Assembly (NCBI RefSeq): GCF_000015105.1 | Contig: NC_008610.1 | Span: 496,001-560,000 of the forward strand | Source of the DNA: Candidatus Ruthia magnifica str. Cm (Calyptogena magnifica) | GTDB taxonomy: Bacteria; Pseudomonadota; Gammaproteobacteria; PS1; Pseudothioglobaceae | Direction of reading: 5' to 3' | Length of the DNA stretch: 64,000 nt | Shown here: piece by piece, positions 1-64,000 of the stretch | Layout of the letters: each line of letters starts with the position of its first letter | How positions within the stretch are numbered: the stretch's first letter is position 1 | Notes under the pieces: model-generated | What the model saw: the letters and a program-made list of their open reading frames with translations, nothing else | Database searches by the model: none | What the model was told of the DNA's origin: nothing | Made by a program: the position numbers and the translations under genes

Positions 1-55
1 ACAATCTAAGAAATATTGAAATATTCATATTGCTCAACAGATAAGAATAACGCCC

Positions 56-1408
56 ATGTCAGAAGTTGAAAACACTTCTTTTAAAAATTGCCTTCGAAGA
101 TTAATGACATCTTTAGAGGACTTGGAGTATGAAGAAGCCACTTCCCAACTTGCAGCTTTATATCCAGCTGAAATTGCTCGTCTATTAGAAAGTGTACCAC
201 CTAAAGGTAGAACTCAACTTTGGTTGAATATTGACTCTGAAACCCAAGGTGATATTCTTAAATATTTAAATGAAAATGTCCAATCTAAATTGTTAAGTGA
301 AATGAATGTTGACGGTATTGTAAAAGCCACAGAAGGCTTAGATATGGATGATTTGGCTGATATTGTTCCTGTATTGCCTGAATCTGCATTACACAATTTG
401 TTATTAAGGTTGGATTATAAACATAAAAACCATTTAAAACAAGTCCTGTATTATCCTGAGAATTCTGCTGGCGGTTTGATGAATATTGATATTATTACTG
501 TTCGTAGTGATGTGACAGTGCGCACAGTTATTCGTTACTTGCGCTTGTTAAAAGAAATGCCAATTGATACTGATCAGGTGTTTGTGGTTGATAGAACTTA
601 TCAATATTTGGGCTCTATTTATATTTCTACTTTGTTAACCAACGAGGCTGAGCAAAATATTGACTCACTTATTAATAAGAATTTAAGACCCATTTTAGCC
701 ACTACTAATGATAATGAAGTTGCTAGCCTTTTTGAAAAACGAAATTTAATATCCGCCCCTGTAGTTGATGAAAATAATCAACTAATTGGTCGTATTACTA
801 TTGATGATGTGGTTGATGTTATTCGTGATGAAGCTGAACATTCAGTGATGTCAATGGCAGGCTTGAATGAAGAGGAAGATGTATTTGCACCTGTTATGCA
901 AAGCACTAAGCGTCGTAGTATCTGGCTTGGTGTTAATTTGATTACAGTCTTTATTGCTGTATTTTTTATTGGTCTTTTTGAAGCCACTTTACAAGCAAAA
1001 ATTGCACTAGCAATTTTGATGCCAGTCGTAGCTTCAATGGGTGGTATTGCTGGTACTCAAACACTTATTTTGGTAACACGTGGTATTGCAATGGGCAGAG
1101 TAACAACATCTAATCTTAAAGTATTAATGAATAAAGAAGTGGCAATCGGCTTTTTTAATGGTATTGTCTGGTCTTTGGTTATTAGTGTGGCAACTTATGT
1201 TTGGTTTGCAGATTTGATGTTAAGTTTAGTGATTGCATTGGCGGTTATTGTTAATTTAATTTTTGCTGCTTTTTCAGGCGCATTTTTACCCCTATTATTA
1301 ATTAAATTCAAAATTGACCCCGCACTTGCTGGTGGTGTTATTTTGACGACAATTACTGATGTGATTGGTTTTGTGGCTTTTTTAGGATTGGCAGCGTTGG
1401 TTATTTAG
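56..1408 (+). CDS. mgtE: MgtE-family magnesium transporter
   Basis: The 450-residue product has the full MgtE layout. A soluble N-terminal MgtE domain (about residues 30-130) is followed by the signature YYPENSAGGLM, a pair of CBS domains (about 135-260, ending near IGRITIDDVVDVI), and a C-terminal membrane domain of about five helices (285-450). In this family the cytoplasmic domains sense Mg2+ and gate an inner-membrane Mg2+ channel, so that is the expected role. The ATG is preceded by only 55 bases of window, so the promoter is not visible. No frameshift or truncation is seen. The gene is convergent with the phosphohexomutase gene downstream. Confidence 0.95.
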   Translation: MSEVENTSFKNCLRRLMTSLEDLEYEEATSQLAALYPAEIARLLESVPPKGRTQLWLNIDSETQGDILKYLNENVQSKLLSEMNVDGIVKATEGLDMDDLADIVPVLPESALHNLLLRLDYKHKNHLKQVLYYPENSAGGLMNIDIITVRSDVTVRTVIRYLRLLKEMPIDTDQVFVVDRTYQYLGSIYISTLLTNEAEQNIDSLINKNLRPILATTNDNEVASLFEKRNLISAPVVDENNQLIGRITIDDVVDVIRDEAEHSVMSMAGLNEEEDVFAPVMQSTKRRSIWLGVNLITVFIAVFFIGLFEATLQAKIALAILMPVVASMGGIAGTQTLILVTRGIAMGRVTTSNLKVLMNKEVAIGFFNGIVWSLVISVATYVWFADLMLSLVIALAVIVNLIFAAFSGAFLPLLLIKFKIDPALAGGVILTTITDVIGFVAFLGLAALVI

Positions 1409-1532
1409 GATTGATATGTATTCATTAAAGGTTTTAAATGGAAATATAACTGTCTTTTAATCAAAGTTTAAATTTTTTTGTTCTCATGAAGTGATACTAT
1501 GTTGATACTTCTCGTATTTTGTAAAGTGTTTT

Positions 1533-2903
1533 TTAAAAGTCAATAAGAATATCATTATTCTTTAACCATGCTTTGAATTTTTCTTGAATTTTTTTTAAGA
1601 TTTTTTCATCATCTGCTTCAAAGCGCAACACCAAACATGGCGTGGTGTTAGAAGGGCGGACTAGCCCCCAGCTATTTTTATAATCTATGCGTACACCATC
1701 AATGGTAGTGATTTTTGCGTTTGGGAAATCAATATTTTTAGCCAATTTATTCATTGCATCAAATTGTTGACCTTGTTCGTCAAAGTGAATGTTAATCTCT
1801 GGTGTATTGATATTATCGGGTAATTCGGCAAATACTTCGGTACAAGTTTTTTCAGTTTTTGATAAGATTTCTAGTAGGCGTGATCCTGTATATAAAGCAT
1901 CATCAAACCCATACCAGCGCTCTTTAAAAAATATATGCCCACTCATTTCGCCGCCAAGTGCTGCGTTAATTTCTTTTAATTTAGCTTTAATGAAACTATG
2001 CCCTGTGCGTGACATAATTGCTTTGCCACCATGTTGAACAATGTCTTTTGGTAGTAGTGATGAGCATTTAACATCAAAGACAATTTTAGCGCCTTGATTG
2101 CGTTTGAGAATGTCTCTTGAATATAGCATCATTTGTCTATCAGCCCAAATTACGTTACCTTTGTTGTCAATTAGACCTAGTCGGTCGCCATCGCCATCAA
2201 AGGCAAAACCCATATCTGCACCTGTGCTTTTAACTTTTTTGATAATATCTTCAAGATTATGAAGCTTAGAGGGGTCAGGGTGATGGTTAGGGAAATTGCC
2301 ATCAACTAAGCAAAATAATTTTGTTACTTTAGCGCCTAGCTGCTCAAATAGTTTTGGTGCAATATTTCCTGCAATACCATTGCCTGCATCAACAATAATA
2401 CTAAGTGACCTATCTAATTTAACATCACGTGTGATACGCTCAATATAATCTTGTTCAATGTCCATCTTAATTGAAGTGCCGTGACCTGAGGAAAAATTAC
2501 TAATCTGAATACGCTGATAAAGCGCTTGAATACGTTCACTAGAAAGTGTCTCGCCTGCAATTATGATTTTAAAGCCATTATATTCTGGAGAATTGTGTGA
2601 GCCTGTAATCATCACACCTGAAGTACTGATTTTAGTATACGTTGCAAAATATACCAAAGGCGTTGGTACCATGCCAATATCCACAATATGACAACCACTT
2701 TCTTGAAGACCAACTTTTAAAGCTTGCATTAAATCTACGCCACTTAGACGACCATCACGACCAACAACAACATTACGCTCACCTTTGGCAATAGATTCAC
2801 TACCAATTGCTAAACCGATGAGGTTGACATTTTTAGGGGATAAATCTTGCTTAACAATACCACGAATATCGTAAGCTTTAAATATTGACTGCGAAATACT
2901 CAT
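1533..2903 (-). CDS. Phosphomannomutase/phosphoglucomutase (AlgC type)
   Basis: This alpha-D-phosphohexomutase interconverts hexose-6-phosphate and hexose-1-phosphate and feeds sugar nucleotides to lipopolysaccharide. Visible motifs are the phosphoserine loop TGSHNSPEYNGFK (Ser102), the Mg2+ loop DGDGD (residues 236-240), the sugar-binding GEMSGH (318-323) and a C-terminal phosphate-binding RPSNTTP (about 430). I chose the ATG at 2903, giving 456 residues beginning MSISQSIFKAYDIRG, because family members start here; an in-frame ATG at 2948 would add 15 unlikely residues. It is divergent from the rseC-like gene 58 bases away. The AlgC-type bifunctional assignment is likely but substrate preference cannot be read from sequence. 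Confidence 0.9.
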   Translation of the reverse strand: MSISQSIFKAYDIRGIVKQDLSPKNVNLIGLAIGSESIAKGERNVVVGRDGRLSGVDLMQALKVGLQESGCHIVDIGMVPTPLVYFATYTKISTSGVMITGSHNSPEYNGFKIIIAGETLSSERIQALYQRIQISNFSSGHGTSIKMDIEQDYIERITRDVKLDRSLSIIVDAGNGIAGNIAPKLFEQLGAKVTKLFCLVDGNFPNHHPDPSKLHNLEDIIKKVKSTGADMGFAFDGDGDRLGLIDNKGNVIWADRQMMLYSRDILKRNQGAKIVFDVKCSSLLPKDIVQHGGKAIMSRTGHSFIKAKLKEINAALGGEMSGHIFFKERWYGFDDALYTGSRLLEILSKTEKTCTEVFAELPDNINTPEINIHFDEQGQQFDAMNKLAKNIDFPNAKITTIDGVRIDYKNSWGLVRPSNTTPCLVLRFEADDEKILKKIQEKFKAWLKNNDILIDF

Positions 2904-2961
2904 TTTTTTGATAGAATAACGTAAAAGTAAAAGACTTATTTTAAACATAAAGGTTAATTAA

Positions 2962-3339
2962 GTGAAAGAACAGTTCGAAGTTATTGAGATTGATAATGAA
3001 ATAATGACACTTAAAGTTAATCAAACAGGTGGTTGTCATAGTTGTGAAGCGAGTAGTGGCTGTGGTACAGGTATATTGGCTAATTATTTTAATCAGTATT
3101 CTGTTTTTAACAAGCCATACCAAAATGGTGTATCAGTGGGTGATTTTGTAACATTAGAAATTTCCTCAAGTGAATTATTTTTGCGTGCATTTATGCTTTA
3201 TATTGCTCCGATATTGACCTTATTTTTAGGCGCTGCTATTGGTATGGCGTTTTTTCCTCAACAAGAGTTCTGGCATATTTTATTTTCAGGTATTGGCCTT
3301 ATTGTAATGTTATTTAGTTGTCGATGGTTTTTCAAGTAG
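2962..3339 (+). CDS. rseC: RseC/MucC-family integral membrane protein
   Basis: The 125-residue protein has the RseC/MucC arrangement. A short N-terminal region carries three cysteines (C25, C28, C34 in GGCHSCEASSGCG), followed by two hydrophobic segments (about 74-99 and 104-125). RseC homologues act in sigma-E regulation or as part of SoxR-reducing and electron-transfer systems. The start is GTG at 2962. There is no rpoE or rseA/B next to it, so a sigma-E role here is uncertain; a redox role linked to the Cys cluster is equally possible. The family call is firm and the function is open. Confidence 0.8.
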   Translation: MKEQFEVIEIDNEIMTLKVNQTGGCHSCEASSGCGTGILANYFNQYSVFNKPYQNGVSVGDFVTLEISSSELFLRAFMLYIAPILTLFLGAAIGMAFFPQQEFWHILFSGIGLIVMLFSCRWFFK

Positions 3340-3423
3340 AAACTTTTATTTAATTTAAATGGTTATTTTCTTTTCTATAAAAATGCTTATGTTTCGTTAA
3401 TTTATGGATAATTAAACCATTTA

Positions 3424-3429
3424 TATAAT
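3424..3429 (+). promoter_or_regulatory. Possible -10 box for aceE
   Basis: A TATAAT hexamer lies 15 bases before the aceE ATG, with a weak -35 candidate (TTTATG at 3401-3406) 17 bases upstream. If this is the promoter, the leader is very short and there is no clear Shine-Dalgarno sequence before the ATG at 3445. The local sequence is so AT-rich that chance is a real alternative. Confidence 0.35.
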
Positions 3430-3444
3430 ATAAATTCTTAAATT

Positions 3445-6096
3445 ATGCCAGGTCAAGACATCGATCCTTTAGAAACCCAAGAATGGTTAGAAGCTTTTAA
3501 ATCTGTTGCTCGTGTTGAAGGCGATGATCGTGCTAAGTTTTTATTAAATCAATTAATGGACATGGCACATCATGAAGGTATGGATTTACCAACGGGTGTT
3601 AATACCTCCTATCTCAACAGTATTTCCAAAGAAAAAGAAGTAGCAACAGACATTAATGCAGACATTGAAGAGAGAATTTCAGCCATTATCCGTTGGAATG
3701 CAATGGTAATGGTTGTGAAGGCTAATCAATTACCATATGATTTAGGTGGACATATTGCTTCATTTGCATCAAGTGCAACTTTGTACGAAGTTGGTTTTAA
3801 CCATTTTTATCGTGGTCCTGACGCTGAGCAAGGTGCAGATTTGATTTTCTTTCAAGGGCATATTTCACCAGGTATTTATTCTCGTGCTTATTTAGAAGGT
3901 CGCTTGACTGAAGCACAAATGTTGAAGTTCCGTCAAGAGGTTGGAAAGGAGGGATTATCTTCTTATCCACACCCATGGCTAATGCCAGATTTTTGGCAGT
4001 TTCCAACAGTGTCAATGGGTTTAGGGCCAATTATGGCAATTTATCAAGCGCGGTTTATGAAATATCTTCATCATCGTGAAATTAAACAAACTAACAAGCG
4101 CACTGTTTGGGCATATTTAGGCGATGGAGAAACTGATGAGCCAGAATCATTAGGCGCTATTTCAATGGCAGGCCGTGAAAAGTTAGATAATCTTATTTTT
4201 GTTATTAATTGTAATCTTCAGCGTCTTGATGGGCCTGTGCGTGGTAATGGTAAAATCATTCAAGAGTTGGAGGGTATGTTTCGTGGTGCAGGTTGGAATG
4301 TGATTAAGGTTATTTGGGGTGGCAAGTGGGATGCATTATTTGCTAAAGATACTCAAGGGCTTTTAAAAAAACGCATGGAAGAAGTTGTGGATGGTGAATA
4401 TCAGGCTTACAAAGCCAAAGATGGTGCCTATGTACGTAAGCATTTTTTTGGTAAGTATCCTGAATTATTAGCCATGGTTGAGCACATGAGTGATGATGAA
4501 ATTTATCATCTTAATCGTGGTGGTCATGATCCTTATAAGGTATTCCAAGCTTATCATGCAGCTAAAGCATGTCATGATAAGCCAACAGTTATTTTAGCTA
4601 AAACTGTTAAAGGTTATGGCATGGGTGAAGCAGGAGAAGGTCAAAATACGACACACTCTCAGAAAAAATTAGGACTTAAACAAGTTGAAATTTTTGCCAA
4701 ACGTTTTGATGTGCCAGTTACTGAAGAAGATGTTAAAGCTTTAAATTTTTACAAGCCAGCACCTGATAGTGAAGAAATGGTTTATATGCGAGCTAGACGT
4801 GAAAAACTGGGCGGCTCATTACCAGTACGTGCATTTGACTTAGAACAAATAAAAATACCTGAATTGAGTGTGTTTGAAACACTACTCAAATCCAGTAACA
4901 ATCGTAAAATGTCAACTACAATGGCACTTAATCGAGTGATGACGTTACTAGTTCGAGATAAGCAATTAGGTCCTAAGATTGTACCGATCATTCCTGATGA
5001 AGCGCGTACTTTTGGTATGGAAGGCTTGTTTAGACAATTGGGTATTTATTCTGCTTCTGGACAACTTTATCAGCCTGAAGATTCAGACAAGGTTATGTGG
5101 TACAAGGAGGATAAAAAAGGTCAAGTTTTGCAGGAAGGTATTAATGAAGCTGGTGCAATTTCTAATTGGATTGCTGCAGCTACAGCTTATGCAACACATA
5201 ACACCACCATGATTCCGTTTTATATTTATTACTCAAAATTTGGTTTTCAACGTGTTGGAGATTTGGCTTGGGCAGCAGGGGACATGCAAGCTAAAGGCTT
5301 TTTAATTGGTGGTATAGCAGGGCGTACAACGCTTAATGGTGAAGGTTTGCAGCATCAAGATGGTGATTCTCAATTGGTGGCAAATACAATTCCAAATTGT
5401 GTTTCTTATGACCCAACTTATAGCTACGAATTAACGGTCATTATTCGTTCTGGACTTTATAGAATGTATGAAAAACATGAAAATATTTTTTATTACATCA
5501 CCACAATGAATGAATTATACACACACCCAGAAATGCCAAAAAATACTGAAGAAGGTATTATTAAAGGCATGTATAAACTAAGTGTCATTGGTAAGAGTAC
5601 TACACAAGTACAGTTAATGGGCTCTGGAACCATTTTAAGAGAAGTGGAAAAAGCCGCACAGATGTTAGCTGATGATTGGAATGTGAAATCCAGTATTTGG
5701 TCGGTGACAAGTTTTAACGAATTAACACGTGAAGCACAAGCTATTGATAGAGTGAATCGTTTTAATACAACCAGTATTGCACAAGTGCCTTATATTACAA
5801 AATGTTTAGAAAATGCCAAAGGCCCAGTCATTGTAGCAACTGATTACATGCGTAATTTTGCTGAGCAAGTGCGTAAGTATGTACCTAATCGATATGAAGT
5901 ATTAGGTACAGATGGTTTTGGACGCTCTGATTCAAGAGCCGCACTTAGAGAATTCTTTGAGGTTGATGCTAGATATGTAACGATAGCAACATTAAAATCA
6001 CTTGTAGATGAAGGTGAAATTGAAATCTCAATTGTCGCAAAAGCGATTGAAAAATATAAGCTCAATATCAATAAGCCCAATCCAATGACGGTATAA
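3445..6096 (+). CDS. aceE: Pyruvate dehydrogenase E1 component, homodimeric type
   Basis: The 883-residue length matches the E. coli type E1 (about 887). The thiamine diphosphate/Mg2+ motif is clear: GDGETDEPESLG followed about 30 residues later by NCNLQRLDGPVRGN. E1 decarboxylates pyruvate and transfers the acetyl group to the lipoyl domain of AceF, making acetyl-CoA in the cytoplasm. The reading frame is intact throughout. Unusually, aceF and lpd do not follow; the downstream DNA holds a 57-codon ORF and then decayed sequence, so E2 and E3 must be encoded elsewhere if the complex works. Confidence 0.97.
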   Translation: MPGQDIDPLETQEWLEAFKSVARVEGDDRAKFLLNQLMDMAHHEGMDLPTGVNTSYLNSISKEKEVATDINADIEERISAIIRWNAMVMVVKANQLPYDLGGHIASFASSATLYEVGFNHFYRGPDAEQGADLIFFQGHISPGIYSRAYLEGRLTEAQMLKFRQEVGKEGLSSYPHPWLMPDFWQFPTVSMGLGPIMAIYQARFMKYLHHREIKQTNKRTVWAYLGDGETDEPESLGAISMAGREKLDNLIFVINCNLQRLDGPVRGNGKIIQELEGMFRGAGWNVIKVIWGGKWDALFAKDTQGLLKKRMEEVVDGEYQAYKAKDGAYVRKHFFGKYPELLAMVEHMSDDEIYHLNRGGHDPYKVFQAYHAAKACHDKPTVILAKTVKGYGMGEAGEGQNTTHSQKKLGLKQVEIFAKRFDVPVTEEDVKALNFYKPAPDSEEMVYMRARREKLGGSLPVRAFDLEQIKIPELSVFETLLKSSNNRKMSTTMALNRVMTLLVRDKQLGPKIVPIIPDEARTFGMEGLFRQLGIYSASGQLYQPEDSDKVMWYKEDKKGQVLQEGINEAGAISNWIAAATAYATHNTTMIPFYIYYSKFGFQRVGDLAWAAGDMQAKGFLIGGIAGRTTLNGEGLQHQDGDSQLVANTIPNCVSYDPTYSYELTVIIRSGLYRMYEKHENIFYYITTMNELYTHPEMPKNTEEGIIKGMYKLSVIGKSTTQVQLMGSGTILREVEKAAQMLADDWNVKSSIWSVTSFNELTREAQAIDRVNRFNTTSIAQVPYITKCLENAKGPVIVATDYMRNFAEQVRKYVPNRYEVLGTDGFGRSDSRAALREFFEVDARYVTIATLKSLVDEGEIEISIVAKAIEKYKLNINKPNPMTV

Positions 6097-6121
6097 GTTT
6101 TAAATTAAGATAGGAAAAAAC

Positions 6122-6295
6122 ATGATTCAAATAAGTGAAGTGAACTTAAGAAAATTAGGTGTAATTATGAAATTTAAAGATCTAATAATGCTAATTAATG
6201 ATGATTATGATTACACACTAACTGTATTTACCAATGATGAATTAGAAAATACAGTAGATGAGAATCAAGACAACGCTAAATTACTTTGCTACTAA
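6122..6295 (+). CDS. Small hypothetical ORF (57 aa)
   Basis: An open frame of 57 codons begins at an ATG preceded by AGGA with a six-base spacer, 25 bases after the aceE stop. The product is acidic in its second half, including ENTVDENQDN, and has no signal peptide, membrane segment or motif that I recognise. It is not an AceF lipoyl domain, which is what one would expect after aceE. It may be a real small protein co-transcribed with aceE or a remnant of a lost gene. Confidence 0.3.
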   Translation: MIQISEVNLRKLGVIMKFKDLIMLINDDYDYTLTVFTNDELENTVDENQDNAKLLCY

Positions 6296-6425
6296 TTAAT
6301 AGTACTAGAAACACCACATTGTTTTGGTCAACACCAAGAAGTATTTAGGACTACGTATAGTAACTTACATAGTAATATTTGTAACTTTATTACTTATGGC
6401 TGGGATAGATTGACTTTTGATGTTT

Positions 6426-6890
6426 CTATGTTGAATCGTAAATAGGTAGCAACCATTGTTCAAATAATTGGTAAGTTGTCAAATGCGGCGTCTGGTTGTT
6501 TGGTTGTTTATGACGACTCTCTTGAGTATTGTTAGATTGTCTAATTTTTATGGATAAATGTTTAAGTATTTCTTCCAATTCATCAATTTTTTTAGTTTGA
6601 CGAAATGCCACATTGTTTAACGTCTCAATAGCATGTTCAAAGTGAACTAGTTTTTTTCTAATTCTATTATTTTTTATCCACAGCACTTTCCCGCTATATT
6701 CATAAACACCAAAACCAATCAATACAAGAATAATACCGCTTAATTGCACATTAGTTAAGGTTTTATGATTAAGTGTTGAGCTAAGTAATAACGCAAATCC
6801 AGGCGTAATAAGTGATTACAGTGCTATAAATAATAGAGAAGTTAGCTTTGGATATTGTTTCCAGTTAAGAGTCAACTGATTATAAATAAA
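6426..6890 (-). pseudogene. Decayed EamA/DMT-family transporter, C-terminal part
   Basis: Reading the minus strand from about 6890, the phrases LTLNWKQYPKLTSLLFIAL, then a stop, then SLITPGFALLLSS and VQLSGIILVLIGFGVYEY follow in one frame. This matches the last two membrane helices of EamA drug/metabolite transporters (pattern TPVFALLLG then GAALILAGV). The N-terminal eight helices are gone. An open frame of 107 codons (6426-6749) begins inside the last helix and continues into a basic, coiled-coil-like tail that is not typical of the family. The gene is broken; whether the 107-codon piece is translated is unknown. Confidence 0.6.
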
Positions 6891-7160
6891 GGTGTATTTA
6901 TTATGAGTGCGTTAGTTGTTTGTTTCAAGTGCTGATATGTACACATTAATATATTTGTTTTACCGAGATAAATGCTTGAAAAGCCATGGTTTTAGTCATT
7001 TAGTACTCCTGGAATGAGTAGGTTTGAGGTGTTTAATAATGAATACAAGTCTAAGCAAAGCCAATTATTTTACTAAAACTCTTACTCTTGAGGTAAATAA
7101 TACCAGATGACAATCACTAATAAAAAGACTGAAATTATTTGTATGATAATAAGCTAACCA
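6891..7160. other. Intergenic, no identifiable gene
   Basis: I see no open frame, RNA gene or repeat here beyond the edge of the EamA remnant. It is probably residual DNA from erased sequence. Confidence 0.4.
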
Positions 7161-7189
7161 TATTAAACCACCCATTGGGTGGTTTAATA
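7161..7189 (-). terminator. Perfect 13-bp hairpin downstream of pnp
   Basis: TATTAAACCACCC and GGGTGGTTTAATA form a perfect 13-base-pair stem around ATT, 21 bases beyond the pnp stop. The position suits transcription termination or 3' end protection for the pnp transcript. There is no clean U tract on the minus strand after the stem, so an RNA-stabilising role is as likely as intrinsic termination. Confidence 0.6.
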
Positions 7190-7210
7190 CAAAACTAATT
7201 AGTTTTTAAG

Positions 7211-9298
7211 TTACTTTTCTAATAATACTTTACGAGATAATTTAATACGGCCTCTGTCTAAACTTAAGACTTTAACGTCAATTTCATCACCTTCTTTAAG
7301 GTGATTTTCTACTTTATCAACGCGTTCATGGGCAATTTCAGAGATATGTAACAAGCCATCTTGATTAGGTTTAATATTAATAAAAGCACCAAAATCAACA
7401 ATTTTAACAACCTTGCCAGTGTAAACTTTACCTATCTTAGGTGTGGTAGTCACATCTTTTACCATTTGCATGGCTGTGTCAAAAGATTTTTGGTCATTGG
7501 AAAAAATATTAACATTACCATTATCATCCACATCAACACTAGCACTAGAAGTTGAAATGATACCTTTAATGGTTTCTCCGCCTTTGCCAATTAAATCACG
7601 GATTTTATCAGTTTGAATTTTAATAACGGCAGTTTTAGGTGTATTTTTGTTTGACGTGTTAGGTTCGCAAATGACTTGATTCATTTGCCCTAAAATATTC
7701 AATCTTGCTTCTTTGGCTTGTTTTAAAGCAATCTCCATAATTTCACGAGTGATGCCTTGGATTTTAATGTCCATTTGTAATGCATTTATACCACGTGATG
7801 TACCAGCTACTTTAAAGTCCATATCACCTAAGTGATCCTCATCGCCTAAAATGTCAGTCAATATGGTAAATCTATCACCTTCTTTAACCAAACCCATAGC
7901 AATACCAGCAACTGGTGCTTTGATTGGAACGCCTGCATCCATTAATGATAATGACGCACCACAAATACTGGCCATAGAGCTAGAACCATTAGATTCAGTA
8001 ATTTCTGATACCACACGAACTGTATATGGAAATTCTTCAATTGAAGGTAAACAAGCAGCAATACCACGGCGCACTAAACGACCATGGCCAATTTCACGAC
8101 GTTTGGTGGTGCCTACACGACCAATTTCACCCACGCAGTATGGTGGGAAGTTGTAATGCAATAAAAAGTAATCATTTTGACGTTCAGAAGATTCTAATTT
8201 TTCAATTAACTGAGCTTCACGTTTAGAACCTAGTGTGGTTACCACTAAAGCTTGCGTTTCACCACGAGTAAACAAAGCAGAACCATGTGTATTTTCTAAA
8301 ACGCCTGTTTCTATTTTTAACTCGCGAACGGTTTCATTATCACGACCATCGATACGTGGATCGTTATTTAAGATACGCTCACGTACAGTTGATTTCTCAA
8401 CTTTATTAAAGTATTTGCTGACTTCATCAATAGAATTTCCATTTTTATCTTCATTTACTAACGCTTCAATTGCAGCTGTTTTTATTTCACCGACTTTGAC
8501 ATGACGGTTAAGTTTTTCTTTAATTTTGTAGGCTTCGTTAATCTGCTTACCAAATTGTGATTTGATATTGCTTAACAAGACTTCGTTAGTAGCAGGTGCT
8601 TCCCAATCCCATTTTTGTACACCAACTTGTGTGACAAACTCAGCAATATTGGTAATGGCAACTTGGTATTGTTCATGTGCGTATATAATCGCATCTAGTA
8701 TAATCTTTTCAGAAAGCTCGCTCGCTTCTGATTCAACCATTAATATCGCCTTATCAGTGCCTGCAACCACCATATCTAAATCTGAATCAACCAGTTCAGT
8801 ATAAGTTGGGTTAAGGGTGTATTTTCCATTAGAATAACCAACACGAGCACTACCAATTGGCCCGTTAAACGGAATGCCAGAAATGCTTAGCGCGGCAGAT
8901 ACACCTAACATTGAAATAATATCTGGATCAACCTCTGAGTTTGCAGAAATAACTGTAATAAGTACTTGTACTTCGTTCATGAAACCGTTTGGAAACAGGG
9001 GGCGAATGGGACGGTCAATCAGTCTAGAAGTTAGTGTTTCTTTCTCGCTAGGTCTTGCTTCACGTTTTAAGAAACCGCCAGGAATTTTGCCAGCTGCGTA
9101 AGTTTTTTCAATATAATCAACAGATAACGGAAAAAAATCTTGCCCAGGATGCATTTTTTTAGAACCAACAACTGTTACCAATACTTGCGTGTCATCCATG
9201 CTTACTAATACTGCACCATGTGCTTGCCTGGCAATACGACCTGTTTCTAATGTAATTGTGTGCTTGCCCATGACAAAGCTTTTTGTGTTAATACCCAT
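7211..9298 (-). CDS. pnp: Polyribonucleotide nucleotidyltransferase (PNPase)
   Basis: The 695-residue protein carries two RNase PH-like domains (about 1-220 and 310-540), a KH domain with the loop IGKGGETI (about 560-620) and a C-terminal S1 domain (about 620-690, including VDFGAFINI and [10 protein letters not shown]). PNPase degrades RNA 3' to 5' with phosphate, alone or in the degradosome. A strong GGAGG stands four bases before the ATG. The usual upstream neighbour rpsO is absent; instead about 600 bases without a recognisable gene lie upstream. Confidence 0.97.
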
Positions 9299-9458
9299 GA
9301 AACCTCCAAATAAAAGTTAAAAATAAGTTTATGGTTTGAACCTAATAAGCTTTATTTGAAATATATTCTAAGTACTGAAATAAGCAAATTTTTCTTTGCC
9401 TATAGTGAACACATTTTTAGATAAAACTTAAACTCAAATTAAACCATAAAACGAGGTC

Positions 9459-9486
9459 ATTATACCCACGACAAAATATGGCCAAA
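9459..9486 (-). promoter_or_regulatory. Putative pnp promoter
   Basis: On the minus strand a perfect -10 box TATAAT (9459-9464) follows a weak -35 (TTTGGC, 9481-9486) with a 16-base spacer. Transcription from here would give a leader of about 150 bases before pnp, room for the autoregulatory leader structure known for this gene in E. coli. Confidence 0.4.
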
Positions 9487-9920
9487 TTTAATATTGGACT
9501 GTTTGCTAGTGCTTTTGATTGTTTTTAAATTATTTTTTATATAATCAGACCCTAAATTTTCTCTTTAAGCAGGGTGAAGAGGGTGAATGAAAGAAAAAGA
9601 CAATTATACTGATTATGTTGCTATTTTTCGGTATTATTGGTAGGAAAGTGTTTTGGCTCTTGGGTGTGTTCAATTAATATTGTGCCTGTACTGTTAATTA
9701 AGCATACAAAACGAAAGTGGTGGCATTTTTAATAAAATGCGTTATTGACTGTTAGAAATGAATTTGTTATTAGTGTAGTTAAGAAGTGTACTTGTTTGGA
9801 AATTGGTTTGAGAGCCTAATGTTTATGTTAATGAAAGTTGATTGTTAATGATTTAAAGTTGCTATTGTTTTTAATGAATAAATTTAATTGATATTGGTAT
9901 TTTTTGAAGAGAATAAATAA
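9487..9920. other. Intergenic, no identifiable gene
   Basis: Neither strand gives an open frame or a recognisable protein fragment. It lies between the pnp promoter region and the fossil secretion genes and is probably decayed sequence. Confidence 0.4.
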
Positions 9921-10010
9921 ATGAGTATTACAAGAAGAGCGTTTATAAAAAATAGCGCAATAGTAGTCACTGTAATAACTACTTGCATGACAATAGCAAG
10001 TGTATTGTGA
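9921..10010 (+). other. Tat-signal-like 29-residue ORF, probable gene remnant
   Basis: The ORF reads MSITRRAFIKNSAIVV and continues with a hydrophobic run before a TGA. A paired arginine followed by an aromatic residue, a basic/polar stretch and a hydrophobic core is the pattern of a twin-arginine export signal. Nothing recognisable follows in any frame. It may be the surviving 5' end of an exported redox-protein gene, or chance. Confidence 0.3.
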
Positions 10011-10077
10011 TTTAATAAGTTCAATATTCCAGAGTGACTAAAACTTCAATTAAGGGTAAAACCATTTATGATAAATA

Positions 10078-10101
10078 CCATATCAACATTCATTGATATG
10101 G
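10078..10101. repeat. 9-bp perfect hairpin
   Basis: CCATATCAA and TTGATATGG flank a six-base loop. The hairpin sits inside decayed DNA near the 3' limit of the gspF fossil and has no good T tract. It may be an old terminator. Confidence 0.3.
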
Positions 10102-10431
10102 CGTTATTTTCCATTTAAGCGTGTTTGTCATATCACACACCACTTTTCACTATCAGAGTAAAGCTTTTATTATTGTCTAATGATTTTTTAATACTTCGTC
10201 AATGGGCATTACCGATTGTAATAATGATGCAAGTTGACGAGTGATAATGTTCATAAGCAATGCTTAATCTAGGTCAAAACCAAAATTTTGCATTTACTTT
10301 GTCTAACTGCAAAATAGTGAGCTTGTTGGCTTTGTAATTGTTGGTAGGTAGATTTTTAGTGTCGCTTTCAATAAAGCCTGTACTTTGTTTACCATTAACA
10401 TCACTGGCTTTTTGTATTCAAAAATATTCAT
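10102..10431 (-). pseudogene. gspF: Fossil gspF (type II secretion inner-membrane protein)
   Basis: The minus strand starts MNIFEYK at 10431 and, after a +1 shift, continues ASDVNGKQSTGFIESDTKN, the usual GspF opening (aromatic-x-Y-x-A-x-D-x-x-G then G-x-I-E). After a stop and another shift comes IITRQLASLLQSVMPIDEVL, the TRQLA-LL-G-P-EAL motif of the first GspF/PilC cytoplasmic domain. Further on, stops accumulate and the match fades. The ATG still overlaps the gspE stop as ATGA, as in a living gsp operon. PilC is the alternative, but the N-terminus fits GspF better. Confidence 0.75.
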
Positions 10432-11049
10432 ATTGACACAGCTCTAATGGACTCATCAAGGCTAGTATCACCACTCAAGCAAAGTTGAATGATTACCAGC
10501 AGTATTTAGAATTTGAGCTTTTGACTTGGTTGTGAATGAGTATTTTTATTTTTTCGTTAATGGTTAACAACTCATGCAACCCACTGCTTGATAAATAACA
10601 CCGAATTTACTAATGTTTAATTTTTGTTGTTCTTTTGTGCCAGTTGTGTGCTTGTTTGTGTTTCTAACACAAGGCCTGAATCAAGCGTTATGTTAGTATA
10701 CGCCTAGGAAACTAGGAGAAAGTAAAAGCTGGACTCCACACCCATATCTCGCAGGCGTGTAATTGCACTAACTATGTGGTATTTATACTTCGAGTCTTCA
10801 GTAGTGGTTATTAAGTTCAGTGTTATTTAATTCCGTCAACGCTGTATACAGCATAATTGTTTTTCCAGAGTAGATCCAGTGACCAATAAAATACGATGAG
10901 GTTTGTGTATTGAAGGTATTAAAGTCTACGTATATAGGAGGTGGATCTAATATACTTAGTTACTTAGTTGTAAACGTTCTGTTTGTCTATCAAGTAAGCG
11001 TAATATAAATTTTTCCGCATAATGAATGGTGGAAACATGCATATCCACA
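10428..11049 (-). pseudogene. gspE: Fossil gspE (type II secretion ATPase), C-terminal two thirds
   Basis: Successive minus-strand pieces, in changing frames, follow GspE in order. They are VSTIHYAEKFILRLLDRQ (from 11049), PHRILLVTGST (degenerate Walker A), MLYTALTELNNTE, VSAITRLRDMGVE, SFLGVY then RPCVRN (the GVLAQRLVR region), YQAVGCMSC (first half of the zinc tetracysteine), EKIKILIHNQ and finally SGDTSLDESIRAVSI before the stop. Several frameshifts and stops make it non-functional. It lies directly downstream of guaB on the same strand. Confidence 0.87.
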
Positions 11050-11069
11050 GATAAAAGAAAGCCTAATGA

Positions 11070-13176
<2,107 letters not shown>

Positions 13177-13180
<4 letters not shown>

Positions 13181-15924
13181 AAGTTGGATATTTTTTTAAG
13201 TTGATTGTTGAAATCATTAATAGTAGACAGTGTTATAGCTAGTCTTTTTTTTTCTATATTAATGATTGTTTTAGGTGCACCTTTTATAAAATTTCCATTG
13301 TTTAATTTACCCTCAAATTGACTTTTTTGTTTTTCTAATTTGTCAATTTCTTTATTAAGGCGTGCAATTTCTTGGTTTTTGTTTATCAAGCCAGCCAATG
13401 GAATAAAAATTTTCATACCACCAACCAAGGCGGTGGCTGATTCTGGTGCTTGCTCTGTGATGGTTAGCTTGTCAATACTTTCCATTTTTACTAGTGAGTT
13501 TAGGATGTTTATATTATTTGCTAGATATTGCTTATCTGTAGTATTAAAGTTTTGCACAAAACAAGGTAGTGGCTTTAAAGGTGGAATATTCATTTCACCA
13601 CGAATTTGACGAATACCTAAAATAAAAGTTTGTAGCCATTTAATCTCTACCTCGGCTTTGACAGATATTAAATTATTAATTACTTTCGGATAAGATTGAG
13701 TCATTAAACTGATGTTATCATGGTTTGCAATGATATTACATTGCTCAAAAATTTCCTCAGTGATAAATGGAATGATAGGGTGTAACAAAGTTACTATTTC
13801 TCTTAGTACTTTGATTAAAGTGGCTCGTGTGCCTGCTTTAGTCGTATCATCTTGTAATAACGGCTTAGACAATTCAAGATACCAATTGCAATAGTCGTGC
13901 CAAACAAACTCATATAAAGTTTGGCTCATTAAATCAAGGCGATAATCATTTAAGTGCTTTTCAACGTTGGCTTTGGTATTTTGTAAACGAGATAAAATCC
14001 ACTTATCAGCGGTTGATAATTGTGCATTAATATCAATGGTTTCACCTTCAAGTTTCATCAATACGAAACGTGAAGCATTCCAAAGTTTGTTGCAAAAATT
14101 GCGATAGCCCTCAACTCGCTTTAAATTAAATTTAATATCACGACCAAAAGAAGCTAAGGCAGCAAAAGTAAAGCGTAGCGCGTCAGTACCAAAGGCGGGA
14201 ATGCCATCAGAAAACTCTTTTTTGGTTTGTTTTTTGGTTTTTTCTACCATTTTGGGTTGCATTAACCCTTGCGTGCGTTTTTTAAGTAAATCTCTCAAGG
14301 TAATACCATCAATTAAATCAATTGGGTCGAGCACATTGCCGTTGAATTTAGACATTTTTTGCCCTTGTCCGTCTTTAATTAAGCCGGTGATATAAATGTC
14401 TTTAAAAGGTATCTTACCTGTAAATTTAAGTCCAAACATAATCATGCGAGCAACCCAAAAAAAGATAATATCAAAGCCAGTGACCAACACATCGGTTGGA
14501 TAAAAACGTGACAAATCAGACGTTTTTTTAGGCCAGCCTAGTGTTGAAAATGGCCATAGAGCTGAAGAGAACCAAGTATCAAGCACATCTTCATCTTGAA
14601 TGAGTATTACACCTTCTCCTGCTTGTTTTTGCGCTTGTTCAAGTGAGTCTGCAACAAAGATATTGCCTTTGTCGTCATACCACGCAGGAATACGATGTCC
14701 CCACCAAATTTGGCGAGAAATGCACCAATCTTGAATGTTGTCCATCCAGTTAAAATAAGTTTTGTTCCAGTTTTCAGGAATAAAACGAATATCTCCATTT
14801 TTAACCGCATCAATGGCAGGCTGGGCCAATGGCTTTATTTTAACAAACCATTGGTTGGTTAAATAAGGCTCAATGACTGCATTTGTTCTATCACCACGCG
14901 GTATTATTGATTTATGTGGCTCGATTTTCTCTAGTAAATTTTGATTATCTAAATCTTGAATGATTTGCTTACGAGCCTCAAATCTATCCATACCTATGTA
15001 AGAACTATAAACTACGTTGTTAATTTTAGCATCATCAGTTAAGATGTTAATAACCTCTAAATGATGGCGTAGTCCCATCTCAAAATCGTTAAAGTCATGA
15101 GCAGGGGTGATTTTAACGCATCCTGTACCAAATTCCATATCGACATAATCGTCTTTAATGATTGGGATTTTTCGATTAGTTAAGGGCAAGTCAATGGTTT
15201 TGCCAATCAGATGTGTATACCGCTTATCATCAGGATGAACAGCAACGGCACCATCACCCAGCATGGTTTCAGGGCGTGTGGTTGCAACAACTATCACCTT
15301 TCCAGTATTGGTAACAGGGTAACGCATATGCCAAAGTGATCCTTGTTCTTCGGTGCTAATGACTTCAAGGTCAGATATAGCAGTGTGTAATATTGGGTCC
15401 CAATTAACCAAGCGCTTGCCGCGATAAATCAGTCCCTCTTCAAAAAGTTGTATGAATACTTTTTTAACAGCATTAGACAAGTCATCATCCATGGTAAATC
15501 GCTCTTTTTTCCAATCAACTGACGAACCAAGTCTGCGCATTTGTGAAGTGATTGTACCACCATATTTTGCCTTCCAATCCCAAATCTTATCAATAAACTT
15601 ATCCCGACCAACCTCATGACGAGTCATGTCTTGCATTGTTAATTGGCGCTCAACCACCATTTGTGTGGCAATACCTGCATGGTCTATACCTGGTTGCCAG
15701 AGGGTTTGATCGCCATTTACACGATGATAGCGCGTTAATATGTCCATAATCGTATGCTGGAAAGCATGACCCATGTGTAGCGAACCTGTAACATTTGGGG
15801 GTGGTAGCATAATACAGTAAGCATTTTTGCTGGTGGTATTTGAATCAGACGAGAATAAGTTTTTATCTTCCCAAAGTGAACGAAATTTTGCTTCAATTTG
15901 TTCTGGATTGTAAGTTTTTTTCAT
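13177..15924 (-). CDS. valS: Valyl-tRNA synthetase
   Basis: The 915-residue class I synthetase has the HIGH-equivalent HMGH in PPNVTGSLHMGH (about residues 42-53), a large editing domain (about 190-340), the KMSKS-equivalent KMSKF in GQKMSKFNGNVLDP, an anticodon-binding region and the C-terminal coiled-coil arm (about 845-915) that contacts tRNA. The KMSKS loop differs from the common KMSKSKGN by Ser to Phe and Lys to Asn. The frame is intact. It leads the operon with the YgiM-like gene and guaB. Confidence 0.96.
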
Positions 15925-15996
15925 TAAAAGAGTAAGATAGATTAAACCACTTGATTATATTATATCATCAAAATTAAATTGGTTAATAAAGCTTGG

Positions 15997-16182
15997 TTTG
16001 TGTATTTACTTCATTATGTCAACAACCCGCTTTATTGTGGTACTAGTAATGATATTAGCAAACGTATCAGACAACATAATGGCGAATAAAAGATGATGCG
16101 AAGTACACAGGTGTGTGAGTTGGTTTGTCAAGAAAAAGTGAGTAATAAAAGCCAGATACTTAATAAGTTGGTACGAAATTAA
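15997..16182 (+). pseudogene. Fossil GIY-YIG domain protein (YhbQ/UPF0213-like)
   Basis: One frame reads FVYLLHYVNNPLYCGTSND, ISKRIRQHNGE, a stop, then further to LVCQEKVSNKSQILNKLVRN and a TAA. This follows the small GIY-YIG proteins (VYLL...LYCGITND...RI..HN...LVY.E...S..EAL..E). The GIY-equivalent is YLL and the YIG-equivalent is YCG, while the Arg-rich middle is shortened and carries a stop. There is no start codon at the expected place. The original gene would have been about 80-100 codons. Confidence 0.75.
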
Positions 16183-16209
16183 AAAAATGACTTACAAATT
16201 TTCTGTGAA

Positions 16210-16607
16210 GATTATAGAAGTCATTTTAAAGTTGTTATTAATTTATGAGTTAGTCATCATACGCTCATAATCCATAAAAGTTTTTATCGATGAGATTATT
16301 TAAACTAGGCCAAAAGATATCATCATTAAATTCACAGAAGAATTTTTAATTTTTTTAGATTAGCAGTGTGTGAAACAAAAAATAATTAAAATCTTACGTA
16401 TTTCCATTTGGGTGAGAGTGAATTTCAGAGATGATTCTTATTAATTTAAAGTTGTCATCTAATAATTGCATAATTTTTTTTATATCATATTGCACAAAAT
16501 TAAGCTTTAAATAAAACTTGGAACTATTGGGTGATAATATAGATAGTAAGGAATAATCATCTTTTTTAACTTGGTTAGTTTTTCAATATGAGATTTTCGG
16601 TTTTTTC
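16210..16607 (-). pseudogene. Unidentified decayed coding sequence
   Basis: A minus-strand frame stays open for about 57 codons (from about 16582, KTNQVKKDDYSLLSILSPN to IISEIHSHPNGNT) and, with three more stops, continues as protein-like sequence to about 16210 (FNDDIFWPSLNNLIDKNFYG). The preserved frame and composition suggest a former gene. HSHP recalls JAMM metalloproteases, and the region also resembles an ACT-type fold, but neither match is convincing. Confidence 0.3.
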
Positions 16608-16639
16608 ATCTATTAAAAAGTGAAATACAGAACGATCAT

Positions 16640-16921
16640 GTTTAAGAGTTAAACTCTAGAATATTTTCATGATGCTTTAACATTATTTGAAAGTTTTAAT
16701 AATGATAAATTAATATAATTCTTGTCAATCAAATTATCATCCATTATTTCATTAAGGATTTTAATATCAATCATTATGTATTCACCGTTTAGGATGATTT
16801 CAACAGAACTGAGGTGGCTTTTCAGTGGCGAATAGATTTTTGATTTCTGCTTATGCTTTTTTCATATTGTCTTGTGCACTTTCTGGGCTTTTCATTGTCC
16901 CGGCTATTCCACCTTTAAACA
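16640..16921 (-). pseudogene. ybaB: Fossil ybaB/ebfC nucleoid-associated protein gene
   Basis: The ATG at 16921 overlaps the dnaX stop, as in living dnaX-ybaB pairs. The frame reads MFKGGIAGTMK, then AQDNMKKA, a stop, then AEIKNLFATEK. A later frame gives EIILNGEYIMIDIKILNEI and further LIDKNYINLSLLKLSNNV, following the YbaB core ([21 protein letters not shown]...LEDLVAAAFNDA). With several stops and shifts it cannot make the DNA-binding protein. recR, the usual next gene, is not seen. Confidence 0.7.
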
Positions 16922-18504
16922 TGATTAATCTTCTTGATTGAGTTGATGTTAATTTTTGTATCGAATATTTTTTCTAATTTTTGCACGCCTTTATCATTCA
17001 AAAATTGTGTTTGTATTTTTGCCATTTTTTCATTATGCGCTTGAGTTTGTTTTTGTGCCAATGTTTGAGCATTGGGCTTGCCAAGATTAATCACTAAATT
17101 TAATGTTGAATTTTTTTGTCTAAGTGTTGTTAACATGCTTTTTTGTACTTGATCACTTAGTAAATTAGCAAATTGATTATCTAGAGTTAGTGTTAACGTT
17201 GCATTATTAGTATTGTCAAACAGTGTATTTTTTACCAATATTTGCGCACCGTTTTTAAACTCCAGTGTCTGGATAAGTGTTTCCCATTGTTGCTGATTGT
17301 TAATGTCAAGTATAGTGGGTTTTGTAATGCCTGGTTTTTCTTCTACTTTTGGTTGTAATTTTTCCTCAATTGGCGCTGATATTTTAACTTCAGACTTAAT
17401 TTCTATCATTTTTTTTTCTGTGTTAGGTTGAGTGTCACTACGAAATGCTAACATTCTAAGTAGTGTCATCTCAAATCCAATTTGTTCACTAGGGGCTAGT
17501 GCCATATCTTTAGAGCCGTTGATTGACATTTGATAAAAAATTTGTAAATCAAAGTTTGATATTTGTGTGCTAAGATTTTGGATGGTCTTGTTGCTTTCAG
17601 TATTAACAATTTGTGAAATAGATATTTTGTGAAATAACGAGCTTAAATCTTTAAGTGCATTGCTAAGGTTTTCACCACGGCGAGATAAGTCTTTAATAAA
17701 ATCAATTACAGCTTTGGCATCTTGGCTAAATAAATGTGTTGTTAATTTAATAATATCATCATGATGCACCAAGCCCAGCATGGCTTTAATGTCAGCGTTA
17801 GTTACCGTACCTTTACCATAAGAAATTGATTGATCAAGTAAACTCAGTGCATCGCGCATTGAACCATTACCAAAATCAGCAATTTGACCAAGAGCTGATT
17901 CTTCATAGCTTAGTACTTCAGCATTCATGATAAATTTTAACTGTTCTAGAATTTCATCATGAGTCAGTTGTTGTAATGTGAATTGCAAGCAACGTGATAA
18001 AACGGTTACGGGTAGTTTTTGTGGATCTGTGGTTACTAATAAGAATTTAACGTGTTCTGGCGGCTCTTCAAGGGTTTTTAAAAGCGCGTTAAAGCTGTTT
18101 TTGGAAAGCATATGCACTTCATCAATAAGATAAATCTTATAGCGATTTTTGCTTGGCATATATTGTGCATTTTCTAAAATATCACGCATGTTATCCACCC
18201 CTGTATGTGAGGCAGCATCAAGTTCAATTAAATCAATAGATTGACCTTTGTCAATTTCAACACAAGTAGCGCATTTGTCACAAGGCTTTGAGCTAATACC
18301 TTGTTCACAATTAATAGATTTGGCAAGAATTCTAGCAATCGTGGTTTTGCCAACACCACGTGTACCTGTGAATAAAAAACCGTGATGCAAATTATTAGCA
18401 TCAAGTGCATTGATTAGGGTTTTTTTGGTGTGTGTTTGACCTACCAATTTAACAAAAGAATGCGGACGATACTTCCTAGCTAGAACTTGATAGTGCTCAC
18501 TCAT
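16915..18504 (-). CDS. dnaX: DNA polymerase III tau subunit (clamp loader)
   Basis: The 529-residue protein has the AAA+ core. Walker A is GTRGVGKT (47-54), the zinc cysteines are C66, C75, C78 and C81, Walker B is LIDEVH (about 126-131), and the SRC arginine finger is at 170-172. Domain III extends to about 360, followed by a Lys/Glu/Pro-rich linker and a tau-type C-terminal domain. It loads the beta clamp and links the polymerase cores. A nine-A run at codons 363-366 sits exactly at the end of domain III, and both other frames stop within a few codons (see finding). 4.5S RNA lies upstream and a fossil ybaB overlaps its stop. Confidence 0.96.
   Translation of the reverse strand: MSEHYQVLARKYRPHSFVKLVGQTHTKKTLINALDANNLHHGFLFTGTRGVGKTTIARILAKSINCEQGISSKPCDKCATCVEIDKGQSIDLIELDAASHTGVDNMRDILENAQYMPSKNRYKIYLIDEVHMLSKNSFNALLKTLEEPPEHVKFLLVTTDPQKLPVTVLSRCLQFTLQQLTHDEILEQLKFIMNAEVLSYEESALGQIADFGNGSMRDALSLLDQSISYGKGTVTNADIKAMLGLVHHDDIIKLTTHLFSQDAKAVIDFIKDLSRRGENLSNALKDLSSLFHKISISQIVNTESNKTIQNLSTQISNFDLQIFYQMSINGSKDMALAPSEQIGFEMTLLRMLAFRSDTQPNTEKKMIEIKSEVKISAPIEEKLQPKVEEKPGITKPTILDINNQQQWETLIQTLEFKNGAQILVKNTLFDNTNNATLTLTLDNQFANLLSDQVQKSMLTTLRQKNSTLNLVINLGKPNAQTLAQKQTQAHNEKMAKIQTQFLNDKGVQKLEKIFDTKININSIKKINHV
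17409..17417 (-). promoter_or_regulatory. A9 slippery tract inside dnaX
   Basis: The coding strand reads GAA AAA AAA ATG, a run of nine A. A -1 shift or a transcript with one extra A continues for only four codons (N-D-R-N) to TAA; a transcript lacking one A stops at TGA immediately. Either event gives a 365-369-residue product ending just after domain III, the expected boundary of a gamma subunit. Confidence 0.5.
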
Positions 18505-18559
18505 AAAAAATAGGATTGATTATATTAAAAGTGATAGCACCAAAAATATAATCCAACAC

Positions 18560-18640
18560 AAAAAAAGTTATTACCGTTGCTTCTTTCCAGATCTGGCGGG
18601 TTTCATAACCATTCATTGTCGGCATACCTTTGATACCATC
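18560..18640 (-). ncRNA. ffs: 4.5S signal recognition particle RNA
   Basis: The minus strand contains CCCGCCAGATCTGGAAAG followed by AAGCAACGGTA, the conserved apical part of bacterial SRP RNA (compare CCAGGTCCGGAAGGAAGCA), including the GGAA tetraloop between TCT and AGA. GGTTAT before and ATAAC after the core can pair, and a T7 run (18560-18566) marks the 3' end. The position just upstream of dnaX is where ffs lies in many proteobacteria. The 5' end is not defined and my boundary is approximate. It binds Ffh for co-translational membrane targeting. Confidence 0.8.
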
Positions 18641-18645
18641 AAAAG

Positions 18646-19320
18646 TTATTTTACATTTAGTCTGACTAATTTGTTGGCTAATTCTAAACGTTTTGGTGTA
18701 CCTATATCTTGCCAGTATCCAGTATAGTGTTCTGCACTAATTTGATTTTTAGCGATGGCTACTTTTAACACCTTTGAAAGTGCTAATTTTTTCTCAAATA
18801 AATAAAACTTGAATAGAGTGGGATGGTAAATACCAATACCAGAAAAAGTATAGGTTTTTGTGTTTGCTAAGATTAATTGAGTGTTGTTTAATGAAAAATC
18901 ACCTGCTGGATTGTGCTTAGGATTGTCAATTAGTACAAGGTGAGCTAGTGAGTTTATTGGGAGTGTTAGAGTTGACAAATCATAATCACAAAGTACATCG
19001 CTGTTAATAACAACAAAAGGATTGATGCCTAACAAAGGCAATGCTTTTATAATACCACCTGCAGTTTCTAACGCGCCTTTTGATTCGTCACTATAGTGAA
19101 TGTTGACACCAAATTTTGAGCCATTACCAAGATAAGACTTAATTTGTTCGCCTAAATGTGAAATATTAATGACTATTTTGGTAATACCAGAATTTTTTAA
19201 GGCGTTAATTGAATGTTCAATGAGTGTTAAATCACGAACCTTAATTAAAGGTTTTGGTATGTTTTTAGTCAGCGGCATCATGCGTTTTCCTCGACCTGCT
19301 GCTAGAATCATACCAAACAT
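18646..19320 (-). CDS. murU: Nucleotidyltransferase, probable MurNAc-1-phosphate uridylyltransferase
   Basis: The 224-residue protein opens MFGMILAAGRGKRMMPLT followed by PKPLIKV, the sugar-1-phosphate nucleotidyltransferase signature (G-x-G-x-R-M-x-P-x-T...PKP). VINSDVL supplies the metal-binding Asp near residue 109, and a second GGI/TFSGIGIY region follows. Size and its partner gene amgK, overlapping by 13 bases, point to MurU, which makes UDP-MurNAc from MurNAc-1-phosphate in cell-wall recycling and bypasses MurA. A mannose-1-phosphate guanylyltransferase is the alternative by sequence alone. Confidence 0.8.
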   Translation of the reverse strand: MFGMILAAGRGKRMMPLTKNIPKPLIKVRDLTLIEHSINALKNSGITKIVINISHLGEQIKSYLGNGSKFGVNIHYSDESKGALETAGGIIKALPLLGINPFVVINSDVLCDYDLSTLTLPINSLAHLVLIDNPKHNPAGDFSLNNTQLILANTKTYTFSGIGIYHPTLFKFYLFEKKLALSKVLKVAIAKNQISAEHYTGYWQDIGTPKRLELANKLVRLNVK

Positions 19321-20252
19321 AAAAGTTCTTTAAGTACTGCAAGTTCTGGGTATTTATTGGCTATTTGTTGTACGTACTTTTTAACCAATGGTAGGTCATT
19401 TAAGTATTGGTGTTTGTTGTCTCTAATTGATAGACGTTTAAAGATACCCAATATTTTCAAATGACGTTGCAATCCCATCAATTCAAACTGTTTTTCAAAT
19501 TGAAGAAATTCAATATCAATATTAGCTTGGTTATAGTAGTATTGTAAAAGCGCTTGCAATTCAAAGGGTTGCAATTCAAAGTAAGCATCTTTAAGCAGTG
19601 AACATAAATCATAAGTATTTGAACCAATTAGTGCATCTTGAAAATCAATCACACCCAAATCATTATCTTTTAGCGCCATTAAGTTGCGACAATGATAATC
19701 ACGATGTACAAACACTTGTTCTGAATTGAGTGCATTATCAGACAATAACCGAAAAATATTTTGCAAATTTTGAAGATGAGCACTGGATAGTATTTTTGGT
19801 AAGTACCAGTCTATTAGTAGTTGCATTTCAGCGTTAAGCAGTTGTTTGTCGTATTTTTTAAGTGCTAGGTTTTTGGTATTAATAGTTTGTATTTTGATGA
19901 GTTCATTAATGGCTATTTTATATAAATCAAGATTAAAATTTCCATTTAAAGCTTGTAAAAATGTGGTTGATCCCAAATCCTCTAATAGTAAAAAACCTTG
20001 TTTTAAATCTACGCTGATTATTTTTGGTGCGTGAATATTATGCCGGTTAAGCAGTTTAGCAATTTTGATAAAAGATCCAATATTTTCCTTTAAGGAAAGT
20101 GCATCCATGGCAATAAAAGTTTCTTGCTGATACTGAACTCTAAAATAACGACGAAAACTAGCGTCGTCACTTGCATGTGTGAATTCAAAATTTTGATGAC
20201 CAAAGAAATTTTTAAGCCAAATGTCTAGTTTATCAGGGTGTTCATCATACAT
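19308..20252 (-). CDS. amgK: Aminoglycoside-phosphotransferase-fold kinase, probable anomeric MurNAc/GlcNAc kinase
   Basis: The 314 residues have the APH fold: DASFRRYFRV near the N-terminus (nucleotide site), GFLLLEDLGSTTFL (about 106-119), the catalytic loop VFVHRDYHCRNLM (about 205) and the metal-binding VIDFQDA (about 226). AmgK phosphorylates MurNAc at C1 in the recycling pathway and its product is the substrate of MurU, encoded next and overlapping by 13 bases. It also overlaps dat by eight bases, so murU, amgK, dat and dacA look like one transcript. Confidence 0.82.
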   Translation of the reverse strand: MYDEHPDKLDIWLKNFFGHQNFEFTHASDDASFRRYFRVQYQQETFIAMDALSLKENIGSFIKIAKLLNRHNIHAPKIISVDLKQGFLLLEDLGSTTFLQALNGNFNLDLYKIAINELIKIQTINTKNLALKKYDKQLLNAEMQLLIDWYLPKILSSAHLQNLQNIFRLLSDNALNSEQVFVHRDYHCRNLMALKDNDLGVIDFQDALIGSNTYDLCSLLKDAYFELQPFELQALLQYYYNQANIDIEFLQFEKQFELMGLQRHLKILGIFKRLSIRDNKHQYLNDLPLVKKYVQQIANKYPELAVLKELLCLV

Positions 20253-21078
20253 TTTTTAAACTTTGGTAGTAATCATAAATACAGTTCCAGATATTACCAA
20301 TATTGCCACGGTTGATTAACTTACCATCAACTTTGGTAATGGGCATAATTTCACGCGTAGAGCTAGAAATCCATAGCTCGTCTGCAATGTTTAGCTCATT
20401 CATTGAAAATGAGGTTTCTTTAATAGGAATATGACATGCTCTTGCACTTTTTAGTACTAAATCGCGAGTAATGCCAGATAGGATGTGAGCACTAGTCGGA
20501 TGGGTAAATAGCGTGTTATTTTTGATTATAAATACATTAGAAGTCGCACCTTCAGTCACTTGATTGTCTCGATAAAGAATAATTTCTTCAACGTTTTTTT
20601 CTTTTGCTTGTTGTAAATACATGACATTGGCTAAAAGAGAAGTGGATTTAATATCACATCGATGCCAGCGAATATCTGGCTGGGTGATGGCTGAAAATCC
20701 TGCTTTAAGTGCTTGCTTGGTTTTGGTTAGTAAAGGATTAGATTCGATATAAACTGTTGGTGTTAAATCATTAAAACTGTATTTACGTTTATCACTTACA
20801 CCACGACTTATTTGTAAATAAATTGATTGCTCTTTGTTATCGTAAAAGCCAAGAAGTTTACTCAGAATATTGTACCATTCTTTTAGATTATATGGGTTTT
20901 TGATTTTGACTGAATCAAGGCTTGCTTGTAAGCGTAATAGATGTGCATTAAGGTGAAATATTTTGTTGTTATAAACAGGAATGATCTCATAAACACCATC
21001 GCCAAACAAAAAACCTCTATCCATCACAGAAATATGTGCTTGGTTTTTTTCAATAAATTCGTTGTTTAAAAATATCAC
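20245..21078 (-). CDS. dat: Class IV aminotransferase, probable D-amino acid aminotransferase
   Basis: The 277-residue PLP enzyme belongs to fold type IV. It shows MDRGFLFGDGVYE near residue 20-32, the PLP lysine in CDIKSTSLLANVMYL (about K145) and EGATSNVFII (about 178). Placement between dacA and amgK matches the dacA-dat order of other Gammaproteobacteria, which favours D-alanine/D-glutamate interconversion for peptidoglycan over branched-chain (IlvE) or PabC activity. It overlaps dacA by one base. Confidence 0.8.
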   Translation of the reverse strand: MIFLNNEFIEKNQAHISVMDRGFLFGDGVYEIIPVYNNKIFHLNAHLLRLQASLDSVKIKNPYNLKEWYNILSKLLGFYDNKEQSIYLQISRGVSDKRKYSFNDLTPTVYIESNPLLTKTKQALKAGFSAITQPDIRWHRCDIKSTSLLANVMYLQQAKEKNVEEIILYRDNQVTEGATSNVFIIKNNTLFTHPTSAHILSGITRDLVLKSARACHIPIKETSFSMNELNIADELWISSSTREIMPITKVDGKLINRGNIGNIWNCIYDYYQSLKNV

Positions 21079-22205
21079 TAAAACCCAATAGCTCCAAGCA
21101 TACGAGAGAAAAAGCTTGCTTGTTGTATATTTTCAAGCGCAATTAGTGGAATACTTACTATGGTTTTACCTCTAAATTGGATGAGTAATTTTCCAACAAT
21201 ATCACCTTTTTTGATAGGTGCTGACAAAGCTGTATCAAGTTGAATCACTTGGTCTGAAAGTTTAAACTGGCCACGTACTAGAGTAAAGCTGCCTACCTTT
21301 GATGTACCTACCTTTAGTGTATCTTTGGTTGCACTGGCAATAGGCACTTCTTTTTTGATATCTTTAATGGTTTGAGTTTCGAAAAAACGAAAGCCATAAT
21401 CAAGAATTTTTTGTGTTTGAGAGGTTCGAGCGTTCACGCTACTAGACCCTAAAACAACAGAAATCAAACGCATACCAGCGCGTTTAGCACTGGCTACTAA
21501 GTTATAACCTGCTTTTTTAGTAAATCCAGTTTTTAGACCATCCACTGTATGATCGCTCCATAGTAGTTTATTACGATTACGTTGTTTAATGCCGTGGTAA
21601 GTGAATTCTTTTTGTGAGTACCACTGATAGAATTTTGGAAAGTCTCTGATCGTTGCTATTGCTAATAGTGTTATATCAGCGGCAGTGGTGTATTGATTAT
21701 CGTTTGGCAAGCCAGAAGCATTCTCAAACCAAGAATTATTCATACCAAGTTGACGTGCATATTCATTCATATAAGTGGTAAACGTACTTTCAGTTCCTGC
21801 AATATGTTCAGCCAAGGCGACAGCAGAATCGTTACCAGATTGAATAATCATGCCTTTAAGCAATGTTTCAAGTTTAATGCTTTTGCCCACTTCTACAAAA
21901 CTTTTTGAGCCACCTGTTTTCCACGCCTTTTTACTGATACGTACTTCATCTTCTAAGCTGATACGACCATCGTTAATAAATTGGAAAACAACATAGGCTG
22001 TCATTAGTTTGGTTAGACTTGCTGGTGCACGCTTGTCATGTTGTTTGCTACTTGCAATGACTTTTCCGGAATTATAATCAACAATACTATAAGCAGCAGT
22101 AGATATTTTCGGTGCTTTTGGAGTGATAAAGATTACTGCTTGAGTATTTAAGACAAGAGAAGATATAAGGATGACCAATGGTTTGATGATTAATTGATAT
22201 TGCAT
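21078..22205 (-). CDS. dacA: D-alanyl-D-alanine carboxypeptidase (PBP5/6 family)
   Basis: The 375-residue protein has a signal peptide (about 1-23) and all three active-site motifs: SLTK (Ser63, Lys66), SGN (123-125) and KTG (225-227). A beta-sandwich domain and a C-terminal amphipathic helix (FFSRMLGAIGF) for inner-membrane attachment follow. It trims the terminal D-Ala from peptidoglycan pentapeptides in the periplasm. In relatives mltB and rlpA separate it from rodA; here that interval holds only a fossil mltB. Confidence 0.95.
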   Translation of the reverse strand: MQYQLIIKPLVILISSLVLNTQAVIFITPKAPKISTAAYSIVDYNSGKVIASSKQHDKRAPASLTKLMTAYVVFQFINDGRISLEDEVRISKKAWKTGGSKSFVEVGKSIKLETLLKGMIIQSGNDSAVALAEHIAGTESTFTTYMNEYARQLGMNNSWFENASGLPNDNQYTTAADITLLAIATIRDFPKFYQWYSQKEFTYHGIKQRNRNKLLWSDHTVDGLKTGFTKKAGYNLVASAKRAGMRLISVVLGSSSVNARTSQTQKILDYGFRFFETQTIKDIKKEVPIASATKDTLKVGTSKVGSFTLVRGQFKLSDQVIQLDTALSAPIKKGDIVGKLLIQFRGKTIVSIPLIALENIQQASFFSRMLGAIGF

Positions 22206-22479
22206 AAAGTATTAGTTGTTTAGTTGTTTAATGCTTGTCTGAACTTATTTGATAGTTGATAAATTACCACAGTACATCTATTATCATGATTATAACGCGT
22301 TAGCACGTAAAAATTCTAAAAAGTGAACCAAGTTTCATTGATTTCATCTTATGGTGGGTAAACGCTAATTTGATTTTATTTTTAATATCTTGATGAGTAT
22401 TCAAACTTTTATTGTGCCAATATTTGGATATTTTTTAGATTTGTTGACGCTTAATCTAGTGTATTTTCAGTGTTTTAAT
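22206..22479. other. Decayed intergenic between dacA and the mltB fossil
   Basis: No open frame is seen. By gene order in related bacteria, rlpA and the 3' part of mltB would have been here, but I cannot recognise either. Confidence 0.35.
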
Positions 22480-23000
22480 TGAAACGTAATAGGTCTTGCA
22501 AATTCACCCACATCATGCCACCATAAGAGTTTTGTATGAATAAAGATAGAATGAAGTTTTCACATGATATAAACTAGAATTTTTTTTCTATAATTGCCAA
22601 AGTTGAATACGTGTCTTTTTTGTTGCCGTAATTGGTCTCAATTAAAAATAGTAACAATAATTTTTGCAGATACATTATTCTAAGTTAATAGGGTAATGAC
22701 ATCGACCGACACTAATACCTGCTAAGGTATTAGCAATCAAAGAACAAATGATACCTAGGTTTATTTTTTGCCAATTAACCCAGTATTTACTTTTCAGTAT
22801 GTTTAAGCGTTATTAAGTTACCTTGTCAAAAGTTGATGTCATTTTTAATACGTTGTTTAGTAATAAACAAATTTTTATCTACAAGTGTTAGCTCTTTATT
22901 TAAAAAAATAAAGAGTAATTCATCTTTGTTAAAACCATTTTTTTAATAAAATCATGAGTCGCTGGTAAAGTTTTAGCAGCAATCAAGCTAGAAAAATAAA
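22480..23000 (-). pseudogene. mltB: Fossil mltB (lytic murein transglycosylase B)
   Basis: Minus-strand fragments in order match MltB. SLIAAKTLPATHDFIKKMV is the signal-peptide end plus the F-x-x-x-M-V motif. FITKQRIKNDINF is the FLTEERIEGGVKFW region. LLLLFLIETNYGNK then DTYSTLAII is the catalytic VIVAILGVETRYGRNTG...LATLAF region with the catalytic Glu still visible, and NSYGGMMW is the SYAGAMG loop. Frames change and many stops occur, so it is dead. It lies directly after rodA, the ancestral position. Confidence 0.75.
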
Positions 23001-24140
23001 TTAATTTTGTAAATATCTTGGTGTTTTGTGCTTGCGAATTGCCATGACAATGCCAAAGCTAGACATTAAAGTGATGAGTGATGAACCGCCATAACTAATC
23101 AGTGGTAATGGCACACCCACTACAGGTAATAGCCCAGATACCATGCCAATATTAACAAAAATATAAGTAAAGAAGATGAGAGTTAAACTCGCACCTAATA
23201 GTTTTGAAAAATTATCTTCTGACTGGAAAGAAATTACCAATAATCGATAGATAATTAGCCCGTACAAAATAAATAAGAATATAACACCTATAAAACCCAA
23301 TTCTTCAGCGATCACAGCAAAGATAAAATCAGTTGCATGCTCAGGTAGGAAATTAAGTTGAGATTGAGAGCCTTGCTCCAAACCTTTGCCAACCAGACCG
23401 CCAGATCCAATCGCAATTTTTGATTGCAAGATATGATAGCCAGAACCTAACGGGTTAGAACTTGGGTCAATCAAAGTTAGGATGCGTTTTTTTTGATAAT
23501 CCATTAATAGATAGCTCCATGTAACATAAGCACCTGAGGTGATAATTGATGAAATTAGTGCAAAATTCAACCAATTATTTTTAAGAATTTGAACATGGAT
23601 GCCTGAAAAAAACAACACGTAAAAGCCAGAAGCGCCAATTAATAGCGAAGTGCCCAAATCTGGCTGTTTGGCAATGAGTATTACGATTAAAATAATGGCA
23701 ACAATGGATAAAAAAATAGGTAGTGGTTTTGGCGGCAAGGTTTTTTCACTAAGAATTGAAGCAATGGCGATAGGGACGATAACTTTCATAATTTCAGAAG
23801 GCTGAAAACGTATAAAACCCAAATTAAGCCAGCGTTGAGCGCCACCACTGCTTGAGCCAAAAACTAAGACTAAAATCAGTAAAAAGATACCAAACAACAT
23901 CAAGTAAGGAGAAAGACGCCTAAGTTGGTAGGGTGGTATTTGGGCAATTACTAGCATCGCACTAATTGCTAGTACAAAATGAAACACTTGTTTATAAATA
24001 GTTTGTATAGAGCTCGCTGAGGCTGAATAAAGCACAACAAGTCCAAATCCACTGAGTATTATAATCAATAAAAATAAAGGCGTATCCATCTTAAAGTAAT
24101 GCCAATAATGGCGTATTTTTGCAATACTTAATAATTTCAT
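23001..24140 (-). CDS. rodA: Rod shape-determining SEDS glycosyltransferase
   Basis: The 379-residue protein is a SEDS polymerase with about ten membrane helices. It contains GSSSGGAQRWLNLGFIRFQPSE (quoted pieces of the first conserved loop), KQPDLGTSLLI and [17 protein letters not shown] near the C-terminus. RodA polymerises glycan strands in the elongasome with PBP2. The adjacency to dacA (through fossil mltB) distinguishes it from FtsW, which is encoded at 51.2-52.3 kb next to murG. The mrdA/pbpA gene expected upstream is missing; a Mth938-like gene overlaps the start by four bases. Confidence 0.92.
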   Translation of the reverse strand: MKLLSIAKIRHYWHYFKMDTPLFLLIIILSGFGLVVLYSASASSIQTIYKQVFHFVLAISAMLVIAQIPPYQLRRLSPYLMLFGIFLLILVLVFGSSSGGAQRWLNLGFIRFQPSEIMKVIVPIAIASILSEKTLPPKPLPIFLSIVAIILIVILIAKQPDLGTSLLIGASGFYVLFFSGIHVQILKNNWLNFALISSIITSGAYVTWSYLLMDYQKKRILTLIDPSSNPLGSGYHILQSKIAIGSGGLVGKGLEQGSQSQLNFLPEHATDFIFAVIAEELGFIGVIFLFILYGLIIYRLLVISFQSEDNFSKLLGASLTLIFFTYIFVNIGMVSGLLPVVGVPLPLISYGGSSLITLMSSFGIVMAIRKHKTPRYLQN

Positions 24141-24499
24141 AACAATAACAAACCAACAGATCTGGTATCAGATAATAGTAAGTTAAAACTTCGACATGCT
24201 GATTTATTATTCATACTTTCAGTGCCAATACCCATTTGCCGAATAGCCTCTTGTTGTTTTGGGTGTAAAAATTGATGTGTTGCACCTGTGCCGATAATTA
24301 GTAAATCAATATCATCTTGATTAGACAGGGGAAATAATGAAATTTTATCAATATCATCAAGATGAGCCATATCAACTTCACAATAATAACGAGAAGAAAT
24401 AAAACAAGGAATTTTAAACTGTGCATGTGCTAATTTAACATAGCGTTCTTCGATAGAAACAATACTGTTATAACTTGCTTCTTGTTGGTTAAATTCCAT
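24137..24499 (-). CDS. Mth938-like (DUF498) domain protein
   Basis: The 120-residue protein has the Mth938/NDUFAF3 pattern: LLIIGTGATHQFLHPKQQEAIRQ-type central segment followed by GIGTESMNNKSACRSFNLLLSD. This is a small soluble alpha/beta fold of unknown activity in bacteria; mitochondrial relatives help assemble complex I. It overlaps rodA by four bases, so they are probably co-transcribed. Confidence 0.8.
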   Translation of the reverse strand: MEFNQQEASYNSIVSIEERYVKLAHAQFKIPCFISSRYYCEVDMAHLDDIDKISLFPLSNQDDIDLLIIGTGATHQFLHPKQQEAIRQMGIGTESMNNKSACRSFNLLLSDTRSVGLLLL

Positions 24500-24578
24500 G
24501 ATATTACAGTGACTATTTGGTGAGTAAAAGCATATTATAACAGTGTAAAATTAATTACTTTCTATATTAGAGAGGCAG

Positions 24579-25028
24579 ATGTCAAATTTAAGCAATACAG
24601 ACATATACGATGCAGATTTATCCAGCGGCGTTACTGCATTTGATACTAAGAATTTTACCATGGCGTATCAATTATTAGCCCCACTTGCCACAAAGGGTAA
24701 TACTGAGGCTTTATGGCGTGTTGGTATGATGCAAATGAATGGTTTAGGTATGGTCGAAAACCAGCCTTTAGGATTTGAAAACTTCCTGCAAGCAGCAAGT
24801 CAAGGGCATGCATTTGCTCATCACATGCTAGGTGTAGCATATATGACTGGCGAAGGCGTAGAAAAAGATATTGTAAAGTCTATTGAGTGGTTTGAAAAAG
24901 GCGCTGAATTTGGCATTCCTGGTCCGATGTATGCACTAGGCATGTTGTTTGAAGATGATAAAGAGGTTAAACAAGATTTAGAAAAAGCGAAATATTGGTT
25001 TGACAAAGCTGATAGAGTAAGTCCATAA
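24579..25028 (+). CDS. Sel1-repeat (TPR-like) protein
   Basis: The 149 residues contain about three Sel1 repeats (A-x-x-x-L-G-x-x-Y-x-x-G-x-G-V pattern), for example ALWRVGMMQMNGLGM, AHHMLGVAYMTGEGV and ALGMLFEDDKEV. There is no signal peptide, so it is probably cytoplasmic. Such repeats mediate protein binding and the partner is unknown. GAGAGG stands three bases before the ATG. Five bases separate it from gltX. Confidence 0.85.
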   Translation: MSNLSNTDIYDADLSSGVTAFDTKNFTMAYQLLAPLATKGNTEALWRVGMMQMNGLGMVENQPLGFENFLQAASQGHAFAHHMLGVAYMTGEGVEKDIVKSIEWFEKGAEFGIPGPMYALGMLFEDDKEVKQDLEKAKYWFDKADRVSP

Positions 25029-25033
25029 TAATA

Positions 25034-26398
25034 ATGAAATCAAGATTTGCTCCATCCCCAACAGGCTGCCTACATATAGGCGGTGCTAGAACTGCACTTT
25101 TTGCTTGGGTTTGGGCCAAAAAGCAACATGGTAAATTTGTATTACGTATTGAAGATACAGATTTAGAGCGCTCAAACCAAGCATCCGTTGATGCAATTTT
25201 ACAAGGTATGAATTGGCTTGGGCTTGACTATGATGAAGGCCCTTTTTATCAAACAGATCGTTTTAATCGGTACAAGCAAGTTGTTCGGCAACTATTAGAT
25301 GAAAAAAAAGCCTATTATTGTGAATGCTCTAAAGAGCGCCTACAAATCTTACATGAAGATTTAATCAAGCAAGGTAAAAAAGTCAGGTATGACGGTTGTT
25401 GTCGAGATAAGAATCTAAATGATGGTGTTGTACGTTTTAACAATCCAGAAGATGGTTTGGTGATTTTTAATGATGTGATTAAAGGGCAAATTTCAATCAA
25501 TAATAAAGAATTGGATGATTTAATTATCGTTCGCAGCGATGGCACACCAACTTATAATTTAACTGTGGTAGTTGATGACCATGATATGCAAATTGATTGT
25601 GTTATTCGTGGTGATGACCATATTAACAACACCCCCAAGCAAATTAACCTTTATCAGGCATTAGGCTGGCATTTACCAGAATTTGCTCATTTACCCATGA
25701 TTTTAAGCAGTGATGGTGCACGTCTTTCAAAACGTCATGACGCTGTAAGTATCATGACTTATCGAGATGCGGGATTTTTGCCTGAAGCTTTGCTTAATTA
25801 TTTAGCTCGTTTGGGTTGGTCGTATGGAGACCAAGAAATATTTTCTATGGATGAAATTGTTAAATTATTTGAATTAAAGAGCATCAATAAGGCGCCTGCA
25901 AGTTTTAATCAGGATAAGCTTTTATGGCTCAATCAAAAAATTATTAAAAATTCTAGTGTTGAAAATTTGCTTAATAATTTAACTTGGCATCTGCAAAACC
26001 AGGCAATTACTATTACAAATGCGCCTAATATTGAAGCGGTTGTTCAATACTTGCAAAATAGATGTAAAACTTTGGTTGACATGGCAGGTGAAGTAAAAAT
26101 GTTTTATCAAGATTTCGATACTTTTGATGAAAAACTTGCCAAAAGATACCTTAAAGATAAAACACCACTCAAGCATTTATTTGCAAAACTAGAAGCTCTA
26201 AGAATCTGGAAAGCCAACAACATTAAACAAGCTGTTAAAGAAGTGTGTTTTGAGCTTAACATTAGTTTTGGTAAAGTAGGCCAACCATTCAGGCTTGCAC
26301 TAAGTGGTAATGGCAATGCAGGTAGTATTGATATTGTAGCTGAACTGGTTGGTAAAAATAAAGCGTTATCACGTTTAAAAATGGCGATTGATTCTTAA
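25034..26398 (+). CDS. gltX: Glutamyl-tRNA synthetase
   Basis: The 454-residue class Ic synthetase has the HIGH-type motif in FAPSPTGCLHIGG (about 5-17), FVLRIEDTDLERS (about 36-48) and the KMSKS-equivalent LSKRHDAV (about 237-244), followed by an all-helical anticodon-binding region. It charges tRNA-Glu, which also supplies the glutamyl-tRNA precursor for haem. The reading frame is complete. It is not possible to say from sequence whether a second GltX exists elsewhere. Confidence 0.95.
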   Translation: MKSRFAPSPTGCLHIGGARTALFAWVWAKKQHGKFVLRIEDTDLERSNQASVDAILQGMNWLGLDYDEGPFYQTDRFNRYKQVVRQLLDEKKAYYCECSKERLQILHEDLIKQGKKVRYDGCCRDKNLNDGVVRFNNPEDGLVIFNDVIKGQISINNKELDDLIIVRSDGTPTYNLTVVVDDHDMQIDCVIRGDDHINNTPKQINLYQALGWHLPEFAHLPMILSSDGARLSKRHDAVSIMTYRDAGFLPEALLNYLARLGWSYGDQEIFSMDEIVKLFELKSINKAPASFNQDKLLWLNQKIIKNSSVENLLNNLTWHLQNQAITITNAPNIEAVVQYLQNRCKTLVDMAGEVKMFYQDFDTFDEKLAKRYLKDKTPLKHLFAKLEALRIWKANNIKQAVKEVCFELNISFGKVGQPFRLALSGNGNAGSIDIVAELVGKNKALSRLKMAIDS

Positions 26399-26435
26399 AA
26401 GATAGAATAAGCAATAGTAAAAAATACCCATAAAT

Positions 26436-28955
26436 ATGATAGATTTATCAATATTTAAAACTCAGTATCAAGCACTACAAGATTCAATCAAGGTTATTTT
26501 TTTAAATAATCCAGAAGTAACTCAAACACTTGTATTGTCTAGAAGTGAGGGGATTGATCAATTACTTAAAGATATTTGGCAAAGCTTGAACCTTTCAAAT
26601 CAGTTATGTTTGGTGGCTGTTGGTGGTTATGGTAGAAGCGAATTGCATCCGTATTCGGATATAGATTTGTTGATTTTAATTCCTGATGATGCGCATGATA
26701 CCTATCAACAAAGTATTGCTAGCTTTTTAACATTTTTATGGGATGTGAATTTAGAAGTAGGACATGCAACTCGGGATTTAAAGGATTGTATTAGTGTGAT
26801 TGATGATATTAGTGTGGTGACTAGTTTATTAGAATCTCGTGTTATTTTAGGTAAAGTATCTTTATTTTTAAAGATGAAGGCTGTGATTAAATCTAGCGTT
26901 TGGTCAAATCAATCATTTTTAGTTGAAAAGCAAAAAGAACAACACAATCGTCATCAAAATTTATCCAATACTGCCTATAATTTAGAACCAAACATCAAAC
27001 AAAGTCCTGGCGGTCTAAGAGATATTCAAACAATTGTTTGGGTAGCAAAGTGGTATTTTGATGTCAATACTTTGTTTGAACTGGTCGATAAGCAATATTT
27101 AACAACGACTGAGTATGAGTTATTAAAAATATCACAACTGTTTTTATTTAAAGTCAGATTTGCACTGCATATTATCGCTAATCGACGTGAAGACAGGCTT
27201 GCATTTCAATATCAAAAATCTGTGGCAACCATGCTGGGTTATGTTGATGGAGATTCTTTGTCAGTTGAAGCTTTTATGAAGGATTATTATCAAACTGTGA
27301 CTAGAGTGTCGCGCCTTAATGACATTTTGTTACAATTATTAGAAGATGAGATTTTAAATACACAACGTTTGAACAGTCGCTTTATGATTAGTTATGGTTA
27401 TATTTATTCAATTAATGATCAAGTTTTTATTCAAACGCCATCTGCTTTTATGGAAATATTTTTACTCATTGCTAAGCATAATTATGTGCGTGGCATCAGT
27501 GCAAAAACGCTTAGACAAATGCAAAATAGCATTAGTTTAATTGATTTTCATTATTACAAAAAGCGCAAGAATAATCGCCTATTCATTGAGTTATTACAAC
27601 AAAATCAAGGAGTTAATAAAGCGTTAAAACTCATGAATCGTTATGGTATTTTAGAGCACTATATTCCTACTTTTGGTAAGATTATGGGTCTAATGCAGTA
27701 TGATTTATTTCATGCTTATACAGTGGATCAGCATACGTTGTTTGTGATTCGTAATTTGAGGCGTTTTTTTGTACCTGAGTTTGCTAAGGAATTTGCGCTT
27801 TGTAGCGAGATAGCACAAGGTATTCAAAAACCAGAATTATTATTATTGGCAGGGCTTTTTCATGATATTGCCAAGGGTAGAGATGGAGAACATGCTCAGT
27901 TGGGTGCAATTGATGTGCGTGAGTTTTGTCAGCATCATCAATTAAAAACGAGCGATACTGATTTGGTTTCAAAGTTAGTTGAAAAGCATTTACTCATGTC
28001 AGCGGTTGCGCAAAAGCAAGATATTAGTGATTTTGAAGTGATTGAGCATTTTGCTGAACAGGTGGTCACAATTAAATTTTTAGAATTTTTGTATTTATTA
28101 ACAAACGCTGATATTCGTGCAACAAAAGACGATTTATGGAATAGTTGGAAAGACTCTTTACTAAAAAAACTATTTTATAATACCAAAAAATACCTAGAAA
28201 GTAATAATGATCAGCGCCCAAGTGTAGATCAAAGAGCACAAGGTATTAAACAAACTATTATTAAGGATTCTATTGCTCAAGGTTATCAAATTAGTGATGT
28301 TGAAAGGGTATTGTCAGCTTTACCTAAAGACTATTATGTGCGTTATGAAATTGATGATATTTTATGGCATTTGAGTTTTGCCATTAAAATAACTTCGGAT
28401 AAGATTATCGTTAGTTCTAAAATTTCACAACACAATGTGGTTGATATTTTTGTGCTGTGTGATGATTTTAAAGGCTTATTCTTTAAATTAATTAGTATTC
28501 TTGAAAGACTGGGTCTTGATATTGTGGATGCTAAAATTTTAACCACAAAGAATGGAAGAGTGTATAACACGATTAGTGTTTTGCAAGATGCAGCTCTTAA
28601 ACACATCAATATAAATCAAGAAATCAAAAATGATCTGGATAATTTTGATGTGAGCATAAGAACAACTCATGATATATACACATATCGACACTTTGATCAT
28701 AAAATGAAAGTTAGCTTTAATGTGAATGAACAGTGGAACTTAACCCAATTAGAGATCAATGTGATTGATAAGCAAGGCATACTTTCTAATATTGCCTATG
28801 TTTTCTTTGAATTAGATATTTCATTAATTAATGCTAGAATTGCCACTATGGGGGAAAGGGTTGAAGATGTGTTTTTTATTAGCAATGCTAAAAATCAACC
28901 ATTAAGTATGGTAGAACAATTAGCGCTTAAAGAGGCCTTGGAAGAAAGATTGTAA
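26436..28955 (+). CDS. glnD: PII uridylyltransferase/uridylyl-removing enzyme
   Basis: The 839-residue protein has the nucleotidyltransferase motif AVGGYGRSELHPYSDIDLL (about 68-86), a GlnD-specific helical region with QSPGGLRDIQT, an HD domain (GLFHDIAKGRDGEHAQLG, about 472-489) and two C-terminal ACT domains (about 675-839). It modifies PII protein according to glutamine level and so sets GlnA activity through GlnE; glnA is in this window at 47.75 kb. All domains are intact, so nitrogen sensing appears retained despite reduction. Confidence 0.95.
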   Translation: MIDLSIFKTQYQALQDSIKVIFLNNPEVTQTLVLSRSEGIDQLLKDIWQSLNLSNQLCLVAVGGYGRSELHPYSDIDLLILIPDDAHDTYQQSIASFLTFLWDVNLEVGHATRDLKDCISVIDDISVVTSLLESRVILGKVSLFLKMKAVIKSSVWSNQSFLVEKQKEQHNRHQNLSNTAYNLEPNIKQSPGGLRDIQTIVWVAKWYFDVNTLFELVDKQYLTTTEYELLKISQLFLFKVRFALHIIANRREDRLAFQYQKSVATMLGYVDGDSLSVEAFMKDYYQTVTRVSRLNDILLQLLEDEILNTQRLNSRFMISYGYIYSINDQVFIQTPSAFMEIFLLIAKHNYVRGISAKTLRQMQNSISLIDFHYYKKRKNNRLFIELLQQNQGVNKALKLMNRYGILEHYIPTFGKIMGLMQYDLFHAYTVDQHTLFVIRNLRRFFVPEFAKEFALCSEIAQGIQKPELLLLAGLFHDIAKGRDGEHAQLGAIDVREFCQHHQLKTSDTDLVSKLVEKHLLMSAVAQKQDISDFEVIEHFAEQVVTIKFLEFLYLLTNADIRATKDDLWNSWKDSLLKKLFYNTKKYLESNNDQRPSVDQRAQGIKQTIIKDSIAQGYQISDVERVLSALPKDYYVRYEIDDILWHLSFAIKITSDKIIVSSKISQHNVVDIFVLCDDFKGLFFKLISILERLGLDIVDAKILTTKNGRVYNTISVLQDAALKHININQEIKNDLDNFDVSIRTTHDIYTYRHFDHKMKVSFNVNEQWNLTQLEINVIDKQGILSNIAYVFFELDISLINARIATMGERVEDVFFISNAKNQPLSMVEQLALKEALEERL

Positions 28956-29050
28956 AAAAATATTATGCGAGTTAAATAATGATATAATCTCATGCAGTCA
29001 GCAGTCCTGCTATTTCTTTTTTTCATTATCAGAAAAACATTACAAAAAAT

Positions 29051-29377
29051 ATGAACGATAAAATTAAAGTAGTGACTGACGCTTCTTTTGAAGCAAATGT
29101 TGTTAACTCATCACAAGTGGTATTGGTAGATTTTTGGGCTGAGTGGTGCGGGTCATGCAAGGCATTAATGTCTGTATTAGATGAAATTGCTGATGAATAT
29201 GATGGTAAAGTCATTATTACCAAAATTAATATAGATGAGAACGATCAAACATTATTAAAGTACGGTATTCACGGTATTCCAACGATGTTGTTATTTTCTG
29301 ATGGTGTTGTTCAAGCAACTAAAATGGGTGCACTTTCAAAAGCGGAACTTAGTACATTTATTGATGCCAATATTTAA
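29051..29377 (+). CDS. trxA: Thioredoxin with CGSC active site
   Basis: The 108-residue protein has the thioredoxin fold with DFWAEWCGSCKAL (C33, C36) and the cis-proline loop GIPTM (about 75-79). It lacks a signal peptide, so it is cytoplasmic. The residue between the cysteines is Ser instead of the nearly invariant Pro of WCGPC, which should change redox potential. It lies just before rho, the trxA-rho order of E. coli. TATAAT at 28983-28988 could be its -10 box. Confidence 0.93.
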   Translation: MNDKIKVVTDASFEANVVNSSQVVLVDFWAEWCGSCKALMSVLDEIADEYDGKVIITKINIDENDQTLLKYGIHGIPTMLLFSDGVVQATKMGALSKAELSTFIDANI

Positions 29378-29496
29378 AAAATTAAATAACTGATTGTTTT
29401 TATTTTAAATACTTAGTTTAACAAAACCTTCTAGGCGTTTTAGGTACATATCCTCTAGTTAAGTAAAAATGCTTAGCCCTTAATATGGACACATTC

Positions 29497-30759
29497 ATGA
29501 AATTATCAGAACTCAAAAAATTTAGCCCAGAAGAGTTATTAGAATTAGCACAATCTTTAGGTGCAGAAAATATTTCTAGAGCTAAAAAACAAACATTAAT
29601 TTTTATTATTCTAAAAGCTAAAGCGGCTAATGATGAAGAAATATTGGGCGATGGTATTTTGGATGTGCTGCAAGATGGTTATGGTTTTTTAAGATCAAGT
29701 GATGATTCTTATACCTCGGGTGCAGATGATATTTATATTTCTCCTAATCAAATTAGACGCTTCAATTTATCAATCGGTGATTTAGTTTCAGGAAAAATTA
29801 GAGCACCTAAAAAAGGTGAAAAGTACTTTGCTTTGATTAAAGTATTGGAAGTGAATGGTGAAGATCCAAATAATGTCAAAAACAGGGTGCTGTTTGCCTC
29901 ACCTACACCTATTCATCCTAATGAAAGACTCAATTTAGAAATTGGCAATGGTGGTACCGAAGATATTACTGCTAGAGTGATTGATCTTGTTGCACCATTT
30001 GGTAAAGGGCAAAGGGGCTTATTGGTTGCACCACCTAAGGCAGGTAAAACCATGATTATGCAGAATATAGCTACATCTATTTCAGTTAATCATACAGAAT
30101 GTGAATTGATTGTGCTTTTAATTGATGAACGTCCTGAAGAAGTAACAGAAATGGCACGCACCGTACGTGGTGAAGTGATTGCTTCAACATTTGATGAGTC
30201 AGCAAAACGCCATGTGCAAGTCGCTGAAATGGTGATTCAAAAAGCTAAACGGCGTGCAGAGCAAGGTAAAGACGTGATTATTTTGTTAGATTCAATCACA
30301 CGCTTAGCACGTGCCTATAATACGATTGCCCCTTCATCAGGGAAGGTATTAACAGGCGGTGTTGATGCTAATGCGCTACAACGTCCTAAACGTTTTTTTG
30401 GCGCAGCTAGAAACATTGAAAATGGTGGAAGCATTACCATTATTGCTACTGCATTGATTGATACCGGTTCAAAAATGGATGAAGTTATTTATCAAGAATT
30501 TAAAGGTACGGGTAATATGGAGCTTCATTTAGAAAAACGTTTGAGTGAGAAGAGAATTTTTCCAGCAATTAATATTAATGCTTCTGGTACACGTCGTGAA
30601 GAATTAATTACTAATGAAAAAGAATTACAAAAAATATGGATTTTGCGAAAAATCCTGCATCCTATGGACACTGTTGAGGCAGCTGAATTTTTAATTGATC
30701 GCTTAAAATTGACCAAAACAAATGATGAATTTTTCGCTTCAATGTCGCAAAAAAAGTAA
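29497..30759 (+). CDS. rho: Transcription termination factor Rho
   Basis: The protein (420 residues from the ATG at 29497) has the N-terminal helical domain, the cold-shock RNA-binding domain (about 50-125, [14 protein letters not shown]), Walker A PPKAGKTM (about 180), and the Q and R loops ([19 protein letters not shown], about 285). It is a hexameric RNA-dependent ATPase. I chose [13 protein letters not shown] over the ATG at 29485 because E. coli Rho begins at the same place and both lack a clear ribosome-binding site. Confidence 0.96.
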
Positions 30760-30830
30760 TAAATTGATTTTAAAAATCATTGTCTAATTATGCTGAGCAC
30801 TTATCAATCACTTTAAGTATACTCAAGGAG

Positions 30831-30960
30831 ACTACCACACCAACCTAATATAATTTATGAACTCCATAAACAGCATTTTTCTTTAAAAGTGCACTATTTC
30901 TTATCTCTCATGAGGCGCTAAAGAGTGTATTTTCTAAGTTGTACTGGGTTGGTGTAGTGA
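30831..30960. repeat. Long-range inverted repeat before lptF
   Basis: ACACCAACC (30837-30845) and GGTTGGTGT (30947-30955) are perfect complements about 100 bases apart, and ACTAC/GTAGT can extend the stem with a small bulge. The right arm ends 16 bases before the lptF ATG. It could fold as a leader structure or be a remnant; no protein-like frame is recognised between the arms. Confidence 0.4.
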
Positions 30961-30971
30961 TCTCTTAAAAT

Positions 30972-32087
30972 ATGAAACTCCCTCCTATAGTAATTAGAAC
31001 TTTTAAATTACAAAATAGCATTCTAGCTAGGTACTTAATGCGTAATGTATCGGTGCTTTTGAGTGTGGTATTTATTGTGATTAGTTTGGTTGTTTTTGGT
31101 AACCAATTAGTGCTGATAATTAAAGAAACTTCAAAGGAAGGTATACCTATTGCAGACTTGTTGCCATTGGTTGGTTTGAATATGATTAGAGATGTTGTTC
31201 TAATTTTGTCTTTATCTTTGTTATTGGCTATTATTTTGAGTGTTAGTAAGCTTTACAAGGCTTCAGAAGCCATTGTGATGAACTCATTAGGCCTAGGTGA
31301 CAAGCATTTTATGGTGTTCATTCAGCCGCTTGTTATTGTTATTGTTATTTTTATTTTTATTTTAACAACAGTTGTAGTGCCTTGGTCTAAGCAACAAAGA
31401 GGCTTGATTATGGAACGTAGTGAAAATACACCTGAATTTTCTTTTATTAAAAAAAACGAGTTTCAAGAGTTTAAAAATAATGATATTGTTTTTTACGCAT
31501 CAAAGGTCAGTGATGCTGATAATGCTAAAGAACAAAATATGGAAGAGATTTTTATTTATACATTGGTCAATAATGAGCCAGTTATAACTTTAGCAAAGCA
31601 AGCTCAAAAATACACCAACTTTAACACCAACAGTGTGTATTTACGTCTTAAAAATGGTACACGTTATCATGGCTTTCCTTCGAATAAAAATAAAAAAATC
31701 TTAAATTTTAAACTATATGATTTGCAAATTATTGATGGTAAGATGCAAAAATCTATTAGTACAGTTACGAAAGTAGAATCAAAGTCGACGTTTGAATTGT
31801 TATTTTCTAACAAACTTACAGAAATAGCAGAGTTTCAATGGAGAATATCTCAGCCTTTGAGTATTTTAATATTATCAGTACTTGGTGTATTACTTGGAAA
31901 AACTTCCCCACGGAGTGGTAAAAATTTAGGCGTACTGGTTGGTGTTGTTATGTTTATTGTATATAATAACGTTTTATTAATTGCTAAATCAACCTTAGAG
32001 CGAGGAGAATCTTCGCCAATTGTTGGGCTATGGTGGGTGCATTTAGTGATGTTGTTGCTGATTTTTATTTTTTATAAATGGAATTAA
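30972..32087 (+). CDS. lptF: Lipopolysaccharide export permease LptF
   Basis: The 371 residues fit the YjgP/YjgQ family. There are membrane helices near 30-50, 65-85 and 110-135, a periplasmic beta-jellyroll domain (about 140-280), and three C-terminal helices (about 290-371). LptF pairs with LptG and LptB2 to extract LPS from the inner membrane and pass it to LptC/A. The start MKLPPIVIRTFKLQNSILARYLMR fits the LptF N-terminus. lptG, which normally follows, is absent; queF comes next, so lptG must lie elsewhere. Confidence 0.88.
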   Translation: MKLPPIVIRTFKLQNSILARYLMRNVSVLLSVVFIVISLVVFGNQLVLIIKETSKEGIPIADLLPLVGLNMIRDVVLILSLSLLLAIILSVSKLYKASEAIVMNSLGLGDKHFMVFIQPLVIVIVIFIFILTTVVVPWSKQQRGLIMERSENTPEFSFIKKNEFQEFKNNDIVFYASKVSDADNAKEQNMEEIFIYTLVNNEPVITLAKQAQKYTNFNTNSVYLRLKNGTRYHGFPSNKNKKILNFKLYDLQIIDGKMQKSISTVTKVESKSTFELLFSNKLTEIAEFQWRISQPLSILILSVLGVLLGKTSPRSGKNLGVLVGVVMFIVYNNVLLIAKSTLERGESSPIVGLWWVHLVMLLLIFIFYKWN

Positions 32088-32137
32088 GAATTTTTTGAAG
32101 TGTAAAATCGCCTTTTTTCTTTGAAGGAAAAAGTTTA

Positions 32138-32524
32138 ATGTCATATCAACCTAATAAAGTCTTAGAGGTTTTTGATAATCCTAAAATTGAACGAGATTTT
32201 ATCATTCAAATTAATATGCCAGAGTTTACGTGCTTATGCCCAAAAACAGGACAACCTGATTTTGCCACATTGCATTTTGCATATATTGCTGATAAAGCAT
32301 GTATAGAATTAAAATCACTGAAAATGTATATTTGGTTGTATCGAAATGAGGGTGCATTTCATGAAGCAGTCACTAACCAAATTCTTGATGATTTGGTTCA
32401 AGTAAGCAATCCAAGATTCATACGCTTAAAAGCAATTTTTAATATTCGTGGAGGTGTTTATACAACCATAATTACTGAACATAAACAAAAAAACTGGACA
32501 CCTAAAGCCAAAGTTGATTTATAG
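32138..32524 (+). CDS. queF: NADPH-dependent preQ0 reductase
   Basis: The 128-residue protein is the short, unimodular QueF type. The motif [15 protein letters not shown] gives the catalytic C34 and D41, and [19 protein letters not shown] includes the NADPH-site and substrate Glu-His. It reduces 7-cyano-7-deazaguanine to preQ1 in queuosine synthesis. A second Cys (C32) replaces the usual Ser two residues before the catalytic one. It sits between lptF and pcnB on the same strand. Confidence 0.93.
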
Positions 32525-32544
32525 CACTTGAGCTAGTATTTTTT

Positions 32545-33684
32545 ATGAAAGCTATTCATCAAAGTATTAAGTTTGATAAAAAACTTCTAGACAAAGACGC
32601 TTTAAGGGTTATTAATGTTATTAATAAAGCAGGATTTAAAGCCTATCTAGTAGGTGGCTGTGTTAGAGATTTACTCTTAAATTTAAAGCCAAAAGATTTT
32701 GATATTGCAACTAATGCTAAGCCAGAACAAGTGCATAAATTATTTAAACGCTCACGTTTAATTGGTAGGCGATTTCGTTTAGTACACGTTGTGTTTTCAG
32801 CACGTAAATTTATTGAAGTGGCTACTTTTAGGTCGGGTAAGGTGCAAACCGCTAAAAACGGTGTTGTTATTCGTGATAATTGCTATGGTAATATTGAAGA
32901 CGATGTTGTGCGTAGGGACTTTAATATTAACGCGCTTTATTATGATATTAAAACACAAGAAATTATTGATTATGTGGGCGGACTTGAGGATATAAAAGCG
33001 AAAGAAATGCATATTATTGGCAATCCAGGTATAAGGTTTGAGCAAGATCCAGTGCGCATGATTAGAGCTATTAGGTTTCAAACTAAATTAGAGTTCCAAT
33101 TGAGTTATGAAATTAAGTCGGCTATTTTTGAACAAGCATCACTTCTTGGTAATATTTCTACAGTGCGTTTGTATGAAGAGTGTATTAAATTGTTTCATAA
33201 TGAGTATGGGTTTGAAGTGTATGAGCGCTTAGAAAAATATGGTTTATTAAAATATTTATTTAAACAAACTCATAAGAATGAATTTATCAAAAAGGCCTTG
33301 TTAAACACATCGGATAGAATTAAAAAAAATCAATCTGTCACGCCTGTATTTTTATTTGCTGTATTTTTATGGCGGGCCTATAATGAGCGTTTTATTGCGC
33401 TTAAAAAGAAACAAAGTTGCTCGTCTTTAGCAATGAAACAGGCTTCTGAGGAGGTGATTATTAATCAAATTAAACAAGTTTCGTTACCCAGGTGGTTAAG
33501 TGCTATAATTAAGGATATTTGGCTAATGCAATCAAGATTGGAAAAAATGCAACCAAAAAAAGTCAAAGTATTACTAAGCAATCCACGTTTTAGAATGGCA
33601 TACGATTTTTTATTATTACGCTCTATGAGCATTAACCCAGAATTAGTTGAAGCGGCTAAATTTTGGACCAAAGCCCAACAGTGA
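32545..33684 (+). CDS. pcnB: Poly(A) polymerase I
   Basis: The 379-residue class II nucleotidyltransferase has YLVGGCVRDLLL (about 34-45), the catalytic DFD (51-53), GRRFRLVHVVF (about 73-83, the bacterial poly(A) polymerase version) and RRDFNINALYYD. It adds 3' A tails that promote RNA decay by PNPase, also encoded here. E. coli PcnB is about 465 residues, so this is shortened at the C-terminus. A CCA-adding enzyme is the alternative; the RRFR motif favours PcnB. Its stop overlaps the start of a fossil SDR gene. Confidence 0.88.
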   Translation: MKAIHQSIKFDKKLLDKDALRVINVINKAGFKAYLVGGCVRDLLLNLKPKDFDIATNAKPEQVHKLFKRSRLIGRRFRLVHVVFSARKFIEVATFRSGKVQTAKNGVVIRDNCYGNIEDDVVRRDFNINALYYDIKTQEIIDYVGGLEDIKAKEMHIIGNPGIRFEQDPVRMIRAIRFQTKLEFQLSYEIKSAIFEQASLLGNISTVRLYEECIKLFHNEYGFEVYERLEKYGLLKYLFKQTHKNEFIKKALLNTSDRIKKNQSVTPVFLFAVFLWRAYNERFIALKKKQSCSSLAMKQASEEVIINQIKQVSLPRWLSAIIKDIWLMQSRLEKMQPKKVKVLLSNPRFRMAYDFLLLRSMSINPELVEAAKFWTKAQQ

Positions 33685-34165
33685 AATCAGTTTTAATTAC
33701 AGGCTATTTAAGTGGTATTGGCTTATGTTTAGCTAAAGGATTAAAGCAAAAAGGCTATCGAATATTTACCACTGTCAAAAGTAATGGGGATATTAAAAAG
33801 TTAAAAAACTTTTGTCTTCTTATGTATCCATTCAACGTGTTATGAATCATGTTTATGAAAAATTTGATTAATATAATGGTACTTAACCAATGTATTTGTC
33901 TTGCATGAATTAACTAACTTGATGTTAGCAAAAATAAAAGCTAACAATCAAGACAGAATTATTTATTTAAGTTTAGTTTTATATTTTGTGGCAATGCCTT
34001 TTATGGGGTTTCGTATAACGCCTCTAAATTTTCCATTAAAAGTTTAATCGATACATTAAAAACTGGGATTATCAAATATCAAATACCAACATCCAGAAGG
34101 TTGATTGAGCCTAAGTTTAGAAAAAATATTGACATAGACGCTAGTGATTATCACAGCTACCAGTA
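33681..34165 (+). pseudogene. Fossil short-chain dehydrogenase/reductase
   Basis: A GTG overlapping the pcnB stop (GTGA) begins VKSVLITGYLSGIGLCLAKGL, the SDR Rossmann motif (TGxxxGIG). The frame breaks near 33843. Later plus-strand pieces read YNASKFSIKSLIDTLK (the catalytic Y-x-x-x-K segment, YSASKFALEGL) and SRRLIEPKF (the IEPG region) before a stop near 34165. NAG and other middle motifs are lost. It was an SDR of unknown substrate co-translated with pcnB. Confidence 0.75.
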
Positions 34166-34325
34166 AATGATTAAGCGTCTAAATACTGATAAATTAGCCG
34201 TTTATACTTTGCTTACAAATTTGGGTTACTTTTTAAATTAAATTATTTTCTATACTTGAAAAAATACTATCAATAAAAATAATAGATAAAATACTAAAAA
34301 AACAAGTAGTTGAGGAAAAGGTAAA
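34166..34325. other. Intergenic before xseB
   Basis: No gene is seen. TTGAGGAAAAGG immediately before the xseB ATG supplies its ribosome-binding site. Confidence 0.4.
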
Positions 34326-34550
34326 ATGGCAAAAAAATTTGATTTTAATCAGGGTTTAATCGATTTAGAAAAAATTGTAAAAACCATGGAATCTGGTGAT
34401 TTAAGCCTTGAGAATTCGCTTGATTACTTTTCTAAAGGTGTGGCGTTAACCAAGCTATGCCAAAGTGCATTAAATGAAGCAGAACAAAAAATTTTTATGC
34501 TAACTGAGCAAGATAATTATACAAACGAAAATCCATTAAAGGATTTGTAA
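34326..34550 (+). CDS. xseB: Exodeoxyribonuclease VII small subunit
   Basis: The 74-residue helical-hairpin protein follows the family (FDFNQGLIDLEKIVKTMESG then LSLENSLDYFSKGVALTKLC, in consecutive parts). Several small subunits wrap the XseA catalytic subunit. It precedes ispA, the normal xseB-ispA order, but dxs does not follow ispA here. xseA is not in the window. Confidence 0.93.
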   Translation: MAKKFDFNQGLIDLEKIVKTMESGDLSLENSLDYFSKGVALTKLCQSALNEAEQKIFMLTEQDNYTNENPLKDL

Positions 34551-34599
34551 GATTTTGTACTACTCTAAGCGTTAAATATCGAACTAGGGTTTTTAAGAA

Positions 34600-35454
34600 A
34601 TGGATTTTAATATTTACATCACAAGGGTTAATGCTAAATTAGACCAACACTTATCAGCACAAGGTTCTTTGGCTAAAGCAATACGCTATAGCACACTAGC
34701 TAATGGTAAACGCTTTAGACCTATTCTTGCTTATTGTGTTGCTAATATTTTTAACACAAATTTAAATTTGGTCGATTCCAGCAGTTGTGCTGTTGAATTT
34801 ATTCATACTTATTCTTTAATTCATGACGATTTACCAGCCATGGATGATGATGATATACGTCACAATCAGCCAGTTTGTCACAAACGCTTTGGTGAAGCTC
34901 AAGCAATTTTAGCAGGTGATGGGTTGCAAGCATTAGCATTTGAAGTATTGGTTAATGATGATTTAATTAGTGCTGATATCAAAATTGAGTTGTTAAAGTC
35001 TTTGACTCACGCCTCATTTGAAATGGTAGAAGGTCAAGCAATTGATTTATCTATTATTGCAAAACAGGTGAATATTGCAACGCTAGAAACCATGCACCGA
35101 AAAAAAACAGGGGCACTACTAAGCTGTGCAGTTAATTTGGGGGCAATCGTTTCTAAAATGTGCAATAATAAGGACAGCGTTATTCTAAATACTTTCTCTA
35201 AGGATATTGGTTTGGCGTATCAAATTCAAGATGATGTGCTTGATATTGAAACGCCTGATGCGTTATTAGGTAAAAATCAATATTCTGATGAGTGTAAAGA
35301 CAAACCCACCTATCCATCTTTATTGGGTTTGGATAAATCAAAACTTACCTATAAGAATTTATACAAAAAAGCCAGTGACGATTTGGGTTTGTTAAGTGTA
35401 GATGCGACAGAATTACAACAATTAACGGCTAATTTACAAACAAGATTGTTTTAA
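34600..35454 (+). CDS. ispA: Farnesyl diphosphate synthase
   Basis: The 284-residue prenyltransferase has the first Asp-rich motif DDLPAMDDDD (76-85) and the second, YQIQDDVLD (about 207-215), plus GKRFRP near residue 36. It condenses dimethylallyl and isopentenyl diphosphates to farnesyl diphosphate for undecaprenyl phosphate and quinones. The last four bases overlap the 3' end of fabH on the other strand. The third motif region (GKNQYSDECKDKPTYPSL) is present. Confidence 0.93.
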   Translation: MDFNIYITRVNAKLDQHLSAQGSLAKAIRYSTLANGKRFRPILAYCVANIFNTNLNLVDSSSCAVEFIHTYSLIHDDLPAMDDDDIRHNQPVCHKRFGEAQAILAGDGLQALAFEVLVNDDLISADIKIELLKSLTHASFEMVEGQAIDLSIIAKQVNIATLETMHRKKTGALLSCAVNLGAIVSKMCNNKDSVILNTFSKDIGLAYQIQDDVLDIETPDALLGKNQYSDECKDKPTYPSLLGLDKSKLTYKNLYKKASDDLGLLSVDATELQQLTANLQTRLF

Positions 35455-36395
35455 AATTGAACTAAGATACTACCCCAACTAAAGCCAGCACCAATCCCTT
35501 CAAATAATAGACTGTCACCTTTTTTAATGCGACCATCCCTAACTGCTGTATCAAGTGCCAATGGAATAGAAGCGGCAGAAGTGTTGCCATGATTTTCAAG
35601 GGTAACAATGACCTTGTTTATTGGGATTTTTATACGTTTGATAACGGCTGATATAATACGAATATTAGCCTGATGTGGCACCATCCAATCTAACTTGTCT
35701 GAGTTTAAATTGGCCTCTTTAAGTGTATCTTCTGCCAAAGAAGATAAACGGTTTACGGCAATTTTAAAAACTTCATTGCCAGACATTTCAATAAAGCCAA
35801 TTTCATTAATATAATTATTACTAACTTGGAGTGAAGATAAGTAACTACCATCACTGAATAGTTTTGAGTGCAAGATACCAGTATCATTACTACCGCTTAA
35901 CACCACCGCACCAGCACCATCACCAAATAAAACTGCAGTGGAGCGGTCATTCCAATTAACAATTCTTGATAAGGTTTCACTACCAACCACTAATACTTTA
36001 TTAGCAGCGCCAGTTTTGATATATTGCTCAGCTGTGGTTAGTGCAAAGATAAAGCCTGCACAAACGGATTGTAAATCAAACGCAGGACATGAAGCACCAA
36101 TTGCAGTTTGTAGCATAGTTGCTGTTGCAGGAAAAATTTTATCAGGTGTGGTGGTTGCTAGAATAATCAAATCTAAGTCTTTAGCATCAATACCAGCCAT
36201 TTGAAGTGCATGATTGGCCGCTTTTTCGGCTAAATTACAAGTTGTTTCATTAGTAACTTTATGCCTTTGTTTAATGCCTGTACGTGTGATAATCCACTCA
36301 TTTGTTGTATCAATAGTTTTTGATAAATCATCGTTGGTGACAATAGTGGATGGTAGGTAACTACCCGTACCAATGATTCTTGCAAATTTATTCAT
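35451..36395 (-). CDS. fabH: Beta-ketoacyl-ACP synthase III
   Basis: The 314-residue enzyme has the catalytic triad in sequence: Cys112 in LQSVCAGF, His in MVPHQANIRI (about 239) and Asn in ENHGNTSAAS (about 269). It condenses acetyl-CoA with malonyl-ACP to start fatty acid synthesis. Its start overlaps plsX by eight bases in the yceD-rpmF-plsX-fabH operon. fabD, fabG and acpP, often next, are not here; the gene ends against ispA. Confidence 0.95.
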   Translation of the reverse strand: MNKFARIIGTGSYLPSTIVTNDDLSKTIDTTNEWIITRTGIKQRHKVTNETTCNLAEKAANHALQMAGIDAKDLDLIILATTTPDKIFPATATMLQTAIGASCPAFDLQSVCAGFIFALTTAEQYIKTGAANKVLVVGSETLSRIVNWNDRSTAVLFGDGAGAVVLSGSNDTGILHSKLFSDGSYLSSLQVSNNYINEIGFIEMSGNEVFKIAVNRLSSLAEDTLKEANLNSDKLDWMVPHQANIRIISAVIKRIKIPINKVIVTLENHGNTSAASIPLALDTAVRDGRIKKGDSLLFEGIGAGFSWGSILVQF

Positions 36396-37407
36396 TGTGT
36401 TCTAATTCTTTTGAAATTTGAAGTGATATTTTGTCGCTGATTTTAGCATGAGCCTCAACGTAGGCTTCAGTAATCGCTGCTAAAAATGAATCAACATTTG
36501 CACTACCATGACTTTTAACAACAATACCTTGAAGCCCTAATAAGGAGGCACCATTATATTTACCAGGGTTTAAGCTAGATTTAAAATCTCTAAGTACGGG
36601 GGTTGCGATTAAGGCAACTAGTTTGGTTAATAGGTTTCGAGTAAATGCTTGTTTTAGATAGTATCCCATCATTAAAACCACACCTTCACTGGCTTTTAGT
36701 GCAATATTACCTTCAAAACCATCACAAACAATTAAATTTACTGTGCCTTTGTAAATATCATCACCTTCGACAAATCCTACATAATTCAGGTTAGAAGCTT
36801 TTAGTAACTCAGCAGTTTTTTTGATTTTTTCACTACCTTTCATGTCCTCTTCACCAATATTGAGAAGGCCAATAGTAGGTGATACAATATTTTCTATGTG
36901 TTTGACAGCAATTGAGCCCATTGTTGCAAATTCAATCAAGGCTTCAGGCTTTGAATCAACATTAGCACCCAAATCAAGCATGTGTGTATGTCCAATCATG
37001 GTTGGCATACGACCCATAATAGCAGGGCGGTCAATACCTTTAATGGTTCTTAATACAAAACGAGAAATGGCCATGAGTGCGCCAGTATTACCCGCACTAA
37101 CGCAGGCATTTACTTTAAGTGTTTTGACTAGATTAATTGCAACACGCATAGAAGAATCTTTCTTTTTGCGTAATGCAATTGCTGGAGATTCGTTCATTAG
37201 CACAACCTCACTTGCGTGAATAATTGTATATCTTGAGCTAAATGTATTTGATAAATGTTTATTTAATTCAGCTTTGATGCTAGACTCATCACCCACGAAA
37301 TACAAATATAAATCCTGAAATACATCTAATGCTTTAATACCTGCTTTAATAGTAACAGATATGCCATAATCTCCCCCTGAGGCATCAATTGATACCTTTA
37401 TTGTCAT
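36388..37407 (-). CDS. plsX: Phosphate acyltransferase PlsX
   Basis: The 339 residues match PlsX (IDASGGDYGISV at the N-terminus, NESPAIALRKKKDSSM, CVSAGNTGALMA, and CDGFEGNIALKASEG). It makes acyl-phosphate from acyl-ACP for phospholipid synthesis at the membrane surface. It sits between rpmF (five bases away) and fabH (overlap of eight bases). The commonest second residue Asp-Ala-Met-Gly-Gly-Asp is DASGGD here, a mild variation. Confidence 0.94.
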   Translation of the reverse strand: MTIKVSIDASGGDYGISVTIKAGIKALDVFQDLYLYFVGDESSIKAELNKHLSNTFSSRYTIIHASEVVLMNESPAIALRKKKDSSMRVAINLVKTLKVNACVSAGNTGALMAISRFVLRTIKGIDRPAIMGRMPTMIGHTHMLDLGANVDSKPEALIEFATMGSIAVKHIENIVSPTIGLLNIGEEDMKGSEKIKKTAELLKASNLNYVGFVEGDDIYKGTVNLIVCDGFEGNIALKASEGVVLMMGYYLKQAFTRNLLTKLVALIATPVLRDFKSSLNPGKYNGASLLGLQGIVVKSHGSANVDSFLAAITEAYVEAHAKISDKISLQISKELEHNE

Positions 37408-37412
37408 GGGAT

Positions 37413-37610
37413 TTAAGCGTTTATTTCTTGAATATCTTGCGTTTTTTTGATTACTTTTTTACCACGGTAATAACCGTCAACTGTAATGTGATGACGCAAG
37501 TGAATTTCACCCGTTTCTTGATCTTCTGACAATGTAGGATTTGTTAGTGCATTATGTGAGCGACGCATACCTCTTTTTGAGGGGGTTTTTCTACTTTTTT
37601 GTACAGCCAT
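37413..37610 (-). CDS. rpmF: Ribosomal protein L32
   Basis: The 65-residue basic protein begins [20 protein letters not shown], the L32 signature, and continues [15 protein letters not shown]. It lacks the CxxC zinc pairs seen in some L32 types, as is usual in Gammaproteobacteria. It follows yceD by 16 bases. Confidence 0.96.
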
Positions 37611-37626
37611 TTTCTTATTCCTTAGA

Positions 37627-38130
37627 TTATTTGTGTGAGTTTTTTAATTGTTTTAATATCGCAAAAGGATTATGTTTCTCTTGCTTTATACGTTCTTTAT
37701 CTTGGTACGATTGACATTTGTGTGGATGCATCGGACTCATTGGAATGGATATTAGCACCTCATCCGTTATAAATTCAATGGTTGAAAATGCCTCATCAGC
37801 ATTAAGAATTGTCTCAAAGCTTGAATCTAGTGTCTCTCCCTGTTGTTCATTTTTCAAAAATCCAAGTTTAAAACTAGGGCTTAAACGAAGATTTACCTTA
37901 TTTAAACAGCGCTGGCAATTAACCATAGCATTTAGTTTAACAACACCTTCAATACAAGGAATTGAATTGTTTTCAATATAAAAACTTAATTCTACTTTCA
38001 TTTCATCATCAATATTGCTAAGTAATTTTTTCATTCTAGGAAAATCTTTCACTTGATATATATGTGAAAAATTTAATCCTTTTTTAGAAAAATTAAATAA
38101 CTTTATAGTGTCTGGTATTCCTTGCATCAA
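37627..38130 (-). CDS. yceD: YceD/DUF177 family protein
   Basis: The 167-residue acidic protein shows the DUF177 core: [19 protein letters not shown] with the CxxC pair (about 71-74), then FKLGFLKNE and a C-terminal stretch ending in basic residues. The family is linked to 23S rRNA accumulation or ribosome assembly and is always near rpmF. It heads the yceD-rpmF-plsX-fabH operon. The first residues [12 protein letters not shown] leave a choice between two adjacent ATGs. Confidence 0.85.
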
Positions 38131-38850
38131 CCTTTACCAAAAAAAACAACCTGATCATTCTACCAAAAAATAGCTAATAATTTTATTCTTTATAGAAAAA
38201 AAATTATTCAAGCAGATTGTTGACTTGGCCGTACTTTTTCTTTTGAAGATGTATTAATTAGCTTATTTATCAAATTGTTGTAATTGATTATGTTGATTTG
38301 ATAAGCACTTACAGCATCAATATAATCTAACTGAAATTGTTTTTTCTCATATTAGTGTGTTCAATTAATTTTTTTATTTTTATGCTTTATATTCCTTACA
38401 GATATTGTTAATAAACCAAATTTTTTCTGATAGCTTGCCAAGATTAAAAATTGTTCAATGTTTGCCTAAGTAGTCTTCTTATTATTCATAAAAGAGAGTT
38501 TTTATAGGTCAGGTTCAATATATTTCGATAATTGAAGTAATAATAATTTCTGTAGTTATAAAGCCCATAGCTATCATAAGAATTGAATTGCTTATTTCTT
38601 TTTAGGTTTTCGTTCGATAGTTAGTGCCTAATTAACCTTGCTTTTCAATCAGAAAATTTATATTTATTATTGTCCCACTCTGTTTTTAAAATTTTAAAGA
38701 TCTTTTCTTGTTGTAATAAAGTAATTATTTTTTGATTAAATTTCTCTGTGCCTAAGTTTAATATACTAAAAAGTGTTAGTAGAGTGCTTAGTCCAATAAT
38801 GTACTTTTTACAATGAGGGCAGGAGAGAATCGAGAGAAGGAAGTGTTGAA
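38131..38850 (-). pseudogene. Decayed coding sequence, possibly outer-membrane efflux (TolC/OEP) type
   Basis: There is no intact gene. The minus strand has protein-like runs: NLGTEKFNQKIITLLQQEK then KILKTEWDNNKYKFSD (about 38750-38655), and nearer yceD FQLDYIDAVSAYQINIINYN, ending at a stop near 38208. The last piece resembles the C-terminal repeat of TolC/CzcC-type proteins (G-x-x-x-L-x-Y-L-D-A-x-x-A-Y). The identification is tentative because no other TolC landmark remains. Confidence 0.35.
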
Positions 38851-39552
38851 TTAAAATTTTTCACTTTGTTTTTGAGTCCAATTTCTAATATTTTGAGTTA
38901 ATTCTTTGACGGATTTTTCTTTTATATTAATTGGTTTTCCAATAATCACAGTGATAGTACCGGGGGTTTTTATGAAACTACCTTTGGGCCATATTGCGCC
39001 AGCATTGTGATAAACAGGTATGACATTACAAGAGGTTTTTTTAGCAATAGCTATAGCGCCATTTTGATACCGCCCTAATTTTTTATAGGGTTGGCGAGTG
39101 CCTTCTGGAAAAATTACCACAAAAATACCTTTTTTTAGTCGAGCCTTTCCTTCCTTTATAATTGTTTTTAACGCTTTTAATTTTTTGTCACGATTAATGA
39201 CGATAGGTTTGAGTAACGCCAATCCCCAGCCAAAAAATGGTATCCATAATAATATTTGTTTAAGTACCCAAGTTTGCGGTGGAAATATTTGCTGAAATCC
39301 AAGTGTTTCCCAGGTAGATTGATGGTTAGAAATAATCACACAAGGTTTAGATGGAATATTTTCTTTGCCAATTACTTGAAGCTTGACATCAAGTGTGAAT
39401 GCCAACCACCATAAGCAAAACATTGACCACTTAGATAAAATAGCGTAGCGAAACTTAAATGGCAAGAAGAACAAAATTAATGTAGTGGTTGCTAAAATTA
39501 TCAAGGTAATAAATGAGCCTAAAAAATACAATAATGATCTAAAAAACAGCAT
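38851..39552 (-). CDS. plsC: 1-acyl-sn-glycerol-3-phosphate acyltransferase
   Basis: The 233-residue protein has two N-terminal hydrophobic segments, then acyltransferase motif I ISNHQSTWETL (about 73-83), motif III FPEGTRQPY (about 149-157) and motif IV VIPVYHNAG (about 176-184). It acylates lysophosphatidic acid to phosphatidic acid. Glu replaces the usual Asp of NHx4D, as is common in the HQSTWE subfamily. It is divergent from gph. Confidence 0.9.
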   Translation of the reverse strand: MLFFRSLLYFLGSFITLIILATTTLILFFLPFKFRYAILSKWSMFCLWWLAFTLDVKLQVIGKENIPSKPCVIISNHQSTWETLGFQQIFPPQTWVLKQILLWIPFFGWGLALLKPIVINRDKKLKALKTIIKEGKARLKKGIFVVIFPEGTRQPYKKLGRYQNGAIAIAKKTSCNVIPVYHNAGAIWPKGSFIKTPGTITVIIGKPINIKEKSVKELTQNIRNWTQKQSEKF

Positions 39553-39617
39553 GAGGAATTGCGAGCGTAAACGTTATAATTTATAATTCTAGAATTTTAA
39601 CTGATAGAGATTGTAAT

Positions 39618-40253
39618 ATGAGTATTAACACCATTTTATTTGACTTAGATGGCACGCTAATTGACACCGCGCCTGATTTGGCTTATGCATTAAATATGTT
39701 ACTTAAATATAATGGTCTAAGTAAAAAACCTTATGAAAAAATCAAGCCTCTAATCACGTTAGGATGCAAAGAATTAATTAAATTTGGCTTTGATTGTGAT
39801 GAGTTTCATCCTGATTTTATTGATAGGCATCAAAAAATATTAAATATTTATAAGAATAATATTAGTCAATTTTCTAAAACATTTTCAGGTATTGATGCAT
39901 TTATTAAAACCATTAAAACTAGGCAGATGTTTTGGGGGGTGGTTACCAATAAGCCTGAAAATTTGACTCATCTATTGTTAGAAAAACTTGATATAAATCC
40001 TGATGTGGTGGTTTGTGGTGATATATTAGCATTTAACAAGCCACATCCAGCGCCGTTATTGTATGCTTGCGCACAATTGGCGATTAATCCAAATCAATGT
40101 TTATTTGTGGGTGATGATAAAAATGACATGTTGGCAGGACAAAATGCCAATATTAAAACTGTAGCTGTTACTTATGGTTATTCAGAGGTGAAAAGAGATT
40201 GGCATTATGATTATTTAATTAACCAAGCAGAAGAATTATTGGCGTTAATATAG
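39618..40253 (+). CDS. gph: HAD-family phosphoglycolate phosphatase-like hydrolase
   Basis: The 211-residue protein has HAD motif I FDLDGTLIDT (nucleophile D9, acid D11), motif II VVTNKP (about 113), and motif IV VGDDKNDMLAG (about 173-183), with a small helical cap. Gph removes 2-phosphoglycolate produced by Rubisco oxygenation or DNA repair; an autotroph would need it. Substrate cannot be proven from sequence, and N-acetylmuramate-6-phosphatase (MupP) is a close alternative, notable given amgK/murU. Its stop overlaps the rmuC start by one base. Confidence 0.85.
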   Translation: MSINTILFDLDGTLIDTAPDLAYALNMLLKYNGLSKKPYEKIKPLITLGCKELIKFGFDCDEFHPDFIDRHQKILNIYKNNISQFSKTFSGIDAFIKTIKTRQMFWGVVTNKPENLTHLLLEKLDINPDVVVCGDILAFNKPHPAPLLYACAQLAINPNQCLFVGDDKNDMLAGQNANIKTVAVTYGYSEVKRDWHYDYLINQAEELLALI

Positions 40254-41389
40254 TGGATATACTAAGTTTATTATTGGGATTGACTATTGGTGTAGTGGTT
40301 GTTTATTTCTATTTGAACGCCCGATTGCAGACACTAAAATCTGATAAAATTCGTCTTGAAGTGTGTCTGGATGAAAAAATCAAGTCTTATGAAAATCAAA
40401 TTGATTTAATTAATATTGCCAAAGTGCAGATAAGCAAAGATTTTAAAGCCATAGCGGGTGATATTTTGGTAAAAAATCGCTATGATTTGAGTATTAAAAA
40501 TTCTGAATTGTTAACCCCTTTACAAGTGCAACTTAAAGAATTTAGAGATAAAATTGAAACAATTACTAGCGAGCAAATTAAAGAAAGAGCAACTCTATCT
40601 GTGCAGATAGAAAATTTGAAAAAAACCAGTATTGAAATACAAGAGACCACACAAAATTTAACCAATGCTTTGACTTATGACAACAAGCAACAAGGCGATT
40701 GGGGTGAGATGATTTTAAGTTCTATTTTATCTAGTTCTGGCTTACGAGAAGGGTATGAATTTGACGTACAAAAACAGTTTAAGAATGAATCAGGTGAGAT
40801 ACTTAAGCCTGATGTGGTTTTACATCTTCCTGAAGAAAAAGACATTATTGTTGATTCAAAAGTTTCGTTAAAGGCTTATAACGATTATATTACTAATCAG
40901 TCGAACAAACAATTGCTTAAAGCACATGTAGCCTCTATTGAAGCGCATATTAATGGTATTAGTATTAAAGAGTATGAGAATTTACAAGACGTACTAACGC
41001 TTGATTTTATTTTTGTGTTTATCCCAATTGAATCTGCACTTTTGATAGCGCTTGAGAAAAAGCCAGGCTTATTCACCATGGCATTGAAAAAGAACATTGT
41101 TTTAGTATCACCTTCAACGTTGATGATGAGTCTTAAAACTGTGCATCATATTTGGCAAACTGAGCGTCAAAATCAAAATTCTGAAGAAATTGCACGTCAA
41201 GCAGGTGCGATGTATGACAAATTATTTGGCTTTATCCAATCAATGGATGATATTGAGAAGCACCTTGATAAGGCCTCTAAAAGTTACAAAAAAGCCAGGG
41301 CTAAACTCTCTGATGGTAAGGGTAATCTTATTGGTCGTGCTAAAAAATTAAAAGAATTAGGCGTTCAAAGTAAAAAGAAACTAAATTAA
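40253..41389 (+). CDS. rmuC: DNA recombination protein RmuC
   Basis: The 378 residues have an N-terminal membrane helix (about 2-20), a coiled coil (about 25-135) and the RmuC core (QGDWGEMILSSILSSSGL; PDVVLHLPEEKDIIVDSKV, a PD-D/ExK nuclease-like site; and TLMMSLKTVHHIW). RmuC limits inversions and may act as a nuclease in recombination. The start is GTG at 40253, sharing one base with the gph stop; its own stop shares one base with the yciK ATG. Confidence 0.92.
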   Translation: MDILSLLLGLTIGVVVVYFYLNARLQTLKSDKIRLEVCLDEKIKSYENQIDLINIAKVQISKDFKAIAGDILVKNRYDLSIKNSELLTPLQVQLKEFRDKIETITSEQIKERATLSVQIENLKKTSIEIQETTQNLTNALTYDNKQQGDWGEMILSSILSSSGLREGYEFDVQKQFKNESGEILKPDVVLHLPEEKDIIVDSKVSLKAYNDYITNQSNKQLLKAHVASIEAHINGISIKEYENLQDVLTLDFIFVFIPIESALLIALEKKPGLFTMALKKNIVLVSPSTLMMSLKTVHHIWQTERQNQNSEEIARQAGAMYDKLFGFIQSMDDIEKHLDKASKSYKKARAKLSDGKGNLIGRAKKLKELGVQSKKKLN

Positions 41390-42141
41390 TGGAAATTTCA
41401 ACTAATTATTCAATTACTAAAGGTGAATTAAGGGACAAAGTTATTTTAGTGACAGGTGCAAACCGTGGCTTTGGCAGAGCAATAACACTGAATCTTGCCA
41501 AAGCAGGTGCAAGCGTTATTATGCTAGGACGTGATTTAGGCTCGCTAGAAAGCACTTATGATGAAGTGTTAGATTTGGGCTATCAAGAGCCTATTCTTTA
41601 TCCGCTTGATTTAGAAGGCGCGACCCCTGAACATTATAAGCAGTTACAAAAGGATATTTTGGATAGTTTTGAGCAACTTGATGGGCTTATTCATAATGCT
41701 AGTATTATTGGCACAATGATGCCAATTGAACAATATGATATTAAATTATGGTATTCAACTATGCAAATTAATGTTAATGCACCTTTTATGCTCACCCAAG
41801 CGTTAATTCCTGCACTTAATAAATCAAGTGATGCTCGTATTTTGTTTTTGTCTTCATCAGTAGGACGTTTTGCCAAAGCATACTGGGGTGCATATAGTGT
41901 GAGTAAATTTGCCATTGAAGGCATGAGTAAAACCTTATCTGAAGAATTAGAAAAAACCAATATCCAGGTAAATTCACTTAATCCAGGGCGGATGCGTACC
42001 AAAATGCGACAAATTGCTTATCCTGCTGAAAATGCAGATAATAATCCATTACCTGAGATAAAAAGCCCAGCGATTGTATATCTAATGAGCAAAAAAGCTA
42101 AAAAACTAAATGGAAAACAACTTATTTTATCTAGCGTTTAA
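41389..42141 (+). CDS. yciK: YciK-family short-chain oxidoreductase
   Basis: The 250-residue SDR has the NAD(P) motif TGANRGFG (22-29), NNAG-equivalent HNAS (about 101), and the catalytic Ser...YSVSK (about 166-170), all intact unlike the fossil SDR at 33.7 kb. The family is conserved in Gammaproteobacteria with unknown substrate. It forms a gph-rmuC-yciK transcript with one-base overlaps. It ends 21 bases before the 3' end of suhB. Confidence 0.85.
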   Translation: MEISTNYSITKGELRDKVILVTGANRGFGRAITLNLAKAGASVIMLGRDLGSLESTYDEVLDLGYQEPILYPLDLEGATPEHYKQLQKDILDSFEQLDGLIHNASIIGTMMPIEQYDIKLWYSTMQINVNAPFMLTQALIPALNKSSDARILFLSSSVGRFAKAYWGAYSVSKFAIEGMSKTLSEELEKTNIQVNSLNPGRMRTKMRQIAYPAENADNNPLPEIKSPAIVYLMSKKAKKLNGKQLILSSV

Positions 42142-42162
42142 TGAAATTTAAAACTTTATTTT

Positions 42163-42963
42163 TTAACGTTGCAAATCAGCCGTTAAATGTGGATGAATGG
42201 TTTTTAAAATGGCCTTAAAAACTTGGTCATTTCCAGCCACCACGTTGCCTGTTTTTAGGTATTTATCTCGTCCTGAAAAGTCACCTACAAAACCGCCAGC
42301 TTCTTTGACTAAAAGCACACCAGCAGCAATATCCCAAATATTAAGCTCAATTTCCCAAAAGCCATCTAGACGACCCGCGGCCAAATAAGCTAAATCAAGT
42401 GCAGCAGAGCCAGCACGGCGAATGCCAGCAACTTTTGGGTGAATAGCTTTAAACATATTTAAATAAGCATCTAAATACTGTGGCGTTTTGAATGGAAAAC
42501 CTGTGCCGATTAATGTATTTTCAAAACCATTGGTATGAGTGGTACGAATTCTTTGTTCATTTAAATAAGCACCTTCGCCTTTAGAGGCGGTAAACAACTC
42601 TTCTTTAAAAGGGTCATATACTACGGCGTGTGTCGGTTCATTATTTTCATACAAGGCAATGGATACTGCATATTGTGGAAAACCATGCAAATAATTAGTT
42701 GTGCCATCTAATGGGTCAATAATCCATTGAAAACGATTGTTACTTAAAATTTCACCATTTTCTTCACCTAATATTGAATGATTGGGAAAGGCGTATTTTA
42801 ACTCGTCTATAATAGCACCTTCAGCGGCTTTGTCCACTTCGGAAACAAAGTCATGAATTGCTTTATTTTCAATCGTTAAAAGGTCAATTTGATTGTGATA
42901 TCTTAAGATAATGTCGCCAGCTTTTCGAGCGGCTTTAACGGTAATATTAAGCGTAGGATGCAT
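42163..42963 (-). CDS. suhB: Inositol-1-monophosphatase family protein SuhB
   Basis: The 266 residues have the three metal-binding motifs: LGEENGEI (about 65), DPLDGTTNYLHGFP (about 83-96) and WDIAAG (about 213-218). SuhB hydrolyses inositol phosphates and in E. coli also joins Nus-factor complexes on rRNA operons; nusB is in this window. It is divergent from trmJ with 13 bases between starts, the same pairing as in E. coli. Confidence 0.93.
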   Translation of the reverse strand: MHPTLNITVKAARKAGDIILRYHNQIDLLTIENKAIHDFVSEVDKAAEGAIIDELKYAFPNHSILGEENGEILSNNRFQWIIDPLDGTTNYLHGFPQYAVSIALYENNEPTHAVVYDPFKEELFTASKGEGAYLNEQRIRTTHTNGFENTLIGTGFPFKTPQYLDAYLNMFKAIHPKVAGIRRAGSAALDLAYLAAGRLDGFWEIELNIWDIAAGVLLVKEAGGFVGDFSGRDKYLKTGNVVAGNDQVFKAILKTIHPHLTADLQR

Positions 42964-42976
42964 AACAGAAAATAAA

Positions 42977-43720
42977 ATGAAAAAAGAAATGGATTATACC
43001 TTTGATAACGTACGTGTGGTTATGGTTAATACTACTGAGCCTGGAAATATCGGTGCAGCAGCCCGTGCGATGAAAAATATGAGTCTATCGTATTTGTATT
43101 TGGTTAATCCAAAAGGCTATCCATCAGCCATAGCCACAGCTAGGGCTAGTGGTGCAGATGACGTGCTTTCAAATGCCGTAGTTTGTGAGTCTCTAAAAGA
43201 AGCTTTGCAAGGTGTATATTTAGTGATTGGTGCTAGTGCGCGTCAACGTAATATTAAATGGCGGCAAATGGATGTTGTGGGTGCTTGCAGTGAAATTCAA
43301 AAAACCATTATGGCTGAAAGCCAAAAAGTTGCGGTGATATTTGGTACAGAAAGAACAGGATTGACTAATGAGGAATTAGACTTGTGTCAAATACTCATGA
43401 CTATTCCTGGCAATTCTCATTATTTTTCTTTAAATGTTGCATCAGCCATTCAGGTATTTGCCTATCAAAATTACGTTTACAACACCACAATTGAATTTAA
43501 AAAAAGTACTAATAAATTGGCCAACTTTGACGAATTAGAAAATTTTTACGCACACCTTGCTCAAGTGTTAGAATATATTGAATATTTTGAAGATAAGCGT
43601 CCAAAAGCTTTGTTAATGCGTCGTTTGCGTCGTTTTTTTACTAGAGCGATGCCTGAAAAAGAAGAAGTGGCAATTTTTAGAGGTATTTTTAGAAACATTA
43701 AGCCTTTTAAAAAACTATAA
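42977..43720 (+). CDS. trmJ: tRNA (cytidine/uridine-2'-O-)-methyltransferase TrmJ
   Basis: The protein (247 residues from 42977) is a SPOUT methyltransferase: NTTEPGNIGAAARAMKNM near the N-terminus, VAVIFGTERTGLTNEEL (about 113-129) and IPGNSHYFSLNVASAIQ (about 138-154) forming the knot. It 2'-O-methylates position 32 of tRNAs. I chose the ATG at 42977 over 42911, whose extra residues overlap suhB and look unrelated; ATG 42989 is also possible. Confidence 0.92.
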   Translation: MKKEMDYTFDNVRVVMVNTTEPGNIGAAARAMKNMSLSYLYLVNPKGYPSAIATARASGADDVLSNAVVCESLKEALQGVYLVIGASARQRNIKWRQMDVVGACSEIQKTIMAESQKVAVIFGTERTGLTNEELDLCQILMTIPGNSHYFSLNVASAIQVFAYQNYVYNTTIEFKKSTNKLANFDELENFYAHLAQVLEYIEYFEDKRPKALLMRRLRRFFTRAMPEKEEVAIFRGIFRNIKPFKKL

Positions 43721-43748
43721 AAACTCTATTTTCCAGGCTTTTATAGTT
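43713..43748. terminator. Hairpin between trmJ and htpG
   Basis: AACTATAAAA (43713-43722) and TTTTATAGTT (43739-43748) form a perfect ten-pair stem overlapping the trmJ stop. Its place between convergent genes suggests a bidirectional terminator. Confidence 0.5.
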
Positions 43749-43754
43749 AATCTA

Positions 43755-43776
43755 AAACTGATTAATTAATCAGTTT
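43755..43776. repeat. 22-bp perfect palindrome over the htpG 3' end
   Basis: AAACTGATTAATTAATCAGTTT is fully self-complementary and spans the htpG stop. It may work with the hairpin just before it in transcript ending, or be a binding site. Confidence 0.45.
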
Positions 43777-45612
43777 ATTTATACGCTTTACGAATTCAGC
43801 TGGATCTTTAAGTTGTACACCTTCTGATAAAACGGCTTGATCAAATAAAACTTTTACTAAGTCTTCATCAATTTTGGTTTTAAGTTTTTTAACCAGTGGA
43901 TGGTTTGGATTGATTTCAAGAATTGGCTTAGTGTCTGGTACGTCTTGACCTAAGGATTTCATGATTCTTTCCATGTTACCACCCATTTCATTTTCATCAA
44001 CCACTAAACAGGAGGGGGAGTCACTAAGACGAGAAGATACTTTAATTTCTTTAACCTGAGTATCAAGAATTTTCTGCATTTTTTCAATAACTTTTTCAAA
44101 GTTTTTAGAAACTTCCTCTTTGGCTTTCTTTTCCTCTTTAGAATCAAGACCCTCTAAGTCACCTTTGGTTATTGATTTCAGCGGAACATCTTCAAATTTT
44201 CCAAAATTATTCACCATCCACTCATCAACACGGTCAGACAGTAGTAGCACTTCAATATCTTTTTGGTTAAAAATTTCTAAATGTGGCGAACCTTTGGCAG
44301 CTTCATAAGTTTCAGCAGTGATGTAATAAATTGCTTTTTGGTCTTTTTGCATACTTTTTACATAGCACTCAAGCGTTGCTGTTTGTGCAGCACTTTCACT
44401 TTTATTAGTGGTAAAGCGTAAAAGTTTTGCAATTTTGTCTTTATTGGCAAAGTCTTCAACCACACCTTCTTTCATAACCATGCCAAATTCTTGCCAAAAT
44501 TTTTCATAATCTTCAGGTTTATTTTTAGCCATTTTTTCTAATTCTTTTAAAACTCTACTGACTGAGGCTTTGCGGATAGTGTCAACTACTTTGTTGCCTT
44601 GTAAAATTTCACGAGAAACATTTAACGGTAAATCAGCCGTATCAATCACGCCTTTAACAAAGCGCAAATACAAAGGCATTAGGGCTTCATTATCCTCCAT
44701 AATAAACACACGTTTGGCATAAAGCTTAATGCCACCTTTGCGCTTAGGTTCCCACATATCATGAGGGGCTTTTGATGGGATGAATAACAATGAAGTATAG
44801 TCTATATTGCCTTCAACTCTATTGTGTAACTGTGTTAGCGGTGCTTCAAAATCATAAGTGAGTGATTTATAAAACTCATCATAATTTTCCTGTTTAAGAT
44901 CGCGTTTATCTTGACTCCAAAAAGCATTGGCCTTATTAATACGCTCATACTCTATGTCTTTGCCATCTTCACTGGCTTTAATCATCATAATTGGCACGGT
45001 GATGTGGTCTGAGTATTTTGAGATAATACCACGTAAGCGATAATCATCTAAAAATTCTTTTTCATCTTTTTTGATGTGTAGTGTCACTGAAGTACCGAAA
45101 TTTAAACAATTAACTCTTTCTATTGAATATTTTCCCTTACCAGTAGAGGTCCATTTTGTACCTTTTTTACTTTTACTACCAGCTTTTCTAGTAATTAACT
45201 CAACTTTGTCAGCAACAATAAAACTAGAATAGAATCCTACGCCAAATTGGCCAATTAAGTTAGAGTCTTTTGTTTGTTTTTCATCTAAGCTTTTTAAGAA
45301 TTTTTTAGTGCCAGAATTGGCAATGGTGCCGATGTTTTTATTAACTTCTGCTTCAGTCATGCCTATGCCATTGTCAGTAATGGTAATTGTGCTGGCATCC
45401 TTATTTGTATTAATGTGAATTTGTAACTCTTCTTTACCTTCGATCAAAGTATCATCTGATAAGGATTTAAATTTTAATTTATCAACCGCATCAGAGGAGT
45501 TAGAAACCAACTCACGCAAGAAAATTTCTTTATTTGAGTATAAAGAATGAATCATCAAATCTAATAGTTGCGAAACTTCCGTTTGAAACGTATGTATTTG
45601 TTTTTCTGCCAT
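43762..45612 (-). CDS. htpG: Heat-shock chaperone HtpG (Hsp90)
   Basis: The 616-residue protein shows the GHKL ATPase motifs: ELVSNSSDAVDKLK (about 33-46), DNGIGMT (about 79-85), IANSGTK (about 97-103) and GQFGVGFYSSF (about 118-128). Middle-domain SREILQGN and a C-terminal dimerisation region follow. It is an ATP-dependent chaperone. It has a candidate sigma-32 promoter upstream and ends in a palindrome. Confidence 0.96.
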   Translation of the reverse strand: MAEKQIHTFQTEVSQLLDLMIHSLYSNKEIFLRELVSNSSDAVDKLKFKSLSDDTLIEGKEELQIHINTNKDASTITITDNGIGMTEAEVNKNIGTIANSGTKKFLKSLDEKQTKDSNLIGQFGVGFYSSFIVADKVELITRKAGSKSKKGTKWTSTGKGKYSIERVNCLNFGTSVTLHIKKDEKEFLDDYRLRGIISKYSDHITVPIMMIKASEDGKDIEYERINKANAFWSQDKRDLKQENYDEFYKSLTYDFEAPLTQLHNRVEGNIDYTSLLFIPSKAPHDMWEPKRKGGIKLYAKRVFIMEDNEALMPLYLRFVKGVIDTADLPLNVSREILQGNKVVDTIRKASVSRVLKELEKMAKNKPEDYEKFWQEFGMVMKEGVVEDFANKDKIAKLLRFTTNKSESAAQTATLECYVKSMQKDQKAIYYITAETYEAAKGSPHLEIFNQKDIEVLLLSDRVDEWMVNNFGKFEDVPLKSITKGDLEGLDSKEEKKAKEEVSKNFEKVIEKMQKILDTQVKEIKVSSRLSDSPSCLVVDENEMGGNMERIMKSLGQDVPDTKPILEINPNHPLVKKLKTKIDEDLVKVLFDQAVLSEGVQLKDPAEFVKRINKLIN

Positions 45613-45645
45613 TTTTTATTCCTGTTTTGTGCGTGAAATATATCA

Positions 45646-45671
45646 ATATGGGTGAATTACAAAAAAACAAG
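45646..45671 (-). promoter_or_regulatory. Candidate sigma-32 (heat-shock) promoter of htpG
   Basis: The minus strand has CTTGTT (45671-45666) and, 12 bases on, ACCCATAT (45653-45646), close to the sigma-32 consensus CTTGAA and CCCCATNT. It lies 34 bases before the htpG ATG, a suitable place. Confidence 0.45.
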
Positions 45672-45718
45672 GGTTATTTTGTATAAACAAATTACTAATC
45701 TTGTTTAATATTTGAAAG

Positions 45719-45964
45719 TTGAGCGTCATTAACATGCAACAGTCTTATATGATAGTAAGAACTGTGCAAAATATGGTCAAAAAACGTGCACTAGAAGTCG
45801 GTATTAAAGTTAATATGTATCTACATATGTTACGCCATGCAATGATAATTCACTTTTTACAATCTAGTCATGATTTACGTTCTACTCAAGAATTTTTAGA
45901 ATATTCTAGTATTAAATCTACCAAAGTGTATGGTCAGTGTTACCCAAAGGTTAAAAAATCATGA
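45719..45964 (+). pseudogene. xerC: C-terminal remnant of a tyrosine recombinase (XerC-like)
   Basis: The open 81 codons contain LHMLRHAMIIHFLQSSHDLRSTQEFLEYSSIKSTKVYG in overlapping parts, the XerC/D tail (H-x-L-R-H...DLR-x-VQ-x-L-GH-x-S-x-x-T-x-x-Y). The catalytic Arg of HxLRH and the nucleophile Tyr remain, but GH is EY, and the N-terminal DNA-binding half plus the first catalytic Arg and Lys are missing. It overlaps tsaC by four bases (ATGA). It cannot recombine on its own; a full XerC/D pair would have to be elsewhere. Confidence 0.75.
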
Positions 45965-46497
45965 ATTTTCAAACCAGACTTGCGGCATCTTTTTTAAAAA
46001 CAGGTGGTGTGATTAGTAATCCTACTGACACTATTCAGGGAATGACTTGTTTACCAAAATTTGAGTCCTCTATGGCTAGAATATTGCAACTTAAACGGCG
46101 TTCAAGTGCTAAAGGCTTGATACTACTAGCCAGTGATATGCATTATTTTATTGATTATGTTGAAGATATCGCTTTATTGGTTGATGTAGTAATTAATGTT
46201 CAGCCAACCACTTATTTACTCAAGGCGAATGAGTATACCTCTGAATTATTAACAGGTAGTTTTGATACAATTGCACTTAGATTGACCAATAATCAACTCA
46301 TTACTGATTTGTGTGTAGCCACTAATAGTGCCTTAGTTTCAAGTAGTGCCAATATTACGAACAAGCGTAGCGCAATAACTATGTTGGATTTAAAAGAATT
46401 CTTTAATAATAAATTAGATTTTATTATCCCGCCAAAAACTTATAATACTCAAGCATCAAAAATTATTGATCTGCAAACTAGAGAAAAAATTAGGTGA
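45961..46497 (+). CDS. tsaC: L-threonylcarbamoyladenylate synthase (YrdC/Sua5 family)
   Basis: The 178-residue protein follows Yrd[15 protein letters not shown] (about 18-31), [16 protein letters not shown] (about 43-58), SFDTIALRL (about 99) and [12 protein letters not shown] (about 120-131). It makes threonylcarbamoyl-AMP for the t6A37 tRNA modification. The length suits TsaC and not the longer Sua5. It overlaps the xerC remnant and hemF by four bases each. Confidence 0.88.
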
Positions 46498-47402
46498 TTG
46501 AAGAAATTAAAAAATATTTATTAATGTTACAATTCAATATTTGTGAACAGCTTGAACAAGTAGACGATAATGCTGAGTTTATTAAAGATGTTTGGGAAAA
46601 ACCAAATAATACAGGTAATGGATTAACCAAAGTCCTAAGTAATGGCGCTGTGTTTGAGCAAGCAGGTGTTAATTTTTCAATCATTCATGGCAATGATATG
46701 CCAGCCTCAGCTACTGTATTAAGACCAGAGTTATCAGGGCGTAGTTTTACCGCTTTAGGTGTGTCATTAGTGGTTCATCCGCAGAATCCTTACGTGCCAA
46801 CTTCACATGCTAATGTTCGATTTTTTTTCGCTGAAAAGGAAGGCGAAACTCCTATTTGGTGGTTTGGTGGTGGTTTTGATTTAACGCCGTATTATGGTTT
46901 TGACGAAGATGCTATTTTTTGGCATCAATCAGCCAAACAAGCGTGTGATCCATTTGGTAAAGATGTCTATTCAAAGTACAAAAAATGGTGTGATGATTAT
47001 TTTTATTTAAAGCATAGAAGTGAACAACGTGGTATTGGAGGTTTGTTTTTTGATGATCTTAATGAAGGTAGTTTTGATGAGTGCTTTTCTTTTATGAAAA
47101 GTGTGGGTGATGGTTATATTAATGCGTATCGACCTATTGTTGAACGTAGAAAGGACACACCTTATACAGACCATGAAAGACAGTTTCAGCTTTACCGTCG
47201 AGGACGTTATGTTGAATTTAATTTAATTTATGATCGTGGTACTTTATTTGGTTTGCAAACAGGTGGTCGTAGTGAATCAATTCTTATGTCATTACCACCA
47301 TTGGTGCGCTGGGAGTATAGATACGAACCAGATCCAGGTAGCGAAGAAGCAAGGTTGTATACACATTTTATTCAACCTCAAGATTGGATTAACATCCCTT
47401 AA
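46494..47402 (+). CDS. hemF: Oxygen-dependent coproporphyrinogen III oxidase
   Basis: The 302-residue length equals E. coli HemF (299). The signature [18 protein letters not shown] (about 121-138), HVRFFF-equivalent [12 protein letters not shown] (about 103-114) and [18 protein letters not shown] (about 242-259) are clear. It converts coproporphyrinogen to protoporphyrinogen IX with O2, so this haem route needs oxygen. The start is GTG at 46494, overlapping tsaC. Confidence 0.95.
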
Positions 47403-47414
47403 GAGCTGAATAGA

Positions 47415-47639
47415 GTGAAACATAATCTTGATGCCAAGCGTTTGTTGTGTCCTATGCCAGTGATTCGCTTGAGCGAGATGATTGAAAAAATTAAAAATAG
47501 TGACATAATTGAGATACTCGCCACTGATCCTGGTGTATTGTATGACATACCTGCTTGGTGTAAAGTGCACGGGCATAGAGTGATTTCAATTAATGAAAAA
47601 ACTAATGAGATTATTCTACTTGTAGAGAAAATAGGGTAG
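47415..47639 (+). CDS. tusA: TusA-family sulfur carrier
   Basis: The 74-residue protein has DAKRLLCPMPVIRLSEMI, the family's CPxP motif with the sulfur-carrying C12, and DPGVLYDIPAWCKVHGH. TusA relays persulfide to tRNA 2-thiouridine synthesis and, in sulfur oxidisers, to the rDsr/sHdr pathway. It begins with GTG 12 bases after hemF rather than next to dsr or rhodanese genes, so tRNA thiolation and sulfur oxidation cannot be separated from context. Confidence 0.9.
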   Translation: MKHNLDAKRLLCPMPVIRLSEMIEKIKNSDIIEILATDPGVLYDIPAWCKVHGHRVISINEKTNEIILLVEKIG

Positions 47640-47703
47640 AATTACGTCCTGTTTTTTTAAAAAAAAATCAACAAGAACAATGCTTGCAACGGCGCAGGCT
47701 ATT

Positions 47704-47744
47704 TTGACAAAGACTGTCAGAAAATATAAATAGTCAAAAAGGAG
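47704..47744 (+). promoter_or_regulatory. Putative glnA promoter and ribosome-binding site
   Basis: TTGACA (47704-47709) and TATAAA (47725-47730) are spaced by 15 bases, and AAGGAG (47739-47744) stands five bases before the glnA ATG. The short spacer lowers promoter confidence. I see no sigma-54 -24/-12 (GG...GC) element that would mark NtrC control. Confidence 0.5.
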
Positions 47745-47749
47745 AAAGT

Positions 47750-49165
47750 ATGTCTGCTAAAAATATAATGAAAATGATTGAAGATAAAGAAGTGAAATTC
47801 ATTGATTTTCGTTTTACTGATACCATTGGTAAAGAACATCACGTGAGCGTTCCAGCACACGCCGTTAATGCTGAAAAATTAGAAGAGGGTCAGATGTTTG
47901 ATGGCTCATCAATTGCTGGTTGGAAGCCTGTTAATGAATCTGACATGATTATGATGCCAGATACATTAACAGCAGTAATGGATCCATTTACTGCAGAGTC
48001 TACCCTTAATATTACTTGTGATATTATTGAATCAAATGACATGAAAGGTTATGAAAAAGATCCTCGTTTTATTGCAAAAAAAGCTGAAGCTTATTTAAAT
48101 GAAACTGGCATTGGTGATGCTGCATATTTTGGTAACGAGCCAGAGTTTTTTATCTTTGATAGTGTTAAATGGGATACAGGCTTTGGTTTGGGAAAGGCAT
48201 TTTATGAAATTCGTTCTGAAGAAGCTGACTGGGAGTCAGGCTCTGATTTAGAGGGTGGCAATAAAGGACATCGCCCTAGAATTAAGAGTGGTTATTTTCC
48301 AGTCCCACCAGTAGATTCATTGCATGATTTACGTTCGCAAATGTGTTTAGCAATCGAAGAAATGGGGGTGACTACAGAGGTTCATCACCATGAAGTTGGT
48401 ACTGCTGGCCAATGTGAAATTGGTGCATTATTTAACACGTTAGTGAAAAAAGCTGATGAGACTCAAATCTTAAAATATTGCGTACATAATGTCGCGCATG
48501 CTTATGGTAAAACAACAACGTTTATGCCTAAGCCAATTGCTGTTGATAATGGCAATGGTATGCATGTTCATCAATCAATCTCTAAAAATGGTAAAAACTT
48601 ATTTGATGGCGATAAATATGGTAATTTAAGTGAAATGGCATTGTATTATATTGCTGGTATTATCAAACACGCTCAAGCACTTAATGCTTTTACTAATGCT
48701 TCTACCAATTCGTACAAGCGTTTAGTTCCAGGCTTTGAAGCACCAGAAATGTTGGCATATTCAGCTAAAAATCGCTCTGCCGCTATTCGTATTCCTTTTG
48801 TATCTAACCCAAAAGGTCGTCGTATTGAAGTACGTTTTCCAGATCCAACAGCTAATCCATATCTTGCATTTTCAGCGATGCTAATGGCAGGCCTTGATGG
48901 TATTAAGAATAAGACTGAGCCAGGAAAACCAGGTGATAAAGACTTATACGAATTAACAGAAAAAGAAAAAACCGCTATTCCTAAAGTTTGTGGCTCGTTA
49001 GATCAAGCACTTGAGGCGTTAAATAAAGATCGTGAGTTTTTAAAAAAAGGTGGTGTGTTTACTGATAATGTTATTGATTCATTCATTGAATTAAAAATGA
49101 CAGAAGTGACTGCACTGCGTGCTTCTCCTCATCCTGTAGAATTTGACATGTATTATAGTGTGTAA
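47750..49165 (+). CDS. glnA: Glutamine synthetase type I
   Basis: The 471 residues match GSI-beta: [10 protein letters not shown] (about 48-57), EPEFF (about 131), GNGMHVHQS (about 267), NRSAAIRIP (about 343) and [10 protein letters not shown] (about 370). The adenylylation loop has Tyr in [11 protein letters not shown] (about 400), so control by GlnE is expected and glnD is present. It assimilates ammonium into glutamine. ntrBC do not follow. Confidence 0.97.
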
Positions 49166-49261
49166 TATTTAATAAAAATAAAAAAAAGCCACATAATTAT
49201 ACGGATTTTTTATTGTTTTAAACGGTAAAACACCGATAATAAATTTTACACTAACTTTATT

Positions 49262-50230
49262 ATGGAAGAATTAAGAAACGATTGGACTTTAAAAGAGGTT
49301 GAGATACTATTTTCATTACCTTTTAATGATTTATTATTTCAAGCGCACAGAATTCATAGACAGAATTTTGATCCTAATCAAATTCAAGTTAGTTCATTAT
49401 TAAATATCAAAACTGGTGCGTGTCCAGAAGATTGTTCATATTGTTCACAAAGCTCTAAATATGATACAGGTCTTGAACGTGAAAAATTGATGGAAATTGA
49501 TTTGGTTCTTCAGCAAGCTAAAGAGGCGCAAGATATAGGTGCCACGCGGTTTTGCATGGGTGCTGCATGGCGAAATCCTACTGATAAGAGTCTAGCTAAA
49601 GTCATATTAATGATTCAAGGTGTTAAAACCATGGGTATGGAAACATGCGTAACCTTGGGTATGTTGACTCAAGAACAGGCATTTATCTTAAAAGAAGCAG
49701 GCTTAGATTATTACAATCATAATATTGACACCTCAAAAGAACACTATTCAAATGTGGTCACTACGCGTAATTTTCAAGATCGTTTGAACACTTTAGAGTC
49801 AGTACAAAATGCTAATATTCATGTTTGTAGTGGTGGTATTTTAGGCTTGGATGAAAGTCAGACTGATCGCGCTTCTATGCTTAGGTCATTGTCTAATTTA
49901 AGAACACATCCAGACAGTGTACCATTTAATTTATTAGTACCAATTCCAGGCACGCCTTTTGAAAATATTGAACCACCAACAGAAAGTGAGTTTGTACGCA
50001 CTATTGCAGTAGCACGAATCATGATGCCAAAATCAGTTGTACGTTTATCAGCGGGGCGCACTAAAATGGGTGAGGCTATGCAAGCACTTTGTTTTTTTGC
50101 AGGCGCTAATTCTATCTTTTATGGCGAACAATTACTTACCACTGATAATCCAAATATAAACAGCGACAAAGATTTATTTGCAAGGCTAGGGATTAATCAA
50201 AAGAAAGTAAATAATTTACAATCTGTTTAG
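49262..50230 (+). CDS. bioB: Biotin synthase
   Basis: The 322-residue radical SAM enzyme has [13 protein letters not shown] with the [4Fe-4S] cysteines C54, C58 and C61, and the later GDFLTT-like and [2Fe-2S] regions ([25 protein letters not shown] in parts). It inserts sulfur into dethiobiotin. It stands alone, without bioFCD. Its last 38 bases overlap the 3' end of murG on the opposite strand. Confidence 0.95.
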
Positions 50231-51209
50231 CTGCATTGGGCTTGGCAAGTTTGAGTGCATTAGTAGACATTTGTTTAATTTGATTTTTGTTAATATTGAG
50301 CAAAGTTTTTTCTAACAATTCAATCGTTAAATCTTTTTGTTCAATCAGTATGCCAGCGTTGCTATCTGCTAAAATCTTGGCATTGTAAAATTGATGATTA
50401 TCAATGGCATGAGGCAGTGGGATTAAAATACTAGGCGTGGCTGACAGCATCAATTCTGATACTGTCATTGCACCTGCTCTACAAAGTACAACGTCTGCCC
50501 AAGCATAAGCGTTTGCCATATCTTTAATAAATTCGGTTACTTTCACAACGTTGTTTTTATACTGAGCTTTAACTGCATCAAAATGCAGCCTTCCAGTTTG
50601 ATGCCAAATATTAATATTAATATTAAGCTGTGTGGAGATATCATTAATAGGCTTTGAGCCTAAAGAGCCACCGATGATTAATAAGTTTAATTTTTTGTTA
50701 TTAGTTTGTTTGTCAACAGAACTGAACGCGATAGGATTACCAGAAGTGGTGGCGCTTTTAATAAAAGTATCATCAAATGCTTGAAAAGTTTTTTTAGCTA
50801 TTTTGTTGAGTATTTTGTTGGTTGTTCCTGATATAGAGTTCTGTTCATGAATCACCAGTGGTATTCTAAAAATACAAGCCACTAAGCCACCAATACCAGA
50901 GGTAAAACCACCCATGCCAAGCACAATATTAGGTTTAAATTTTAGAAAAATGCCCATTATTTGCAACGTAGCGTAACTAAGTAAAAAAAGTGCTTTTATT
51001 AGGCTAACAACGCTTTTACCACGCAAGCCAACACTATTCACTGTGTGTAGCTTAATGTTGTGTTTAGGTACGATTTCGTTTTCTATACCAACATTTGAGC
51101 CCAACCATTGAATATGAGTTGAGTGATTTTTAAGCTCATTGGCAATGGCAAGTGCAGGAAATATATGTCCTCCAGTGCCGCCAGCCATAATGAGAATTTT
51201 TTTAGACAT
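50193..51209 (-). CDS. murG: UDP-GlcNAc:undecaprenyl-pyrophosphoryl-MurNAc-pentapeptide transferase
   Basis: The protein (338 residues from 51209) has [14 protein letters not shown] (9-22), [14 protein letters not shown] (about 121) and, in the C-terminal Rossmann half, [24 protein letters not shown] and PHAIDNHQ. It makes lipid II at the inner face of the membrane. I chose [11 protein letters not shown] over an upstream ATG (51251) lying deeper in ftsW. It overlaps ftsW by eight bases and bioB by 38. Confidence 0.95.
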
Positions 51210-52335
51210 AGTGTTTTTGTTTAGAGTATTCACAGCGATTTTCCATATCAATTCTGAGCAATATAGCCAGTGATATCAGTGTAAATATCATACTTGACCC
51301 ACCATAACTGATCAATGGCAAAGTAAACCCTTTTGGTGGAATTAAGCCAAGATTCATGGCGATATTAACGCTAAATTGCATACTTAGCCAAGTACAAATA
51401 CCAAAGCCAACATAAGAGCTATATTTGCGATTATTTTTAAGCGCATTTTTGGCAATTTTAAACCCTTTAAGAACAATGTAAGCAAAGGCAAACAACACAA
51501 ACCACATACCAATAATGCCTATTTCTTCACCAATAATAGCAAAAATCATATCGGTATGTGGCTCGGGTAGTTTGGTGTATTTTTGAATGCCATTGCCTAG
51601 TCCAACACCAGTCCAATCACCTCTAGCGATACCGATTAATGCTTGTTTAGTTTGCCATACTTTTTCAGATTCGTTAAGCCATAAATCTTCTCGCCAAAAA
51701 GAAATTAGTCTTTCAACTCGATTGGGAATTTGAAAAAGAATAGTAATAAAAATAGTAATAACGCTTGCACCGACTATGAATAATTGTTTTAAGTAAACAC
51801 CAGCAGTTAGTAGCATAGCAAAAGCAGTTGCAGAAATAATAAAAGTTGCACCTAAATCTGGCTCTAGTAATGACAAAAAACTTGATGAACCAATGATAAT
51901 AAGTGTTTTAATAAAGCCCATATAAGGTTTTCTTAAATCCTTTTCTTGTCTAACCAAAAAGCCTGCCATGAATAAAATCATCACCAATTTCATCATCTCA
52001 GAAGGTTGAAACTTAAACAGAACAAAATTAATCCAGCGTGTTGAACCCTTGACAGTTTTACCGATAGGTTCTGGTAAAAACACCAACGCTAGGCATATCA
52101 GCGTAATTATAAAAAATAATTTAGAGTGATTTTTATAAAAATATAAGGGAATTTTAAGCACAGTGTAACCAAGGCTTAAACCTAAGATAATAAAAACAGT
52201 TTGTTTTATAAAGTAAGCATAACTATTAAAATGTCCAAGCGAGGCAGAAAAAGACAATATCCAGCCAAAGGTTAGTAGTGCAAAAATTGCAAAAAGTAGA
52301 TTTTTATCAGGTAGTTGTCCAGTTTTTTCAAACAT
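51202..52335 (-). CDS. ftsW: Cell-division SEDS glycosyltransferase FtsW
   Basis: The 377 residues give about ten membrane helices with [18 protein letters not shown]-type first loop, [12 protein letters not shown], and [19 protein letters not shown] at the C-terminal end. Septal glycan polymerase with PBP3 is the expected role. Pairing with murG identifies FtsW as against RodA at 23.0 kb. The rest of the dcw cluster (mraY, murD upstream; murC, ddl, ftsQAZ downstream) is not around it. Confidence 0.94.
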
Positions 52336-52463
52336 GAGAGATTAATAATTTTATTATTTTCTAAGCCATTCGAATTATACGCTCAAGAGTGGATTTATTC
52401 ATATTAGTTAAGAACTGTGTTACTATTATGGGATAATATTTGTTTTGTAAAAACAACAAACTT

Positions 52464-54077
52464 ATGATTTCTACTGCCAATATCACCATGCAGTTTGGTG
52501 AAAAACTTTTATTTGAAAATATCTCTATTAAATTTCAAGGTGGCAACCGATATGGTTTAATTGGTGCGAATGGTTGCGGTAAGTCAATTTTTATGAAAAT
52601 TTTGACGGGTGAACTTACGCCTAGTAATGGCACCATTCATATTAGTAATGGAGAGCGTTTGGGTGTTCTTCGCCAAGACCAGTTTGCTTTTGAGAATTTT
52701 CGTGTGATTGATATGGTGATTATGGGCCATAGTGAATTATGGGAAATTAAAAAAGAAAGGGATAGAATTTACGCTTTGCCTGAAATGAGTGAGAAAGATG
52801 GTATCAAGGTTGCAGAACTTGAAATGCAATTTGCAGAAATGGATGGCTATATGGCGGAGTCTTCTGCCAGTGAGTTGTTATTAGGCTTGGATATCCCAGA
52901 AGAGCAACATTATGGGTTGATGAGTGAAATTGCACCAGGTTGGAAATTACGTATTTTGCTGGCTCAGGCACTGTTTTCAAATCCAGAAATTCTATTACTT
53001 GATGAGCCAACAAATAATTTAGATATTAACTCAATTCGTTGGCTAGAAGGCGTATTAAAAGAACGCAAGGCGACAATGGTTATCATCTCCCATGATAGAC
53101 ACTTTTTAAATGGCGTATGTACACACATGTCTGATTTAGACTATGGTGCGCTTAATATCTTCCCTGGTAATTACGATGATTTTATGATTGCATCAACCGC
53201 TATTCAAGAAAAAATGCAAACTGACAATGCTAAAAAAGAAGCCAAAATCAAAGAACTTAAGCATTTTGTTTCTCGTTTTTCAGCCAACGCCTCTAAATCT
53301 AAACAAGCCACTTCAAGATTAAAACAATTAGATAAAATTATACTGGACGATATTAGACCCTCTTCAAGGATAAGTCCTTATATTATTTTCAATCAAGAAA
53401 CTAAGTTACACAGAAATGTATTAGAAGTCGAAGGTTTGTTTAAAAGCTTCACTCTTCAAGGAGATACTGAAAAAGATAATAAACTTGAGGTTTTAAAAGA
53501 CATTAGTTTCTTGTTTGAGGTGGGTGATCGCATTGCCATTATTGGTCAAAATGGTATTGGTAAAACCACATTACTGCGTACTTTGGTTGGTGAAATCAAG
53601 CCCGATAAAGGAAAAATTAAGTGGAGTGAAAATATTAACATTGGTTATTATGCACAGGATCATAGTAAAGATTTTGAAACTGATATGAATGTACTTGATT
53701 GGATGAGTCAATTCAAAAGTGAAAAAGACAACATACAGGCAATGCGTGCAGTACTGGGTAAAATGTTATTTGGTAAAGAAGACATTGGAAAGAGTATTAA
53801 GTCACTTTCTGGTGGAGAGAAAGGCAGAATGCTATTTGGCAAACTCATGCTACAAAACCCCAATGTATTAGTGATGGATGAGCCTACCAACCATCTTGAT
53901 ATGGAGTCTATCGAAGCCCTTAATCTAGCACTGGATAATTACAAAGGCACTTTAATTTTTGTTAGCCATGATAGAGAATTTGTTTCTTCACTGTCTACCA
54001 AGGTGATAGAACTCAAAGAGGATAGTATGCATTATTATTCTGGTAATTATGAGGACTACTTGGGCAATAAAAAATAA
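52464..54077 (+). CDS. ybiT: ABC-F ATPase YbiT
   Basis: The protein (537 residues from 52464) aligns closely with E. coli YbiT. Two ABC domains carry Walker A GANGCGKS (about 34-41) and GQNGIGKT (about 361-368), signature and Walker [12 protein letters not shown] and [11 protein letters not shown]. The linker is [20 protein letters not shown] proteins act on the ribosome, not in transport. The first Walker A continues SI where ST is usual. I preferred [12 protein letters not shown] to the ATG at 52440 by homology. Confidence 0.94.
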
Positions 54078-54171
54078 AGAGTTTGTTAGTGTTTGATATA
54101 ATTATTTTTAACTTTTTGATAAAATAGAGCGAATAGTTAGGGTTAAAATACGATTATCAAAGGAATTAAAT

Positions 54172-54690
54172 AATGCAAGACAATTCAATTTTTACAATCA
54201 TAGTAGGTATTAATGGTTCAGGAAAAAACTTTGATACTGTATTTATCGCTAACCAATGTTAATATTAAGCAATTTTTAGAAACAAAATTAATGCCTAAAA
54301 AAAATGATCATAACATCAAACAGTGTAATAGTTTTGAAATTGAAACTATACTTGTGGGTAAAAATTATTAATCAATAAAAACAACAAGAATGGAATATTG
54401 AGCTTATTTATTTGTATTTACTAATGTTGATTTATCAAATTCAAAGAGTGGATGAACGAGCTAAAAATGGCAGTCATGATATTAAGATTATAAATATAAA
54501 AAAGAAGATACAACAGAAGTATTGGTAATTTAATCAATGAATACTATTAAGCTGTTGATAAAATTAAAAATAGTTGACGATATTTTGGAACATAAAAATG
54601 ATGAATGAGAAGACAAAAAAAGTTAAAATAATTGAGGTAAAGGATTTTCTGGAATATCGCTATAAAATAGAATGTGTATTCTAATATTAA
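54172..54690 (+). pseudogene. Fossil zeta-toxin-like P-loop kinase
   Basis: Plus-strand pieces in changing frames follow the zeta family in order: SIFTIIVGINGSGKN (Walker A), NIKQFLETKLM, CNSFEIETILVGKNY (the FETTLSG-xNY segment), WNIELIYLYL, QRVDERAKNGSHDI (RV-x-x-R-V-x-x-GGHDV) and RRYNRSIGNLINEYY (RRRY-x-RSL-x-NL). Stops and shifts between them show it is dead. No antitoxin gene is recognised next to it. A UDP-sugar kinase or AAA_33 kinase would look the same. Confidence 0.7.
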
Positions 54691-55173
54691 CCTTTCACCA
54701 TTTAAAATTAAAAAAGTTTTGATTCGGTAACTGTATTGACATTTTCAACTTTGTTTGCCATTGTTTCAATGCTAACTTTGGTGTTAGGTCTTTTATTTTT
54801 AGTCACGTCTTTATTGATGAGTTCTTATTTAAGCGTGTCAAAATTATTTGTTTTTATACGGATTGGCGGTATTTTTTATATCAAGTTTGCCAATTATTCT
54901 TTCAGCCATTGGGTTAAGCTTGTTGTATTATTTTATTCTAAATGAAAAAGTATCATTCAAAAATATGATTAAATCTAGTTTTGTTACTACATTTTTTTAA
55001 AGGTTTTAAAATGAATACTGTTAATTTATATCAACTATTTTTCTTTTTATGAAGTGATTTATGGTGCATTATCCATGCTATTGTTATTTATACTTTGGAT
55101 ATATTTTTCTTGGGTTGTGGTGTTATTTGGTGCAAGTAGCAGTTTTTGCTTTCATCAGACAAAGAATCAATAA
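54691..55173 (+). pseudogene. yihY: Fossil yihY/BrkB-family membrane protein
   Basis: DSVTVLTFSTLFAIVSMLTL (from 54721) matches the ALTYTTLLALVPLL helix near the YihY N-terminus. FLVTSLLMSSYLS follows, and at 55042-55173 YEVIYGALSMLLLFILWIY then SWVVVLFGAS matches the [30 protein letters not shown] end. The middle is shortened by about half and shifted. The final TAA adjoins the ribE ATG (TAAATG). Confidence 0.78.
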
Positions 55174-55752
55174 ATGTTTACAGGTATTATTCAAATCGTT
55201 GGTAAGATTAAAAGTATCAAGGCAGGCGTATTTTGTTTTGAGGCACAAGGTTCGTTTTTTAACGAGGTTAAAATTGGCGACAGTATTTCTGTGAATGGAG
55301 TGTGTTTAACCGCTATTGAGATAGGTGATGATTATTTTAAAGCCGACATTTCACAAGAAACATTCAGGTATACAATTTTTAATCACTTAGGTATTAACAA
55401 TTCAGTTAACCTTGAAAAAGCACTAAGGCTTAATCAAGGCATTGATGGGCATTTGGTCAGTGGCCATGTTGACGGTATTGCTAAAGTTGTTGATCGATTT
55501 ATTGAAGGTGAATCAACACGTTTTAAAATTAGTACGCCTAAGAATTTGATAAAATACATCTCTAAAAAAGGTTCTATTTGTATTAACGGTGTGAGTTTAA
55601 CAGTCAATAATATTAACGATTGCGTGTTTGATATCAACATTGTGCCGTACACACTAAAAGCCACAACATTAGGTGGATTGAAAATAAATAACGAAGTTAA
55701 TCTTGAAGTTGACATTATCGTCAGATACCTTGAACAATTATTACATCATTAA
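55174..55752 (+). CDS. ribE: Riboflavin synthase alpha chain
   Basis: The 192-residue protein starts MFTGIIQIVGKI and has two lumazine-binding repeats, each with the SVNGVCLT / CINGVSLTVN motif (about 44-51 and 139-147), and the SGHVDG loop. It dismutates 6,7-dimethyl-8-ribityllumazine to riboflavin. E. coli RibE is about 213, so it is slightly short at the C-terminus. It heads ribE-ribBA-ribH-nusB; I see no FMN riboswitch, since fossil yihY abuts the start. Confidence 0.95.
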   Translation: MFTGIIQIVGKIKSIKAGVFCFEAQGSFFNEVKIGDSISVNGVCLTAIEIGDDYFKADISQETFRYTIFNHLGINNSVNLEKALRLNQGIDGHLVSGHVDGIAKVVDRFIEGESTRFKISTPKNLIKYISKKGSICINGVSLTVNNINDCVFDINIVPYTLKATTLGGLKINNEVNLEVDIIVRYLEQLLHH

Positions 55753-55761
55753 AAATTAGTT

Positions 55762-56835
55762 ATGAAATCTAGTATTGAAGAAATTTTAAAAGACTATAGC
55801 CAAGGCAAAATGATTATCCTAATGGATGATGAAGATCGTGAAAATGAAGGGGATTTAATAATCCCTGCTACAACTGTTACTAAAGAAGATATTAATTTCA
55901 TGGCGACTCATGGTCGCGGTTTGATTTGCTTAACCTTAACACAAGAGCGCTGTAAACAGCTTAATTTATCACTTATGGTCGCGCAAAATAATGATACGAA
56001 TGGTACTAACTTTACCATTTCAATTGAGGCGGTAGAAGGTGTAACCACAGGTATTTCAGCAGCAGACAGAGCTAAAACAATACTTGATGCAGTGGCAAAA
56101 GATGCTAAACCTGATGATATTGTACAACCAGGGCATATTTTCCCACTTATGTCACAACCAGGTGGGGTTTTAATTCGAGCAGGACACACAGAAGCAGGGT
56201 GTGATTTAGCACGCCTTGCAGGACTTGAACCAGCCAGTGTGATTGTTGAAATCCTCAATGAAGATGGTTCAATGGCTCGACGTGATGATTTAGAAATTTT
56301 TGCCAAAAAACACGACATTAAATTAGGTACGATTGAAGATTTAATTTCTTATCGAGTTGAAAACGAAAAAACCATCGAACGTATTAATGAACGTGAATTT
56401 AAAACTGAATTTGCCATTTTTAGATTAATTTCATTTCTTGATAGTATTCACAATGAAACTCACTTAGCCTTGATTAAAGGAAAAATTAGCAGTAATACTG
56501 ATACTTGCGTGCGTGTACACATGGAAGATGCTTTTAAGGATGTGTTACAAGAAAAGTCAAACAGTTTTAGCGTTATCGCTGCATTAAAGTACATTGCTAA
56601 ATTAGATAGTGGTGTTTTATTGCTACTTAGAATGCAAACCGACCAAAGTATTTTAGAAAATATTGACAACGTTAATGGCAATATTCGTGATGATATCAAA
56701 ACATATGGCGTTGGTGCACAAATCTTATCTGACCTTGGCATTAAAAGAATGAAAATTTTAGGCAGTCATAGAAAGCTTTATGGCTTAAAAGGCTTTGGTT
56801 TAGAAGTAACTGAATACATAGACACCAGCAAGTAA
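55762..56835 (+). CDS. ribB: DHBP synthase fused to a degenerate GTP cyclohydrolase II domain
   Basis: Residues 1-205 are a complete 3,4-dihydroxy-2-butanone-4-phosphate synthase: MDDEDRENEGDLI (about 20-32), FMATHGRGLICL and AGHTEAGCDLARLAG. Residues 206-357 have the GTP cyclohydrolase II outline (VRVHMED, and at the end KRMKILGSHRKLYGL) but lack the three zinc cysteines (GD-x-RCDCG region). This is the RibBX type, in which the second domain is not a working cyclohydrolase. A separate ribA is therefore expected elsewhere. Confidence 0.92.
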   Translation: MKSSIEEILKDYSQGKMIILMDDEDRENEGDLIIPATTVTKEDINFMATHGRGLICLTLTQERCKQLNLSLMVAQNNDTNGTNFTISIEAVEGVTTGISAADRAKTILDAVAKDAKPDDIVQPGHIFPLMSQPGGVLIRAGHTEAGCDLARLAGLEPASVIVEILNEDGSMARRDDLEIFAKKHDIKLGTIEDLISYRVENEKTIERINEREFKTEFAIFRLISFLDSIHNETHLALIKGKISSNTDTCVRVHMEDAFKDVLQEKSNSFSVIAALKYIAKLDSGVLLLLRMQTDQSILENIDNVNGNIRDDIKTYGVGAQILSDLGIKRMKILGSHRKLYGLKGFGLEVTEYIDTSK

Positions 56836-56845
56836 AGGAATAATA

Positions 56846-57349
56846 ATGAAATTTAAATTTAATAAAAACGGAAATAACAATTTTCTTGCAAAAGCAAAAG
56901 TTGCGATTATCGTGGGTTATTTTTACCAAGATATTGGTGACAAGCTATTATCAGCAGCACAAGAAACCTTAGCTAAATATGGCATTAATGCCAATAATAT
57001 CAATGTGTTTTACGTCCCTGGTGCATTTGAAATTCCGTTATTGGCTAAAAAATTAGCAAGTCAAAAACTAAGTAACAAAAATTTATACGATGGTATTGTG
57101 GCTTTAGGTGCAATTATCAATGGTGAAACCCCGCATTTTGAGTTTGTTTGTAACGAATGTGCTCGTGGCGTGTCAGATGTTTCTTATCAATATGAAATCC
57201 CCACTGCTTTTGGTATACTTACTACAAATAACATGGAGCAAACCATCGGTAGAGCTGGTGGTTATAAGGGTAACAAAGGTGAAAAGGCAACCATGGCAAT
57301 GATTGAAATGCTCTATTTAATGCAACAAGTAGACACTCAAACTTTTTAA
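56846..57349 (+). CDS. ribH: 6,7-dimethyl-8-ribityllumazine synthase
   Basis: The 167 residues show VPGAFEIPLLA (about 53-63), GAIINGETPHFEFV (about 87-100, with the catalytic His) and GRAGGYKGNKGEKA near the C-terminus. It condenses the RibA/D and RibB products, and builds capsid-like oligomers in many bacteria. It lies ten bases after ribBA and two before nusB. Confidence 0.95.
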   Translation: MKFKFNKNGNNNFLAKAKVAIIVGYFYQDIGDKLLSAAQETLAKYGINANNINVFYVPGAFEIPLLAKKLASQKLSNKNLYDGIVALGAIINGETPHFEFVCNECARGVSDVSYQYEIPTAFGILTTNNMEQTIGRAGGYKGNKGEKATMAMIEMLYLMQQVDTQTF

Positions 57350-57351
57350 CC

Positions 57352-57774
57352 ATGACCTTTAAAACCTCAAAGCAACGCTCTCGAGAGCGCGTAGTACAAG
57401 CTCTATATCAATATCTAGTATCAGGTGGAGAAATATTGCAAATTGAACAACAATTTTTAAACCAAAAACAAGGCAAAATCTCAAAAGCTTTCTTTTCAAA
57501 TTTATTCATCAATATTCTAAAAAATAAATCTTTACTAGATGAGATTATCGCACCTACCATTAACCGAGAAACTGAACAACTAGGCGCTGTTGAACACGCT
57601 ATTTTATATCTAGGCGCTTTTGAGCTCAAATTTAGCCCAGGAGTGCCTTATAAAATCGTGATTAATGAATCACTTGAATTGGCAAAACTGTACGGTGCAG
57701 AGGGTGCGCATAAACTTATTAACGTTTCATTGGACAAACTGGCTCAAACACTACAACCTAGAATAGACGAATAG
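57352..57774 (+). CDS. nusB: Transcription antitermination protein NusB
   Basis: The 140-residue helical protein begins with the basic RERVVQALYQYLVSGG segment and has EHAILYLGAFELKF and INESLELAKLYGAEGAHKLIN in parts, the NusB core. It binds boxA RNA with S10 in rRNA antitermination. ribH-nusB is the classic order; thiL does not follow. Confidence 0.94.
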   Translation: MTFKTSKQRSRERVVQALYQYLVSGGEILQIEQQFLNQKQGKISKAFFSNLFINILKNKSLLDEIIAPTINRETEQLGAVEHAILYLGAFELKFSPGVPYKIVINESLELAKLYGAEGAHKLINVSLDKLAQTLQPRIDE

Positions 57775-58130
57775 ATACTCAAAGGTTATACTTTGATATC
57801 TTAGTTAATAGGCTTTACAATAAAGAACCTAGTTTTAGATTGATAATCTCCTAACAGCACTTGTTAGATATTAATATGTATACTTTCTTATCTTTTTTGA
57901 TATATCTATAAATCCTGAGTAAGCCGTATTTGAAAGAAATACTATTTTTTTGATGTTAAGTGGATAAATCATTTTTGTTAAACTTATTTAAAATACTTTT
58001 GGATGTATGAGGTACCTGTAAACCATGTTGTTTACTAATCCTAATCATGTACCAGTAGAACAACCTTGAGTTGCCAAAACTTTATGTTGATTATCGATAT
58101 TTAGATGATCCTCACCTTTTTAAATTTAAA
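57775..58130. other. Intergenic with unidentified minus-strand coding-like remnant
   Basis: There is no intact gene. A minus-strand frame from about 58047 reads ISKQHGLQVPHTSKSILNKF and, past one stop, SISFKYGLLRIYRYIKKDKK to about 57825. The length and composition suggest a decayed gene, but I recognise no family. Confidence 0.3.
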
Positions 58131-58137
58131 GCTTAAT

Positions 58138-58165
58138 TTGCATAAATATATTATTATGTTATAAT
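58138..58165 (+). promoter_or_regulatory. Promoter of the sulfur-globule-like gene
   Basis: TTGCAT (58138-58143) and a perfect TATAAT (58160-58165) are spaced by 16 bases, 32 bases before the start codon. It is among the best sigma-70-type promoters visible in the window, consistent with high expression. Confidence 0.65.
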
Positions 58166-58197
58166 ATAAATTGAATTAATTAAATGGAGATATGACA

Positions 58198-58566
58198 ATG
58201 AAAAAGATTTTTACAATAGTGCTATTGACATCCACTTTAAGTGCGAATGCATTTTGGAGTAGCAACAATACCCCATGGGGTAATGGTTACAACAATTATA
58301 ACGCTTATGGCTATCAAGAAGATAATGGCATATTTGGCTACAACCCATATGATTTTTGGGATCCTCGTTGGTATGCAGAAGAAATGGGTAATATGTTTGA
58401 TGAATTTGATAATAACGGTTGGAACAACAACAACTATTATGGTTATGGTCGTAATGGTTATGGTCGTAATGGTTATGGTTTCGCACCTAATGGTTATGTA
58501 AATACCCCATGGGGACCTGGTGTTGCACCTGAAATGACTATGCCAGTAGTACCAATAGCAAGATAG
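58198..58566 (+). CDS. Sulfur-globule-protein-like exported protein
   Basis: The 122-residue protein has a clear signal peptide (MKKIFTIVLLTSTLSANA), then a Gly/Asn/Tyr/Trp-rich body with NTPWGNGYNNYN, FGYNPYDFWDPRWYAEEMGN, and tandem YGYGRNGYGRNGYG, ending in a Pro/Val-rich tail. The WDPRW-x-x-E-M-x-NM and Gly-Tyr repeats match the sulfur globule family that coats periplasmic sulfur in purple and thiotrophic bacteria. GGAG nine bases before 58198 supports this ATG over 58192. A structural, Tyr-rich envelope protein of other type cannot be excluded. Confidence 0.7.
   Translation: MKKIFTIVLLTSTLSANAFWSSNNTPWGNGYNNYNAYGYQEDNGIFGYNPYDFWDPRWYAEEMGNMFDEFDNNGWNNNNYYGYGRNGYGRNGYGFAPNGYVNTPWGPGVAPEMTMPVVPIAR
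58441..58477 (+). repeat. 15-bp tandem repeat in the sulfur-globule-like gene
   Basis: GGTTATGGTCGTAAT occurs twice in tandem (58441-58455, 58456-58470) plus seven more bases, encoding the GYGRN units. Such near-identical copies can change number by slippage. Confidence 0.7.
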
Positions 58567-58640
58567 TATAAAAGTTATGGTTAAAATCAGGCATTAGGTT
58601 TTTAATGACGATTGATTAATAATTAAGGAGTGAGAAAATA

Positions 58641-58832
58641 ATGACAGTTTTCTTGCTAACATTGAAACTTAATGCTACTGCAAATTGGGGTATTAATTGG
58701 AATAGTAATATTCCTATAAATTTTGGAAACAACACACCCTGGAACGGCAATAGTTTTAACAATCCCGTTGAAGTAATGAATAACAAACCTTTGGAATTAT
58801 GTCTACAACCAAGAAATTACAGTAATCGTTGA
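58641..58832 (+). pseudogene. Degraded paralogue of the sulfur-globule-like gene
   Basis: AAGGAG (58625-58630) precedes an ATG whose 63 codons read MTVFLLTLKLNATANWGINWN then NFGNNTPWNGNSFNN. This parallels the upstream protein (LLTSTLSANAFW...NTPWGNGYNN) but lacks the basic start of the signal peptide and the repeat region. After about 58797 another frame looks more natural (NLWNYVYNQEITVIVE), suggesting a frameshift. It may still be translated. Confidence 0.5.
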
Positions 58833-58871
58833 AACAGAAAGTGACGAGCCTTTCAGCATCAATTTCATAGT

Positions 58872-58894
58872 AAAACTGGCTATACCGGTTTTTT
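58872..58894 (+). terminator. Rho-independent terminator after the sulfur-globule region
   Basis: AAAACTGG and CCGGTTTT pair (one G-T) around CTATA, followed by more T. It ends the transcript of the sulfur-globule-like pair before the HIT gene. Confidence 0.7.
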
Positions 58895-58951
58895 ATTGTC
58901 TAATTTGCCCAAAACATTATGTTTATTAATATTAGCTTAGAATAATAAAAA

Positions 58952-59344
58952 ATGGATATAAATTGTTTATTTTGTCAATTGAGTGAAGAAAGAATTATTG
59001 GACAATGTGATTTAACCATTACGTTTTTAGACTCTTATCCTGTTTCTCCTGGACATACGTTGATTGTCCCTAAAAGACATGTTGCTACTTATTTTGATAT
59101 TACCGAACAAGAGCAAAATGCAATTGCCAAAGCCATTCAAAAATCAAAATTGATTCTTGATGAGGAGTTTTCTCCAGATGGTTTTAACATTGGTATGAAT
59201 AATGGTGAAGTAGCTGGGCAAAGTATTATGCATTTACATGTGCACATGATTCCTAGATATAAAAATGATGTTAAAAATCCTAAAGGTGGTGTGCGCTGGG
59301 TGATTTCAAATAAAGCTGATTATTGGAGTAATTCAGATAAATAA
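58952..59344 (+). CDS. HIT-family nucleotide hydrolase
   Basis: The 130-residue protein has LFCQL near the N-terminus, VSPGHTLIVPKRHV (about 31-44) and the histidine triad MHLHVHMIPRY (about 90-100). HIT proteins split nucleoside phosphoramidates or dinucleotides such as AMP-NH2. Length suits HinT or the related Fhit/Hit family. It is convergent with ssb. Confidence 0.88.
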   Translation: MDINCLFCQLSEERIIGQCDLTITFLDSYPVSPGHTLIVPKRHVATYFDITEQEQNAIAKAIQKSKLILDEEFSPDGFNIGMNNGEVAGQSIMHLHVHMIPRYKNDVKNPKGGVRWVISNKADYWSNSDK

Positions 59345-59355
59345 CACATCCTTTT

Positions 59356-59847
59356 TTAAAAAGGAATGTCATCATCAAACTCAGAATTATCAACAGGTGC
59401 GATAGGATCTAGGACTGGCGCTGTTGCGGTTTGTTGTTGTGGTACAGGTGTAGAAGATGCTGATTGTTGAGTTTGAGGTGCACCACCACCTATATCAACA
59501 TTGTCGTGACGATCTAACATTTGTAATGTACCATTAAAACCAACAACTATTTCAGTTGTGTAGCGGTTAGTACCAGTTTGGTCTTGCCATTTACGTGTTC
59601 TTAAATTACCTTCAACGTAAACTTTAGAGCCCTTATGTAGGTATTGGCTAGCAATCTCAGCTAATTTGCCAAATAAACTAACACGGTGCCATTCAGTTTT
59701 ATCAACCTTTTGCCCTGTGTTTTTGTCTGTCCAACTTTCACTGGTTGCAACAGATAAAGTGGTTACTGCTTTACCATTAGAGGTGTATTTCAATTCTACA
59801 TCTTGGCCTAAATTGCCTACTAAAATTACTTTGTTGATTCCTGCCAT
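59356..59847 (-). CDS. ssb: Single-stranded DNA-binding protein
   Basis: From the ATG at 59847 the product is 163 residues: an OB fold ([18 protein letters not shown] to about 110), a Gln/Pro/Thr-rich linker and the acidic tip SEFDDDIPF that binds partner proteins. GGAGC eight bases before this ATG and family homology rule out the longer in-frame start at 59925, which lies inside the MFS gene. Confidence 0.95.
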
Positions 59848-59861
59848 TTTTTTTGCTCCGA

Positions 59862-61037
59862 TTAATTTTCTGTTACCTGTTTTATGGGTATTTTTTGCTT
59901 TGTTATTAGAATAATTATCCACCAAATAATTGCAATAAATGTGGTAAGTAAGAATACATTATTTAGATTAGATATGTTGTAAATCCATCCACCAACAATC
60001 CCGCCAACGAATGCACCTAAAAACTGTGATGTAGCGTATAAACCCATTGCTAAGCCGCGTTTATCAGAACTTGCACTTGAGGCTATGAGTGAAGGTAGAA
60101 TGGCTTCTAATGTATTAAAAGCAATAAAGAATAAAGTTAAAAGGATGAAAAATAAAGTATAAGTAAGCTGTATTTGATAAAACAAAATTTGACTGATAAT
60201 CAGTAGTGCAATGGCGCTTAAAAATATAGGTTTAATTTTTTGATATTTGGAAATCAGAATAATCATTGGCAACATGCCAATAAAGGACAAAATAATAATA
60301 GGTAAATACATTTGCCAACTGTCTTTAATCTCAACAATATTGTTTTCTCTTAAAAAGATCGGTATAGCGATAAAAGCACAAGTTAGAATTAAATGTAGTG
60401 CAAAAACGCTAAAATCTAGCCGTAGTAAATCAATATTGATTACTTTTTTGATGTTTGCAATTGACAAGGAATATTGCTCTTTAGGTTTGGCATTGGGTAG
60501 AGTGCTAACAATGATCAACGCAATAACAGAAAGCAAAGCAATCACCCAAAATAAACCAGATATGCTCAGATTAGAACTGATGATAGGGCCTAGTAGTAAG
60601 GCTAACATAAAGGCTATGCCTATTTGAACACCCACAAAAGCATTGGCTTTAGAGTGTTGATTTTCACTAACAAAATCTGCTAAAAACGCCATCAATACCG
60701 CTGAAATAGCACCTGCACCCTGCAGAGCCCTGCCAATAACAATGCCTATGATGTCTGTTGATTTAGCAGCCACAACACTACCAATAAAAAAGATAATAAG
60801 ACCAATAATGAGCATAGGTTTTCGACCATACTTGTCTGATAAATAGCCAAAGGGAATTTGTAATAATGCTTGAGTTAAGCCATAAATGCCAATAGATAAA
60901 CCTATTAAGTAAGGCGTGGTACTGGTATATTCACTGGCATAAACTGAAAATATAGGAAAAATCATAAATAAACCTAGCATACGTGTGGCCATGATTAAAG
61001 AAATCTTAAACGCGAAAGCTCTTTCTTGTTTGTTCAT
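59862..61037 (-). CDS. MFS transporter (YajR-like)
   Basis: The 391 residues form about 12 membrane helices with the MFS motif [14 protein letters not shown] (about 63-75) between helices 2 and 3, and a repeated version in the second half ([11 protein letters not shown]). The [16 protein letters not shown] start is typical of the YajR group. The substrate is unknown; drug or sugar efflux is possible. Its position next to ssb is the frequent MFS-ssb order of Gammaproteobacteria. uvrA is not present. Confidence 0.85.
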
Positions 61038-61061
61038 TGAAGTAAATTAAGAATCTTAGTC

Positions 61062-61823
61062 CTATAAAGAGTAGTGTGGTGTGTACAAAGGATAACTATT
61101 CTTTAGTACGCGGCGCGCATCTTTTGCCAGTATGTTTGCGCTAATAGCGTCATAATTATAGGCCATTAAATGTAGTGCTGCAGGTACTGAAGGTGTGTTT
61201 GGATATTTTTCAATGATAAACTTAGTACGGTTGATGGCAGCAATATTAGCCCCTCTTTTGGTGTAATAAATAGCCACAAACAGCTCATGTCTTGATAAAA
61301 TGTTTCTAAGTATAACTAAATGGATTTTGGCTTCTTCGGCATATTCAGTTTTTGGGAATTTATAAATCAATGCTAGATAGTAGTTAAAGGCATCACGCAC
61401 TGAATTAACATCGCGTTGGGCGCTATCAGTAAGATAGTCATCTAAAAACGAGCGAGACTTGTCTTGTGAAACAGCGCCACGTAAATAATAAGCATATGGG
61501 GTTGAAAAATGCTCTGGATAAAGCTTAATATAGCTATTTAAGCGATCAATTGCTTGATTGTAATCTTTGCTCTTGTACAATGCATAAGCAATTTCTAATT
61601 TAGATTGTAGTGCATATTTTGAGCCAGGGTAAGCTGCTTGCAGTTGTTCAAAAATCTCAATAGCTTTGTCTGTTGAGCCTGATGAGGCCTCTTCTTTAGC
61701 TTGAGCGAAGAATTTTTTTGGCAGCCAACCTTTGGTAATAGATTCTCTTTTGGCCTCTTCTTGCCAAAAACAACCATTAAGTAATAATGTTAAAAAAGGT
61801 AGAATAATGAATAATTTTTTCAT
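61062..61823 (-). CDS. bamD: Outer-membrane assembly lipoprotein BamD
   Basis: The 253-residue protein has a lipoprotein signal with lipobox LLNGC (lipid-bearing C18) and then about five TPR repeats (for example AIEIFEQLQAAYPGSKYA and AEEAKIHLVILRNILSRHEL in part). It belongs to the essential BamABCDE complex inserting beta-barrel proteins. It is divergent from spoT. Confidence 0.93.
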   Translation of the reverse strand: MKKLFIILPFLTLLLNGCFWQEEAKRESITKGWLPKKFFAQAKEEASSGSTDKAIEIFEQLQAAYPGSKYALQSKLEIAYALYKSKDYNQAIDRLNSYIKLYPEHFSTPYAYYLRGAVSQDKSRSFLDDYLTDSAQRDVNSVRDAFNYYLALIYKFPKTEYAEEAKIHLVILRNILSRHELFVAIYYTKRGANIAAINRTKFIIEKYPNTPSVPAALHLMAYNYDAISANILAKDARRVLKNSYPLYTPHYSL

Positions 61824-61920
61824 AACTCAATGTATTATTTATTGCAGATATGTGAGGGCATTATACTGATGTGGTTGTATTATAATGGTAGAAATTTATC
61901 CTTAAATTTAACTATATTGA

Positions 61921-64000
61921 ATGAATTTGCCTGATAGAAGAATTCTAATTAGTGAGCTGTGTAATACGTTAGAAAATTATATGTCTAAAGAACAGATTGA
62001 GGGTGTTTATCAGGCTTATATTGTTGCAGCAACAGCGCACGATGGTCAATATAGACAATCGGGTGAGGCTTATGTGTTTCATCCCATATCAGTTGCTATG
62101 ATTTTGGCAGAGTTAAAACTAGACTACTATTGTATTGTTGCGGCAATATTGCACGATTGTATCGAGGATACTTCGGTTACTTATGAGCAAATTAAGCGTG
62201 ATTTTAGTGATGAAATTGCACATATCGTAGAGGGTGTATCTAAACTAACTGGGTTAGAATTTCACTCAAACACGGACAAGCAAGCACAAAATTTTAGAAA
62301 GTTGTTCTTAGCCATGAGTGATGACATGCGTGTTATGATAATTAAATTAGCAGATCGTTTGCACAATATGCGAACACTTGGCTTCATGCGTCGGGATAAG
62401 CAACTTAGAATTGCTAAAGAAACAGTAGAAATACATGCACCCATTGCGCGTCGTTTAGGTCTTAATAGTATTAGGGTTGAACTTGATAATTTGTGTTTTG
62501 CTATTATTTATCCATTTCGTAATAAGGTTCTGGTCAGTCAAATTAAAAAACAATGTGGCAATCGTAAGAAAATTATCAGCCACATCCAAACTGAAATAAA
62601 AAACCGATTAGATCAAGAAGGTATACCTAATGCTAAAATTAATGGTCGTAGAAAGCAACCTTGTAGTATTTATAAAAAAATGAAAATTAAACATTTAAAA
62701 TTTTCTCAGGTATTAGACATGTATGCACTTAGGGTTATTGTAGCTGATGTTGCACAATGCTATCAAGTTCTAGGTATTATTCATAATTTATATAAGCCAC
62801 TACCAGGTAAGTTTAAAGATTATGTGGCACTACCAAAATCAAACGGCTATCAGTCGTTGCATACAGTACTATTTGGCCCTAATAAAATTTTTATTGAGGT
62901 GCAAATTCGTTCATCTGATATGCATTTTATTTCAGAATATGGGATTGCTGCGCATTGGCACTATAAGAGTAACTCTAATCATAAATTAGAATTGGCTGAT
63001 AACTGGTTAGGCTCATTGCTAGATATTCAGCAAAATTCGGGTACTTCTATTGATTTTTTGGAAAAAACTAAGGCAGACTTATTTCCTTCCGAGGTGTTTG
63101 TTTTTACCCCAGATGGGGACATTATTCAGCTACCTTATAAATCAACTATGCTTGATTTTGCCTATATGGTACATACTAGTATTGGCAATCACACCCTTAA
63201 AGCCAAGGTTGACCAAGTTAATACATCCATTTCTACCGAATTAAAATCAGGACAAACCATTGAAATTATCACTGATGATAAGGCAACTCCTAGGTCTTCT
63301 TGGTTGCAAATTGCTATTACTGTAAAGGCCAGATCCTCAATTAAAACGTATCTTAAAAACGAATCTGCTGCTGAACTAATCCAACTAGGAGAGTATTTAT
63401 TAACCAATGCACTGGATTATCAAAATATAAACACAGATGGCATTGATGAGATTCAGTGGTTAGCATGTCTTAAAGCGTTAAATTGTGACTCTAAAGAAGA
63501 CATGTATATGAAAATTGGACTCTCTGAGATTTTAGTATCAGTTGCACTAAACAAGTTGCAAGGTACTAATGCCAAGCATGTAATTCAAAAAATTAGCATT
63601 CATAAAGCACAAGGCAAAGCCATTAGTTTTGCCTCTTGTTGTCATCCTATTCCTGGCGATAAAGTGGCTGGCGTTTTAAGCACTTCTAAAGGCATGGTAG
63701 TGCATAGAGTAATTTGTGCTAACTTGGTTCGTATTAAGAGCAAAAATGCACAATGGCTTAACATTGATTGGCAAACGGATAAAGACGAGGAATTTAAAGC
63801 AATGATTAATATTAATGTTGCCAACAACAGAGGCACACTTGCCTCTATTGCCAGTATTATTTCAAAAATGAATATCAATATTGAGTGCTTAGAGATTCAA
63901 GAAAAAGACAATTCTATCAAATCACTCAATATGGTAATTAGTGTTACACATATCACTCAATTAAATGAGGTCTTCGTGCAGTTAAAGATGCTTAAATTTA
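61921..64000 (+). CDS. spoT: Bifunctional (p)ppGpp synthetase/hydrolase (3' end beyond window)
   Basis: The open frame begins MNLPDRRILISELC at 61921 and runs 693 codons to the window edge. E. coli SpoT has 702, so only the end is missing. The hydrolase domain has H54, HD (78-79) and ED (82-83), the synthetase GKFKDYVALPKSNGYQSLHT (about 298-317), then TGS (VFVFTPDGDIIQLP) and a C-terminal ACT domain (NNRGTLASIASIISKM). The intact HDxxED hydrolase favours SpoT over RelA. rpoZ is not upstream. A stop before the end would only show in the next sequence. Confidence 0.93.
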   Translation, partial: MNLPDRRILISELCNTLENYMSKEQIEGVYQAYIVAATAHDGQYRQSGEAYVFHPISVAMILAELKLDYYCIVAAILHDCIEDTSVTYEQIKRDFSDEIAHIVEGVSKLTGLEFHSNTDKQAQNFRKLFLAMSDDMRVMIIKLADRLHNMRTLGFMRRDKQLRIAKETVEIHAPIARRLGLNSIRVELDNLCFAIIYPFRNKVLVSQIKKQCGNRKKIISHIQTEIKNRLDQEGIPNAKINGRRKQPCSIYKKMKIKHLKFSQVLDMYALRVIVADVAQCYQVLGIIHNLYKPLPGKFKDYVALPKSNGYQSLHTVLFGPNKIFIEVQIRSSDMHFISEYGIAAHWHYKSNSNHKLELADNWLGSLLDIQQNSGTSIDFLEKTKADLFPSEVFVFTPDGDIIQLPYKSTMLDFAYMVHTSIGNHTLKAKVDQVNTSISTELKSGQTIEIITDDKATPRSSWLQIAITVKARSSIKTYLKNESAAELIQLGEYLLTNALDYQNINTDGIDEIQWLACLKALNCDSKEDMYMKIGLSEILVSVALNKLQGTNAKHVIQKISIHKAQGKAISFASCCHPIPGDKVAGVLSTSKGMVVHRVICANLVRIKSKNAQWLNIDWQTDKDEEFKAMININVANNRGTLASIASIISKMNINIECLEIQEKDNSIKSLNMVISVTHITQLNEVFVQLKMLKF

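Follow-up and report, generated by a model that had tools for sequence, protein, structure and literature searches.

A sulfur-globule-protein-like gene in a clam symbiont, the decayed array around it and its relatives on predicted phage contigs

Candidatus Thioglobus autotrophicus EF1 is reported to carry four genes for putative sulfur globule proteins (sgp), to form periplasmic globules visible by cryo-tomography and to have Sgp proteins in its proteome (PMC6509183). In Allochromatium vinosum, regularly spaced prolines are common to all of SgpA-D (PMC10386293). Sulfur genes are also found in viruses: SUP05-type phages carry dsrA, dsrC and soxYZ as auxiliary metabolic genes (Kieft et al. PMC8190135, Roux et al. 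PMC4164917).

The DNA analysed here (the window, 64,000 nucleotides) covers positions 496001-560000 of contig C1 of genome G000, which is a single contig of 1,160,782 bp. The nearest relatives of this genome are the clam symbionts Ca. Ruthia and Vesicomyosocius. Genome searches place dsrA and soxB above cut-off, so the dsr and Sox genes that the preliminary description proposed to look for elsewhere in the genome are present; soxC has no match in the same searches. The combination of rDsr with Sox lacking SoxCD, used here as one mark of a globule-forming organism, is what G000 contains (dsrA+, soxB+, soxC-), with SoxCD judged on soxC alone. In a cell with soxB and rDsr but no soxC, stored sulfur would be expected to remain. 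The features of the locus are as follows.

58022..58122 (about), + strand: 3'-end relic of paralogue A, from alignment to A, which is intact in G038 and G039
58137..58165, + strand: promoter-like site TTTGCA-17-TATAAT with extended TG (extended -10), a pattern match conserved in G039
58198..58566, + strand: type B sulfur-globule-protein-like gene (ORF1), 122 aa, with putative Sec leader, core DNGIFGYNPYDFWDPRWYAEEMGNMFDEFD and Gly/Asn/Tyr-rich tail
58632..58850, + strand: pseudogene of paralogue D (ORF2), with start lost, internal deletion and frameshift; remnant ORF 58641-58832, 63 aa
58872..58892, + strand: intrinsic terminator 3' of B and the D relic, a pattern match conserved in G039

The open frame of ORF1 was first listed as 58192-58566 (124 aa). 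The start at 58198 is the likely one because GGAG lies at 58186-58189 and relatives align from there (MKK...). By inspection, the protein has a putative Sec-type leader, as expected of sulfur globule proteins; it ends ANA|F (MKKIFTIVLLTSTLSANA|FW) and is kept in relatives. The core follows the pattern WDPRWYxEEMxNMxDEFD and is predicted, with low confidence, to be a helix. The tail is rich in Gly, Asn and Tyr and contains the repeat NGYGR; Gly, Asn, Tyr, Trp and Pro account for 52% of the open frame, in keeping with the small, repetitive Gly/Asn/Tyr-rich proteins sought. The preliminary description had recognised a secreted Gly/Tyr/Asn-rich gene followed by a decaying second gene, and both the leader and tail of ORF1 and the broken state of ORF2 bear this out. 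The profile search that it suggested, with sulfur globule protein families, gave nothing: no Pfam or NCBIfam model matches ORF1. Searches of PHROG models and the PDB found no relative either, and the AlphaFold model of the protein (pLDDT 51) is too weak for a fold search. Evenly spaced prolines are not evident in the type B protein by inspection. Proline spacing is not used here to decide membership, since it is a feature noted in A. vinosum SgpA-D and not a known hallmark of the SUP05 proteins.

Relatives carry up to four tandem paralogue types, A, B, C and D. Type A has the motif DWPxWTPMYWME, type B is ORF1, type C has FTPDWFSEEMDDMMDEFD, and type D has NSPMNFGNNTPW...PWNYGYNQ. In G061, taken as Ca. 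Thioglobus autotrophicus EF1, all four stand in tandem (A-B-C-D) between metH and a HIT gene. The clam symbionts differ in what is left. Type B is intact in 12/12 genus genomes. Intact copies of type A remain in G038 and G039, whereas those in G034, G035, G036, G040, G041 and G043 are broken or fragmentary. Type C was not found in any clam symbiont examined (genus genomes, n=12). Type D survives whole in G038, G039, G043 and G044; in G000 and G041 the gene is broken, and it was not found in the remaining 6 genus genomes.

Both flanks of ORF1 in the window hold remains of this array. The A relic lies upstream of the promoter-like site; its local alignment scores 139, whereas shuffled sequences reach at most 67.5, and the similarity is mainly in 58022-58122. 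Only one of the two relics, that of D, had been noticed before. It had been described as a truncated second copy of ORF1, a reading that is ruled out because the proteins related to it, found at the same position, are of type D and full length; ORF2 is the relic of a distinct paralogue. It is 77% identical over 44 aa (E 8e-16) to the intact 138-aa protein of G039. Compared with G039, the start codon has gone in an 11-bp deletion, there is a large internal loss, and the frame is shifted. ORF2 still has 63 aa of open frame and what is left of a leader, as a small functional gene might, but with its start codon lost, a lysine within the hydrophobic stretch of the leader, the internal loss and frameshift, and the gene absent from other genus members, such a function is barely credible. 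Judged from these sequences, the array has been reduced towards B in clam symbionts, and G000 has kept B alone at the locus. The earlier suggestion that the coat is being simplified holds for this locus only, because two intact type E copies (see below) persist elsewhere in G000.

Promoter and terminator had both been proposed. The promoter pattern is no more frequent than chance (8 found, 7.6 expected). Positions 58134-58191 are almost base-for-base identical in the relative G039, and this conservation is better evidence for a putative promoter than the pattern. The terminator stands (2 patterns found, 0.5 expected), but it lies 3' of ORF2. ORF1 and ORF2 were probably once one transcription unit, because the terminator sits after ORF2.

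A type B match is present in 49/83 family genomes. The dN/dS of ORF1 is 0.18 overall, 0.03 in the core and 0.29 in the tail; the core is under strong purifying selection. In 47 of 49 good Thioglobaceae genomes, B and dsrA are either both present (35) or both absent (12), and the other 2 have dsrA only; inside the Thioglobaceae this agreement rests on few independent events. Among 370 Gammaproteobacteria, 18 match the B profile and 16 of those 18 have dsrA (p = 1e-6); when the Thioglobaceae are left out, the association has p = 1.3e-4. The distant matches carry the core as NPYDPWDPRYWMEEM or DWPxFTPMYWMEEM. B also has an orthologue in G061, taken as EF1, whose periplasmic globules are documented.

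ORF1 very probably codes for a small exported protein that coats periplasmic sulfur globules; at this locus in G000 no other member of the array is still intact. Its leader and conserved core point to this role, together with a tail of low complexity, purifying selection and presence in 12/12 genus genomes, as do the tracking of dsrA, the absence of soxC and the decay of A and D on either side. The earlier identification of a sulfur-globule-like protein with a signal peptide is supported by the leader, core, tail and link to dsrA. B matches no curated family, its tail is of low complexity, and its sulfur role is read from sequence; it might therefore be a Gly/Asn/Tyr-rich protein of the envelope or extracellular matrix with a general role, one that has nothing to do with sulfur and is like the sulfur globule proteins in composition only. 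This is unlikely: the similarity sits in a specific 30-residue core, not in composition, and the presence of B follows dsrA. Sox without SoxCD would leave sulfane sulfur, stored as S0 in the periplasm. Exported B protein would bind or surround this S0, with the core WDPRWYxEEMxNMxDEFD serving as the unit of assembly and the Gly/Asn/Tyr tail forming the coat matrix; rDsr would later oxidise the stored sulfur. In the clam symbionts, the ancestral A-B-C-D array would have shrunk.

Type E is a separate family of secreted proteins resembling sulfur globule proteins, 174 aa long and with WGPF repeats. It is conserved in most dsrA-bearing Thioglobaceae. Its tie to sulfur globules is by association only. 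Two intact copies, 89% identical to each other, lie outside the window on G000:C1 (L068, L229):

462345-462866: type E copy, intact
1157103-1157624: type E copy, intact

Phage relatives of type E are about 60% identical, and some are near tusA, dsrA or dsrC. One phage type holds B, E, dsrC and tusA together.

Genes of type B are also found on viral contigs. When IMG/VR was scanned with the B alignment, 32 loci were found; a scan with a mainly viral alignment gave 51 contigs that hold 30 distinct proteins, of which one is frame-disrupted. The scan patterns were drawn from the core, so that coreless forms would be missed. The viral contigs with B-type genes are L107-L189. Plasmid and INPHARED phage collections contained no match to the queries tried. 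In a tree rooted on distant relatives, the viral B-type proteins group together as a single clade (support 94/90) next to proteins of Thioglobaceae, within an unresolved Thioglobaceae part. They are shorter than the bacterial proteins (median 96 vs 114 aa), with shorter tails that are poorer in Gly, Asn, Tyr, Pro, Trp and Gln. Their dN/dS is 0.16-0.20 for most close pairs and 0.47 for one, which indicates purifying selection. On representative contigs, the neighbouring phage genes encode T7-like RNA polymerase, DNA polymerase and primase-helicase, topoisomerase II subunits, a phage exonuclease and PhoH. A host-related gene together with phage hallmarks, the latter checked on representative contigs, makes viral B a candidate auxiliary metabolic gene. 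IMG/VR contigs are computational predictions, many of them short, and their phage nature was checked on representatives only, so the viral genes could in principle be misfiled fragments of bacterial genomes that say nothing about phages. This is highly improbable, as phage hallmark genes (T7-like RNA polymerase, DNA polymerase, primase-helicase and others) share contigs with viral B, and the viral proteins form a clade apart from the host ones (94/90) and differ from them in their shorter length and their tail, while also being under selection.

Phage-borne B genes often have sulfur genes as neighbours. For 11/30 distinct viral B proteins, tusA, dsrC or dsrA lies within 8 kb (confirmed with Pfam on examples). 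The gene order in L107 and L110 is SGP-tusA-dsrC; in L129 a double-core protein is followed by two dsrA-like genes. A phage TusA query found 17 contigs, 14/17 with a B- or E-type gene, or about 9/12 after apparent duplicates were merged. A dsrA query found 12 phage contigs, of which only two, apparently one virus, carry B. Viral B is therefore linked to tusA and dsrC rather than to every sulfur phage. That phages carry B beside tusA, dsrC and dsrA argues further against a matrix protein unrelated to sulfur. The viral clade, with its core and reduced tail and often beside one of these genes, supports the place of the family in the sulfur-oxidation gene set. The gene neighbourhoods of these viruses suggest sulfur bacteria related to the clam symbiont. 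A tentative possibility is that coat proteins with reduced tails from SUP05-type phages, with TusA, DsrC and sometimes DsrA, enter or loosen the globule coat of the host, so that stored sulfur is drawn on as fuel for infection. The presence and neighbourhood of the phage genes are computed, and from them we hypothesise this remodelling of the host sulfur store.

Several other features were seen. A bacterial paralogue in G004 (L016:1024-1365, - strand) has a C-terminal YEFPID which resembles the NFPV ending of phage proteins, a possible host-phage link. A secreted protein of about 290 aa, porin-like by eye, is often found on B-carrying phage contigs (L110:4414-5343, L124:1746-2594, L146:6971-7843, L169:9670-10578). 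Runs of NifU/IscU-like, ferredoxin and IscA-like phage genes, recognised by eye, lie directly 3' of tusA (L201:4215-5467, L202:4215-5844).

The conserved core and the four-type array provide a way to recognise sulfur globule proteins across the Thioglobaceae, and the decay of the array shows which member, B, survives genome reduction. Judging by the phage findings, the genes that viruses carry include some of the sulfur storage compartment itself and not only those for oxidation enzymes; viral control of stored sulfur is therefore a testable question.

EF1 has an orthologous B gene at the same locus (with G061 taken as EF1). It differs in having A-B-C-D, whereas the window has B and relics of A and D. 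The array of EF1 equals its four published sgp genes in number, a match by count only. SgpA, SgpB and SgpC of A. vinosum, compared by description, are likewise small, secreted and repetitive and come from a periplasmic sulfur storer with rDsr (PMC10386293); the regular proline spacing of its Sgp proteins is not evident in the B protein of the window. Among SUP05 phages, those with tusA, dsrC or dsrA have genes of type B or E close by. A globule-type protein is not listed as an auxiliary gene in the searched text of PMC8190135 or PMC4164917, and no report of phage globule proteins was found in the main text (without supplements) of openly licensed papers. The gene in the window very probably encodes a further member of a known sort of protein, as the preliminary description largely had it, and the phage versions are a variant of that sort.
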